Made by a program: the position numbers and the translations under genes
Shown: piece after piece, positions 1-39,388 of the stretch
Layout of the letters: each line of letters starts with the position of its first letter
Position numbering within the stretch: position 1 is the stretch's first letter
Assembly: GCA_037379885.1 (NCBI GenBank)
Contig: JARRJC010000016.1
Span: 1-39,388, forward strand
Direction of reading: 5' to 3'
Length of the DNA stretch: 39,388 nucleotides
Origin: Limibacillus sp.
GTDB taxonomy: Bacteria > Pseudomonadota > Alphaproteobacteria > Kiloniellales > CECT-8803
Notes under the pieces: generated by a model
Database searches by the model: none
Seen by the model: only the letters and a program-made list of their open reading frames with translations
Told to the model about the DNA's origin: nothing

Positions 1-1
1 C

Positions 2-211
2 GGTCACATCGTGAGCTCCTTGCTGCCCGATTCCCTGGCGACGCCGTTCCGCACCTATAACGGTGATGGTCTCGCCATCCTCGCCACCCTTTTCATACTC
101 GTGCCCATGGTGACGCGGTCGGTGGGGCACGAGATCGACCCGGCCCAATGTCTGGTGGTTCAGCCCACCCTTGTCCTGGTGTCGCTGGTGGAAGCGCTTG
201 CCTTCCACTAG
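2..211 (+). CDS. Possible 3' end of an unidentified ORF (partial)
   Basis: This plus-strand frame is open from the window edge to a TAG at 209-211. It could be the tail of a gene beginning upstream, or a 66-residue protein from the GTG at 11. The product has one hydrophobic stretch near the middle and another near the end, but I recognise no family. The opposite strand also has a long open frame here, so the coding strand is not settled. No ribosome-binding site is evident before the GTG. Treat as a placeholder. Confidence 0.2.
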   Translation, partial: GHIVSSLLPDSLATPFRTYNGDGLAILATLFILVPMVTRSVGHEIDPAQCLVVQPTLVLVSLVEALAFH

Positions 212-263
212 GCCCTCAACGGCCCCTTGACGCGGCTGCGCGCTCGCGCGCAATAAGGGGGCC

Positions 264-413
264 ATGAGCAAGACGGACGCAAAGACCGAAGAACCCGAAA
301 AGACTTCCGCCCTGAAGAAGGAGGCGCAAGCCGAGCGCGAGGCGCGTCTCGCCGCCGCCCTGCGCGACAACCTGAAGCGCCGCAAGCAGCAGGCCCGCGC
401 GCGCAAGTCCTGA
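264..413 (+). CDS. Small basic/acidic conserved protein (49 aa)
   Basis: An ATG at 264, preceded by a purine-rich AAGGGGG stretch, opens a 49-residue frame. The product is almost entirely charged: an acidic/Lys N-terminal third (MSKTDAKTEEPEK), an Ala/Glu/Arg-rich middle likely to be one amphipathic helix, and a strongly basic tail (NLKRRKQQARARKS). Similar tiny Lys/Arg-tailed proteins are common near cell-wall and nucleotide genes in alphaproteobacterial genomes (established pattern, from memory). No function is known to me; the composition would suit RNA or ribosome binding, which is speculation. It stands alone, with a 182-bp gap before dcd. Confidence 0.6.
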   Translation: MSKTDAKTEEPEKTSALKKEAQAEREARLAAALRDNLKRRKQQARARKS

Positions 414-428
414 TCGGCAAGGTTCATC

Positions 429-448
429 GAATCGCCGCGAATCGCCGC
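429..448. repeat. 10-bp tandem repeat, two copies
   Basis: The unit GAATCGCCGC occurs twice back to back in the gap between the small basic protein gene and dcd. Probably replication slippage; no function seen. Confidence 0.7.
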
Positions 449-541
449 GAAGCCACCCCAATCCGGCCCGCTTTGCCCGGCAAAAGAGCCGCTGGGCCTT
501 GAGGGCCCCCAGGCATTTCGAGTAGAAACCCCGAGGGCCCG

Positions 542-569
542 GAGACTCCGGCGACCCCGACGGAGTCTC
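542..569 (+). promoter_or_regulatory. Perfect stem-loop in the dcd leader
   Basis: GAGACTCCG at 542-550 is the exact reverse complement of CGGAGTCTC at 561-569, giving a 9-bp stem with a 10-nt loop that ends 26 nt before the dcd start codon. No T-run follows, so it is not a classical intrinsic terminator. A second, weaker hairpin (CTGGG/CCCAG) lies at 492-512. They may be RNA control elements or mRNA-stabilising structures. Confidence 0.5.
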
Positions 570-595
570 AGCAGCAAGAAAAGGCCGCCAGCCCC

Positions 596-1150
596 ATGTC
601 CATCCTGTCCGATATCTGGATCCGGGAAATGGCCCAGAAGCAGGGTATGATCGAGCCCTTCGTGGAGAGCCAGAAGCGCGAAGGCACGATCTCCTATGGC
701 CTTTCCTCCTACGGCTACGACGCGCGGGTCGCGGGCGAGTTCCGCATCTTCACCAACGTCGACAACGCGGTGGTCGATCCGAAGAACTTCTCGGACAGCT
801 CCTTCGTCGAGCGCGACGCCGACGTCTGCATCATCCCGCCGAACTCCTTCGCGCTGGCGCGCACGGTGGAGTACTTCCGCATTCCGCGCGACGTGCTGGT
901 GATCTGCCTTGGCAAGTCCACCTACGCCCGCTGCGGGATCATCGTCAACGTGACGCCGCTGGAGCCGGAGTGGGAAGGCCACGTCACGCTGGAGTTCTCC
1001 AACACCACGCCGCTGCCCGCGAAAATCTACGCCAACGAGGGCGCCTGCCAGTTCCTGTTCTTGAAGGGCAACGAGCCCTGCGAGACCTCCTACAAAGACC
1101 GCGCGGGCAAGTACATGGGCCAGCGCGGCGTGACGCTTCCGAAGCTCTAA
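596..1150 (+). CDS. dcd: dCTP deaminase
   Basis: This enzyme deaminates dCTP to dUTP, the first step of the cytosolic route to dTMP. The 184-residue product has the usual length and carries the family core: the GKSTYAR segment at residues 106-112 (with the conserved Arg), followed by a beta-rich stretch with the catalytic Glu in TLEFSN (E133) and the C-terminal GQRG motif near 175-178. It belongs to the trimeric dUTPase/dCTP deaminase fold. I see no sign of the bifunctional deaminase/dUTPase type, but that cannot be excluded by eye. murA starts 20 bp downstream, so the two are probably co-transcribed. A stem-loop precedes the start. Confidence 0.95.
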
Positions 1151-1170
1151 CGCTTGGAAATTGGGACCTG

Positions 1171-2451
1171 ATGGATAGCATCGAGATTCAAGGCGGCCGG
1201 CCGCTGGTCGGAGAGATCGCCGTCAGCGGCGCGAAGAACGCGGCCCTGCCGCTCATGACCGCCTGCCTGCTGACCGACGAGCCGCTCACGCTGTCGGGCG
1301 TGCCGCGTCTCGCCGATATCCAGACGCTCTCCAACCTGCTGGAGGCGCACGGCGCCGCCATCGAGGAAATCGGCGAGGACAAGGGCCGCCGCGCCCTCAA
1401 GCTCCAGGCCGCCGAGATCACCTCGACCAAGGCCTCCTACGATCTGGTCCGCAAGATGCGCGCCTCCGTGCTGGTGCTGGGCCCGCTGCTGGCGCGCTGC
1501 GGCCATGCCGAGGTCTCCCTGCCCGGCGGCTGCGCCATCGGCACGCGCCCGGTCGATCTGCACCTGCGCGGCATGGAGGCGCTGGGCGCCGAGATCGAGC
1601 TGGAGGAGGGCTACATCAAGGCGCGCGCGCCCAAGGGGCTGAAGGGCGGCGAGTACGTCTTTCCCAAGGTCTCGGTCGGGGCCACGGAGAACATGCTGAT
1701 GGCGGCCTCCCTGGCCGAGGGCACGACGCGCCTGGCGGGGGCGGCCTGCGAGCCGGAGATCGTCGATCTGGCGCGCTGCCTCGTCGCCATGGGCGCCAAG
1801 ATCGAGGGCATCGGCCAGCCGGAGATGACCATCACCGGCGTGCCGCGCCTGGGCGCCGCCACCCACCGGGTGGTGCCCGACCGGATCGAGGCGGGCACCT
1901 TCCTGATGGCTGCGGGCATTACCGGCGGCGACCTGACGCTGCTCGGGGCGGAGGCCGAACACCTGCACTCCGTGATCGACGTCCTGGCCGACGCCGGCAT
2001 GAAGATCGAGGCGACCAACGAGGGGCTGCGCGCGCGCCCGGCCAACGGCCGCCTGGTCGGGGCGGACGCCATGACGGAGCCCTTTCCCGGCTTCCCGACC
2101 GACCTTCAGGCGCAGTTCATGGCCCTGATGACCACGGCGGAGGGGGCCTCGATGATCACCGAGACGATCTTCGAGAACCGCTTCATGCACGTGCCGGAGT
2201 TGATGCGCATGGGCGCGCACATTACCGTTCACGGCGGCTCCGCCCTGGTGCGCGGCCGCGCCGCGCTCAAGGGCGCGCCGGTCATGGCGACCGATCTGCG
2301 GGCCTCCGTCTCGCTGGTGCTGGCCGGTCTGGCGGCGGAGGGCACGACGCAGGTGAACCGGGTCTACCATCTGGACCGGGGTTACGAACGTATTGAAGAG
2401 AAGCTCGCGGCCTGCGGCGCTTCGATCCGCAGGGTGCCGGAGCAGAGATAA
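1171..2451 (+). CDS. murA: UDP-N-acetylglucosamine 1-carboxyvinyltransferase
   Basis: MurA transfers enolpyruvate from PEP to UDP-GlcNAc, the committed step of peptidoglycan synthesis in the cytoplasm. From the ATG at 1171 the product is 426 aa, the normal length. The substrate-binding SGAKNAALP motif is at residues 19-27, and the catalytic loop [15 protein letters not shown] contains Cys121, the residue alkylated by fosfomycin in the family, so a fosfomycin-sensitive enzyme is expected. The repeated alpha/beta domains of an EPSP-synthase-type fold are apparent. The same frame is open further upstream, but that part overlaps dcd and does not look like MurA. It is followed at 60 bp by the DUF2948 gene. 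Confidence 0.96.
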
Positions 2452-2510
2452 TATCTGCCTGGCAGGCGACCAGACCGGGCTGGCGACAACAGAGGACGTG
2501 AAGAGGGATC

Positions 2511-3023
2511 ATGGAGGGCAAGCCGTTCAAGCCGCTGAAGCTGCGCGTCAAGGACGCGGACGACCTGACGGTGCTTTCCTCGCTGTTGCAGGACGCCCTG
2601 CTTCCCGTGCAGGACATGACCTTCCTTCAGAAGGAACGACGCTTCGTCATGGTCCTCAACCGCTTCTGCTGGGAGCGCGCGCCCGAGGCCATCACCTTCG
2701 ACGAGGACGAAGAGGACGAGGAGAGCCAGGAGGACGCCTCCTTCGCTGAGGTCGGTCCCGGCACGGTCTATGAACGGGTCAACTGTGGCCTGACCTTCGA
2801 CAACGTCAGCGTCGCGCGCTTCCGCAACCTCGACCTGGAGGACCGCGGGGGCATCCTGGAATTGCTGGCGATCGAGCAGAAGGGCGAGCGCCTGCTGCTG
2901 CGCTTCGCCGACGAGGCCGAGATCGAACTTGTCACCACGCGGATCAGCGGCCACTTGGAAGACCTGGGCGAGCCCTGGCCCACCACCCGCCGCCCGGACC
3001 ACCCGGTCGAGGAAGAAGACTGA
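2511..3023 (+). CDS. DUF2948 family protein
   Basis: The 170-residue product matches the DUF2948 family, found in alphaproteobacteria beside murA and hisD (established genomic association, from memory). The sequence starts with a conserved block (LKLRVKDADDLTVLSSLLQDA), contains an Arg/aromatic RRFVMVLNRFCWE segment near residues 43-55, an acidic insert (DEDEEDEESQED) around 65-76, and a C-terminal half of probable beta strands ending in another acidic tail. No catalytic motif is visible and no biochemical role is known to me. hisG begins 30 bp downstream, so it is probably part of the same operon. Confidence 0.85.
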   Translation: MEGKPFKPLKLRVKDADDLTVLSSLLQDALLPVQDMTFLQKERRFVMVLNRFCWERAPEAITFDEDEEDEESQEDASFAEVGPGTVYERVNCGLTFDNVSVARFRNLDLEDRGGILELLAIEQKGERLLLRFADEAEIELVTTRISGHLEDLGEPWPTTRRPDHPVEEED

Positions 3024-3053
3024 CGCCGCTAGGCAGTAACAAGAGGAAAGCCC

Positions 3054-3716
3054 ATGGCCACCAAGGAAGGCTTGGTCATCGCCGTGCCGAAAGGCCGGAT
3101 CCTGAAAGAACTGCTGCCCGTGATGACGCGGGCCGGCATTGAGCCGGAGTCCGCCTTCCACGACGAGCATGCGCGCCAGCTTCGCTTTTCGACCAACCTG
3201 CCGGAGGTCGAGATCGTGCGCGTGCGCTCCTTCGACGTTGCGACCTTCGTCGCCTTTGGCGGCGCGCAGCTGGGCGTCGCAGGCTCCGACGTGCTGATGG
3301 AGTTCGACTATCCGGAGATCTATGCGCCGGTCGACCTGGACCTGGGCCACTGCCGCCTCTCCGTGGCCGAGCCCAAGGCGCTCGCCGATACCGACGACCC
3401 GTCGCGCTGGAGCCATGTGCGCATCGCGACCAAGTACCCGGAGGTCACCAAGCGGCACTTCGCCGCGCGCGGCGTCCAGGCCGAGGTGATCAAGCTGTCC
3501 GGCGCCATGGAGCTGGCCCCGAGCCTGGGGCTCTGCCGGCGCATCGTCGATCTGGTCTCGACCGGCTCGACCCTGAAGGCCAACGATCTGGTGGAGGTCG
3601 AACACATCGCCGACATCTCCTCTCGCCTGATCGTCAACCGGGAGGCGCTGAAGACCCGTCCCGAACAGGTCGGCGGCTGGATCGAGCGTTTCCGGGAGGC
3701 CGTCGATGCCGCTTAA
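3054..3716 (+). CDS. hisG: ATP phosphoribosyltransferase, short form
   Basis: HisG condenses ATP with PRPP in the first step of histidine biosynthesis. At 220 aa it is the short form: the catalytic periplasmic-binding-like domains are present (IAVPKGRI at residues 9-16, and the PRPP-binding region around [14 protein letters not shown] near 165-178), but the C-terminal ACT-like regulatory domain of long HisG is absent. Short HisG enzymes normally need HisZ, a histidyl-tRNA-synthetase paralogue, for activity and feedback control; no hisZ lies in this window. The last 11 bp overlap hisD, indicating translational coupling. The AAGAGGAAAG ribosome-binding site precedes the ATG. Confidence 0.95.
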
Positions 3717-5016
3717 GCTGAACAACGCCGAGGCCGGTTTCGCGGCCGCCTTCGACGGCTTCTTGAACCTGAAGCGCGATCAGGACGCCGATGTCGACCG
3801 CGTCGTCGCGCAGATCATCCAGCGGGTGCGCGATGAAGGCGACGCCGCGCTGGTCGAGCTGACCGAGCGCTTCGACCGTATCGCCTTGCAGGCCGAGGAC
3901 CTGCGGATCCCCGAGAGCGCCTTCGAGGCGGCGGCGGAGCAGGTCCCGGCGGAGACCCTGAGGGCCCTGGAGGTCGCGGCCGCGCGCATTGCCGACTTCC
4001 ACGAACGCCAGAAGCCAGAAGACCTCAGCTACCGGGATGCCGAGGGCAACCTGCTGGGCTACCGCTGGACGGCGGTGGACGCCGCGGGCCTCTACGTGCC
4101 CGGCGGCACGGCGGCCTATCCCTCCTCCGTCCTGATGAACGCGATCCCGGCCCGGGTGGCCGGCGTGGAGCGCCGCGTCATGGTGGTGCCGACGCCCGAT
4201 GGGGTGCTGAACCCGCTGGTGCTGCTGGCGGCCAAGCTCGCCGGGGTGACGGAAGCCTACCGCATCGGCGGCGCCCAGGCGGTGGCGGCGCTCGCCTACG
4301 GCACCGCCAGCATCGCGCCGGTCGACAAGATCGTCGGACCCGGCAACGCCTTCGTGGCCGCCGCCAAGCGCCGGGTCTTCGGCCAGGTCGGAATCGACTC
4401 CATCGCCGGGCCCTCGGAGATCCTGGTGGTGGCCGACGCCGCCAACGATCCCGCCTGGATCGCCGCCGACCTGCTGAGCCAGGCCGAGCACGACGCCAAC
4501 GCGCAGGCTGTCCTGATCACGGACGACGCCGGGTTCGCCGGAGAGGTGGAGCGCGCCATCGACCGTCACCTCCAAAGTCTGCCGCGCAGCGAGATCGCGG
4601 CGGCCAGCTGGCGTGACTACGGCGCGGTCATCCTGGTCGAAAAGCTCGAGGCCGAAGCGCCTGCGCTGGTCGACCGCATCGCGCCGGAGCACCTGGAACT
4701 CGCGGTGGAAGAGCCCGAGGCCATGGCCGCGTCCGTGCGCCATGCCGGAGCGATCTTCATGGGCCGCCACACGCCGGAGGCCATCGGCGACTATCTGGCG
4801 GGACCGAACCACGTGCTGCCCACCTCGCGGACTGCGCGCTTTTCCAGCGGCCTCTCGGTCCTGGATTTCATGAAGCGCAGTTCGCTGGTCGGTTTCACGC
4901 CCGAAGGCCTGGCCGCTGTCGGCGGATCGGCGGTGACGCTGGCGCAGGCCGAGGGCCTGGACGCCCATGCGCTCTCGGTCGCCATCCGTCTGGCGGGGCC
5001 GGACGCCAAAGGCTAG
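3706..5016 (+). CDS. hisD: Histidinol dehydrogenase
   Basis: HisD is the zinc-dependent NAD enzyme that oxidises L-histidinol to L-histidine in the last two steps of the pathway. The 436-residue product has the typical length and motifs: [13 protein letters not shown] near residue 210, [12 protein letters not shown] near 256-267 (Gln/His zinc-site region), and the block [15 protein letters not shown] from about residue 355. The start codon lies inside the 3' end of hisG, so expression is likely coupled. The following UPF0262 gene begins 10 bp after the stop. No other his gene is present, so the pathway is dispersed in this genome. Confidence 0.96.
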
Positions 5017-5026
5017 TCTCTCCCCC

Positions 5027-5506
5027 ATGGGCGAGGAGACGCGCAACAAGATCAAATCCATCCGGCTCGATGAGAAGTCGGTCGTGCGCCGCAACCCGGA
5101 TGTGGAGCACGAGCGCGCGGTCGCCATCTTCGATCTTCTGGAGGACAACTCCTTTGCGCTGGCTCAGGGGCCGGAGGGTCCCTACTGCGTGGTGCTGCGG
5201 CTGGAGGAAGACCGCCTGATTTTCGACATCTCCGACGAAGCGGAGACGCCGCTGGAGACGGTGGCGCTGTCGGTGAAGCCCTTCCGCCGCGTGGTGAAGG
5301 ACTACTTCTCGGTCTGCGAGACCTATTTCGAGGCGATCAAGACCGCCAGCCCCTCGCGCATCGAGGCCATCGACATGGGCCGCAGGGGTCTCCACAACGA
5401 GGGCTCCGACATGTTGCGCGACCGCCTGGAGGGCAAGGTCACGCTGGATTTCGATACCTCCCGGCGGCTCTTCACGCTGCTCTGCGTCCTGCACATCAGG
5501 GGCTAG
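5027..5506 (+). CDS. UPF0262 family protein
   Basis: The 159-residue product belongs to UPF0262, a family of unknown function largely restricted to alphaproteobacteria and commonly found next to hisD (established, from memory). The recognisable segments are [12 protein letters not shown] at the N-terminus, [15 protein letters not shown] near residues 28-42, and the C-terminal [12 protein letters not shown] block followed by [20 protein letters not shown]. No catalytic signature or membrane segment is seen. The ATG at 5027 was chosen because homologues start with this segment; an in-frame upstream ATG at 4967 lies inside hisD. No clear Shine-Dalgarno precedes it, consistent with coupling to hisD. 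Confidence 0.88.
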
Positions 5507-5512
5507 CGCGCC

Positions 5513-5956
5513 ATGAGCCGCTACCCCAGCGCCGTCCTCTTCTCCTGCACCAAGAACTCGATCCGCTCCGCCATGGCCGAGGGCTTGTTGAAGCACCTGA
5601 TGGGGCACCGCATCTACGTCGACTCCGCCGGGGTAAGGGAGGGGGAGATCGACCCCTTCGTGGTCGCCGTGATGGACGAGATCGGCATCGACATGTCGCG
5701 CCACAAGTCCAAGACCTTCGACGAGCTGGAGGACGACTCCTTCGACCTCATCATCTCGCTTTCGCCGGAGGCCCAGCACCGCGCGGTGGAGCAGACCCGC
5801 ACCATGGCCTGCGACGTGGAGTTCTGGAACACGCTCGACCCTTCCATCGTGGAAGGCAGCCGCGAGCAGCGGATGGACGCCTACCGTCAGGTGCGCGATC
5901 AACTGATGAAGCGCATCAAGGAACGCTTCCCTCCCGACCTGAAACCCCAGGTGTGA
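5513..5956 (+). CDS. Low-molecular-weight tyrosine phosphatase family protein
   Basis: This 147-residue protein has the LMW-PTP/arsenate-reductase-like fold. Its N-terminal phosphate-binding loop reads CTKNSIRS at residues 12-19, matching the Cys-x4/5-Arg-Ser pattern with nucleophile Cys12 and Arg18; a candidate general acid lies in LDPS (Asp109). The family hydrolyses phosphotyrosine; ArsC-type members reduce arsenate using extra cysteines, which are not convincingly present here. Its place between UPF0262 (6-bp gap) and infA recurs in alphaproteobacteria, so it is likely a stable operon member rather than an arsenic gene. The in vivo substrate is unknown. Confidence 0.85.
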   Translation: MSRYPSAVLFSCTKNSIRSAMAEGLLKHLMGHRIYVDSAGVREGEIDPFVVAVMDEIGIDMSRHKSKTFDELEDDSFDLIISLSPEAQHRAVEQTRTMACDVEFWNTLDPSIVEGSREQRMDAYRQVRDQLMKRIKERFPPDLKPQV

Positions 5957-5984
5957 CGGGGGCTATGGCCCTGAAAACCAGCAT

Positions 5985-6013
5985 TTGTGCCCTCAGCGGC
6001 CTTCAGTTATAGT
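5985..6013 (+). promoter_or_regulatory. Sigma70-like promoter for infA
   Basis: TTGTGC (5985-5990) and TATAGT (6008-6013) are separated by 17 bp, close to the housekeeping consensus, and would start transcription near 6020, leaving a leader of about 55 nt before infA. This is the first gap of more than 100 bp after dcd, so it likely begins a new transcription unit. Confidence 0.6.
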
Positions 6014-6073
6014 CCCGGCCAATCGCGCTGGGCAGAGCTCCGGCGCCTGTTTTTGACGATCCATGAGGATTAG

Positions 6074-6292
6074 ATGGCGAAAGAAGACCTGATTGAGTTC
6101 CAGGGGACGGTTGTCGAACTGCTCCCGAACGCGATGTTCCGCGTCAAACTGGACAACGACCACGAAGTGCTGGCGCACACCGCCGGCAAGATGCGCAAGC
6201 ACCGCATCCGCGTCCTGGCGGGCGACCGCGTCAACGTGGAGATGACCCCTTACGATCTGACCAAGGGCCGGATCACCTTCCGCTTCAAGTAA
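6074..6292 (+). CDS. infA: Translation initiation factor IF-1
   Basis: IF-1 binds the ribosomal A site of the 30S subunit with IF-2 and IF-3 during initiation. The 72-residue product is a single OB-fold (S1-like) domain. It starts [19 protein letters not shown] and contains the hallmark [18 protein letters not shown] block and a [13 protein letters not shown] segment, ending in the basic KGRITFRFK tail; length and motifs are canonical. A GAGGAT ribosome-binding site lies just upstream. It has its own likely promoter and is followed 21 bp later by maf. Confidence 0.97.
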
Positions 6293-6313
6293 GACCTGGA
6301 AAGGGCCGTCGGC

Positions 6314-6931
6314 ATGGCGACCGCGAAAGCCGCCGAAAACGCCGCGGACCCGGCTGAAGGGGCGCCCTTGATCCTGGCCTCCGCTTCGCCCCGGCGTCTC
6401 GAACTGCTCAGACAAATCGACATCGAACCCGACCGGGTGATCCCGGCGGATGTGGACGAGTCCGTGCACAAGCACGAACTGCCTCATGTCTACGCCCGCC
6501 GCGTCGCCTGGGCCAAGCTGGACGCCGTGGCCGGGGCAAATCCCAGCGGATTCGTGCTGGCCGCCGACACGGTAGTGGCGCTTGGCCGCCGCATCCTGCC
6601 GAAAGCCGAAACGCCCGACGAGGCAAAGCGTTGTCTGGAAGCCCTCTCCGGCCGCCGTCACCGGGTGCTGGGCGCGATCTGCCTGCAAGGTCCGGATGGG
6701 CGGCGCGTGCAGCGACTGGTGACCACCCGCGTCGCCTTCAAGCAGCTCTCCGCCCAGGATATCCAGGGCTATCTGGATTCCGGCGAGTGGCGGGGCAAGG
6801 CGGGCGGCTACGCCATTCAGGGCGCCGCCGCCGCCTTCATTCCCTGGATCAACGGGTCCTATCCCAACGTGGTCGGGCTGGCGCTGACCGAAACCCTGGC
6901 GCTGCTCAGGGGCCTCGGCTACCAACGATGA
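6314..6931 (+). CDS. maf: Maf-like nucleoside triphosphate pyrophosphatase
   Basis: Maf proteins hydrolyse non-canonical or modified nucleoside triphosphates (for example dTTP/UTP or methylated derivatives) to the monophosphate and pyrophosphate, acting as house-cleaning enzymes. The 205-residue product has the signature ILASASPRRLELL at residues 20-32, the catalytic ADTVVAL loop in the middle and GKAGGYAIQG towards the end. About 18 extra N-terminal residues (Ala/Glu-rich) precede the domain, so the true start could be slightly downstream. The stop codon overlaps the next start (ATGA), so it is coupled with the RNase E/G gene. Which Maf subclass it is cannot be told by eye. Confidence 0.93.
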   Translation: MATAKAAENAADPAEGAPLILASASPRRLELLRQIDIEPDRVIPADVDESVHKHELPHVYARRVAWAKLDAVAGANPSGFVLAADTVVALGRRILPKAETPDEAKRCLEALSGRRHRVLGAICLQGPDGRRVQRLVTTRVAFKQLSAQDIQGYLDSGEWRGKAGGYAIQGAAAAFIPWINGSYPNVVGLALTETLALLRGLGYQR

Positions 6932-8085
6932 ACCGCGTCTTGATCTCCAGCCTTCCCGGCGAGCTGCGCTTGGCGCGCCTCGTCGATGGGCGGCTGGCCG
7001 AACTGCGCGTCGAGCGCGGGCGCGGTGGTGGGGAAGCGGGCGACCTGCACATGGGCCGCATCAAGCGCCTGGACCGCTCTCAGAAGGCCGCCTTCTGCGA
7101 CATCGGCCTGGGACAGGACGGCTTCCTGCCGCTGGACGAAGCGCCCAAGTCGCTCTCCGAGGGCGACCTGCTGCCGCTTCAGGTGCGCCGCGCAGCCAGC
7201 GAGGGGAAGGGACCGAAGCTCTCCCTCTTCAGGGGCCAGATGCCGCCGGGACTGGAACGCCAGGGCGCGCCCTGCCTGCTGCTGCGCGCCGACGATCCGG
7301 TCTTGGCGCTGAAGGAGGGGGAGGCGCCGGAGGAAATCCTGCTCGACGATCCGGCGCTGCTGCGCCGTCTCCAGCGGCTGCTGGGCGAAGGGCAAGCGGC
7401 GCTGGCCGACCGGCTGAAGCTCTACAGCGGCCTGGTCCCGTTGTTCGAGGCCGAGGGCCTGGAGCCCGAGGTGGAGGCCCTCCTGCAGCCGGAAGTGCCG
7501 CTGCCGGGCGGCGGGCGCCTGTGGATCGAGACGACCCGCGCGCTGGTCGCCGTGGACGTGGATCGAGGCAAGGCCGCCAGCGCGCGCGCCGTGAACCTGG
7601 AAGCCGCGCGGGAGATCGCCCGCCAGCTCCGCCTGCGACAGCTTTCGGGCCTGATCGTGATCGACTTCCTGGATCCAGAGGGGCCCGAGCCCCGCAAGGA
7701 ACTGCGGGGGGCCTTCGAGGCGGCCTTGGCGGGCGATCCCGCGGCCTCAGAACTGCAGCGCCTGGGCGGCAATGGCGTTCTGATGATGACCCGCCAGCGC
7801 TTGCGCCCGGCGCTCCATGAGCGCCTCTGCGAGCCGGGGCAGGCTTGGCGGCCCAGTGCCGGGACGCAGGCTTTCACGGCGCTGCGCGCGGCCCTCGCGG
7901 CGGGTCTCGGAAATCCGGGTAAGCGCGTCCGTCTGGAGGCCGCGCCCGAGGTCCTGCGCGCCTTGGAGGGCGAGGCGGCGGAAGCGCTTGCCGCGGTCGA
8001 ACAGCGCCTCGGTGCGCCCTTGGAGCGGCGGGAGGCGGGCGCTTTGCCGGGTGGTGATCGTGGCTTTGAGCTTGTGATAGAGTAA
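6928..8085 (+). CDS. Short ribonuclease E/G family protein
   Basis: The 385-residue product is an RNase E/G-like endoribonuclease core without the long C-terminal degradosome scaffold. It starts with the S1-like RNA-binding segment (LHMGRIKRLDRSQKAAFCDIGLGQDGFLP, split around residues 41-69) and contains the DNase I-like catalytic region: AVDVDRG with one metal-binding Asp, NLEAAREIARQLRLRQLSG, then VIDFLDP with the second Asp. The zinc-link CPxC motif that tetramerises E. coli RNase E is not seen. Much of the middle differs from RNase G, so the target is uncertain. The start overlaps maf (ATGA) and yacG follows after 5 bp; the infA-maf-RNase-yacG order is common in alphaproteobacteria. Confidence 0.88.
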   Translation: MNRVLISSLPGELRLARLVDGRLAELRVERGRGGGEAGDLHMGRIKRLDRSQKAAFCDIGLGQDGFLPLDEAPKSLSEGDLLPLQVRRAASEGKGPKLSLFRGQMPPGLERQGAPCLLLRADDPVLALKEGEAPEEILLDDPALLRRLQRLLGEGQAALADRLKLYSGLVPLFEAEGLEPEVEALLQPEVPLPGGGRLWIETTRALVAVDVDRGKAASARAVNLEAAREIARQLRLRQLSGLIVIDFLDPEGPEPRKELRGAFEAALAGDPAASELQRLGGNGVLMMTRQRLRPALHERLCEPGQAWRPSAGTQAFTALRAALAAGLGNPGKRVRLEAAPEVLRALEGEAAEALAAVEQRLGAPLERREAGALPGGDRGFELVIE

Positions 8086-8090
8086 GCGTC

Positions 8091-8336
8091 ATGTCGGACG
8101 AAGAGAAGCGTATCGTTTCCCTGCCCCAGGCGAAGAAGAGCAAGAGCGGCTGCCCGGTTTGCAAGCGGCCCAGCGTGACCCGCTACCGTCCCTTCTGCTC
8201 GGCGCGCTGCGCGGACATCGACCTTGGCCGCTGGTTCACCGGCGCCTATGCGCTGCCAAGCAACGAGCCGGTCGATCCAGAGGAGCTCGCCGAGGAGTTG
8301 GCGCGCGAGGCGCAGCGCGGGGAGTCGGAGGAGTGA
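8091..8336 (+). CDS. yacG: DNA gyrase inhibitor / zinc-binding YacG
   Basis: YacG is a small zinc protein that binds GyrB and inhibits gyrase in E. coli. The 81-residue product shows the treble-clef zinc finger with CPVC at residues 21-24 and CSARC at 36-40 (ligands Cys21, 24, 36, 40), the conserved DLGRWFTGAYALPS segment after it, and an acidic Glu-rich C-terminus. The stop codon overlaps the GTG start of the downstream protease gene (GTGA), so the two are translationally coupled. Confidence 0.93.
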   Translation: MSDEEKRIVSLPQAKKSKSGCPVCKRPSVTRYRPFCSARCADIDLGRWFTGAYALPSNEPVDPEELAEELAREAQRGESEE

Positions 8337-9283
8337 GAGCCTCCGCCCTTGGCGGCGCTCTGCTTCCGCTTGCCCTGCTTTTCACTGTGGCCATGGCGCG
8401 GCCGGCCCCGGCCTTGGACCCGGGCCTGCTCGAATCCGTGGTCTCGGTCCTGCCCGACTGGCCCGCGGAGGCGCGCGCCCAGGCCCTGGAGGAACCCGAG
8501 GGGACGGGGTTCGTCTACGCCGAGGGCGGCGTGATCGCCACCGCCTGGCACGTTGTGGGGGTCGCAAAAGCCATCGAGGTCCGCCTCAACGACGGGCGCA
8601 TCCTGCCCGCCCGCCTGATCGCCGGCGACGCGGCCAGCGACATCGCCCTGTTGCGGGTCGAGGCCGACCTGACGCCCCTGGTGCTGCGCCAGGGCTATCC
8701 GGGGTTGGGCGAGCCGGTCTGCGCCTTGGGCAACGCCTTCGGGCTGGACCTCTCGGTGACCTGCGGCGTGGTCTCCGCGACCAAGCGCAGCGGGATCGGC
8801 TTCAATCCGCTGGAGGATTTCATCCAGACCGACGCCGCCGTCAATCCCGGCGCTTCCGGCGGGCCGCTGCTGGACGCGGAAGGCCGGGTCGTGGGGCTGC
8901 TGTCGGCGATCTTCACCAAGCAGTCCGACGCCAACATCGGGGTCAATTTCGCGGTCTCGGCGCCCTTGCTGGAAAGGGTCGCCGCGGACCTGCTCGCGGA
9001 GGGCGCGCTGCGCGCGGTCAGTGCGGGTCTGAGAGCGCTGCCGAGCAAGGCGGGGGGCCTTGAGGTTGCCGGGTTGCTGCCGGGCGGCGCGGCGGAGGCC
9101 GCCGGGATCCTGCCCGGCGACCGGCTGCTCTACGCCGGCGAGGGAGAGCTTGGGCGGCCCTTGAGGAGCCCGGACGACCTGCGCGCCGTCACGATCCTCT
9201 ACGGGCCCGCCGCCAGCCTGCCCCTGACCCTTGAACGCGGGGGCGAAGAGCTTCAGGCGGTCCTGGAACTGCCCGCGCGTTAG
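8333..9283 (+). CDS. Exported HtrA-like (S1C) serine protease with one PDZ-like domain
   Basis: Starting at the GTG at 8333, the product is 316 aa with a signal peptide (hydrophobic residues 8-21, cleavage probably after PAPA near 27). A trypsin-like domain carries the triad: His73 in AWHVV, Asp103 in SDIALL, and Ser175 in GASGGP. HtrA/DegP proteins usually have GNSGGP, so the residue before Ser is changed to Ala. The C-terminal ~85 residues look like one PDZ domain (LLPGGAAEAAGILPGDRLL). It is predicted to act in the periplasm in protein quality control or regulated proteolysis; the substrate is unknown. Coupling to yacG is unusual functionally but may be a conserved order. An earlier in-frame ATG at 8159 lies inside yacG and was not used. 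Confidence 0.85.
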   Translation: MRASALGGALLPLALLFTVAMARPAPALDPGLLESVVSVLPDWPAEARAQALEEPEGTGFVYAEGGVIATAWHVVGVAKAIEVRLNDGRILPARLIAGDAASDIALLRVEADLTPLVLRQGYPGLGEPVCALGNAFGLDLSVTCGVVSATKRSGIGFNPLEDFIQTDAAVNPGASGGPLLDAEGRVVGLLSAIFTKQSDANIGVNFAVSAPLLERVAADLLAEGALRAVSAGLRALPSKAGGLEVAGLLPGGAAEAAGILPGDRLLYAGEGELGRPLRSPDDLRAVTILYGPAASLPLTLERGGEELQAVLELPAR

Positions 9284-9312
9284 CGGGACCTGAAAACCCC
9301 TGAAGACGGGAC

Positions 9313-9341
9313 TGGACAGCGCCCCGCATCTTTCCTATAAG
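9313..9341 (+). promoter_or_regulatory. Sigma70-like promoter for tRNA-Phe
   Basis: TGGACA (9313-9318) and TATAAG (9336-9341) are spaced by 17 bp, a good match to the housekeeping consensus. Transcription would begin near 9348, about 46 nt before the mature tRNA-Phe 5' end. Confidence 0.6.
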
Positions 9342-9393
9342 CCCTGTCTCGTACCAACCCGTGGCGCGCCGCAAAGGCCCACGGAACCCCAGT

Positions 9394-9469
9394 GCCCAGG
9401 TAGCTCAGTTGGTAGAGCACGCGACTGAAAATCGCGGTGTCGGTGGTTCAAATCCGCCCCTGGGCACCA
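9394..9469 (+). tRNA. tRNA-Phe (GAA)
   Basis: The 76-nt sequence folds as a cloverleaf. The acceptor stem GCCCAGG (9394-9400) pairs fully with CCTGGGC, the D-arm contains AGTTGGTA, the anticodon stem CGCGA/TCGCG encloses loop CTGAAAA with anticodon GAA at 9427-9429, and the T-arm has GGTTCAAATCC. The discriminator A and an encoded CCA end the gene. No integrase or duplicated 3' end is nearby, so it is not serving as an attachment site here. Confidence 0.97.
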
Positions 9470-9562
9470 TTTCTTTCAAGCCGTCTTCCAACTAGAGTGC
9501 CTTGACTTGACGGGCTGGACTTTGGCGTTCGCCCCGATGTTTGGCTGTGCGGGAGGAAGAAG

Positions 9563-10435
9563 ATGGCGGATATAACCTTTCTGGGCCTGGGGCAGATGGG
9601 CCGGGCCTTTGCGTCGGTGATGCTGAAGCGCGGCTATGAGGTCGCGGTCTGGAACCGCTCGCCGGAGGCGGTCGAGGCGCTTGCCGGGGAGGGAGCCGTG
9701 GCTTTCGAGAAGGCCGCGGAGGCGGTCGCGGCCAGTCCGGTGACCGTCGTCTGTGTCTCCGACTATCCCGCGACGGACGCGATACTGCGTGATGCGGAGG
9801 GCAGGGCGGCGCTTCAAGGAAAGGTCCTCGTCCAGCTTTCGAGCGGATCGCCGCGCCTGGCCAAGGACGCTGAGGAATGGGTCAGCGCGGCCGGGGCCGC
9901 CTACCTGGACGGCGGAATCATGGTCTATCCCGAAGACATCGGCGAGCCGCATTCGAGCTTCATCGTCGCGGGCGCGGAGGCAGGCTACGAGCGCGCCAAA
10001 CCCCTGTTGCTGGAGCTTGCGCCCCAGACAGAATACCTGGGGCCGGACGCGGTCCGCGCAGCGGCGCTCGACTCGGCCATCATCTGCGCGGCGGTCGGCG
10101 CCATCGTCGGGATCGTCAACGGCGCTGCGATCTGCGAGGCGGCGGGCGTCGATCTGAAGCAGTTCGCCAAGCTGGTCGATGACATCACGCCGACGGACGT
10201 GGGCGCGGCTGCCGAGGGCGTGCGCAAGATCGCCGACGGCACGCTCGCCGACACCGGCGCGCACCTCTCCACCTGGGCGGCCACCATGAAGCCCATGCTC
10301 GAGATCGCCGAGGACCACGGCTATTCGCAGGAGGTGCCGCGTTTCTTCGAGGCGCTCTTCAAAAAGGGCCTTGACCTCGGACTGGGCGATCAGGATGCAG
10401 GCGCGCTGATCGCGGCTCTGCGGCCAAAGGGCTGA
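9563..10435 (+). CDS. NAD(P)-dependent oxidoreductase of the beta-HAD/imine-reductase superfamily
   Basis: The 290-residue product begins with a Rossmann fold (GLGQMG at residues 8-13), followed by WNRSPE, where the Arg after the second strand favours NADPH. The C-terminal helical domain is of the 6-phosphogluconate dehydrogenase type. In beta-hydroxyacid dehydrogenases the catalytic residue at the start of the long interdomain helix is Lys (about 170); here it is Asp170 in AALDSAI. Asp at this place is typical of one class of imine reductases (established knowledge). It therefore probably reduces a C=N bond or has another non-HAD activity, rather than being 3-hydroxyisobutyrate dehydrogenase. 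It is monocistronic, with gaps on both sides; the natural substrate is unknown. Confidence 0.82.
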   Translation: MADITFLGLGQMGRAFASVMLKRGYEVAVWNRSPEAVEALAGEGAVAFEKAAEAVAASPVTVVCVSDYPATDAILRDAEGRAALQGKVLVQLSSGSPRLAKDAEEWVSAAGAAYLDGGIMVYPEDIGEPHSSFIVAGAEAGYERAKPLLLELAPQTEYLGPDAVRAAALDSAIICAAVGAIVGIVNGAAICEAAGVDLKQFAKLVDDITPTDVGAAAEGVRKIADGTLADTGAHLSTWAATMKPMLEIAEDHGYSQEVPRFFEALFKKGLDLGLGDQDAGALIAALRPKG

Positions 10436-10514
10436 CCGGCGGCAGGCCTGGACCTCTCCGCGCGGCGGCCTAGCTCTTCTGCTGACGTTTAAGAACCGGC
10501 AGAGGAGGAGAGAC

Positions 10515-11099
10515 GTGACGGCCCCCCTTAGAATTCTGCTTTGCGCCTTCCTGCTCTTGGTCACGCCGCTGACCGCTGCCTCGGCGCAGGACGGCGACAC
10601 GGCGGCACTCTGGCGCGCGCTGAAAAGCGGCGAGGCCTTCGCCATGATGCGTCACGCCATCGCGCCGGGCACCGGCGACCCGGCCAACTTCACGCTGGGC
10701 GATTGCAGCACCCAGCGGAACCTTTCGGCCGAGGGCCGCGCGCAGGCTGAGGCGATCGGCAGGCACTTCCGGGAGAACGGCATTGAGACGGCGGCTGTCT
10801 ACTCCAGCGCCTGGTGCCGCTGTCAGGACACGGCCTCGCTTCTGGACCTGGGCGAGGTGACGACGCTGGCGCCGCTCAACTCCTTCTACCAGCGATCGGG
10901 CAGGGCCGAGCAGACGGCGGAGACCCGAAGCTGGCTTAGCGCCTACGAGGGTCCCTGGCCGTTGGTCTTGGTGACCCATCAAGTGAACATCTCGGCGTTG
11001 ACCGGCCAGTACGCCGCGTCGGGCGAGACCATCGTCGCCAAGATCGGACCCGAGGGCGAGGTGACCGTTCTCGGCGCCCTGAGCGCCCACCCCGAGTGA
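10515..11099 (+). CDS. Exported histidine phosphatase family protein
   Basis: The 194-residue product starts at GTG 10515 behind a strong AGAGGAGGAG ribosome-binding site. A signal peptide is evident (hydrophobic residues 5-20, cleavage probably after ASA). The histidine-phosphatase (phosphoglycerate mutase-like) fold is marked by MRHA (Arg46-His47, the phospho-accepting His) and a second His155 in VLVTHQVN. The family removes phosphate from diverse small molecules or proteins; the periplasmic location suggests an acid-phosphatase or envelope role, which is inference. The small size places it among the simple SixA/PhoE-like members. Its stop codon forms the start of a 17-bp tandem repeat. Confidence 0.82.
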   Translation: MTAPLRILLCAFLLLVTPLTAASAQDGDTAALWRALKSGEAFAMMRHAIAPGTGDPANFTLGDCSTQRNLSAEGRAQAEAIGRHFRENGIETAAVYSSAWCRCQDTASLLDLGEVTTLAPLNSFYQRSGRAEQTAETRSWLSAYEGPWPLVLVTHQVNISALTGQYAASGETIVAKIGPEGEVTVLGALSAHPE

Positions 11100-11130
11100 C
11101 CTGGATCCCGGACTGACCTGGATCCCGGAC
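11097..11130. repeat. 17-bp direct tandem repeat, two copies
   Basis: The unit TGACCTGGATCCCGGAC occurs at 11097-11113 and again at 11114-11130; a third partial copy (TGACCTG) follows. The first copy begins with the TGA stop codon of the histidine phosphatase gene. The motif CTGGATCCCGG resembles half of a dispersed palindromic repeat found in many alphaproteobacteria, so it may be a decayed repeat element. Confidence 0.8.
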
Positions 11131-11176
11131 TGACCTGAATCAATGCCGGTCCGGCGGGGGCCTTGCATGCTCCTCT

Positions 11177-11195
11177 AAGAAACATCATGTTTCTT
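11177..11195. promoter_or_regulatory. 19-bp perfect palindrome, candidate operator of the persulfide operon
   Basis: AAGAAACAT (11177-11185) and ATGTTTCTT (11187-11195) are exact reverse complements around one central C, 22 bp before the DUF2892 start codon. Overlap with the expected promoter region suggests a repressor operator. In other alphaproteobacteria persulfide dioxygenase/DUF2892 operons are controlled by the ArsR-type sulfide sensor BigR/SqrR; no such regulator is encoded here, so control would act in trans. Confidence 0.6.
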
Positions 11196-11217
11196 GAATG
11201 TATGAGGAGATTCTGCC

Positions 11218-11406
11218 ATGAACCGCAATGTCGGCGGCATCGACCGCCTGCTCCGTGTCCTGCTGGGCCTGGGCCTGTTGTCCCTGATCTTCGTCGGTCC
11301 CCAGACCTACTGGGGCCTGCTCGGCCTGATCCCGCTGGGAACGGCGTTGATCGGCTTCTGCCCGGCCTATAGCCTCTTTGGCATCCGCACCTGCCGCACG
11401 CCTTAG
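11218..11406 (+). CDS. DUF2892 (YgaP-like) small inner membrane protein
   Basis: The 62-residue product matches DUF2892: an N-terminal MNRNVGGIDRLLRVLLG signature, then two hydrophobic segments (about residues 12-27 and 32-48) and a CPAYSLFGIRTC ending with two cysteines. The family forms small membrane proteins, sometimes fused to rhodanese (YgaP), and occurs with sulfur-detoxification genes. Here it lies 49 bp before a persulfide dioxygenase and behind a palindromic operator, so a role in handling sulfur compounds at the membrane is likely. A TATGAGGAG ribosome-binding site precedes the ATG. Confidence 0.85.
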   Translation: MNRNVGGIDRLLRVLLGLGLLSLIFVGPQTYWGLLGLIPLGTALIGFCPAYSLFGIRTCRTP

Positions 11407-11455
11407 AAGAGGTTGAAGCAGGGCCTACTTGAGGAAAGAAAGACGGCAAGCCTTC

Positions 11456-12316
11456 ATGAATCCTGAAGTCAGAACCTTTTTCGACGAGACGACCTTCACG
11501 GCCTGTCATCTCGTGTGGGACCCTGCGGCGAAGGCCGCCGCGATCATCGATTCCGTCAAGGACTACGATCCGAAGTCGGGGCGAAGCTCTCTCGCCTCGG
11601 CGGAGGAGCTGGTGGCCTTCGTGGAGCGTGAAGGGCTGACCGTCGAGTGGATCCTCGAGACGCATGTGCATGCCGACCACCTGACCGCGGCGCCCTTTCT
11701 GAAACAGCGTCTGGGCGGCGTGACCGGGATCGGGGATGCTGTCGGCAAGGTCCAGACCGTCTTCAAAGAGATTTTCAATGTCGAACCGGATTTCGCGACG
11801 GACGGGCGGCAGTTCGACCGGCTCTTCGCCGACGGGGACAGTTTCCAGATCGGCGGGCTGACCGCGAAGGTGATCCACACGCCGGGCCATACGCCGGCCT
11901 GCGTCACCTATGTGATCGGCGACGCGGCCTTCGTGGGGGACACGCTCTTCGCGCCGGACTACGGGACCGCGCGCTGCGACTTTCCGGGCGGCGATGCACG
12001 CCAACTCTACCGTTCCATAAAGAAGATCCTGGCGCTGCCGCCGGAGACGCGGATGTTCCTCTGCCACGACTACGCGCCGGGCGGGCGTGATTTCCTGTGG
12101 CAAACCTCCGTCGCCGAGCAGCGGGCGAAGAACATCCACATCCACGACGGCGTCGAGGAGGGGGACTTCGTCAAGATGCGCGAAGAGAGGGATGCCGGAT
12201 TGCAGATGCCCGTCCTGCTGCTGCCGTCGGTCCAGGTCAACATGCGGGCGGGCGACCTGCCGCCGCCGGAGGACAACGGCGTCAGTTACCTGAAGATACC
12301 GCTTGATCGGATGTGA
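11456..12316 (+). CDS. Persulfide dioxygenase-like metallo-beta-lactamase-fold protein (Blh/ETHE1 type)
   Basis: The family oxidises glutathione persulfide to sulfite with one non-haem iron, in sulfide detoxification. From the ATG at 11456 the product is 286 aa. The metal-binding loop is THVHADH (residues 69-75), with further ligands in TPGHT and in AFVGDTLF, and the DYGTARCDFPGG segment is typical of ETHE1/Blh proteins. The chosen start gives MNPEVRTFFDETTFT, the usual family N-terminus; an in-frame TTG at 11429 would add nine residues. The DUF2892 gene upstream makes this a compact copy of the bigR-blh operon type, without the regulator. Confidence 0.86.
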   Translation: MNPEVRTFFDETTFTACHLVWDPAAKAAAIIDSVKDYDPKSGRSSLASAEELVAFVEREGLTVEWILETHVHADHLTAAPFLKQRLGGVTGIGDAVGKVQTVFKEIFNVEPDFATDGRQFDRLFADGDSFQIGGLTAKVIHTPGHTPACVTYVIGDAAFVGDTLFAPDYGTARCDFPGGDARQLYRSIKKILALPPETRMFLCHDYAPGGRDFLWQTSVAEQRAKNIHIHDGVEEGDFVKMREERDAGLQMPVLLLPSVQVNMRAGDLPPPEDNGVSYLKIPLDRM

Positions 12317-12358
12317 CGGCCGGATCGGCTGAGGGGAAGAGGTCCGGAGAAGGACGGC

Positions 12359-13465
12359 ATGGAAAGAATTGAAGCTGTCGTGATCGGCGCGGGCGTGGTG
12401 GGGCTCGCCGTTGCCCGGGCCTTGGCCCTGGAAGGGCGTGAGGTGCTGGTGCTGGAGCGCGCGGGCCTGATCGGCTCGGAAACCTCCTCGCGCAATTCCG
12501 AAGTGATCCATGCGGGACTCTACTATCCCAACGGCAGTGTGAAGGCGCGGGTCTGCGTCTCCGGCAAGGAGGCGCTCTATGGCTACTGCGAGCGCTTCGG
12601 CGTCGGCCACAAGCGTTGCGAGAAGCTCGTCGTGGCGACGCATGAGGATCAGCTCCCGGCGCTCAAGGCCCTGGGTGAGAACGCGGGCCGCAACGGCGTG
12701 GAGACGCGACTGCTGTCGAGCGAGGAAGCGAGAGCGCTGGAGCCGGAACTGCACTCGGTCGGCGCGCTTCTCTCCCCCTCCACCGGGATCGTCGATTCCC
12801 ACGGCCTCATGCTGGCCTACCAGGGCGAGATCGAGGCGGCTGGCGGCTTCATCGCCTTTCATGCGCCGGTGGAGCGCATCGCGCGCGACGGCGCCGGGTT
12901 CCGCATCGAGACCGGCGGGCCCGCCCCGAGCAGCCTGGGCTGCGACCTGCTGGTCAACTCAGCCGGTCTCTATGCGGTGGATGTCGCGCGGGCCTTCGAG
13001 GGGCTGCCGCAGGAGGGCCTGCCGCGCATGCATTTCGCGCGGGGCCACTACTTCACGCTTCAAGGCGCCTCTCCCTTCAAGCGGCTGATCTATCCCATGC
13101 CGGCCGACGGCGTCCTCGGCGTTCATATTACCTTGGACCTCGCCGGGCAGGCGCGTTTCGGGCCCGACCTGCAATGGATTGAGCGGCCCGATGACTACGA
13201 TCTCGACCCCCGCCGGGCGGAGGTCTTCTATGAGGCCGTCCGGCACTATTGGCCGGGTTTGCGCGACGGCAGCCTCAGTCCCGCCTATAGCGGCATCCGC
13301 CCGAAGATCCACGGACCGGGCGAACCGCAGCCGGATTTCCGCATCGACGGTCCCCGCGAACACGGGATTCCAGGGCTGGTCAACCTCTTCGGGATTGAAA
13401 GTCCGGGGCTCACCTCCTCCCTGGCGATCGGTGAAATGGTTTCCGGTCTCTTGCGCTCTGCGTGA
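12359..13465 (+). CDS. FAD-dependent L-2-hydroxyglutarate dehydrogenase/oxidase-like protein
   Basis: The 368-residue product is a DAO-family flavoprotein. It has an N-terminal FAD-binding GAGVVGLAVARALA motif at residues 10-23, ERAGLIGSETSSRNSEVIHAG (a segment covering the region characteristic of L2HGDH/LhgO) at about 34-54, and near the C-terminus SGIRPKIHG and FGIESPGLTSSLAIGE. Family members oxidise L-2-hydroxyglutarate to 2-oxoglutarate, passing electrons to quinone or oxygen. It sits 42 bp after the persulfide dioxygenase gene with an AGAAGGA ribosome-binding site and may share its transcript, although no metabolic link is obvious. The assignment to 2-hydroxyglutarate is by family only. 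Confidence 0.83.
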   Translation: MERIEAVVIGAGVVGLAVARALALEGREVLVLERAGLIGSETSSRNSEVIHAGLYYPNGSVKARVCVSGKEALYGYCERFGVGHKRCEKLVVATHEDQLPALKALGENAGRNGVETRLLSSEEARALEPELHSVGALLSPSTGIVDSHGLMLAYQGEIEAAGGFIAFHAPVERIARDGAGFRIETGGPAPSSLGCDLLVNSAGLYAVDVARAFEGLPQEGLPRMHFARGHYFTLQGASPFKRLIYPMPADGVLGVHITLDLAGQARFGPDLQWIERPDDYDLDPRRAEVFYEAVRHYWPGLRDGSLSPAYSGIRPKIHGPGEPQPDFRIDGPREHGIPGLVNLFGIESPGLTSSLAIGEMVSGLLRSA

Positions 13466-13574
13466 GGCTTCACCTCCTGTTAATCGCCGGTCAAACGATC
13501 CTTAAGCCTTTTCCGGTAGGCTCTGGGGCGTGGGAGAAGAGGCCTCCCGCCGGACTTGGTAAGAGAGACGCCCC

Positions 13575-13616
13575 ATGAAACGCGGCTCCGACCCTGTCTC
13601 CGGCGCGAGGCGTTAA
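13575..13616 (+). CDS. Possible 13-aa leader peptide
   Basis: An ATG at 13575 follows an AAGAGAG purine run by 7 nt and opens a 13-codon frame (MKRGSDPVSGARR) ending in TAA, 16 nt before the next gene. Size and position would suit a leader ORF or a chance frame. No attenuator structure was found with it, so the call is weak. Confidence 0.2.
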   Translation: MKRGSDPVSGARR

Positions 13617-13632
13617 AGAGGGGCAAGGTGCC

Positions 13633-14070
13633 ATGAACACGAACAATATCATTGCGTTTCCGTCGAACAGGGGCGAGAGCCGGGCGGAAGCCGCCTGTTT
13701 TGATGCCATGCTGCATGAGGCGATCGAGGGGCTTCGCTATCGCCGGGCCACGCGCCGCCAGCGCGAGGAAAGGCGGTGGGCCCAGCAGGAGGCGCTCAAC
13801 GGCCAGCTCAGCGCTGTGCTCTCCGAGCGCTCCGATCTCGCTCTGCGCGAGGGGGCCTGCTGTATCGTTTCCTTTCTCAACGCGGCTTGCCATCTGAAGG
13901 TGGAGGTCACCGAGGAGGGGCAGGTCGATCTTTCCTGGATCTACGACGGGCGCGCCGAACCCAAGTACAGCGGCACCATTGGTCTCGAAGAGGCGCGGGA
14001 CATCGTCCTGCATCTGGTGGCCGTGCGGCTCGCCTCACTTCATGTCGAGGGGGAGCAGTCGGCGGGCTGA
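13633..14070 (+). CDS. Hypothetical protein (145 aa)
   Basis: I recognise no family. The N-terminus (MNTNNIIAFPSNRGESRAEA) is polar, residues 28-60 form an Arg/Glu/Gln-rich helix likely to be amphipathic or coiled-coil, and the second half looks like a small alpha/beta domain (CCIVSFLNAACHLKVEVTEE..., DLSWIYDG, then a C-terminal helix EEARDIVLHLVAVRLASLH). No signal peptide or membrane segment is seen. A GAGGGGCAAGG ribosome-binding site precedes the ATG, and a perfect intrinsic terminator follows 32 bp after the stop, which supports a real expressed gene. Confidence 0.7.
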   Translation: MNTNNIIAFPSNRGESRAEAACFDAMLHEAIEGLRYRRATRRQREERRWAQQEALNGQLSAVLSERSDLALREGACCIVSFLNAACHLKVEVTEEGQVDLSWIYDGRAEPKYSGTIGLEEARDIVLHLVAVRLASLHVEGEQSAG

Positions 14071-14102
14071 CACCCCCGCCCGGCGGCTGTGGCCAGGGAC
14101 TG

Positions 14103-14132
14103 AAAAGGGGCGCCGTGGGGCGCCCCTTTTTT
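14103..14132 (+). terminator. Intrinsic terminator
   Basis: AAAAGGGGCGCC (14103-14114) pairs perfectly with GGCGCCCCTTTT (14119-14130) around a GTGG loop and ends in a run of six T. The A/T symmetry means it could also act for the Sel1 gene arriving from the other strand. Confidence 0.9.
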
Positions 14133-14164
14133 ATCGGATACCTGATTCCGTCAAAGACTTGGGG

Positions 14165-15256
14165 TCAATTTCCCTGTGGCTTTGGCACGCGCTGGCACTG
14201 ATCCATTCTGTTGAGGTAGGCCCGCGCGCGTCCTTCGCCCTCTCTTCGTTCGTCGGCCTTCTCAAAGGCCGCCTGGGCGTCGTCGCAGCGGCCTGTCAGG
14301 TAGTAGGCCATCCCGCGCTCCAGGAAGGACAGCAGATTGGTCGCCTCTATGCCGCCCACCAGCGAGGGCTGCTTGGTCGCCATGTAGGAGAAGTCGCTGC
14401 CCAGGAGGGCGCGCATGTAGAGCATGTCGCGGATTTCGGCCTGGTTTTCCCGCAGCAGTTCGTTGGCACGCTCGGCGGCGGAGAACTGGATCAACGCCGC
14501 GTCTGTGGGCTTCATGTTCTTGGTGAAGGCCGCGAGGTTCTTTCGTTGGATCGACCTGAACTTGTCGGACTCGAACAGCCGCGCGGCGATGATGGCGTTG
14601 TAGGTCGCGATGTTGTTGTTCTGCGGGAACCACTGACCGTAGTAGTGCATCACGGCCAAACGGTCGAAGGCGCGGGGTTCACCGGCGTCGGCGGCGCGAT
14701 CATACCAGTAGGCGGCCTGCTCGAAGTCCTTCGCCACCCCTTGGCCTGCATGATAGCGAAGCCCCAGGTCCACCTGCGCTGGGGCGAAGCCCGCGCGTGC
14801 GGAACGCTGGAGCTGCAGCAGCCCGAAATCATCCTGATAGAGGGTGCCGAGATAGTATTGGGCGACGGGGTCGCCCTGTTCGGCGGAAAAGGAGAAATAG
14901 CGAACCGCCGCGTTGCGGTCCGCCTTCATGCCGACGCCATGCCAGGCCATGAGGCCCAGATAGAGGCTGGCGCGGTGGTGACCCTCGGTCACGGCGTCGG
15001 AGAAGTCGCGCACGGCCTCCCGGAAATAGCCTTTGTGAAGGGCGTCGAGGCCGCCCTCGAACTTTCCGGCGCTTGCCGGCAAGAGCAGTAGAAGGCTGAG
15101 CGCCAGACTGGTCGCGGTGCGGCGGACCGCCGGGGCCGCCATCTGCAAGCTGATCCGGCTGGGGGCCGTCAGCAAGCGGTCCCGCAAACGCTGCACGCGC
15201 TCCAGAATGCCACCGCCCCCTGAGGAGGGGCCATCTTCCAGCTCCCAATAGGTCAT
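14165..15256 (-). CDS. Sel1-like/TPR repeat protein, membrane-anchored
   Basis: The 363-residue product has an N-terminal polar part of about 45 residues, then one hydrophobic segment (TSLALSLLLLLPASAG, about residues 48-63) that could be a signal anchor, then Sel1-type repeats of about 36 residues: (A..YLGLMAWHGVGMKAD, AQYYLGTLYQDD, AQVDLGLRYHAGQGVAKDFEQAAYWYDRAADAG). A C-terminal tetratricopeptide-like helix pair (RGMAYYLTGRCDDAQAAFEKA) follows. Such proteins are periplasmic scaffolds in signalling or envelope assembly. The annotated start is the first ATG of the frame; a start nearer the hydrophobic segment (Met39) would give a conventional signal peptide. It runs convergently towards the hypothetical gene. 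Confidence 0.78.
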   Translation of the reverse strand: MTYWELEDGPSSGGGGILERVQRLRDRLLTAPSRISLQMAAPAVRRTATSLALSLLLLLPASAGKFEGGLDALHKGYFREAVRDFSDAVTEGHHRASLYLGLMAWHGVGMKADRNAAVRYFSFSAEQGDPVAQYYLGTLYQDDFGLLQLQRSARAGFAPAQVDLGLRYHAGQGVAKDFEQAAYWYDRAADAGEPRAFDRLAVMHYYGQWFPQNNNIATYNAIIAARLFESDKFRSIQRKNLAAFTKNMKPTDAALIQFSAAERANELLRENQAEIRDMLYMRALLGSDFSYMATKQPSLVGGIEATNLLSFLERGMAYYLTGRCDDAQAAFEKADERREGEGRARAYLNRMDQCQRVPKPQGN

Positions 15257-15590
15257 CGATCGTTTTCTACCGCCAAAGTTTTTCTTTAGCCGGGAAACGC
15301 CCGGCCTTTAGAGATCCTTTGTATCAAAATTTAGTTGATCGAATCTAAACCATCTCCAGAGGGCGTCTGGGACAGGGTAGGACCTGTCCGATTGCACGCT
15401 GCGGGGCTATGGGTTACAAACCGCCCCCGAAAGTCTACACCCTTACCAGCGCCGAAGAGAAACAACCGCGCCGCCGGAAAGAACGCGCGAGTGACAGCGG
15501 TGCGCCGAAGAGAGCGGCGGCGGATGCCTGGATCCAAGGGGTTTACGCGAACCGAAACACGCGAACCGAAACACGAGGACCTGACAGAGA
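15257..15590. other. Intergenic region between the divergent Sel1 and ettA genes
   Basis: No convincing gene lies in these 334 bp; open frames here run into ettA in the wrong frame. It holds a GCCGGG/CCCGGC hairpin at 15289-15305, an AT-rich stretch at 15318-15350 where promoters for both directions probably lie, an inverted repeat GACAGG/CCTGTC at 15371-15388 and a 14-bp tandem repeat at 15547-15574. I could not fix promoter hexamers with confidence. Confidence 0.5.
15547..15574. repeat. 14-bp tandem repeat, two copies
   Basis: GCGAACCGAAACAC occurs twice without a gap, ending 16 bp before the ettA start codon, in the untranslated leader. Confidence 0.8.
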
Positions 15591-17264
<1,674 letters not shown>

Positions 17265-17270
17265 AGGAAG

Positions 17271-17292
17271 CGGGGCCCGTGAAGGGGCCCCG
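17271..17292. terminator. GC-rich terminator hairpin after ettA
   Basis: CGGGGCCC (17271-17278) and GGGCCCCG (17285-17292) form a perfect 8-bp stem with a 6-nt loop, 6 bp past the ettA stop and 24 bp from the convergent mlaC stop. The T-tract is poor on both strands, so termination efficiency is uncertain; it may serve both genes. Confidence 0.6.
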
Positions 17293-17316
17293 TTCAGCCT
17301 TGATCCGGCGCTTGAA

Positions 17317-17979
17317 TCAGTTGGTTTCGGTCAGTTTGGGATCGCCCACGGCGCCGCTCGCCAGCCGCTGCTTCAAGTCGTCGATCAGGCCGCTCACGCT
17401 GCCGCCGTTGCGCTGAAGCTGGGTCGTGTACTCCGAGCGGAGCGTGATGGCCATGGAGAGGTTCTCCACCCGGACGTCGACGATCTTGAAGTCGCCGCCG
17501 TCGCGCTTGAGCAGGCGCCAGGCAATCTTCACCGGCTCCTCACCGGGGCGCGTCAGGGTCGAGAATACGTCAAAGACCTGACCTGAATTGCCGGCCTCGG
17601 ACACACGGTCCACCGTCAAGTCCATGCCTTCTTGATAGAGATCGAAGACCGGCAGGAAGCGCGCCGTCAGCACGTCCGAGAAGACCGTCTTGAACATTTG
17701 ACGTTCGTTGTCGCTCGCCTGCCGCCAATACTTGGCCAGGACGAAGGAGGAAACCGCCTCCACATCGAACCCTTCGTTCAGGAGCGTCTGGAAGCGTGCG
17801 CGGCGGTCCTCGGAGGCGACAGACTGATCGGTCAACTGCTCCAGCGACACGTCGCGAAGCTGCACGATAAAGGCGTCGGGCTCATCGGCCGTCAGATAGT
17901 CGTTCGCTCCCGCGGGCAGACTCCATACCAACAGTGTGGCCAGGAAAAAGGCGGAAAAAGAGCGTAGAGAGGCTCGCAT
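17317..17979 (-). CDS. mlaC: MlaC-family phospholipid-binding periplasmic protein
   Basis: MlaC shuttles phospholipids between the outer-membrane MlaA complex and the inner-membrane MlaFEDB transporter. From the ATG at 17979 the product is 220 aa with a signal peptide (MRASLRSFSAFFLATLLVWSLP..., cleavage probably after PAGA). The mature part has the MlaC/Ttg2D pattern: FDVEAVSSFVLAKYWRQAS, an F..V..D.L.....P.F.LY core, then the strands KIAWRLLKRDGGDFKIVDVRVENLSMAITLRSEY. A GTG six codons upstream (17997) is an alternative start. mlaA lies upstream on the same strand (58-bp gap); the inner-membrane mlaFED genes are not here. Confidence 0.88.
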   Translation of the reverse strand: MRASLRSFSAFFLATLLVWSLPAGANDYLTADEPDAFIVQLRDVSLEQLTDQSVASEDRRARFQTLLNEGFDVEAVSSFVLAKYWRQASDNERQMFKTVFSDVLTARFLPVFDLYQEGMDLTVDRVSEAGNSGQVFDVFSTLTRPGEEPVKIAWRLLKRDGGDFKIVDVRVENLSMAITLRSEYTTQLQRNGGSVSGLIDDLKQRLASGAVGDPKLTETN

Positions 17980-18037
17980 CACGTTGAGTGGCTCCACAGT
18001 CGAGCGCCGACCGGGCCCCTGTTAAGACCCTTTCGGC

Positions 18038-18808
18038 TTAGTTGCCGTCCAGACCGGGCGTCGGGAAACTCTCGAGATCCCCTTCGCCATTGTTGATGGC
18101 GATACGCCGGTTCTGGGTGTAGAGGGAGCGCACACGGGCATAGAAGTCAACAGAATCCGCGCGAAGTTCCTCAATCGTCTCAATGTTGCGTGAGCGCGAA
18201 TCCACGGCCCCCACGACCCCGCGGCCGATCGGAAGGAACTGCACGAGGTTGTCGCTATTGATGTAGTTGATCGGATCGAAGAAGAGGTCGACCACCATCC
18301 CGGTCGTGTCGCGGAAGTTGCTGGGTCCCAGGAGCGGCAGGATCAGATAGGGGCCTTCCTCGACACCGCCGACGCCCATGGTCTGCCCGAAGTCCTCGTC
18401 GCGGTAGGGATAGCCCTCAAGCTCGGCGATATCCACGAGGCCGCCGGTGCTGGCCGTGTTGATGAAGAAGCGTTGGGCCGTGTTCAACGCGCCGTCCCAG
18501 TCGCCTTGCAGGACATTGTTGACCAGAACCACCGGCGAGGAGAGGTTGCGCAGGAAGTCGCGCACCACATCGCGCGCGCCGGGCGCCAGGACCGTGCGGT
18601 AGCCCTTGGCGGCAGGGGTGAGAATGGCGTCATCGATCGCCAGGTTCACCTCGAACATGACGCGGTTGTAGTCCTCGAAGGGGTCTTCGATGCCGTCTTC
18701 GCTGAAGGTGCTCGCCCGGTCGCCCATCGCCGAACAGCCGCCGAGCGCCAGCGGCAAACCCAGCAAGAACGCCAAAGTCACGCCGCGAAGATTTTGTGTC
18801 AGGTGCAT
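18038..18808 (-). CDS. mlaA: MlaA (VacJ) outer-membrane lipoprotein
   Basis: MlaA sits in the outer membrane, removes phospholipids mislocalised to the outer leaflet and hands them to MlaC. The 256-residue product has a lipoprotein signal peptide with lipobox LALGGC (Cys25) and the family hallmarks: DPFEDYNRVMFEVNLAIDD near residues 42-60, NLSSPVVLVNNVLQGD, RFFINTASTGGLVDIA and LPLLGPSNFRDTTG. The C-terminal tail is polar. It probably forms an operon with mlaC just downstream, as in many alphaproteobacteria. Confidence 0.93.
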   Translation of the reverse strand: MHLTQNLRGVTLAFLLGLPLALGGCSAMGDRASTFSEDGIEDPFEDYNRVMFEVNLAIDDAILTPAAKGYRTVLAPGARDVVRDFLRNLSSPVVLVNNVLQGDWDGALNTAQRFFINTASTGGLVDIAELEGYPYRDEDFGQTMGVGGVEEGPYLILPLLGPSNFRDTTGMVVDLFFDPINYINSDNLVQFLPIGRGVVGAVDSRSRNIETIEELRADSVDFYARVRSLYTQNRRIAINNGEGDLESFPTPGLDGN

Positions 18809-19096
18809 CGTAAGAAATCCCCAAAATAGGCTTCACAATCCCGATGACGCCCGGTCTTCCCCGGGACATGAACCGCTCTCTATACGGTTCCGCCCCTTGT
18901 TTTCGGGATGCCGCCGGTCGAACCTCAACCTGTCGCGTTCGATCGATCAATCCCCTGTTCCGATCAAACTTCGCCGAGACTCGTGCATCAGCATCAGGGA
19001 GTAGCACAAGGCGCGTGGCTTCGCTACTCGGCAGCGCAGCAAAGTAGGCTTGTCGACCCAACGCTGTTGCAAAAATAACACAGTCTTTTGATACAC
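18809..19096. other. Intergenic region upstream of mlaA
   Basis: These 288 bp separate mlaA from the 3' end of the BASS transporter gene on the same strand. I see no convincing gene. Notable sequence is the self-complementary TTCGATCGATCAA region near 18937-18949. The promoter of the mla operon must lie here, but I could not assign hexamers. Confidence 0.4.
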
Positions 19097-20032
19097 TTAT
19101 CCAGCAAGTTTCTTCAACCAGTGCGTATAGAGGGGTTTTTGCAGGAGTGGCAGGGTGTACATCGGCAATTGCGCCACGGCGAAGAACAGCGCGACGCCCG
19201 GGTCGGCGCCGGGCGGCAGGGCGGCCAGAAGCAGTCCCATGTTGCAGTTTCCGCTCGCCAATCCCACGGAAAGCGCCTTCTTGAGGCCCAACCGCCAGGC
19301 GATCAAGGTGCCCGCAAGTTGCAAGAGCGGGTTGGCGGCCAGCCCTGCGGCGGTCCAGAGCAGGACCCTCTCCGGTTCAGCAAGCGCCAGCGGTCCGACC
19401 CCCTTCATGATCCCGATCGCAAAGAGCGTCATCAGGAGCACGATGACACCGTTGAGGGCGTCGCCCTTGGCGGCGAGCCGCGCGGGTCCCACCCGCTTGC
19501 GAATGAGGCCCGCGGCCAGGAAGGACAGTCCGACGAGAAGCCCGAGTCGCAGCATGAAGGGCGCGAGTCCGATGTTGAGTTCCAACCCCAGCAGCATCAG
19601 GGCAAGGGGCGGCACGGTGATCGGGGTCAGGAGTGTCGAAACCAGGGCCACGACCAGGAGCAGCGCGCCGTCCAAGCCCAGCAGCAGCGCGATCGCGGCG
19701 GCCCCCAGTATCGGCGGCGCGCAGGCCATCAGCACGATCCCGGCGGTCAGGTCCTGAGGAAGGGGCGTCACGCTCAGGACCGCAAGCGCGGCAATGGCTG
19801 ACCCGATCTGCATCCAGATCACCAGCAGGCCTATCAGAAAGGGTCGGCGCACCGCCTCCAGCAGTTGGCCCCAGTCGATCCGAAGCAGCGCCGTGAACAG
19901 CAGCAAGGCCACGACGATGGGAAGGAAAGGCCGCAGCAGGGCGGCCAGCGGAGGGACCAGAAGGCCCAGAAAGACCGCCAGGAACAGCACCCGCGTTCCG
20001 TTCCGGCCCAAGCGGCTTAGAAGCTCCATCAT
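19097..20032 (-). CDS. BASS-family (bile acid:sodium symporter-like) transporter
   Basis: The 311-residue product is highly hydrophobic with about nine to ten membrane segments, typical of the bile acid:sodium symporter/ArsB-ACR3-like superfamily. The conserved elements are the discontinuous-helix region LMACAPPILGAAAIALLLGLD near residues 101-121 and the C-terminal SVGLASGNCNMGLLLAA (about 254-270), where family members have the substrate and sodium-site helices. The real substrate (organic anion, 2-keto acid or similar) cannot be inferred. It is divergent from the thioesterase gene. Confidence 0.8.
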   Translation of the reverse strand: MMELLSRLGRNGTRVLFLAVFLGLLVPPLAALLRPFLPIVVALLLFTALLRIDWGQLLEAVRRPFLIGLLVIWMQIGSAIAALAVLSVTPLPQDLTAGIVLMACAPPILGAAAIALLLGLDGALLLVVALVSTLLTPITVPPLALMLLGLELNIGLAPFMLRLGLLVGLSFLAAGLIRKRVGPARLAAKGDALNGVIVLLMTLFAIGIMKGVGPLALAEPERVLLWTAAGLAANPLLQLAGTLIAWRLGLKKALSVGLASGNCNMGLLLAALPPGADPGVALFFAVAQLPMYTLPLLQKPLYTHWLKKLAG

Positions 20033-20062
20033 TCCGCCGCTCCGCCACCCTCTGGCGCTTGG

Positions 20063-20090
20063 TTGACCCCTAGCCCCGTTGCTATATCGT
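20063..20090 (+). promoter_or_regulatory. Candidate promoter for the thioesterase operon
   Basis: TTGACC at 20063-20068 is a strong -35 match; TATCGT at 20085-20090, 16 bp downstream, is a moderate -10. Transcription would start near 20097, about 29 nt before the chosen start codon. Confidence 0.4.
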
Positions 20091-20125
20091 CAGGCTCGCG
20101 GTGGCAACAGGGGAGCCGTATTCCG

Positions 20126-20665
20126 ATGACCGTCAAGGGGACCGATAAGGGGATCGACGAGGAGGCCGGGCAGAGCTGGGACGCGATCTTTGAAACCGAG
20201 GTCCTGCCGGAATGGGTGGACTACAACGGTCATATGAACGTCGCCTACTACGTTCTGGTGTTCGATGGCGCCACCGATGCCTTCATGGACCGGATCGGAC
20301 TGGACGCCCAGCGGCGGAAAAGGGACGGCAATACCCTTTTCACCGTTGAAGGGCACATTACCTACAAGAGTGAGGTTCATCTGGGCGACCGGCTTGTCTG
20401 CGACCTTCAGCTTCTGGGATATGACGAGAAGCGTCTGCGGTTCATGAGCCGGATGTACCACAAGGAAAAGGGATACCTGGCGGCAACCATGGAATGGCTT
20501 CATCTGCACGTCGATCTGAAATCGCGCCGCGTCACTCCGATCCCGGAGGATGTCTCGGCGAAACTCGCCGGGATCCTGGAGGCTCAAAGCGGCGCGCCTT
20601 GGCCGGAAGAGGCCGGACGGGCCATCACCCGGCCAGAGGGCTGCGCGCTGGGGCAGAAGCGATGA
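20126..20665 (+). CDS. Thioesterase family protein (hotdog fold)
   Basis: The 179-residue product has the hotdog acyl-CoA thioesterase motif EWVDYNGHMNVAYYVLVFDG (about residues 29-48), followed by a long helix and strands (GHITYKSEVHLGDRLVCDLQLLGYDEKRLRFMSRMYH). The motif closely resembles the betainyl-CoA thioesterase domain of carnitine-degradation enzymes, so a short polar acyl-CoA is a plausible substrate (inference); no carnitine genes are nearby. The ATG at 20126 follows AGGGGAG; the frame is open to 20063, but that part would overlap the predicted promoter. Its stop overlaps the next start (ATGA). Confidence 0.83.
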   Translation: MTVKGTDKGIDEEAGQSWDAIFETEVLPEWVDYNGHMNVAYYVLVFDGATDAFMDRIGLDAQRRKRDGNTLFTVEGHITYKSEVHLGDRLVCDLQLLGYDEKRLRFMSRMYHKEKGYLAATMEWLHLHVDLKSRRVTPIPEDVSAKLAGILEAQSGAPWPEEAGRAITRPEGCALGQKR

Positions 20666-21174
20666 AAGTCACCGCGCTTCTATGCTCCTTACTGGCGGGT
20701 CTGCTGCTTGCCGGAACCCCTGGGGTCGCCTCTGCGGCTTGTGCCGATCCGCCGGCGCCGGGGGTGAACTTGGACCGGTGCGCGCTGGACGGCTTGGACT
20801 TGACGCGCCTGGACCTGGAGGGAGCGCGCATCCGCTCGGCCTCGTTCCTGCGCGCCGACCTGAGCGACAGCAACCTGAGCGGGGTCGAGGGCTATCAGTC
20901 CAAGTTCGTCAACGCGACGGCGGTCGGCGTCAATTTCGACGAGGCCAAGCTGTTCCAGGCGGACATGACCAAGGCCAAGCTGATGGATTCCAGCTTCCGT
21001 GGCGCCGATCTTCGGAACGCCCGGCTCTATCGCGCCGACCTCAGTGGGGCCGACCTGACCGGCGCCAAGCTCGAGGGGTCGGACATCACCCGCACCGAGC
21101 TTTCGGGCGCGACCTGGACAGATGGCAAGACGGTCTGCGCGGAGGGGTCGGTCGGGCGCTGCAACTGGCGCTGA
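20662..21174 (+). CDS. Exported pentapeptide-repeat protein
   Basis: The 170-residue product has a clear signal peptide (residues 1-26, hydrophobic LLCSLLAGLLLAG, cleavage after ASA). The mature chain is about 20 pentapeptide repeats of the A(D/N)Lxx type (LDGLDLTRLDLEGARIRSAS, then FLRADLSDSNLSG..., ADLRNARLYRADLSGADLTGAKL), expected to form a right-handed quadrilateral beta helix. Three cysteines at the C-terminal end and two near the mature N-terminus could form disulfides in the periplasm. No function is known; the gyrase-protecting Qnr role is unlikely for an exported protein. The start overlaps the thioesterase stop by 4 bp. Confidence 0.85.
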   Translation: MKVTALLCSLLAGLLLAGTPGVASAACADPPAPGVNLDRCALDGLDLTRLDLEGARIRSASFLRADLSDSNLSGVEGYQSKFVNATAVGVNFDEAKLFQADMTKAKLMDSSFRGADLRNARLYRADLSGADLTGAKLEGSDITRTELSGATWTDGKTVCAEGSVGRCNWR

Positions 21175-21181
21175 GCTTGCT

Positions 21182-21688
21182 TCAGCGCGCCGTCTCGGCC
21201 TCGCCGGCGAGACGCTCCAGCTCGTCGCCCTCCAAGCGATAGCCCAGCCATTCCGCCTGGTGGCTCATGCCGATCCGTTCATAGAACTGGCGCGCTGGGT
21301 TCCAGTGCAGCACCGAGAGATCCAGCCGCCGGAAGTCTTGCTCCTGGCAGATCCGGGCCAGACGCGCGAGCAGGGCCCGTCCCAGTCCGGCGCCCCGTGC
21401 TGAGGGTGAGACGAAGAGGTCCTCCAGATAGATGCCGGGCCGCCCTTCGAAGGTCGAGAAGTTGTGGAAGTAAAGCGCAAAGCCCAGCGCTTGCCGTTCT
21501 CCGCTTTCCGCCACTTCTTCGGCCAGCAGGCAGTGGAAGTAGGGCCGTTCGCCAAAACCCATCTCGGCGATGTCCTGCTCGCTGGCCTTCACCTTGTGCT
21601 CCAGCTCCTCGAAGACGGCGAGTTCGCGGACCAGGCGGTAGATGGCCGGGCTGTCGGCGCGTGTCGCTTGGCGTATCTCATATCGCAT
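21182..21688 (-). CDS. GNAT-family N-acetyltransferase (SSAT-like)
   Basis: The 168-residue product has the GNAT fold. It starts with the YEIRQATRADSPAIYRLVRELAVFEEL segment typical of the diamine (spermidine/spermine) N1-acetyltransferase-like group; the acetyl-CoA-binding motif A is in LEDLFVSPSARGAGLGRALLARLA (about residues 92-115), and the C-terminal LSVLHWNPARQFYERIGM is also group-typical. Its predicted acceptor is a primary amine, possibly a polyamine or thialysine, but this is by similarity only. It is convergent with the pentapeptide gene (7-bp gap). Confidence 0.85.
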   Translation of the reverse strand: MRYEIRQATRADSPAIYRLVRELAVFEELEHKVKASEQDIAEMGFGERPYFHCLLAEEVAESGERQALGFALYFHNFSTFEGRPGIYLEDLFVSPSARGAGLGRALLARLARICQEQDFRRLDLSVLHWNPARQFYERIGMSHQAEWLGYRLEGDELERLAGEAETAR

Positions 21689-21719
21689 GGACGGCTTTCC
21701 TTCTTGTTCGGCGGGGGAG

Positions 21720-21750
21720 TTTACAGAGGCGGGGAGCGCGCTGCTATAGT
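21720..21750 (+). promoter_or_regulatory. Candidate promoter for the lipoprotein gene
   Basis: TATAGT at 21745-21750 is a good -10 element; TTTACA (21720-21725) or TTACAG (21721-21726) lies 18-19 bp upstream as -35. Start of transcription is expected near 21757, about 33 nt before the ATG. Confidence 0.5.
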
Positions 21751-21789
21751 CCGGCGAGTGTCGTCATCTTCTAACGGTCCGGGAGTCCC

Positions 21790-22233
21790 ATGACCATCTC
21801 TGGCGTCTTTGGAAAGAAGCTGTCTTTGGTGCTAGCGCCCTTGATCTTGGCGGCCTGCGCGGCGGATATGACGAGTGCCGTGGAGATTCCGCGCGACGAA
21901 AACGGCGCTGCTTTCCTCACCTATCAGGAGGCTCGCGGCCCGCTGGCCAACTTCGTCGACGCCGGCGCGCCCGACGGCTTTGCGCGGGTCTCGCCAACAG
22001 CGCCGCCCTCCGGCTTCAGCCAAGGAGAGCAGAGCAGCTATTGGATGGGCATGACGGCAGGGGGCTTGGAGGATTGCGGCTTCAGGGACACCGCCAGAGA
22101 GCTGGAGCAGCGCAGCGCGGAGCGCAGCGCCTTCGTCGCCGGGCAACTGAAGATAAAAGGCAAACCGCTTGTCAGCTGCCAGGCCGCCAAACGTTTCGCC
22201 GAGGCGATTCTGGCCGCTTTCGAACCGCGCTAA
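21790..22233 (+). CDS. Putative lipoprotein of unknown function (147 aa)
   Basis: The product has a lipoprotein-type signal (LSLVLAPLILAAC, lipobox Cys23). The rest is a small soluble domain with two further cysteines (C96 region in LEDCGF and LVSCQA), consistent with a disulfide in the periplasm, and helical segments (FRDTARELEQRSAERSAF, AAKRFAEAILAAF). I recognise no family. The residue after the lipid Cys is Ala, so outer-membrane sorting is expected by the usual rule. It is followed convergently by the PilZ gene (47-bp gap). Confidence 0.7.
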   Translation: MTISGVFGKKLSLVLAPLILAACAADMTSAVEIPRDENGAAFLTYQEARGPLANFVDAGAPDGFARVSPTAPPSGFSQGEQSSYWMGMTAGGLEDCGFRDTARELEQRSAERSAFVAGQLKIKGKPLVSCQAAKRFAEAILAAFEPR

Positions 22234-22280
22234 CCATTCCTCCGGCGCGCGGACGATGGACAGTGCAGCGGGCCCGCAAG

Positions 22281-22685
22281 CTAGACGATCTGGTCTTCGT
22301 TCAGGTCCATCACGAAGACGTTGTCGGAAAACGCGCCCTGGGCGATCAGAAGCAGATCGCGCTCTTCGATAGAGAGATCGAGGAACTTCAAGGCCACCGA
22401 CTCCTTCTCGACGCGGATGACGCGGGCCTTCGTGTTCTGGACCAGAGCCGTGCGCTTGCCGGAGATTCGCAAGGTGACGTCGATCTTGTCGCCTTCGGCG
22501 AGCCCGGTCAGCCCTTCAACGGCGCAACCGCCGGCGGACCAGTCGATCAGCTCGTAGCGCTCCTTCTCGTAATAGAGCTCGCAAGCGCCTTTGCTGCGCG
22601 GGAACTGCCGCCGGTCGCGCGGGTCGGAGATGCCGTCGCCTGCGCCGAGCGTCTTCGTGGCGTTGGAAAAACGGTCGTAGAGCAT
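22281..22685 (-). CDS. PilZ-domain (c-di-GMP-binding) protein
   Basis: This 134-residue protein is essentially one PilZ domain. The two c-di-GMP-binding motifs are intact: RRQFPR with the RxxxR pattern (Arg26-Arg30) and DWSAGG (Asp48, Ser50, Gly53), matching [DN]xSxxG. The following strands (KIDVTLRISG..., KARVIRVEKESVALKFLDLS) complete the barrel. It should bind cyclic di-GMP and act as an effector of motility, surface attachment or exopolysaccharide. It starts 2 bp after the stop of the repeat-protein gene, so the two are one operon and probably one function. Confidence 0.9.
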   Translation of the reverse strand: MLYDRFSNATKTLGAGDGISDPRDRRQFPRSKGACELYYEKERYELIDWSAGGCAVEGLTGLAEGDKIDVTLRISGKRTALVQNTKARVIRVEKESVALKFLDLSIEERDLLLIAQGAFSDNVFVMDLNEDQIV

Positions 22686-22687
22686 GG

Positions 22688-24241
22688 TTATCCTCCCGTG
22701 GTCGAAAGTTGGATGTTGTCGGCCAAGGCCTCGGCCGCATCAAAGCTGGGGTTCAGGTTCACTGAGGCGCCGCCGTCGGTCAGGCTGTCTCCGTCGATCA
22801 CCGCGAGCGTGACCGGGCCGCCCTCTTCGCTGCCGCTCTCGACCTGCACCGCGATATCCCAACCCCGTCCGTCACGTTGCAGAAGGTAGGTCAGGCTGGT
22901 GCTGTCGTAGTCCGCGATGACCTCTGACAGGTCGAGCGTGCTGCCTCCCGCTTCGGGGGCTGCGATGTCGAATCCCGTGAGAACAAGCGGCTCTTCCCCA
23001 AGGGTCTGAAGCGCCGCGCCGACTTGCTCGTCCGAGGGGCCGTCCGCGTCGTCTTCGTTCTGGCCTGGCGGGGTGCCGCCGTTGCCGCTGCCCGGACCGC
23101 TGCCTTCGGTATTGCCGCCGCCATTACCGGAGTTCGGCGTATTGCCGTTTCCGTTGCCGGGGCCGCCGGGCTCGGCGGAAACGCTCTCTGACCCTTCGTC
23201 TTCGTCTTCGATCTGCCCAGGCGGCATACCGCCGTTGCCGCTGCCCGGACCGCTGCCGCCGGTGTTGCCGCCGCCGTTGCCTGGGTTGCCCTCGTTGCCG
23301 TTTCCGTTGCCGGGACCACTGCCCTCGACGACCTCACCCGGCTCCTCTTCACTGTCCCCGACTGGACCGACCTCACCGGGATCACTCTCGCCGGGACCAC
23401 TCTCTCCGGGGTCGCCCTCGCCGGGATCGCCCTCGCCGGGATCGCCCTCGCCGGGATCGCCGTCGCCGGGGTCGCCCTCTCCAGGGTCGCCCTCTCCTGG
23501 GCTACCCTCACCAGGGCTACCCTCACCGGGACCTTCCTCTTCCGGATTGGCGGCTTGAGGCGGCGGGGGCGTCTGCCCGCCTGAAAGGTCCGGGCTGTCG
23601 CCGTTCTGCGCCACGCCGCCGTCGGGGCTTCCACCAGCCGAAGACTCGGCGGGCGGATCGCTGGGAGAAGGATTGCCTGCGGGAGAAGCCTCCCCCGGCT
23701 CCGTTGAAGCGTTGACGCGCGGTTGGTCGGGGAGCGGGCTGCCACCCTCGCTTTCACCGGACAGGAAACCCAGCGTGGAGAGCCCCTCCAGGGCGGTCAG
23801 GCCGGGTGCTTCGAAATCGCCGCCGCTGCCCTGAGCCTCCTGATCCCCTTCGTCGGGGTCGGCTGCGCCCGCAGCGGGCTCGATCTGCAGGAGCTGCTCC
23901 AGCTCACGTGTGCTCAACTCCAGGAGGTCGGGCAACTCCGCCGGAGGCGCACCCTCTGCGCCGCCCGGCTCAAATCCTTGAGCAAGCTGCGCGTTGCCCG
24001 GCGCGCCCTGCGGCGGCGTCTGGCCGGCTTCTGCAAGCTGAAGGCCTGCGCCTTCGAAAACGATGGTCGCGCCGTCCGGGAAGCGCACCACCAGGTCGCC
24101 GTTTTCCACGGTCATTGTGGAGCTGCCGGCGTCAAAGGCGATGCGGACCGGCTGACCCGCCGGAACTTTCACGGTTTCCTCGGCGCCCGGGCGCTCTACA
24201 GCGACGACGCCCTTTGCCGCGTCCTGCACATTCAAGACCAT
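22688..24241 (-). CDS. Gly/Pro/Glu-rich repeat protein, possible secreted adhesin-like protein
   Basis: The 517-residue product has no signal peptide. Residues 1-65 form a compact beta-rich module (ERPGAEETVKVPAGQP, then GDLVVRFPDGATIVFEG) like the N-terminal modules of large RTX-type adhesins. Residues 95-305 are low-complexity and acidic, with a PGEGDPGEG array at 238-285. Residues 309-350 and 360-401 are two copies of a roughly 42-residue Gly/Asn-rich segment (GPGNGNGN...PPGQ). Residues 434-517 (LDLSEVI..., WDIAVQVESG) look like a folded C-terminal domain that may serve as a type I secretion signal. The resemblance to adhesin ends is from memory. It is the first gene of an operon with the PilZ protein; a CtrA-type site lies upstream. 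Confidence 0.72.
   Translation of the reverse strand: MVLNVQDAAKGVVAVERPGAEETVKVPAGQPVRIAFDAGSSTMTVENGDLVVRFPDGATIVFEGAGLQLAEAGQTPPQGAPGNAQLAQGFEPGGAEGAPPAELPDLLELSTRELEQLLQIEPAAGAADPDEGDQEAQGSGGDFEAPGLTALEGLSTLGFLSGESEGGSPLPDQPRVNASTEPGEASPAGNPSPSDPPAESSAGGSPDGGVAQNGDSPDLSGGQTPPPPQAANPEEEGPGEGSPGEGSPGEGDPGEGDPGDGDPGEGDPGEGDPGEGDPGESGPGESDPGEVGPVGDSEEEPGEVVEGSGPGNGNGNEGNPGNGGGNTGGSGPGSGNGGMPPGQIEDEDEGSESVSAEPGGPGNGNGNTPNSGNGGGNTEGSGPGSGNGGTPPGQNEDDADGPSDEQVGAALQTLGEEPLVLTGFDIAAPEAGGSTLDLSEVIADYDSTSLTYLLQRDGRGWDIAVQVESGSEEGGPVTLAVIDGDSLTDGGASVNLNPSFDAAEALADNIQLSTTGG
23039..23317 (-). repeat. Imperfect internal duplication in the repeat protein
   Basis: Codons for residues 309-350 (23192-23317) and 360-401 (23039-23164) encode near-identical Gly/Asn-rich segments ending in PPGQ plus an acidic patch. 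The duplication is visible in the DNA as well as the protein. Confidence 0.8.
23387..23530 (-). repeat. 15-bp coding minisatellite (PGEGD array)
   Basis: About nine copies of a 15-bp unit (plus strand CCGGGATCGCCCTCG and variants) encode tandem PGEGD/S pentapeptides at residues 238-285. The central copies are nearly identical, suggesting recent expansion and possible length variation between strains. Confidence 0.85.
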
Positions 24242-24314
24242 GGCTTTTCCCTCAATCCGTCCATAACCGGGTCTTTGCGACCTTCGGAATTGGAAAAAGC
24301 TTCGCAGGAAACTC

Positions 24315-24329
24315 TTAAGTTTAATTTAA
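24315..24329. promoter_or_regulatory. CtrA-type binding site TTAA-N7-TTAA
   Basis: TTAA at 24315-24318 and TTAA at 24326-24329 are separated by exactly 7 bp, the full consensus of the alphaproteobacterial cell-cycle/motility regulator CtrA. It lies 73 bp upstream of the repeat-protein start codon in the divergent 203-bp gap, in locally AT-rich DNA. Confidence 0.45.
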
Positions 24330-24408
24330 TGCGAAATAATTCACCCGGGGCCAGGCGCCGCCTGCATTTTCCTCCAGGCCAGAAGGTCTTTTACCTCTCC
24401 GGGCATTC

Positions 24409-24431
24409 GTGGTTACTCTGGGTCTAACCAC
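24409..24431. promoter_or_regulatory. Inverted repeat upstream of the CLC channel gene
   Basis: GTGGTTA (24409-24415) and TAACCAC (24425-24431) are perfect complements with a 9-bp spacer, ending 13 bp before the chosen ATG. It could be an operator or a leader hairpin; it also argues against the GTG at 24409 as start. Confidence 0.45.
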
Positions 24432-24444
24432 CAGAAGCGGAATG

Positions 24445-26265
24445 ATGTCCGGCAACTCGATCCTGAATCTCAGCCATCAACTGCGGCGCGCTCGGCGCAG
24501 CAGCTATTTGCTTCTGGCGCGCAACCGTTCTGCCTTGTCCAACCCGCATCTGAGGCTTTTCTTCTATTCGATCGCCATCGGTCTCGCTTCGGGCGCCGCC
24601 GCCGTGCTGTTCCGCCATGCCGTGGACCTGATCCAGTGGGCTTTTCTGTCCGACCGGGGCGAGAACATTCTGCTCTTCATTGCCGATGTGCCCTGGTGGC
24701 GCGTCTTGCTGGCGCCGGCGCTGGGCGGGTTGATGATCGGTCTTGCCGCCTACTACTTCCTTCCTGACCGTCGGCCGCAATCGGTCGCCCAGGTGATCGA
24801 GGTGGCCGCGCTGCGTGGCGGCAGGATGTCGCTGAAGGACGGGGCGAAGATCGCGCTGGTCAACGCGGCTTCGGTTGGCGTCGGCGGCTCCGTCGGTCGC
24901 GAAGGGCCGGTGGTTCATCTCGGCGCTTCCATTGGGGCCTGGGTCGCCAAACGCCTGCATCTGGGGCGCGCCATGAGCCGCACGCTCTTGGGCTGCGGCG
25001 TGGCGGCGGCGGTGGCGGCCTCCTTCAACGCGCCGATCGCCGGTGTCTTCTTCGCGCTGGAGGTGGTGGTCGGACACTATGCCCTCTCCGCCTTTGCGCC
25101 GGTGGTGGTGGCGGGCGTGCTGGGCACCATCGTCAGCCGCATGGTCTACGGCGACTTCCCCGCCTTCGTCCTGCCGCAGAGTTACGAGATCACCTCGTTC
25201 TTCGAGTTCCCGGCCTTCGCGCTCCTGGGCGTCATCAGCGCCATGGCGGCCATCCTCTTCATGCGCTCCATCATGACCGTCGAAGACACCTGGAGCCGTC
25301 TGCCGCAGGTCCCGCCCTGGCTGCGGCCGGCCATTGGCGGGCTGGGCGTCGGGGTGATCGCCGTTTTCTTCCCCCAGGTGCTGGGCGTCGGCTACGGGGC
25401 GACCGATCAGGCGCTTCAGGAACTGCTGCCGCTCTGGCTCCTGTTCGCGCTGATCCTCATGAAGACCCTGGCGACGGCCTTGTCGCTGGGCTCGGGCTTC
25501 GGCGGCGGGGTCTTCTCGCCCTCGCTCTTCCTGGGGGCCATGATCGGCGGGTCCTTCGGCGTGGTGGCGACCTCGGTGTTCCCGGCGCTCTCCTCGGGCC
25601 ACGGCGCCTACACCATCGTCGGCATGGGAGCGGTCGCAGGCGCAGTCTTGGGCGCGCCCATCTCCACCATGCTGATCATCTTCGAGATGACCTCGGACTA
25701 TGCGCTCACCATCGCGGTGATGATCGCAACGGCCGTCGCCTCGATCATCACCCAGCAGCTTTTCGGCCGTTCCTTCTTCCAGTGGCAGCTTGAGCGGCGC
25801 GGCATCACGCTGGGCGGCGGCCGCGAGGTCGGGCTTCTGCGCGCGCTGGAGGTCACCGGCTTCGCCGACAAGAAGGTCGAGAGCGTCTCTCCGGACACGC
25901 CGCTCGCACAGGTGCGCTCGCGCCTTTCCGCTGCGCCCTGGAGCCTGCTGGTGGTGAACGACGCCGAGGGCCGCCTCGAAGGCCTGATCGGCTTTCCCGA
26001 CCTGGGCGAACTGGCCTTCGACCGGGACCGCGACGGCGAACTGCGGGCCTCGGACGTGATGCACAAGGCGGGCTACTCCCTGGTCAGCAGCGACAACCTT
26101 CAGGCCGCCGTCCAGGCCTTCACCTCCTCTGGCGAGGTGCATCTGCCTGTGATCAACAACCGGGAGGAGCGCCGCTTCATCGGCATGGTCCATGAGCACG
26201 AGGTCATGGCCGCCTACCACAAGACCCTGGTCCAGGCCCGCAAGGAAGAACGCGGGGAAGTCTAG
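24445..26265 (+). CDS. CLC-family chloride channel/transporter with C-terminal CBS domains
   Basis: The 606-residue product has about ten hydrophobic helices of the CLC fold and the signature loops GSVGREGPVVHLG (GREGP at about 151-155, including the gating Glu), and GSGFGGGVFSPSLFLGA. After about residue 440 come two CBS domains (VSPDTPLAQVRSRLS..., ASDVMHKAGYSLVSSDNLQAAVQAF) that bind adenine nucleotides in this family. It conducts or exchanges chloride (or related anions) across the inner membrane. ATGs at 24442 and 24445 are both possible; an in-frame GTG at 24409 has no ribosome-binding site. Its TAG overlaps the TAG of the convergent gene in a CTAG palindrome. Confidence 0.92.
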   Translation: MSGNSILNLSHQLRRARRSSYLLLARNRSALSNPHLRLFFYSIAIGLASGAAAVLFRHAVDLIQWAFLSDRGENILLFIADVPWWRVLLAPALGGLMIGLAAYYFLPDRRPQSVAQVIEVAALRGGRMSLKDGAKIALVNAASVGVGGSVGREGPVVHLGASIGAWVAKRLHLGRAMSRTLLGCGVAAAVAASFNAPIAGVFFALEVVVGHYALSAFAPVVVAGVLGTIVSRMVYGDFPAFVLPQSYEITSFFEFPAFALLGVISAMAAILFMRSIMTVEDTWSRLPQVPPWLRPAIGGLGVGVIAVFFPQVLGVGYGATDQALQELLPLWLLFALILMKTLATALSLGSGFGGGVFSPSLFLGAMIGGSFGVVATSVFPALSSGHGAYTIVGMGAVAGAVLGAPISTMLIIFEMTSDYALTIAVMIATAVASIITQQLFGRSFFQWQLERRGITLGGGREVGLLRALEVTGFADKKVESVSPDTPLAQVRSRLSAAPWSLLVVNDAEGRLEGLIGFPDLGELAFDRDRDGELRASDVMHKAGYSLVSSDNLQAAVQAFTSSGEVHLPVINNREERRFIGMVHEHEVMAAYHKTLVQARKEERGEV

Positions 26266-27398
26266 TTTTCCAGGAGGTAGCCTTCGCGGCCTTCCAGCTT
26301 CTCGGTGCCGACGATCTTGGCGACCGTGGCGCCGGGAACCACCCACTTGTGAGAGCGGAGCGAGAGCACCAGACCGTCCGTGCCCGCGTGGACGGCGATG
26401 CGCGCCCGGCCCAGGTCCTCCGCGCCGGGATCGACGATCTCGGCGATCACCTGACCGCGGGTGACTGTCTCGCCCAGCTTCACGTGATAGGCCGCGATTC
26501 CGGGAATCGGCGCCTTCACCACCTCGGTCGCCGCCAAGTCGGTCGCCTCGCACTTCATGGCCTTGGCCTTCGGGGCCTTCCCGCCGATCACGCCGCGCCG
26601 CTGCAGCGCGCTGAAGATCGCCTCTGCGTCGGCCTCTCCCAGGGCGTCGGAGACGTCCGCCTGCCCGCGAAGCTCAACGGTTATGGAGAGCGGAGGCTTG
26701 GGGATCGCGGCCTTGGGGTGCGCCTTGGCGAGGCGTATCCACGGCGTGGAGAAGGCCTCGTCGAAGGAGCCGCCGCCCGAATCCTCGGCCGTCAGCACGG
26801 CGCGGCAGTCGAGGCCCGCGGCGAGGTCCGCCGCCTCCGGCCAGGACTGCGGCACGATGTAGAGGTGCGCCAGCGAGTCGTCGTCGCAGTGCAGATCGAG
26901 AATCACGTCGGCGTTGTAGGCAAGACCGCAAAGCGTCTTGCGCAGGCTCTCCAGCTCGTCGACCGGGTCCCAGGCGTGGAGGTGCGTGGCCATGGCGGTC
27001 TGCACGACCTTGCGGTTGCGCGCCTCGTCCGTGCCGAGCTCTCCGGCCACCCGCTCGCCGATCGCCTCGAAGAGGTCCGGCCAGGCACGGTTGAAGTTAC
27101 CCTTCCCCGACAGTTCGTAGCGCCCGATCTGTTGATCGAGGAGCATCTGGGACAGGCCGATGGGGTTGGCGTAGGGGACCAGCACGATCTCCCCCAGCAC
27201 TTCCGCGTCACCCAGGAGGCGGCGCAGGTGATGGGCCACCATCATGCCCGGCGTCTCGTCGGCGTGGAGCGAGGCCTGGATATAGGCCTTGGGGCCCGCG
27301 CCCTTCTTGCCGTATCGCAGCACCAGCAGGTCGCGTTGCGTGCCGGGGCCGGCGGGGGCGAGGGGGATGCGCTCGATCTCTGGCGTCATGAGGGTCAA
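26262..27398 (-). CDS. Succinylglutamate desuccinylase/aspartoacylase (M14) family protein
   Basis: The 378-residue product is a zinc carboxypeptidase-fold amidohydrolase of the AstE/ASPA group. The zinc ligands are recognisable: His45 and Glu48 in SLHADETPG, and His170 in ILDLHCDD, with the catalytic Glu probably in ITVELRGQ. The C-terminal ~90 residues (IPGIAAYHVKLGETVTRGQVIAEIVDPG) resemble a biotinyl/lipoyl-like barrel found in this subfamily. It cleaves an N-acyl amino acid or a related amide; the actual substrate is unknown. No arginine-succinyltransferase genes are near, so an AST-pathway role is not supported. It is convergent with the CLC gene. Confidence 0.86.
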   Translation of the reverse strand: MTLMTPEIERIPLAPAGPGTQRDLLVLRYGKKGAGPKAYIQASLHADETPGMMVAHHLRRLLGDAEVLGEIVLVPYANPIGLSQMLLDQQIGRYELSGKGNFNRAWPDLFEAIGERVAGELGTDEARNRKVVQTAMATHLHAWDPVDELESLRKTLCGLAYNADVILDLHCDDDSLAHLYIVPQSWPEAADLAAGLDCRAVLTAEDSGGGSFDEAFSTPWIRLAKAHPKAAIPKPPLSITVELRGQADVSDALGEADAEAIFSALQRRGVIGGKAPKAKAMKCEATDLAATEVVKAPIPGIAAYHVKLGETVTRGQVIAEIVDPGAEDLGRARIAVHAGTDGLVLSLRSHKWVVPGATVAKIVGTEKLEGREGYLLEN

Positions 27399-27522
27399 AC
27401 CTTGGCTGGAAATCCAAGCGCCTGCGCGCCGGGACGGGAGAGGGTCGGAGGTGAGAGTCTTGCCCCTTTCCCCGCCTTGCCGTCAAGCCGTGGAGAGCTG
27501 TGAATTTTCCCCGCTCCGGGGT

Positions 27523-27551
27523 CTGACTAAGGCCTCTCTCTGCGCTATAGT
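27523..27551 (+). promoter_or_regulatory. Promoter predicting a leaderless uvrD transcript
   Basis: CTGACT (27523-27528) and TATAGT (27546-27551) are 17 bp apart. Initiation 6-8 bp after the -10 box would fall at about 27558-27559, the A of the uvrD start codon. No Shine-Dalgarno precedes that ATG. Confidence 0.5.
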
Positions 27552-27558
27552 CCTCGGC

Positions 27559-29838
27559 ATGTCGGAGTCGATCAGCGCCCGGGCCGCCGCCAAGCCCGCC
27601 TACCTCGATACGCTCAACCAGGCCCAGCGCGACGCGGTGGAGGCGCTGGACGGTCCCGTGCTGGTCCTGGCGGGCGCGGGCACCGGCAAGACGCGGGTCC
27701 TGACGACCCGTCTGGCCCACCTGCTCTACAGCGGCAAATGCCAGCCTGGCCAGGTTCTCGCCGTCACCTTCACCAACAAGGCGGCGCGCGAGATGAAGGA
27801 CCGCGTCGCCCAGCTCCTCGGTCTCGCGGAGGTCGAGAACTGGTGGATGGGGACCTTCCACTCGCTCGCCGCGCGCATCCTGCGCCGCCATGCCGAGCGG
27901 ATCGGGCTCCAGTCCAACTTCACCATCATCGATCAGGACGATCAGCTGCGGCTGGTCAAGCAGCTGCTGCGCGCTGAGCAGATCGACGACAAGAAGTGGC
28001 CGGCGCGGGTGGTCCATTCGGTGATCGAGCGCTGGAAGGACAAGGGCCTGACCCCCGACAAGCTGGCCGCCGCCGACGGGGGTGAACTGGCGGGCGGGCG
28101 CGCGGTCGAGATCTACCGGCTCTATCAGGAGCGCCTCTTGACCCTGAACGCCTGCGATTTCGGCGACCTGCTGCTGCATTGCCTGTCGCTGTTCCAGCAG
28201 CATGAGGACGTGCTGGCGGAGTATCACCGCCGCTTCCGCTACATTCTGGTGGACGAGTACCAGGACACCAACGTGGCGCAATACCTCTGGCTGCGGCTGC
28301 TGGCTCAGGGTCACAAGAACATCTGCTGCGTCGGCGACGACGACCAGTCGATCTACGGCTGGCGCGGCGCGGAGGTCGGCAACATCCTGCGCTTCGAAGA
28401 GGACTTCCCCGGCGCCAAGGTGGTCCGGCTGGAGCGGAACTACCGCTCGACCGGCAATATTCTGGACGCCGCGTCCTCGGTCATTGCGAGGAACGAGGGC
28501 CGCCTGGGCAAGACGCTCTGGACTGAAGACGAACGGGGCGAGCCCGTACGCGTACGCGGTCTCTGGGACGGCGAGGCCGAAGCCCGCTTCGTCGGCGAGG
28601 AGGTCGAGAGGCTTCAGCGCGAGGGCCACGACCTGTCGCAGATCGCGATCCTGCTGCGCACCTCCGCGCAGAGCCGCGAGTTCGAGGAACGCTTCATCAC
28701 GCTGGGGCTGCCCTACCGCGTGGTCGGCGGCCCGCGCTTTTACGAGCGTCTGGAGATCCGTGACGCCATGGCCTATCTGCGGCTGCTTCAGTCGGCCTCC
28801 GACGATCTGGCCTTCGAGCGCATCGTCAACAAGCCAAAGCGCGGCCTGGGCGACGCCACCCTGCGCCTGCTCCATCAGGTGGCGCGCGCCGGGGAGATGC
28901 CGCTGACCACCGCCGCCCGGCAGGTGATCGAGACCGATGAGCTGCGGCCCCAGGCGCGCAACGCCTTGCGCGACCTGATGCTGGACCTCGACCGCTGGGC
29001 CGGGATGGTCGGCTCCACGCCGCATCCGGAACTGGCCGAGATCGTCCTGGACGAGTCCGGCTATACCGATATGTGGCAGCAGGACAAGACGGCGGACGCG
29101 CCGGGCCGCCTGGAGAACCTCAAGGAACTGATCAACGCCATGGCGGAGTTCGACTCCCTGGCGCAGTTCCTGGAGCACGTGTCCCTGGTCATGGAGACGG
29201 TGGAGAACAGCCATCAGGATCAGGTCACGCTGATGACGCTGCACGGCGCCAAGGGGCTGGAGTTCGACACGGTCTTCCTGGCCGGGTGGGAGGAGGGGCT
29301 CTTTCCCAACCAGCGCGCCATGGACGAGAACGGGCTGAAGGGCCTGGAGGAGGAGCGGCGCCTCGCCTATGTCGGGCTGACCCGCGCGCGCAAACGGGCC
29401 ATCGTCTCCTTCGTCGCCAACAGGCGGCTGCACGGGTCCTGGGCGGCGGCGCTGCCGTCGCGCTTCATCGACGAGCTGCCCGAGGACGCGGTCGAGGTTG
29501 AGAGCGAGTCCGGCCTTTACGGCGCGCCCGGAAACTACGGGGCCTTTGGCGGCGCTTCGGCTTGGGGCGGCGGTTGGAACCAGCAGCGCCAGACGCCCGG
29601 CTATCAGCGCGCCCAGGAATACGGCAAGCGCCCGCAGCGCTTCATCGAGGGTGTCGCGGAGGAGGTCACCACGCTGTCCGGCGAGGGCTACAAGAAGGGC
29701 GAGCGGGTGTTCCACAACAAGTTCGGCTACGGGGTCGTCAGCGCGCGCGAGGGCGAACGCCTCACCATCAATTTCGAAAAGGCGGGGCAGAAGAAGGTCA
29801 TGGCCTCCTTCGTGGTACCCGCGGATCAGGCGGGATGA
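27559..29838 (+). CDS. uvrD: UvrD/PcrA-type superfamily 1 DNA helicase
   Basis: This 3'-5' helicase acts in nucleotide-excision and mismatch repair and clears RecA or transcription complexes. The 759-residue product has the SF1A motifs in order: Q-motif LNQAQRDAV, Walker A AGAGTGKT (38-45), TFTNKAAREM, FHSLAARILR, DEYQDTN (from about 232), GDDDQSIYGWRGA, VRLERNYRST, VTLMTLHGAKGLEFDTVF and AYVGLTRARKR. After a Gly-rich linker (about 655-680) the C-terminal 60 residues form the Tudor-like RNA-polymerase-contact domain (GYKKGERVFHNKFGYGVV). Length and architecture are standard for alphaproteobacteria. prmA starts 4 bp after the stop. Confidence 0.95.
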   Translation: MSESISARAAAKPAYLDTLNQAQRDAVEALDGPVLVLAGAGTGKTRVLTTRLAHLLYSGKCQPGQVLAVTFTNKAAREMKDRVAQLLGLAEVENWWMGTFHSLAARILRRHAERIGLQSNFTIIDQDDQLRLVKQLLRAEQIDDKKWPARVVHSVIERWKDKGLTPDKLAAADGGELAGGRAVEIYRLYQERLLTLNACDFGDLLLHCLSLFQQHEDVLAEYHRRFRYILVDEYQDTNVAQYLWLRLLAQGHKNICCVGDDDQSIYGWRGAEVGNILRFEEDFPGAKVVRLERNYRSTGNILDAASSVIARNEGRLGKTLWTEDERGEPVRVRGLWDGEAEARFVGEEVERLQREGHDLSQIAILLRTSAQSREFEERFITLGLPYRVVGGPRFYERLEIRDAMAYLRLLQSASDDLAFERIVNKPKRGLGDATLRLLHQVARAGEMPLTTAARQVIETDELRPQARNALRDLMLDLDRWAGMVGSTPHPELAEIVLDESGYTDMWQQDKTADAPGRLENLKELINAMAEFDSLAQFLEHVSLVMETVENSHQDQVTLMTLHGAKGLEFDTVFLAGWEEGLFPNQRAMDENGLKGLEEERRLAYVGLTRARKRAIVSFVANRRLHGSWAAALPSRFIDELPEDAVEVESESGLYGAPGNYGAFGGASAWGGGWNQQRQTPGYQRAQEYGKRPQRFIEGVAEEVTTLSGEGYKKGERVFHNKFGYGVVSAREGERLTINFEKAGQKKVMASFVVPADQAG

Positions 29839-29842
29839 CCGG

Positions 29843-30724
29843 ATGAGCGGGAACGGCTGGCGCGTTGACCTCTCCTTTCCAGCGGAGAAACTGGCGATCC
29901 TGGACGAGGCGCTGAGCGGCCTCGGCGGGGCCTTGGTGACCGGCGGCCCGGACCAGAGCGGCCTGGTTCCCGTCACCCTCTATCTGGAGAACGAGCCCGA
30001 GCGCCCCGCGCTGGTGGCCGCGCTTTCGCTGGCCGCGGCGGCGTCGGGTTGCGAAGCGCCCGACTACAAGGCCGAGCCGCTGCCACCCACCGACTGGGTG
30101 GCCGAAAGCCAGAAATCGCTGCCGCCGATCCGCGCGGGCCGGTTTTTCCTGCACGGCTCCCACACGAGCGAGCGGCCCTCGGGCGGGGCCATCCCGCTCT
30201 TGATCGACGCCAACCAGGCCTTCGGCACCGGGCGGCACGAGACCACGCGCGGCTGCCTTCTGGCCTTGCAGGACCTGCAGAGTTTCGGGGTCAGCTGGCG
30301 GGGCCGCGCGCTCGACATGGGCTGCGGCTCCGGCGTGCTGGCCATGGCCATGGCGGCGCTCTGGAAGAAGCCGGTCCTGGGGGTGGACAACGACCCGGCC
30401 TCGGTCCTGGTGGCGCGGGAAAATGCGCGGCTGAACGGGCTCGCGCCCTTGCTGCGTTACGAGTACGGCGAAGGCTACCGCAGCGCGCTGGTGCGTGCGG
30501 ACGCGCCCTACGACCTGATCGTCGCCAACATCCTGGCGGCCCCGCTCTGCGCCATGGCCGAGGACCTGAAGCGCAATCTGGCGCCGGGCGGGTTCGCCGT
30601 GCTGTCCGGCCTGCTCGCCAGCCAGGAGCGCATGGTGCGGCTGCGCCATCGCAACGCCGGTCTGATCCTGGCCGGACGCTACCCCTTGGCGGAATGGATG
30701 ACCTTGGTGCTCCAGCGCGCCTAG
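29843..30724 (+). CDS. prmA: Ribosomal protein L11 methyltransferase
   Basis: PrmA trimethylates ribosomal protein L11 with S-adenosylmethionine. The 293-residue product has the N-terminal substrate-recognition domain (about 1-100), an AFGTGRHETTRGCL motif linking to the SAM-binding Rossmann domain (LDMGCGSGVLAMAMA near 156-170) and the catalytic region DLIVANILAAPL. These are diagnostic for PrmA. It follows uvrD by 4 bp with the ATG embedded in CCGGATGAGC. Its TAG lies in the first unit of a tandem repeat shared with the convergent DUF2474 gene. Confidence 0.93.
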   Translation: MSGNGWRVDLSFPAEKLAILDEALSGLGGALVTGGPDQSGLVPVTLYLENEPERPALVAALSLAAAASGCEAPDYKAEPLPPTDWVAESQKSLPPIRAGRFFLHGSHTSERPSGGAIPLLIDANQAFGTGRHETTRGCLLALQDLQSFGVSWRGRALDMGCGSGVLAMAMAALWKKPVLGVDNDPASVLVARENARLNGLAPLLRYEYGEGYRSALVRADAPYDLIVANILAAPLCAMAEDLKRNLAPGGFAVLSGLLASQERMVRLRHRNAGLILAGRYPLAEWMTLVLQRA

Positions 30725-30781
30725 GGCGCGAGGGCGCTCCAAACGCGCCCAGAGCGCGAGGGCGCTCCAACGCGCCTAGGG
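30709..30781. repeat. Three-copy 27/28-bp tandem repeat covering two convergent stop codons
   Basis: Units start at GCTCCA: 30709-30735, 30736-30763 and a partial unit from 30764. Unit 1 contains the prmA stop (CTAG at 30721-30724), unit 3 the stop of the DUF2474 gene (CTAG at 30776-30779), and unit 2 has CCAG instead. Collapsing the repeat would put both stops on one CTAG. Confidence 0.85.
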
Positions 30782-30895
30782 GGCCAGCACCGCCCGGATC
30801 AGCAGCCCGACCAGCGTCACCGCCAGCACCCCGCCCAGCCAGAGCAGGACGAACCAGCCGAGCCGTCTGGAGAGCCGAGGCTTGTCCTCAGCCAT
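30776..30895 (-). CDS. DUF2474 family small membrane protein (CydX-like)
   Basis: The 39-residue product has a basic N-terminus (MAEDKPRLSRRLGW) and one membrane helix (about residues 14-34), matching the DUF2474 family that follows cydB in many proteobacteria. It is a probable small accessory subunit of the bd-type quinol oxidase, analogous to CydX/CydS, which stabilise the haem site (function by analogy). The ATG overlaps the cydB stop (TGATG), so translation is coupled. Confidence 0.82.
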   Translation of the reverse strand: MAEDKPRLSRRLGWFVLLWLGGVLAVTLVGLLIRAVLAP

Positions 30896-31899
30896 CAGTG
30901 ATAGCCTTCGTCCGGGTCCACCTTGCCGCGGAAGATCCAGTAGGCGTAGGCCGTGTAGCAGAGGATGATCGGGATCAGGAAGAGAGCGCCGACCAGTAGG
31001 AACCCCAGACTCTTGTCCGGCGCCGCCGCCTGCCAGATGGTGATCGAAGGCGGCACCATGTAGGGGTAGAAGGAGATGCCGATCCCCGCGTAGCAGAGCA
31101 GGAAGACGCCCTGCGCGGAGAGGAAGGGCAGCCAGTCGTGATGCCGCTTCAGGCCCCACCAGAAACCCAGGCAGCAGAGCCCCACCAGCAGCGGCACGAT
31201 GATCGAGAAGGCCGCCGTCGGCCAGGCGAACCAGCGCGCCACATAGGCGGAGTTCTGGAACGGGGTGGCGAGGGAAACCGCGCCGATCAGAAGCAGCGTC
31301 ACGACGCCGCTGCGCCAGGCGTAGTCGCGCGCCCGCGCGGCCAGCAGCCCCTCGGTCTTCATGACCAGCCAACTGGCGCCCAGAAGCGCGTAGCCGATCA
31401 CCAGCGCGACGCCCGTCACGATGGAGAAGGGCGTCAGCCAGTCCCACCAGCCGCCGGCGTAGGCGCGGTTCTCCACCTCGATCCCCTGGACCAGCGCGCC
31501 CAGCGCGATCCCTTGCGCGAAGGCGGCGATCAGCGAGCCGCCGAAGAATCCCACGTCCCAGAGGATGCGGCTGCGCTGGGCGCGCGCCCGAAACTCGAAG
31601 GAGACGCCCCGGAAGATCAGCCCCAGCAGCATGGCGATGATCGGGGCGTAGAGCGCCGGGAGCACCGTGGCGTAGGCCAGCGGGAAGACCGCGAAGAGTC
31701 CGCCGCCGCCCAGCACCAGCCAGGTCTCGTTGCCGTCCCAGACCGGGGCGACGGAGTTCATGGCGAGGTCGCGCTCGCTGTCGTCGCCCAGGAAGGGGAA
31801 GAGGATGCCGACCCCCAGATCGAAGCCGTCCAGCACGACATAGGCACAGACGGCAAAGGCGATGAGGCCGGCCCAGATGAATGCGAGGTCGAGTTCCAT
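30895..31899 (-). CDS. cydB: Cytochrome bd-type quinol oxidase subunit II
   Basis: CydB is the structural partner of CydA in the bd-family terminal oxidase of the inner membrane. The 334-residue, multi-helix product starts with the family motif (FIWAGLIAFAVCAYVVLDGFDLGVG), followed by PVWDGNETWLVLGGGGLFAVFPLAYA and GLIFRGVSFEFR, and ends in LIPIILCYTAYAYWIFRGKV. A strong GGGGGAGGA ribosome-binding site precedes the ATG, 13 bp after the cydA stop. Confidence 0.95.
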   Translation of the reverse strand: MELDLAFIWAGLIAFAVCAYVVLDGFDLGVGILFPFLGDDSERDLAMNSVAPVWDGNETWLVLGGGGLFAVFPLAYATVLPALYAPIIAMLLGLIFRGVSFEFRARAQRSRILWDVGFFGGSLIAAFAQGIALGALVQGIEVENRAYAGGWWDWLTPFSIVTGVALVIGYALLGASWLVMKTEGLLAARARDYAWRSGVVTLLLIGAVSLATPFQNSAYVARWFAWPTAAFSIIVPLLVGLCCLGFWWGLKRHHDWLPFLSAQGVFLLCYAGIGISFYPYMVPPSITIWQAAAPDKSLGFLLVGALFLIPIILCYTAYAYWIFRGKVDPDEGYH

Positions 31900-31912
31900 G
31901 ACGTCCTCCCCC

Positions 31913-33319
31913 TTACTCGGCCGGTGTGATGGCGCGCAGGCGCCGCAGGATGGGGCCGGGCATCAGGCCCGCCGAGCGGCTGGGGCCCTGCGGCTCGTCG
32001 ATGCCCGCCTCCGGGCTGCTCGCCATCAGCTTCAGGCAGTAGTAGGTGCCCATGCCGAAGACAGCGAAGTAGACCACCACGAAGATCATCAGAGAGGTGC
32101 CGACGGCCGCCGCCTCCAGCGGCGAGTGGGACTCCGCCGTCCTCAAGAGGCCCTGCACGGTCCAGGGTTGGCGCCCCACCTCCGTCGTGATCCAGCCCGC
32201 CAGGACGGCGGCGAAGCCCGCGGGCGAAGCCAGGACCGCCGCGCGGTGCAGCCAGCGCGCCTCGAACAGCTTGCCGCGCAGTCTCTGAAGACCGCTCCAA
32301 AGACCGATGAAGACCATCAGGAAGCCCAGTCCCACCATGATGCGGAAGGACCAGAAGACGATCTCCGCCGGGGGTCGGTCCTCCTTGGCGAAGGCTTTCA
32401 GGCCCTGGACCTCGCCGTTCCAGTCGTGGGTCAGGATCATGGAGCCGAGCTTGGGCACCTCCAGGGCGAAGCGGACTTCCTCGGCCTCGTCGTCGGGGAT
32501 CCCGAAGAGGATCAGCGGCGCGCCCCGCTTGGTTTCGTAGTGGCCTTCCATGGCGGCAACCTTGGCCGGCTGATGCTCCAGCGTGTTGAGTCCGTGGAGA
32601 TCCCCGGCCGCGATCTGCAGCGGCGCCACCAGCAGCGCCATCCACATGGCCATGGAGAACATGATGCGCGCACCCCTGTCGCGGGGTTCCTTCAAGAGGT
32701 GCCAGGCACCCACGCCGCCCACCACGAAGGCCGTGGTCAGGTAGGCCGCCAGGACCATGTGAACCAGCCGGTAGGGGAAGGAGGGGTTGAAGATGACGGC
32801 CCACCAGTCCTCCGGCACGAACTGCCCGACCTCGTTCATGCCGTATCCCGCTGGCGTGTGCATCCAGGAGTTGACCGAGAGGATCCAGAAGGCCGAGAAG
32901 AGGGTGCCGATCGCGACCATGGCGGTGGCGAAGAAGTGCAGCTTGGGCCCGACCCGGTTGCGCCCGAAGAGCATCACGCCGAGGAATCCGGCCTCCAGGA
33001 AGAAGGCCGAGAGCACCTCGTAGCCCATCAAGGGCCCCAGCACCGGCCCGGTCTTGTCCGAGAAGACCGACCAGTTGGTGCCGAACTGGTAGCTCATGAC
33101 GATGCCGGAGACCACGCCCATGCCGAAGACCACGGCGAAGATGGTCTTCCAGTAGTCGAAGACCTTCAGATAGCTGTCGTCCCGCCGGATCAACCAGAGC
33201 CCCTCCAGAACCGCCAGGTAGCTGGCGAGCCCGATGGAGAAGGCCGGGAAGATGATGTGGGCGGAAACCGTGAAGGCGAACTGGAGCCGGGCCAGTTCCA
33301 GCGCGGTCGGGAATTCCAT
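31913..33319 (-). CDS. cydA: Cytochrome bd-type (CIO-like) quinol oxidase subunit I
   Basis: CydA carries haems b558, b595 and d and oxidises quinol while reducing oxygen to water. From the ATG at 33319 the product is 468 aa. It has RLQFAFTVSAHIIFPAF with the N-terminal haem-ligand His, PYRLVHMVLAAY with another, and the GRQPW motif near the end. The quinol-binding loop after GDLHGLNTLEHQPAK is short, as in cyanide-insensitive CioA rather than E. coli CydA. A GTG four codons upstream (33331) is an alternative start. The operon is cydA-cydB-DUF2474; the cydDC assembly exporter is not in the window. A 9-bp inverted repeat lies just upstream. Confidence 0.94.
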   Translation of the reverse strand: MEFPTALELARLQFAFTVSAHIIFPAFSIGLASYLAVLEGLWLIRRDDSYLKVFDYWKTIFAVVFGMGVVSGIVMSYQFGTNWSVFSDKTGPVLGPLMGYEVLSAFFLEAGFLGVMLFGRNRVGPKLHFFATAMVAIGTLFSAFWILSVNSWMHTPAGYGMNEVGQFVPEDWWAVIFNPSFPYRLVHMVLAAYLTTAFVVGGVGAWHLLKEPRDRGARIMFSMAMWMALLVAPLQIAAGDLHGLNTLEHQPAKVAAMEGHYETKRGAPLILFGIPDDEAEEVRFALEVPKLGSMILTHDWNGEVQGLKAFAKEDRPPAEIVFWSFRIMVGLGFLMVFIGLWSGLQRLRGKLFEARWLHRAAVLASPAGFAAVLAGWITTEVGRQPWTVQGLLRTAESHSPLEAAAVGTSLMIFVVVYFAVFGMGTYYCLKLMASSPEAGIDEPQGPSRSAGLMPGPILRRLRAITPAE

Positions 33320-33335
33320 GGGGCAGGTCACTCCG

Positions 33336-33356
33336 TCTCTTCGTTTGACGAAGAGA
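33336..33356. promoter_or_regulatory. 21-bp perfect inverted repeat upstream of cydA
   Basis: TCTCTTCGT (33336-33344) and ACGAAGAGA (33348-33356) are exact complements with a 3-bp centre, 16 bp before the cydA ATG and overlapping the purine-rich ribosome-binding region. It could be an operator or an RNA hairpin that controls translation. Confidence 0.55.
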
Positions 33357-33415
33357 ATGCCATGTAATGCCCGCCGTAGCCAAAGGCGCGGGTTGTCGCA
33401 GAGCCGGGCGGTTCC

Positions 33416-34021
<606 letters not shown>

Positions 34022-34106
34022 CTCCAACCCTTCCTCTGGTTCGGAAAACAGCGGCGAACCAAGCTCCGCCGTGCCTTTCGAGATAAAGGTAAGCGCCTTC
34101 ACAAAG

Positions 34107-34124
34107 ATTATTAATATGGATAAT
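34107..34124. promoter_or_regulatory. Candidate LysR-regulator binding site
   Basis: ATTAT (34107-34111) and ATAAT (34120-34124) are complementary with an 8-bp centre and fit the loose T-N11-A pattern of LysR-type operators. It lies in the AT-rich 138-bp gap between the divergent PPOX and LysR genes; part may just be promoter sequence. Confidence 0.4.
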
Positions 34125-34159
34125 ATGAACAGGTTTATTGCGTTTAAAGGAATAATATT

Positions 34160-35062
34160 TTGGACCGTCTTCAGGGCATCGAGGTCTTCGTGCGGGTCGC
34201 GGAGCTTGGCGGCTTCGCCAAGGCGGCGCGCGACCTCGGCCTGTCGCCGCCCGCCGCCACGCGGGCGGTCTCGGCCCTGGAGGAGCGGCTGGGTGCGCGT
34301 CTTCTGGTGCGCACCACCCGTTCGGTTCGCGTGACCGAGAGCGGCGCGCGTTTCCTCGCCGACGCCAAGCGCCTGCTCGTGGAGCTTCAGGAGGCCGAGG
34401 AGTCAGCGGCGGGCGATCACGCGGAGCCGCGCGGCGAGCTTCGCATCACCGCCCCCCTGCTGTTCGGACGCCTGCATGTGGCCCCGGTTCTGGCCGCCTT
34501 CCTGGACCGCTATCCCCTGGTGAGCGCGCAGGCGCTTTTCCTCGACCGCAGCGTCAGCTTGATGGAGGAGGGCCTGGACCTGGCGGTCCGCATCGGGCCC
34601 CTGCCGGATTCTTCGCTGATCGCGATCAAGGTCGGGGAGGTGCGCCCCACGGTCTTCGCCAGTCCCGCCTATCTGGCCCGCGCGGGAACCCCGCAGCGGC
34701 CCTCCGACCTCAGCGGACACCGCCTGATCCATGCGAACTCCGTCAGCGCTCTTCCCGAGTGGCGCTTTCTCGAAGCCGGGTCCGAACGGCGCTTCCGGTT
34801 CGAGCCGCGCTTGACCCTGAACGCCAACGAGGCCGTGCGCGAGCTGGCCGAGAGCGGCTGGGGCGTTGCGCGCCTGCTTTCCTATCAGGTTGCCGAGGCG
34901 CTCAGCGCCGGCCGGTTGGTGAGGCTCCTTGAGGACTACGAACCCGCGCCGCTGCCGGTCCATCTGCTGCACCCCGAAGGACGGCGCACCTCGGCAAAGC
35001 TGCGCGCCTTCGTCGACTTCGCGGCCCTGCGCTTGGGCGAGCGCCTGAGAGCGCTGCCCTAG
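34160..35062 (+). CDS. LysR-family transcriptional regulator
   Basis: The 300-residue product has an N-terminal winged helix-turn-helix (residues 1-60; LGGFAKAARDLGLSPPAATRAVSALEERLGARLLVRTTRSVRVTESG spread over 15-62) and a periplasmic-binding-like effector domain. The group resembles the aromatic/quinone-responsive CrgA-type regulators. The start is taken as TTG at 34160, 9 nt after AAAGGA; no ATG is available in the same frame near the domain start. It probably regulates the divergent PPOX gene and itself. Its TAG overlaps the TAG of the FkbM gene in a CTAG palindrome. Confidence 0.9.
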   Translation: MDRLQGIEVFVRVAELGGFAKAARDLGLSPPAATRAVSALEERLGARLLVRTTRSVRVTESGARFLADAKRLLVELQEAEESAAGDHAEPRGELRITAPLLFGRLHVAPVLAAFLDRYPLVSAQALFLDRSVSLMEEGLDLAVRIGPLPDSSLIAIKVGEVRPTVFASPAYLARAGTPQRPSDLSGHRLIHANSVSALPEWRFLEAGSERRFRFEPRLTLNANEAVRELAESGWGVARLLSYQVAEALSAGRLVRLLEDYEPAPLPVHLLHPEGRRTSAKLRAFVDFAALRLGERLRALP

Positions 35063-35985
35063 CCCGCCGGCTCCTCAAGAAGGAAGACCGCATTCAGCTT
35101 ATGGCGCGTCTCCAGGCGGTAGCCGTTCTTCTCCATCAACTCGAAGAGCTCGCCGCGTCCTTCGCCCTTGCCGACCTCCAGCACTGAGAGGCGGGGCCAG
35201 AGCGTCTTGGGCGCGGTCGCGAAGAAGGCGGTCAGCACCGGGACCTCGTGCCCTTCGATATCCATCTTCATGGCGTCCACGCGCGCGAAGCCCGCCTCTT
35301 CGATCACCGTCAGTAGCGGGCGCAGGGGCAGGGTCAGGTCGCCGCTTTCGCCTTCGTCCGCGATCCGCGCCTCGCCCCGGTTGACCAGCGAATCGCTGAC
35401 AAAGCGCACCTCGCCGCTCTCCGCGCCCAGGGCGACCGGGGCGTGGCTCACCTCCGTGGCCGTGCTGGCCGCGAGGTTGTCCAGAAGCCTGGCCGCGTTG
35501 GTCGGATCTGGCTCGACCGCGAGGATGCGCAGGGCCTTGCCCGCGCGCCTTGCCCGCGCCAGCAGGTCGAGGCTGTAGAGCCCGACATTGGCCCCGGCGT
35601 CGATGAAAACGAAGGGCGCCTCTCCGCTCTCCGACAGCGCCCGTCCCAGCCGCTCGCGCTCCGCCAGGTCCCAGAACTGGCTGCCGCAGAAGACGCGCTT
35701 TTCGGCGCGGTTGTCGCGGGGGTGGAGCCGGGCCTTCAGACCGCCGAAGATCGTCACGTCGGCGGCGTCGCCGGTCCCGAGCAGACAGAGGCGGCGCAGC
35801 AGGGAGACCGCCCAGCGGCTGGGCAGGCCCTCGCCCAGACGGCGCAGCGCCTCCAGCGGTGCTGGCAGCGCGTAGCGCCCGAAGGGCGGCGACAGCGGTG
35901 GCGGATCGGATGCGATGGCGTGGTCCCCCCGGCGGCGTGATTTCAGAGCCCTCGATCCCCCTGCTTTAGAAAGCCTGGGATGCAA
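35059..35985 (-). CDS. FkbM-family SAM-dependent methyltransferase
   Basis: The recognisable part contains the FkbM-type domain: RAEKRVFCGSQFWD, then FIDAGANVGLYSLDLLARA (SAM-binding), LAVEPDPTNAARLLDNL, and the motif DAMKMDIEGHEVPVL, followed by LSVLEVGKGEGRGELFELME. FkbM enzymes O-methylate sugars or secondary metabolites. The start is uncertain: there is no ATG or well-placed GTG near the domain start, and the frame stays open back over the O-methyltransferase start. The TTG at 35985 is the given choice; TTG 35991 or a later start is possible. It is divergent from the O-methyltransferase gene. Confidence 0.75.
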   Translation of the reverse strand: MHPRLSKAGGSRALKSRRRGDHAIASDPPPLSPPFGRYALPAPLEALRRLGEGLPSRWAVSLLRRLCLLGTGDAADVTIFGGLKARLHPRDNRAEKRVFCGSQFWDLAERERLGRALSESGEAPFVFIDAGANVGLYSLDLLARARRAGKALRILAVEPDPTNAARLLDNLAASTATEVSHAPVALGAESGEVRFVSDSLVNRGEARIADEGESGDLTLPLRPLLTVIEEAGFARVDAMKMDIEGHEVPVLTAFFATAPKTLWPRLSVLEVGKGEGRGELFELMEKNGYRLETRHKLNAVFLLEEPAG

Positions 35986-36106
35986 AGGCAAGCGCTTAGG
36001 CCGCCGGCCCCTCTGGACAGACCCGCGCGCGCCGTGCCTCACTCTTCCAATCGGACGGCATTCGGTCCGTTCCCAAAGGCTTTTTTCTCCGGGAGTTTCT
36101 AGAACC

Positions 36107-36769
36107 ATGTCCTCTTCACACATTGGCCTCACCGAGGCGCTTTCGCGCTATCTGGACGAAAAGGGCCTGCGCGAAAGCGATGTCCTTCGCCGCCTGCGGG
36201 AGGAAACCGCCGGCATGGAGTATGCCCGGATGCAGATCACGCCCGGGCAGGGGGCGCTCATGGCCATGCTGGTGAAGCTGACCGGGGCGAAGCTCTGCGT
36301 CGAGGTCGGCACCTTCACCGGTTACAGCGCCCTTGCCGTCGCCGCCGCACTGCCCGAAGACGGGCGCCTCATCTGCTGCGACGTCAGCAAGGAGTGGACC
36401 GACGTGGGCCGGCGCTATTGGGAAGAGGCGGGGCTGTCGGACCGGATCGATCTGCGCATCGCCCCGGCGACCGAGACGCTGGACGCGCTTTCAGGGGAGG
36501 GGCTGGCCGGTCAGGTGGACTTCGCCTTCGTGGACGCCGACAAGACCAACTATGGCCGCTATTACGAGCAGCTCCTGGGGCTGCTGCGCCCCGGCGGCCT
36601 GATCGCCGTCGACAACGTGCTCTGGAGCGGCTCCGTCATTGACCCCGAGGATCAGAGCGAGGACACCAAGGCGATCCGCGCGCTCAACGACGCCATCGCC
36701 AAGGACGAGCGCGTGGACCATGTCCTGCTGCCGGTCGGCGACGGCCTGACCCTGGCGAGGAAGCGCTAG
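36107..36769 (+). CDS. Class I SAM-dependent O-methyltransferase (CCoAOMT type)
   Basis: The 220-residue product matches the cation-dependent caffeoyl-CoA/catechol O-methyltransferase family: SAM motif VEVGTFTGYSALAVAAALP (about 65-83), metal ligands Asp143 and Asp145 in FVDADKTNY and Asp169-Asn170 in AVDNVLWSG. It transfers methyl to a catechol-like hydroxyl; the natural substrate is unknown. The ATG at 36107 follows CGGGAG at a somewhat long spacing; the frame is open further upstream but without family sequence. Its TAG overlaps the stop of the convergent hydrolase gene in CTAG. Confidence 0.9.
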   Translation: MSSSHIGLTEALSRYLDEKGLRESDVLRRLREETAGMEYARMQITPGQGALMAMLVKLTGAKLCVEVGTFTGYSALAVAAALPEDGRLICCDVSKEWTDVGRRYWEEAGLSDRIDLRIAPATETLDALSGEGLAGQVDFAFVDADKTNYGRYYEQLLGLLRPGGLIAVDNVLWSGSVIDPEDQSEDTKAIRALNDAIAKDERVDHVLLPVGDGLTLARKR

Positions 36770-37662
36770 GCCTCTCCAAAGAAACGCAGGAAGTGCTCCA
36801 GCACCTCCTCCGGCGTTTCCTCGGCCAGGTAGTGGCCGCTGTCGACGGGGCCGCCCTCAAGACTGCCGGTGCAGTAGTCCCGCCAAATCTCCAGGGGCTC
36901 GAACCAGGCGTCGATCTTGCCCTTCTTGCCCCAAAGCGCCAGCAGGGGGCAGCCGATCTTCAGGCCCTTCTCCCGGCTCTCCCGGTCGTGGACCAGATCG
37001 ATGGTCGCAGCGGCGCGGTAGTCCTCGCAGATGCCGCGCACCGTCTCGGGATGGTCGACGGCGCTCAAGTAATCCTCCAGCGCGTCGGGGTGGAAGAAGC
37101 TGCCATGCTTGGGCGGGCGCGTGGTGTGGTGGCGGAACCAGAAGCGCGGGTCCGCGCCGATCAGGGTCTCCGGGAAGGGGTGGGGCTGGGCCAGCCAGAA
37201 CCAGTGGTAATAGCCCATGGCCGAGGCCATGTCGGTGCGCTCGAAGTGCTCCAGCGTCGGCACGATGTCCAGGACCGCGAGCCTCTCGACCGCCTCGGGA
37301 TGGTCCAGCGCCAGGCGGTGGGCGACGCGTCCGCCCCGGTCGTGCCCGGCCAGACTGAAACGCCGGTGGCCCAGCCGCGCCATCAACTGAACCATGTCCT
37401 TGGCCATCTCGCGCTTGGAATAGGGCGCGTGGTCGGCGCTGGCTTCGGGCTTCAGCGAACCGCCATAGCCGCGCAGGTCCGCGCAGACCACGGTGAAATG
37501 CCGCGCCAGGCGCGGCGCCACCGCGTGCCACATGGCGTGCGTCTGCGGGTTGCCGTGAAGCAGCAAGAGCGGCGGTCCCGAGCCGCCCAGGCGCAGCCGC
37601 AGCTCCCCCGCCTCGACCGGCTGGGTCTGGAGAGTGAAGCCTTCGAAGAAACCCTGCGGCAT
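36766..37662 (-). CDS. Alpha/beta hydrolase, fluoroacetate/haloacetate dehalogenase-like
   Basis: The 298-residue product is an alpha/beta hydrolase with Asp rather than Ser as nucleophile: GHDRGGRVAHRLALDHP gives Asp108 followed by Arg109 and Arg112. By alignment from memory with the fluoroacetate dehalogenase of Rhodopseudomonas (D110, R111, R114, D134, H155, W156, Y219, H280), all equivalents are here: Asp108, Arg109, Arg112, Asp132, His153, Trp154, Tyr215 and His277. That is the full set of catalytic, carboxylate-binding and halide-pocket residues. It likely hydrolyses haloacetates, perhaps C-F bonds, but epoxide or other haloacid activity is possible. GGAGAGGGGC precedes the ATG. Confidence 0.85.
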   Translation of the reverse strand: MPQGFFEGFTLQTQPVEAGELRLRLGGSGPPLLLLHGNPQTHAMWHAVAPRLARHFTVVCADLRGYGGSLKPEASADHAPYSKREMAKDMVQLMARLGHRRFSLAGHDRGGRVAHRLALDHPEAVERLAVLDIVPTLEHFERTDMASAMGYYHWFWLAQPHPFPETLIGADPRFWFRHHTTRPPKHGSFFHPDALEDYLSAVDHPETVRGICEDYRAAATIDLVHDRESREKGLKIGCPLLALWGKKGKIDAWFEPLEIWRDYCTGSLEGGPVDSGHYLAEETPEEVLEHFLRFFGEA

Positions 37663-37691
37663 GCCCCTCTCCCGATTGGTCGGATTAACGA

Positions 37692-37718
37692 GTGATAAGT
37701 GCTTGTGCGGACTGTCAA
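37692..37718 (-). promoter_or_regulatory. Candidate promoter for the dehalogenase-like gene
   Basis: On the minus strand a consensus TTGACA (37713-37718) is followed 15 bp later by TATCAC (37692-37697). Transcription would start near 37685, about 23 nt before the start codon. Confidence 0.45.
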
Positions 37719-37808
37719 AAAACTAGCGGGAAGCCGTTGTCACGACAACTCCGAAAGGCGCTGGCCGGATCGGGTGGGGACCGGTTGGAGGGATCCTGCG
37801 GCGGCGGG

Positions 37809-38804
37809 TCAGTAGATCAGCTCGCCCTGCGCCCCATCAAAGAGGAGGAGGGCCAGGGGGTCGCCTCCGCCCGGCTGGAAATCACTCCCCAGTTGGGCCA
37901 TCAGGGCGCCGGGCGCTTCGGCCGGGTGTCCAGGTCCGACAGGGCCGAGGTCGCTCAGCAGTTCGCCGAGCTGTAGATAGTCCGAGTCCTCGCGTTCCTC
38001 ACCGGCGTCCCCGCGCTGCCCGCCCCGCCCGGAATCGCGCGCGCCGGGATCGCGGTCGTTTTCGTTGTTGGGGTCGAAGGGGCTTTGGGGCTCTTCCTCC
38101 TGCTCCTCGCGGTTCTGCTCCAGGCTGTCGGTCCCCCGGTTGCGCAGGAGGTAGAAGTCGGTGATCTCGTCGGGCGCGAGCGCGCGCTCGAAAGGGGCCT
38201 CGCCCGGCGCGGCGATGGTCACCAGCCTGGCAGGGTCCTCGATGACGGCGATCAGCTCCCCGCCGTCGCGGCTGAAGAGGCTGTAGCTGCCGACCTGGCC
38301 GTCCGGGTCGGGCAGGATGGAGAAGCTCGTGGCCTGGTCCGCCTCGATCCTGACGGCCGGGGAGGTGCCCCGAATCCCGATCACGGCCACGGGGGTGTCC
38401 ACCACGAAGTCGCCGTCTTCGGTCAGCGCGCCGGTGATGAAGACGAAGGTGCCCTGAAGCAGGCCGAAGTTGAGCCCGTTGTCGCTCTCCTCGGGGGCAT
38501 AGAGATAGGACTCCAGCACCATGCTCGCGTTCGGGGAAAGGCTGAAGGTGGTGCCGTCGGCGAAGACGACGGTGATCTCCGCCGCCGTGCCGGTCTGAAG
38601 CAGGTCGCCCTCGAACAGGGAATCACCAGGCGAGAGCAGCAGGGTTTCCCCCTGGCGGAGCACGCTGGCGGCGCCGGTCAAGGACGTAACGTTGCCGATC
38701 GCGTCCGCCTCTCGACCGAGCTGCGCGATCTGCCCGTCAGGGCCACCGGGCGGAGGAGTCCCGCCAGCCCGCTCAATGCCAGAAGAACCAGAAGAATCCC
38801 CCAT
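37809..38804 (-). CDS. Stand-alone FecR-domain protein
   Basis: The 331-residue product has no signal peptide. After a Gly/Ser/Pro-rich start (1-25), residues 37-150 form a FecR-like domain: GNVTSLTGAASVLRQGET, then PGDSLFEGDLLQTG, ITVVFADGTTFSLSPNASMVLE, LLQGTFVFITGAL and DTPVAVIGIRGTSPAV. This pattern is the N-terminal module of large type I-secreted RTX-like proteins, which normally continue for thousands of residues. Here it is followed by a second beta-rich part (to about 230), an acidic low-complexity stretch (EEQEEEPQSPF..., about 230-280) and a short C-terminus (LAQLGSDFQPGGGDPLALLLF). It may be a truncated relative or a secreted cell-surface protein. GGAAGGGG precedes the ATG. Confidence 0.78.
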   Translation of the reverse strand: MGDSSGSSGIERAGGTPPPGGPDGQIAQLGREADAIGNVTSLTGAASVLRQGETLLLSPGDSLFEGDLLQTGTAAEITVVFADGTTFSLSPNASMVLESYLYAPEESDNGLNFGLLQGTFVFITGALTEDGDFVVDTPVAVIGIRGTSPAVRIEADQATSFSILPDPDGQVGSYSLFSRDGGELIAVIEDPARLVTIAAPGEAPFERALAPDEITDFYLLRNRGTDSLEQNREEQEEEPQSPFDPNNENDRDPGARDSGRGGQRGDAGEEREDSDYLQLGELLSDLGPVGPGHPAEAPGALMAQLGSDFQPGGGDPLALLLFDGAQGELIY

Positions 38805-38919
38805 TTCGCCCCTTCCGAATCGGATTCAATCCAAGGGGTTATTGGTACCACAAATCCATACCGGGAATGGGAAAACTCTGGCCCGGGAATAGGCTGAAAC
38901 GGGCAGCGGGATTGAAGGG

Positions 38920-38995
38920 TGGTGCCGGTTGAGGGACTTGAACCCCCGACCTTCGGTTTACAAAACCGCTGCTCTACCAACTGAGCTAAACCGGC
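38920..38995 (-). tRNA. tRNA-Thr (UGU)
   Basis: Read on the minus strand, the 76-nt sequence has the acceptor stem GCCGGTT/AACCGGC, a D-arm with AGTTGGTA, anticodon loop TTTGTAA with anticodon TGT (plus-strand ACA at 38960-38962), a T-arm with GGTTCAAGTCC and an encoded CCA at 38920-38922. It reads ACA (and other ACN) codons as threonine. Confidence 0.96.
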
Positions 38996-39019
38996 GCCGC
39001 TGCCTGCCACGGGTCTTTG

Positions 39020-39047
39020 CTTATCGCCTAGGGGCTGGCCGCGGCAA
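39020..39047 (-). promoter_or_regulatory. Candidate promoter for tRNA-Thr
   Basis: On the minus strand TTGCCG (39042-39047) and GATAAG (39020-39025) are separated by 16 bp, placing initiation near 39012, about 17 nt before the mature tRNA-Thr 5' end. The match is moderate. Confidence 0.35.
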
Positions 39048-39114
39048 GCCGTTTTTCTCGTGGGCGCGGACCCCCGCTTGCCGCTAGGCTCGGGCTCTGG
39101 CAAGGATTGAGCCC

Positions 39115-39388
39115 ATGGACGCCTTAAGTCTTCAAGAGATCGCAGCGCTGGGCAAGCCCGGCATGGCGCGCGCCCTGACCTTCCTGGAACGGGAGGCGGG
39201 CAGCGAGGCCGCGACGGCGCTGCTGGATCAGGCCTATGCCGCGCCTCGGGCCCAGGTGATCGGCCTGACGGGGCCCCCGGGTGTCGGCAAGTCGACGCTG
39301 GCGGGCGCGCTGATCAACAGCTTCCGGGCCCAGGACCTGACGGTCGGGGTGATCGCCGTCGACCCCTCCTCGCGCCGCTCAGGCGGCG
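39115..39388 (+). CDS. meaB: MeaB/ArgK-type G3E GTPase (partial, 5' part)
   Basis: Only the first 91 codons are in the window; the gene runs off the right edge. The product has the SIMIBI-class GTPase Walker A motif GPPGVGKST at residues 53-61 and then VIAVDPSSRRSGG, diagnostic for MeaB/ArgK. MeaB protects and reloads the B12 enzyme methylmalonyl-CoA mutase in propionate metabolism. The mutase genes are not seen. About 55% of a normal-length protein remains outside. Confidence 0.88.
   Translation, partial: MDALSLQEIAALGKPGMARALTFLEREAGSEAATALLDQAYAAPRAQVIGLTGPPGVGKSTLAGALINSFRAQDLTVGVIAVDPSSRRSGG

Follow-up and report, generated by a model that had tools for sequence, protein, structure and literature searches.

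Tandem repeat joining the stop codons of convergent prmA and DUF2474 genes in Limibacillus sp. points to a probable duplication across a shared CTAG

In the window analysed here, which is the whole 39,388-nucleotide stretch of Limibacillus sp. contig JARRJC010000016.1, the ribosomal protein L11 methyltransferase gene prmA (29843–30724, plus strand; Pfam PrmA) converges on a cytochrome bd oxidase (cyd) operon, which runs on the minus strand through cydA (subunit I, 31913–33331) and cydB (subunit II, 30895–31899) and ends with a gene for a 39-residue small membrane protein (30776–30895), assigned to DUF2474 by a Pfam match barely over threshold (26.7 bits against a cut-off of 26.6). Across the two gene ends lies a tandem array, read on the plus strand, with copies of 27 bp (30709–30735) and 28 bp (30736–30763) and a third, partial copy of 18 bp (30764–30781). 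The first 12–13 bp of copy 1 are the last sense codons of prmA, whose product ends in ...TLVLQRA and whose TAG stop lies within a first, unstranded CTAG (30721–30724); in copy 2 the stop position reads CCAG (30749–30752); and the DUF2474 gene ends inside copy 3, as ...VLAP, on a second unstranded CTAG (30776–30779). These positions had been given correctly to the base in an initial annotation of the sequence. The arrangement, with prmA stopping on the first copy of the tetramer and the DUF2474 gene on the last, is that of an expanded shared stop.

The array is not a product of chance. Tandem Repeats Finder described it with a period of 28, 2.7 copies, 85% matches and a score of 116, against a top score of 78 for arrays of period 15 or more when a 473.6-kb sample was Markov-shuffled 10 times. 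Its GC-rich, palindromic core, found in a draft assembly of 128 contigs, could recall a dispersed, REP-like repeat family or an assembly artefact, but whereas REP and BIME elements have many genomic copies, this unit has no second genomic copy at up to three mismatches, and the array had no match better than E 0.1. The copies also differ from each other by substitutions and an indel, unlike a fresh mis-assembly, and the five analogous arrays described below have other units, so that we give either of these explanations hardly any credence.

The two stops now lie 55 bp apart and come together on a single CTAG only once two units are removed. The initial annotation had put this as a collapse to one unit; the tetramers do coincide after the removal, but what remains is really 0.7 of a unit, whose missing 11 bp must correspond to the old end of the DUF2474 gene. 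On the prmA side the unit matches the gene end well, over 12–13 bp, whereas on the DUF2474 side it matches the real gene end weakly, at 7/11 positions, a score equalled or bettered by 10/169 other gene ends and by 3/48 ends on CTAG. The objection that 11 bp of the unit would have no source in an ancestor with a shared stop is softened by this partial match, not removed. This asymmetry speaks for the main rival to duplication across a shared stop, namely that the 3′ end of prmA, with its stop, was duplicated into a rearrangement junction and that the last copy later came to provide the stop of the DUF2474 gene, the CTAG never having been shared. Against such a one-sided origin, the minus-strand reading of unit 1, A-L-A-P-stop, resembles the V-L-A-P-stop of the DUF2474 gene, and the position of the partner's stop on the last copy would demand a second event.

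A further possibility is that selection has kept the array as a bidirectional transcription terminator or as some other RNA or DNA structure. The plus-strand RNA folds better than 199/200 shuffles (z −2.8), and several relatives carry an A/T-flanked hairpin 3′ of prmA that is absent at the prmA/DUF2474 junction. However, the minus-strand fold is modest (z −1.1), four other arrays of the kind described below fold normally (z between −1.6 and +0.9), and the units of those arrays have no evident common sequence beyond the stop. An intrinsic terminator is a GC hairpin followed by a T-run, and there is no T-run on either side of the array; nor does the array coincide with any of the eight terminator-like sites between 24000 and 39388, a region where 7.6 are expected by chance. 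The suggestion of a bidirectional terminator, raised with the initial annotation, is accordingly not supported, and beyond the good plus-strand fold we found no support for a terminator or any other selected role, making this a very unlikely explanation. As a practical caution, repeats between convergent genes should not be taken as terminators by default.

The tetramer itself is scarce in the window, with 18 occurrences between 1 and 39388 against 59 expected. Three other convergent pairs share a CTAG stop, as the initial annotation had also recognised: a chloride channel and an AstE/AspA gene (26262–26265), a LysR gene and an FkbM methyltransferase gene (35059–35062), and an O-methyltransferase and an alpha-beta hydrolase gene (36766–36769), all three tetramers again unstranded. 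In 1.24 Mb of the source genome, 31/170 convergent pairs overlap by exactly 4 bp, 20 of them on CTAG, which makes a shared CTAG the commonest exact overlap of convergent genes in the part examined. For comparison, 200-kb samples of two relatives gave 1/26 (the sister genus, G001) and 4/33 (G044) convergent pairs overlapping by 4 bp, with CTAG in no case; in another two 20-kb pieces of G001 there was one CTAG overlap among four pairs and one TTAA overlap in a single pair. The source genome therefore looks rich in the CTAG overlaps that would be the starting state for an array. In G001 the chloride channel and AstE/AspA genes do not share a CTAG but stop 7 bp apart, so the overlaps themselves change between genera.

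Some further features of the window are recorded here in their own right. Ten of its 18 CTAG tetramers coincide with ORF stops from the mechanical ORF list or with the stops of the prmA/DUF2474 array. At 11097–11141, a 17-bp array (TGACCTGGATCCCGGAC, 2.6 copies) starts precisely at the TGA with which a predicted ORF (10515–11099, plus strand) ends, and the period of the array puts the repeated TGA in all three frames. At 23364–23524, a 15-bp repeat (CCTCGCCGGGATCGC, eight copies) lies within the ORF 22688–24241 on the minus strand.

Arrays of the same anatomy recur at other gene pairs. A pattern search of the whole genome for three CTAG at short range returned eight places, of which five are tandem arrays with a CTAG per unit, while the clusters on C46, C49 and C97 were set aside as non-repeat. 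Three of the five arrays lie between convergent genes, the first CTAG being the stop of the plus-strand gene and the last that of the minus-strand gene. Besides prmA/DUF2474, such two-sided arrays occur in the source genome at C2:110594 (23-bp unit; transglycosylase/EamA), C4:93737 (15-bp unit; NlpC-P60 and a gene of no Pfam family) and C12:34195 (14-bp unit; HAD/DUF1761), and in relatives on G042 C48 (14-bp unit, seven CTAG; DUF2189/AAA_33) and G035 C6 (three CTAG; DHO_dh/ArsC). The genes of these six pairs belong to different families, with a Pfam match for 11/12, and the pattern therefore belongs to the junction and not to the genes.

Altogether we listed 21 CTAG arrays in 13 genomes, a collection that is no census and whose counts are to be read as "at least": six are two-sided, nine have their outermost CTAG as the stop of a single gene (one of these, in G024, on weak coding evidence) and six on no called stop, among them one in G027 that touches no gene stop. 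Duplication of stops therefore also occurs without a shared stop, and the finding that one-stop arrays are no rarer than two-sided ones, with nine against six of the 21 listed, again speaks for a one-sided origin. Between convergent genes the balance is reversed, since in six of the seven arrays listed there the outer CTAGs serve as the stops of both genes, and in one, on G035 C101, of only one gene. Three of the arrays may be described individually. A 14-bp CTAG array at G000:C2:64505-64557 (L297:2506-2558) is found where a 651-codon ORF of no Pfam family ends on the minus strand, and at the far side of the array no called gene has its stop; a CTAG-bearing array at G000:C2:38523-38581 (L177) touches no gene stop and is an exception to the pattern; and a five-CTAG array with a 15-bp unit in G033 (L290:1799-1873) begins at the stop codon of a gene whose product has PCRF and RF-1 release factor domains.

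At two of the pairs, orthologous junctions in relatives are compact and free of arrays. The C4 pair, which has a gap of +26 and three CTAG in the source genome, has a gap of −8 (an 8-bp overlap) and no array in the sister genus G001, where the two proteins are 59% and 62% identical and the partner stops on the corresponding CTAG. In five more distant relatives the gaps of this pair are 5, 16, 31, 23 and 190 bp, and neither gene stops on CTAG; in one further relative (L309) the partner gene lies about 0.9 kb away. For the G042 pair the gap is +80, with seven CTAG, against +6 and no array in the congener G039, where the partner again stops on CTAG; in the more distant G015 the gap is 60 bp. Neither of the array-free junctions in G001 and G039 is a 4-bp CTAG overlap. 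The C4 and G042 pairs display the transitions proposed with the initial annotation, at other arrays and not at prmA/DUF2474 itself.

We then considered a duplication model in which the end bases of gene A, the stop tetramer and the end bases of gene B together make up one period. Both the C4 and the C12 unit follow it: the first, of 15 bp, consists of CTAG and 11 bp from the coding end of the partner, a composition that argues against a one-sided origin, and the second, of 14 bp, consists of about 10 bp from the end of gene A and CTAG. The model was tested, ungapped and without indels, on 99 non-overlapping convergent pairs with gaps of 4–120 bp, with flanks swapped between pairs as the control. 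At p≤0.05, 7/11 pairs whose two stops lie on the same tetramer fitted, as against 4/88 of the others (Fisher p 6e-6), the latter being about chance level. Without the prmA/DUF2474 pair and C12, which were known beforehand, 5/9 fitted (p 2e-4), and without C4 as well, 4/8 (p 1e-3). One of the fitting pairs is on CTAA, not CTAG; 4/11 same-tetramer pairs do not fit, and a twelfth (C8, both stops CTAG), which at a gap of 168 lies outside the gap limit, has no array. The best ungapped fit of the prmA/DUF2474 pair was 32/55 (flank-swap p 0.003), the 27/28 irregularity of its units weakening a test of this form. The underlying sample of 1.24 Mb, about 40% of the source genome, includes a 3-kb C12 piece chosen for its array and a part of C4 that was added with its array already known. 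Gene calls came from a home-made codon-score caller, and the 39-residue DUF2474 gene, absent from its output, was added by hand.

Tandem Repeats Finder arrays span both stops in 7/119 non-overlapping pairs with gaps of up to 200 bp, five of them with the same tetramer at both ends and two (C3 and C10) with different stops. Among the 174 tandem arrays of the sample, 119 are coding and 29 purely intergenic; two stops are covered five times, one stop 18 times and a start three times, giving 23/174 arrays on stops against 3/174 on starts, which the caller places less surely than stops. This bias fits a tolerance of duplications at gene ends and is no proof of a raised duplication rate.

The genomic context of the array is unusual. 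The closest prmA genes among named genomes are from Kiloniellaceae, at up to 58% identity, a comparison from which the source genome and those near it may have been left out. In G001, the sole other genome of the family among those compared, the order of chloride channel, AstE/AspA, UvrD helicase and prmA genes is conserved on one contig, with cydB-cydA on another. At 110 further loci with a prmA match, cydB was never found nearby (flanks of 1.5–4 kb where the contig allows, some genomes being counted twice), and the five loci with both genes are all from the source genome. Conversely, cydB matches at 1e-50 occur in 33/61 genomes of the order, the source genome included, and of the 32 other cydB genomes, the 29 whose cydB flanks were read have no prmA there, some of the flanks being ended by the contig. 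The gene 3′ of prmA in G001 is an M24 peptidase, present in 78/115 downstream stretches (a count that includes own copies, duplicate genomes and stretches of short length). In the source genome the M24 peptidase is on contig 8, preceded by a DUF1127 gene that matches the one beside prmA in G001. The segment G000:C8:109805-110185 (L155:9806-10186), where the M24 peptidase gene is accompanied by a DUF1127 gene and by a hairpin with A/T flanks, is a remnant of the old prmA neighbourhood on contig 8. A 76-residue gene of no Pfam family beside the DUF2474 gene in G001 was tried as a marker of the second end of the rearrangement and was of no help, its match elsewhere in the source genome being at 33%.

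Among the genomes examined, the prmA/cyd adjacency was found in the source genome only, and an ancestor with a single CTAG was not seen. With prmA and cyd adjacent here only and the usual neighbours of prmA on another contig, the array therefore sits on a lineage-specific rearrangement joint, and since no relative has the pair, a comparison of sister species is silent for or against a shared CTAG at this junction. The lineage-specific joint also accords with the one-sided origin set out above, which, with the evidence on both sides, we regard as rather unlikely while still the foremost competitor.

We consider it likely that the spacer between prmA and the DUF2474 gene arose by tandem duplication of a segment across their shared stop, with no effect on either protein. 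A rearrangement would have brought the cyd operon next to prmA, leaving the two genes to end on one shared CTAG. A short segment across this CTAG would then have been duplicated head to tail, twice or more, by slippage or a like event, with prmA still stopping at the first CTAG met and the DUF2474 gene, coming from the other side, at the last. Because both reading frames end where they did, the duplication would not have to be purged by selection, and the middle copies would be free to decay, as in the change of CTAG to CCAG, and to become new intergenic spacer. Slippage is probably the likeliest source of such short tandem units, recombination or end joining at the rearrangement being alternatives. 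The expansion of an ancestral overlap by duplication had already been proposed with the initial annotation; it now draws on five other pairs of the same anatomy, array-free orthologs at two of them and the 99-pair test, and not on direct evidence at prmA/DUF2474, where the former single CTAG is our reconstruction. More generally, and tentatively, shared stop tetramers of convergent genes may be privileged sites for the survival of tandem duplications, since both proteins stay intact. In GC-rich bacteria with many CTAG overlaps, such duplications could regularly turn an overlap into a spacer, one copy at a time, a change that could be undone as long as the copies stay alike but would be locked in by their decay.

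The separation of overlapping genes is little studied, and duplication across a shared stop would be a route of a single step, neutral for the proteins, with a scar that can still be read; unit counts from strains and sister species could thus give the direction and rate of the change. Studies of the gain and loss of gene overlaps (PMC4161906, PMC3843671) likewise concern the passage between overlapping and separated neighbours; as of 2014, published studies were described as having treated the creation and not the loss of overlaps (PMC4161906), and a duplication route of overlap loss is absent from the material available on these two papers. Nor did we find a description of the duplication of shared stops in the open literature, outside which most subscription journals lie. 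Convergent genes overlapping by 4 bp on CTAG, TTAA, CTAA or TTAG are known (PMC2174442), and the 20/170 convergent pairs that overlap on CTAG here are of this kind, two genes on one tetramer; at the arrays, by contrast, the tetramer is multiplied and the genes use its first and last copies. As in the bacterial minisatellites or VNTRs and small variable segments reported in the accessible text of PMC2884548, the units are short, head to tail and few, and lie outside genes or at their edge, but the arrays described here are defined by position, with a unit that spans the stops of two convergent genes. Convergent CTAG overlaps and minisatellites are each known, then, and their combination appears undescribed in the open literature searched; its presence at several junctions of the source genome and its relatives suggests a simple way to move touching genes apart. 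The TAACTGA direct repeats of marine Beggiatoaceae, as far as the available part of PMC4679880 describes them, are also tandem units with stop codons that sometimes overlap the stop of the upstream gene. They are, however, one heptamer at many loci, mostly intergenic and pointing to the start codon, whereas each array here has a unit of its own, and at some junctions this unit matches the coding end next to it.
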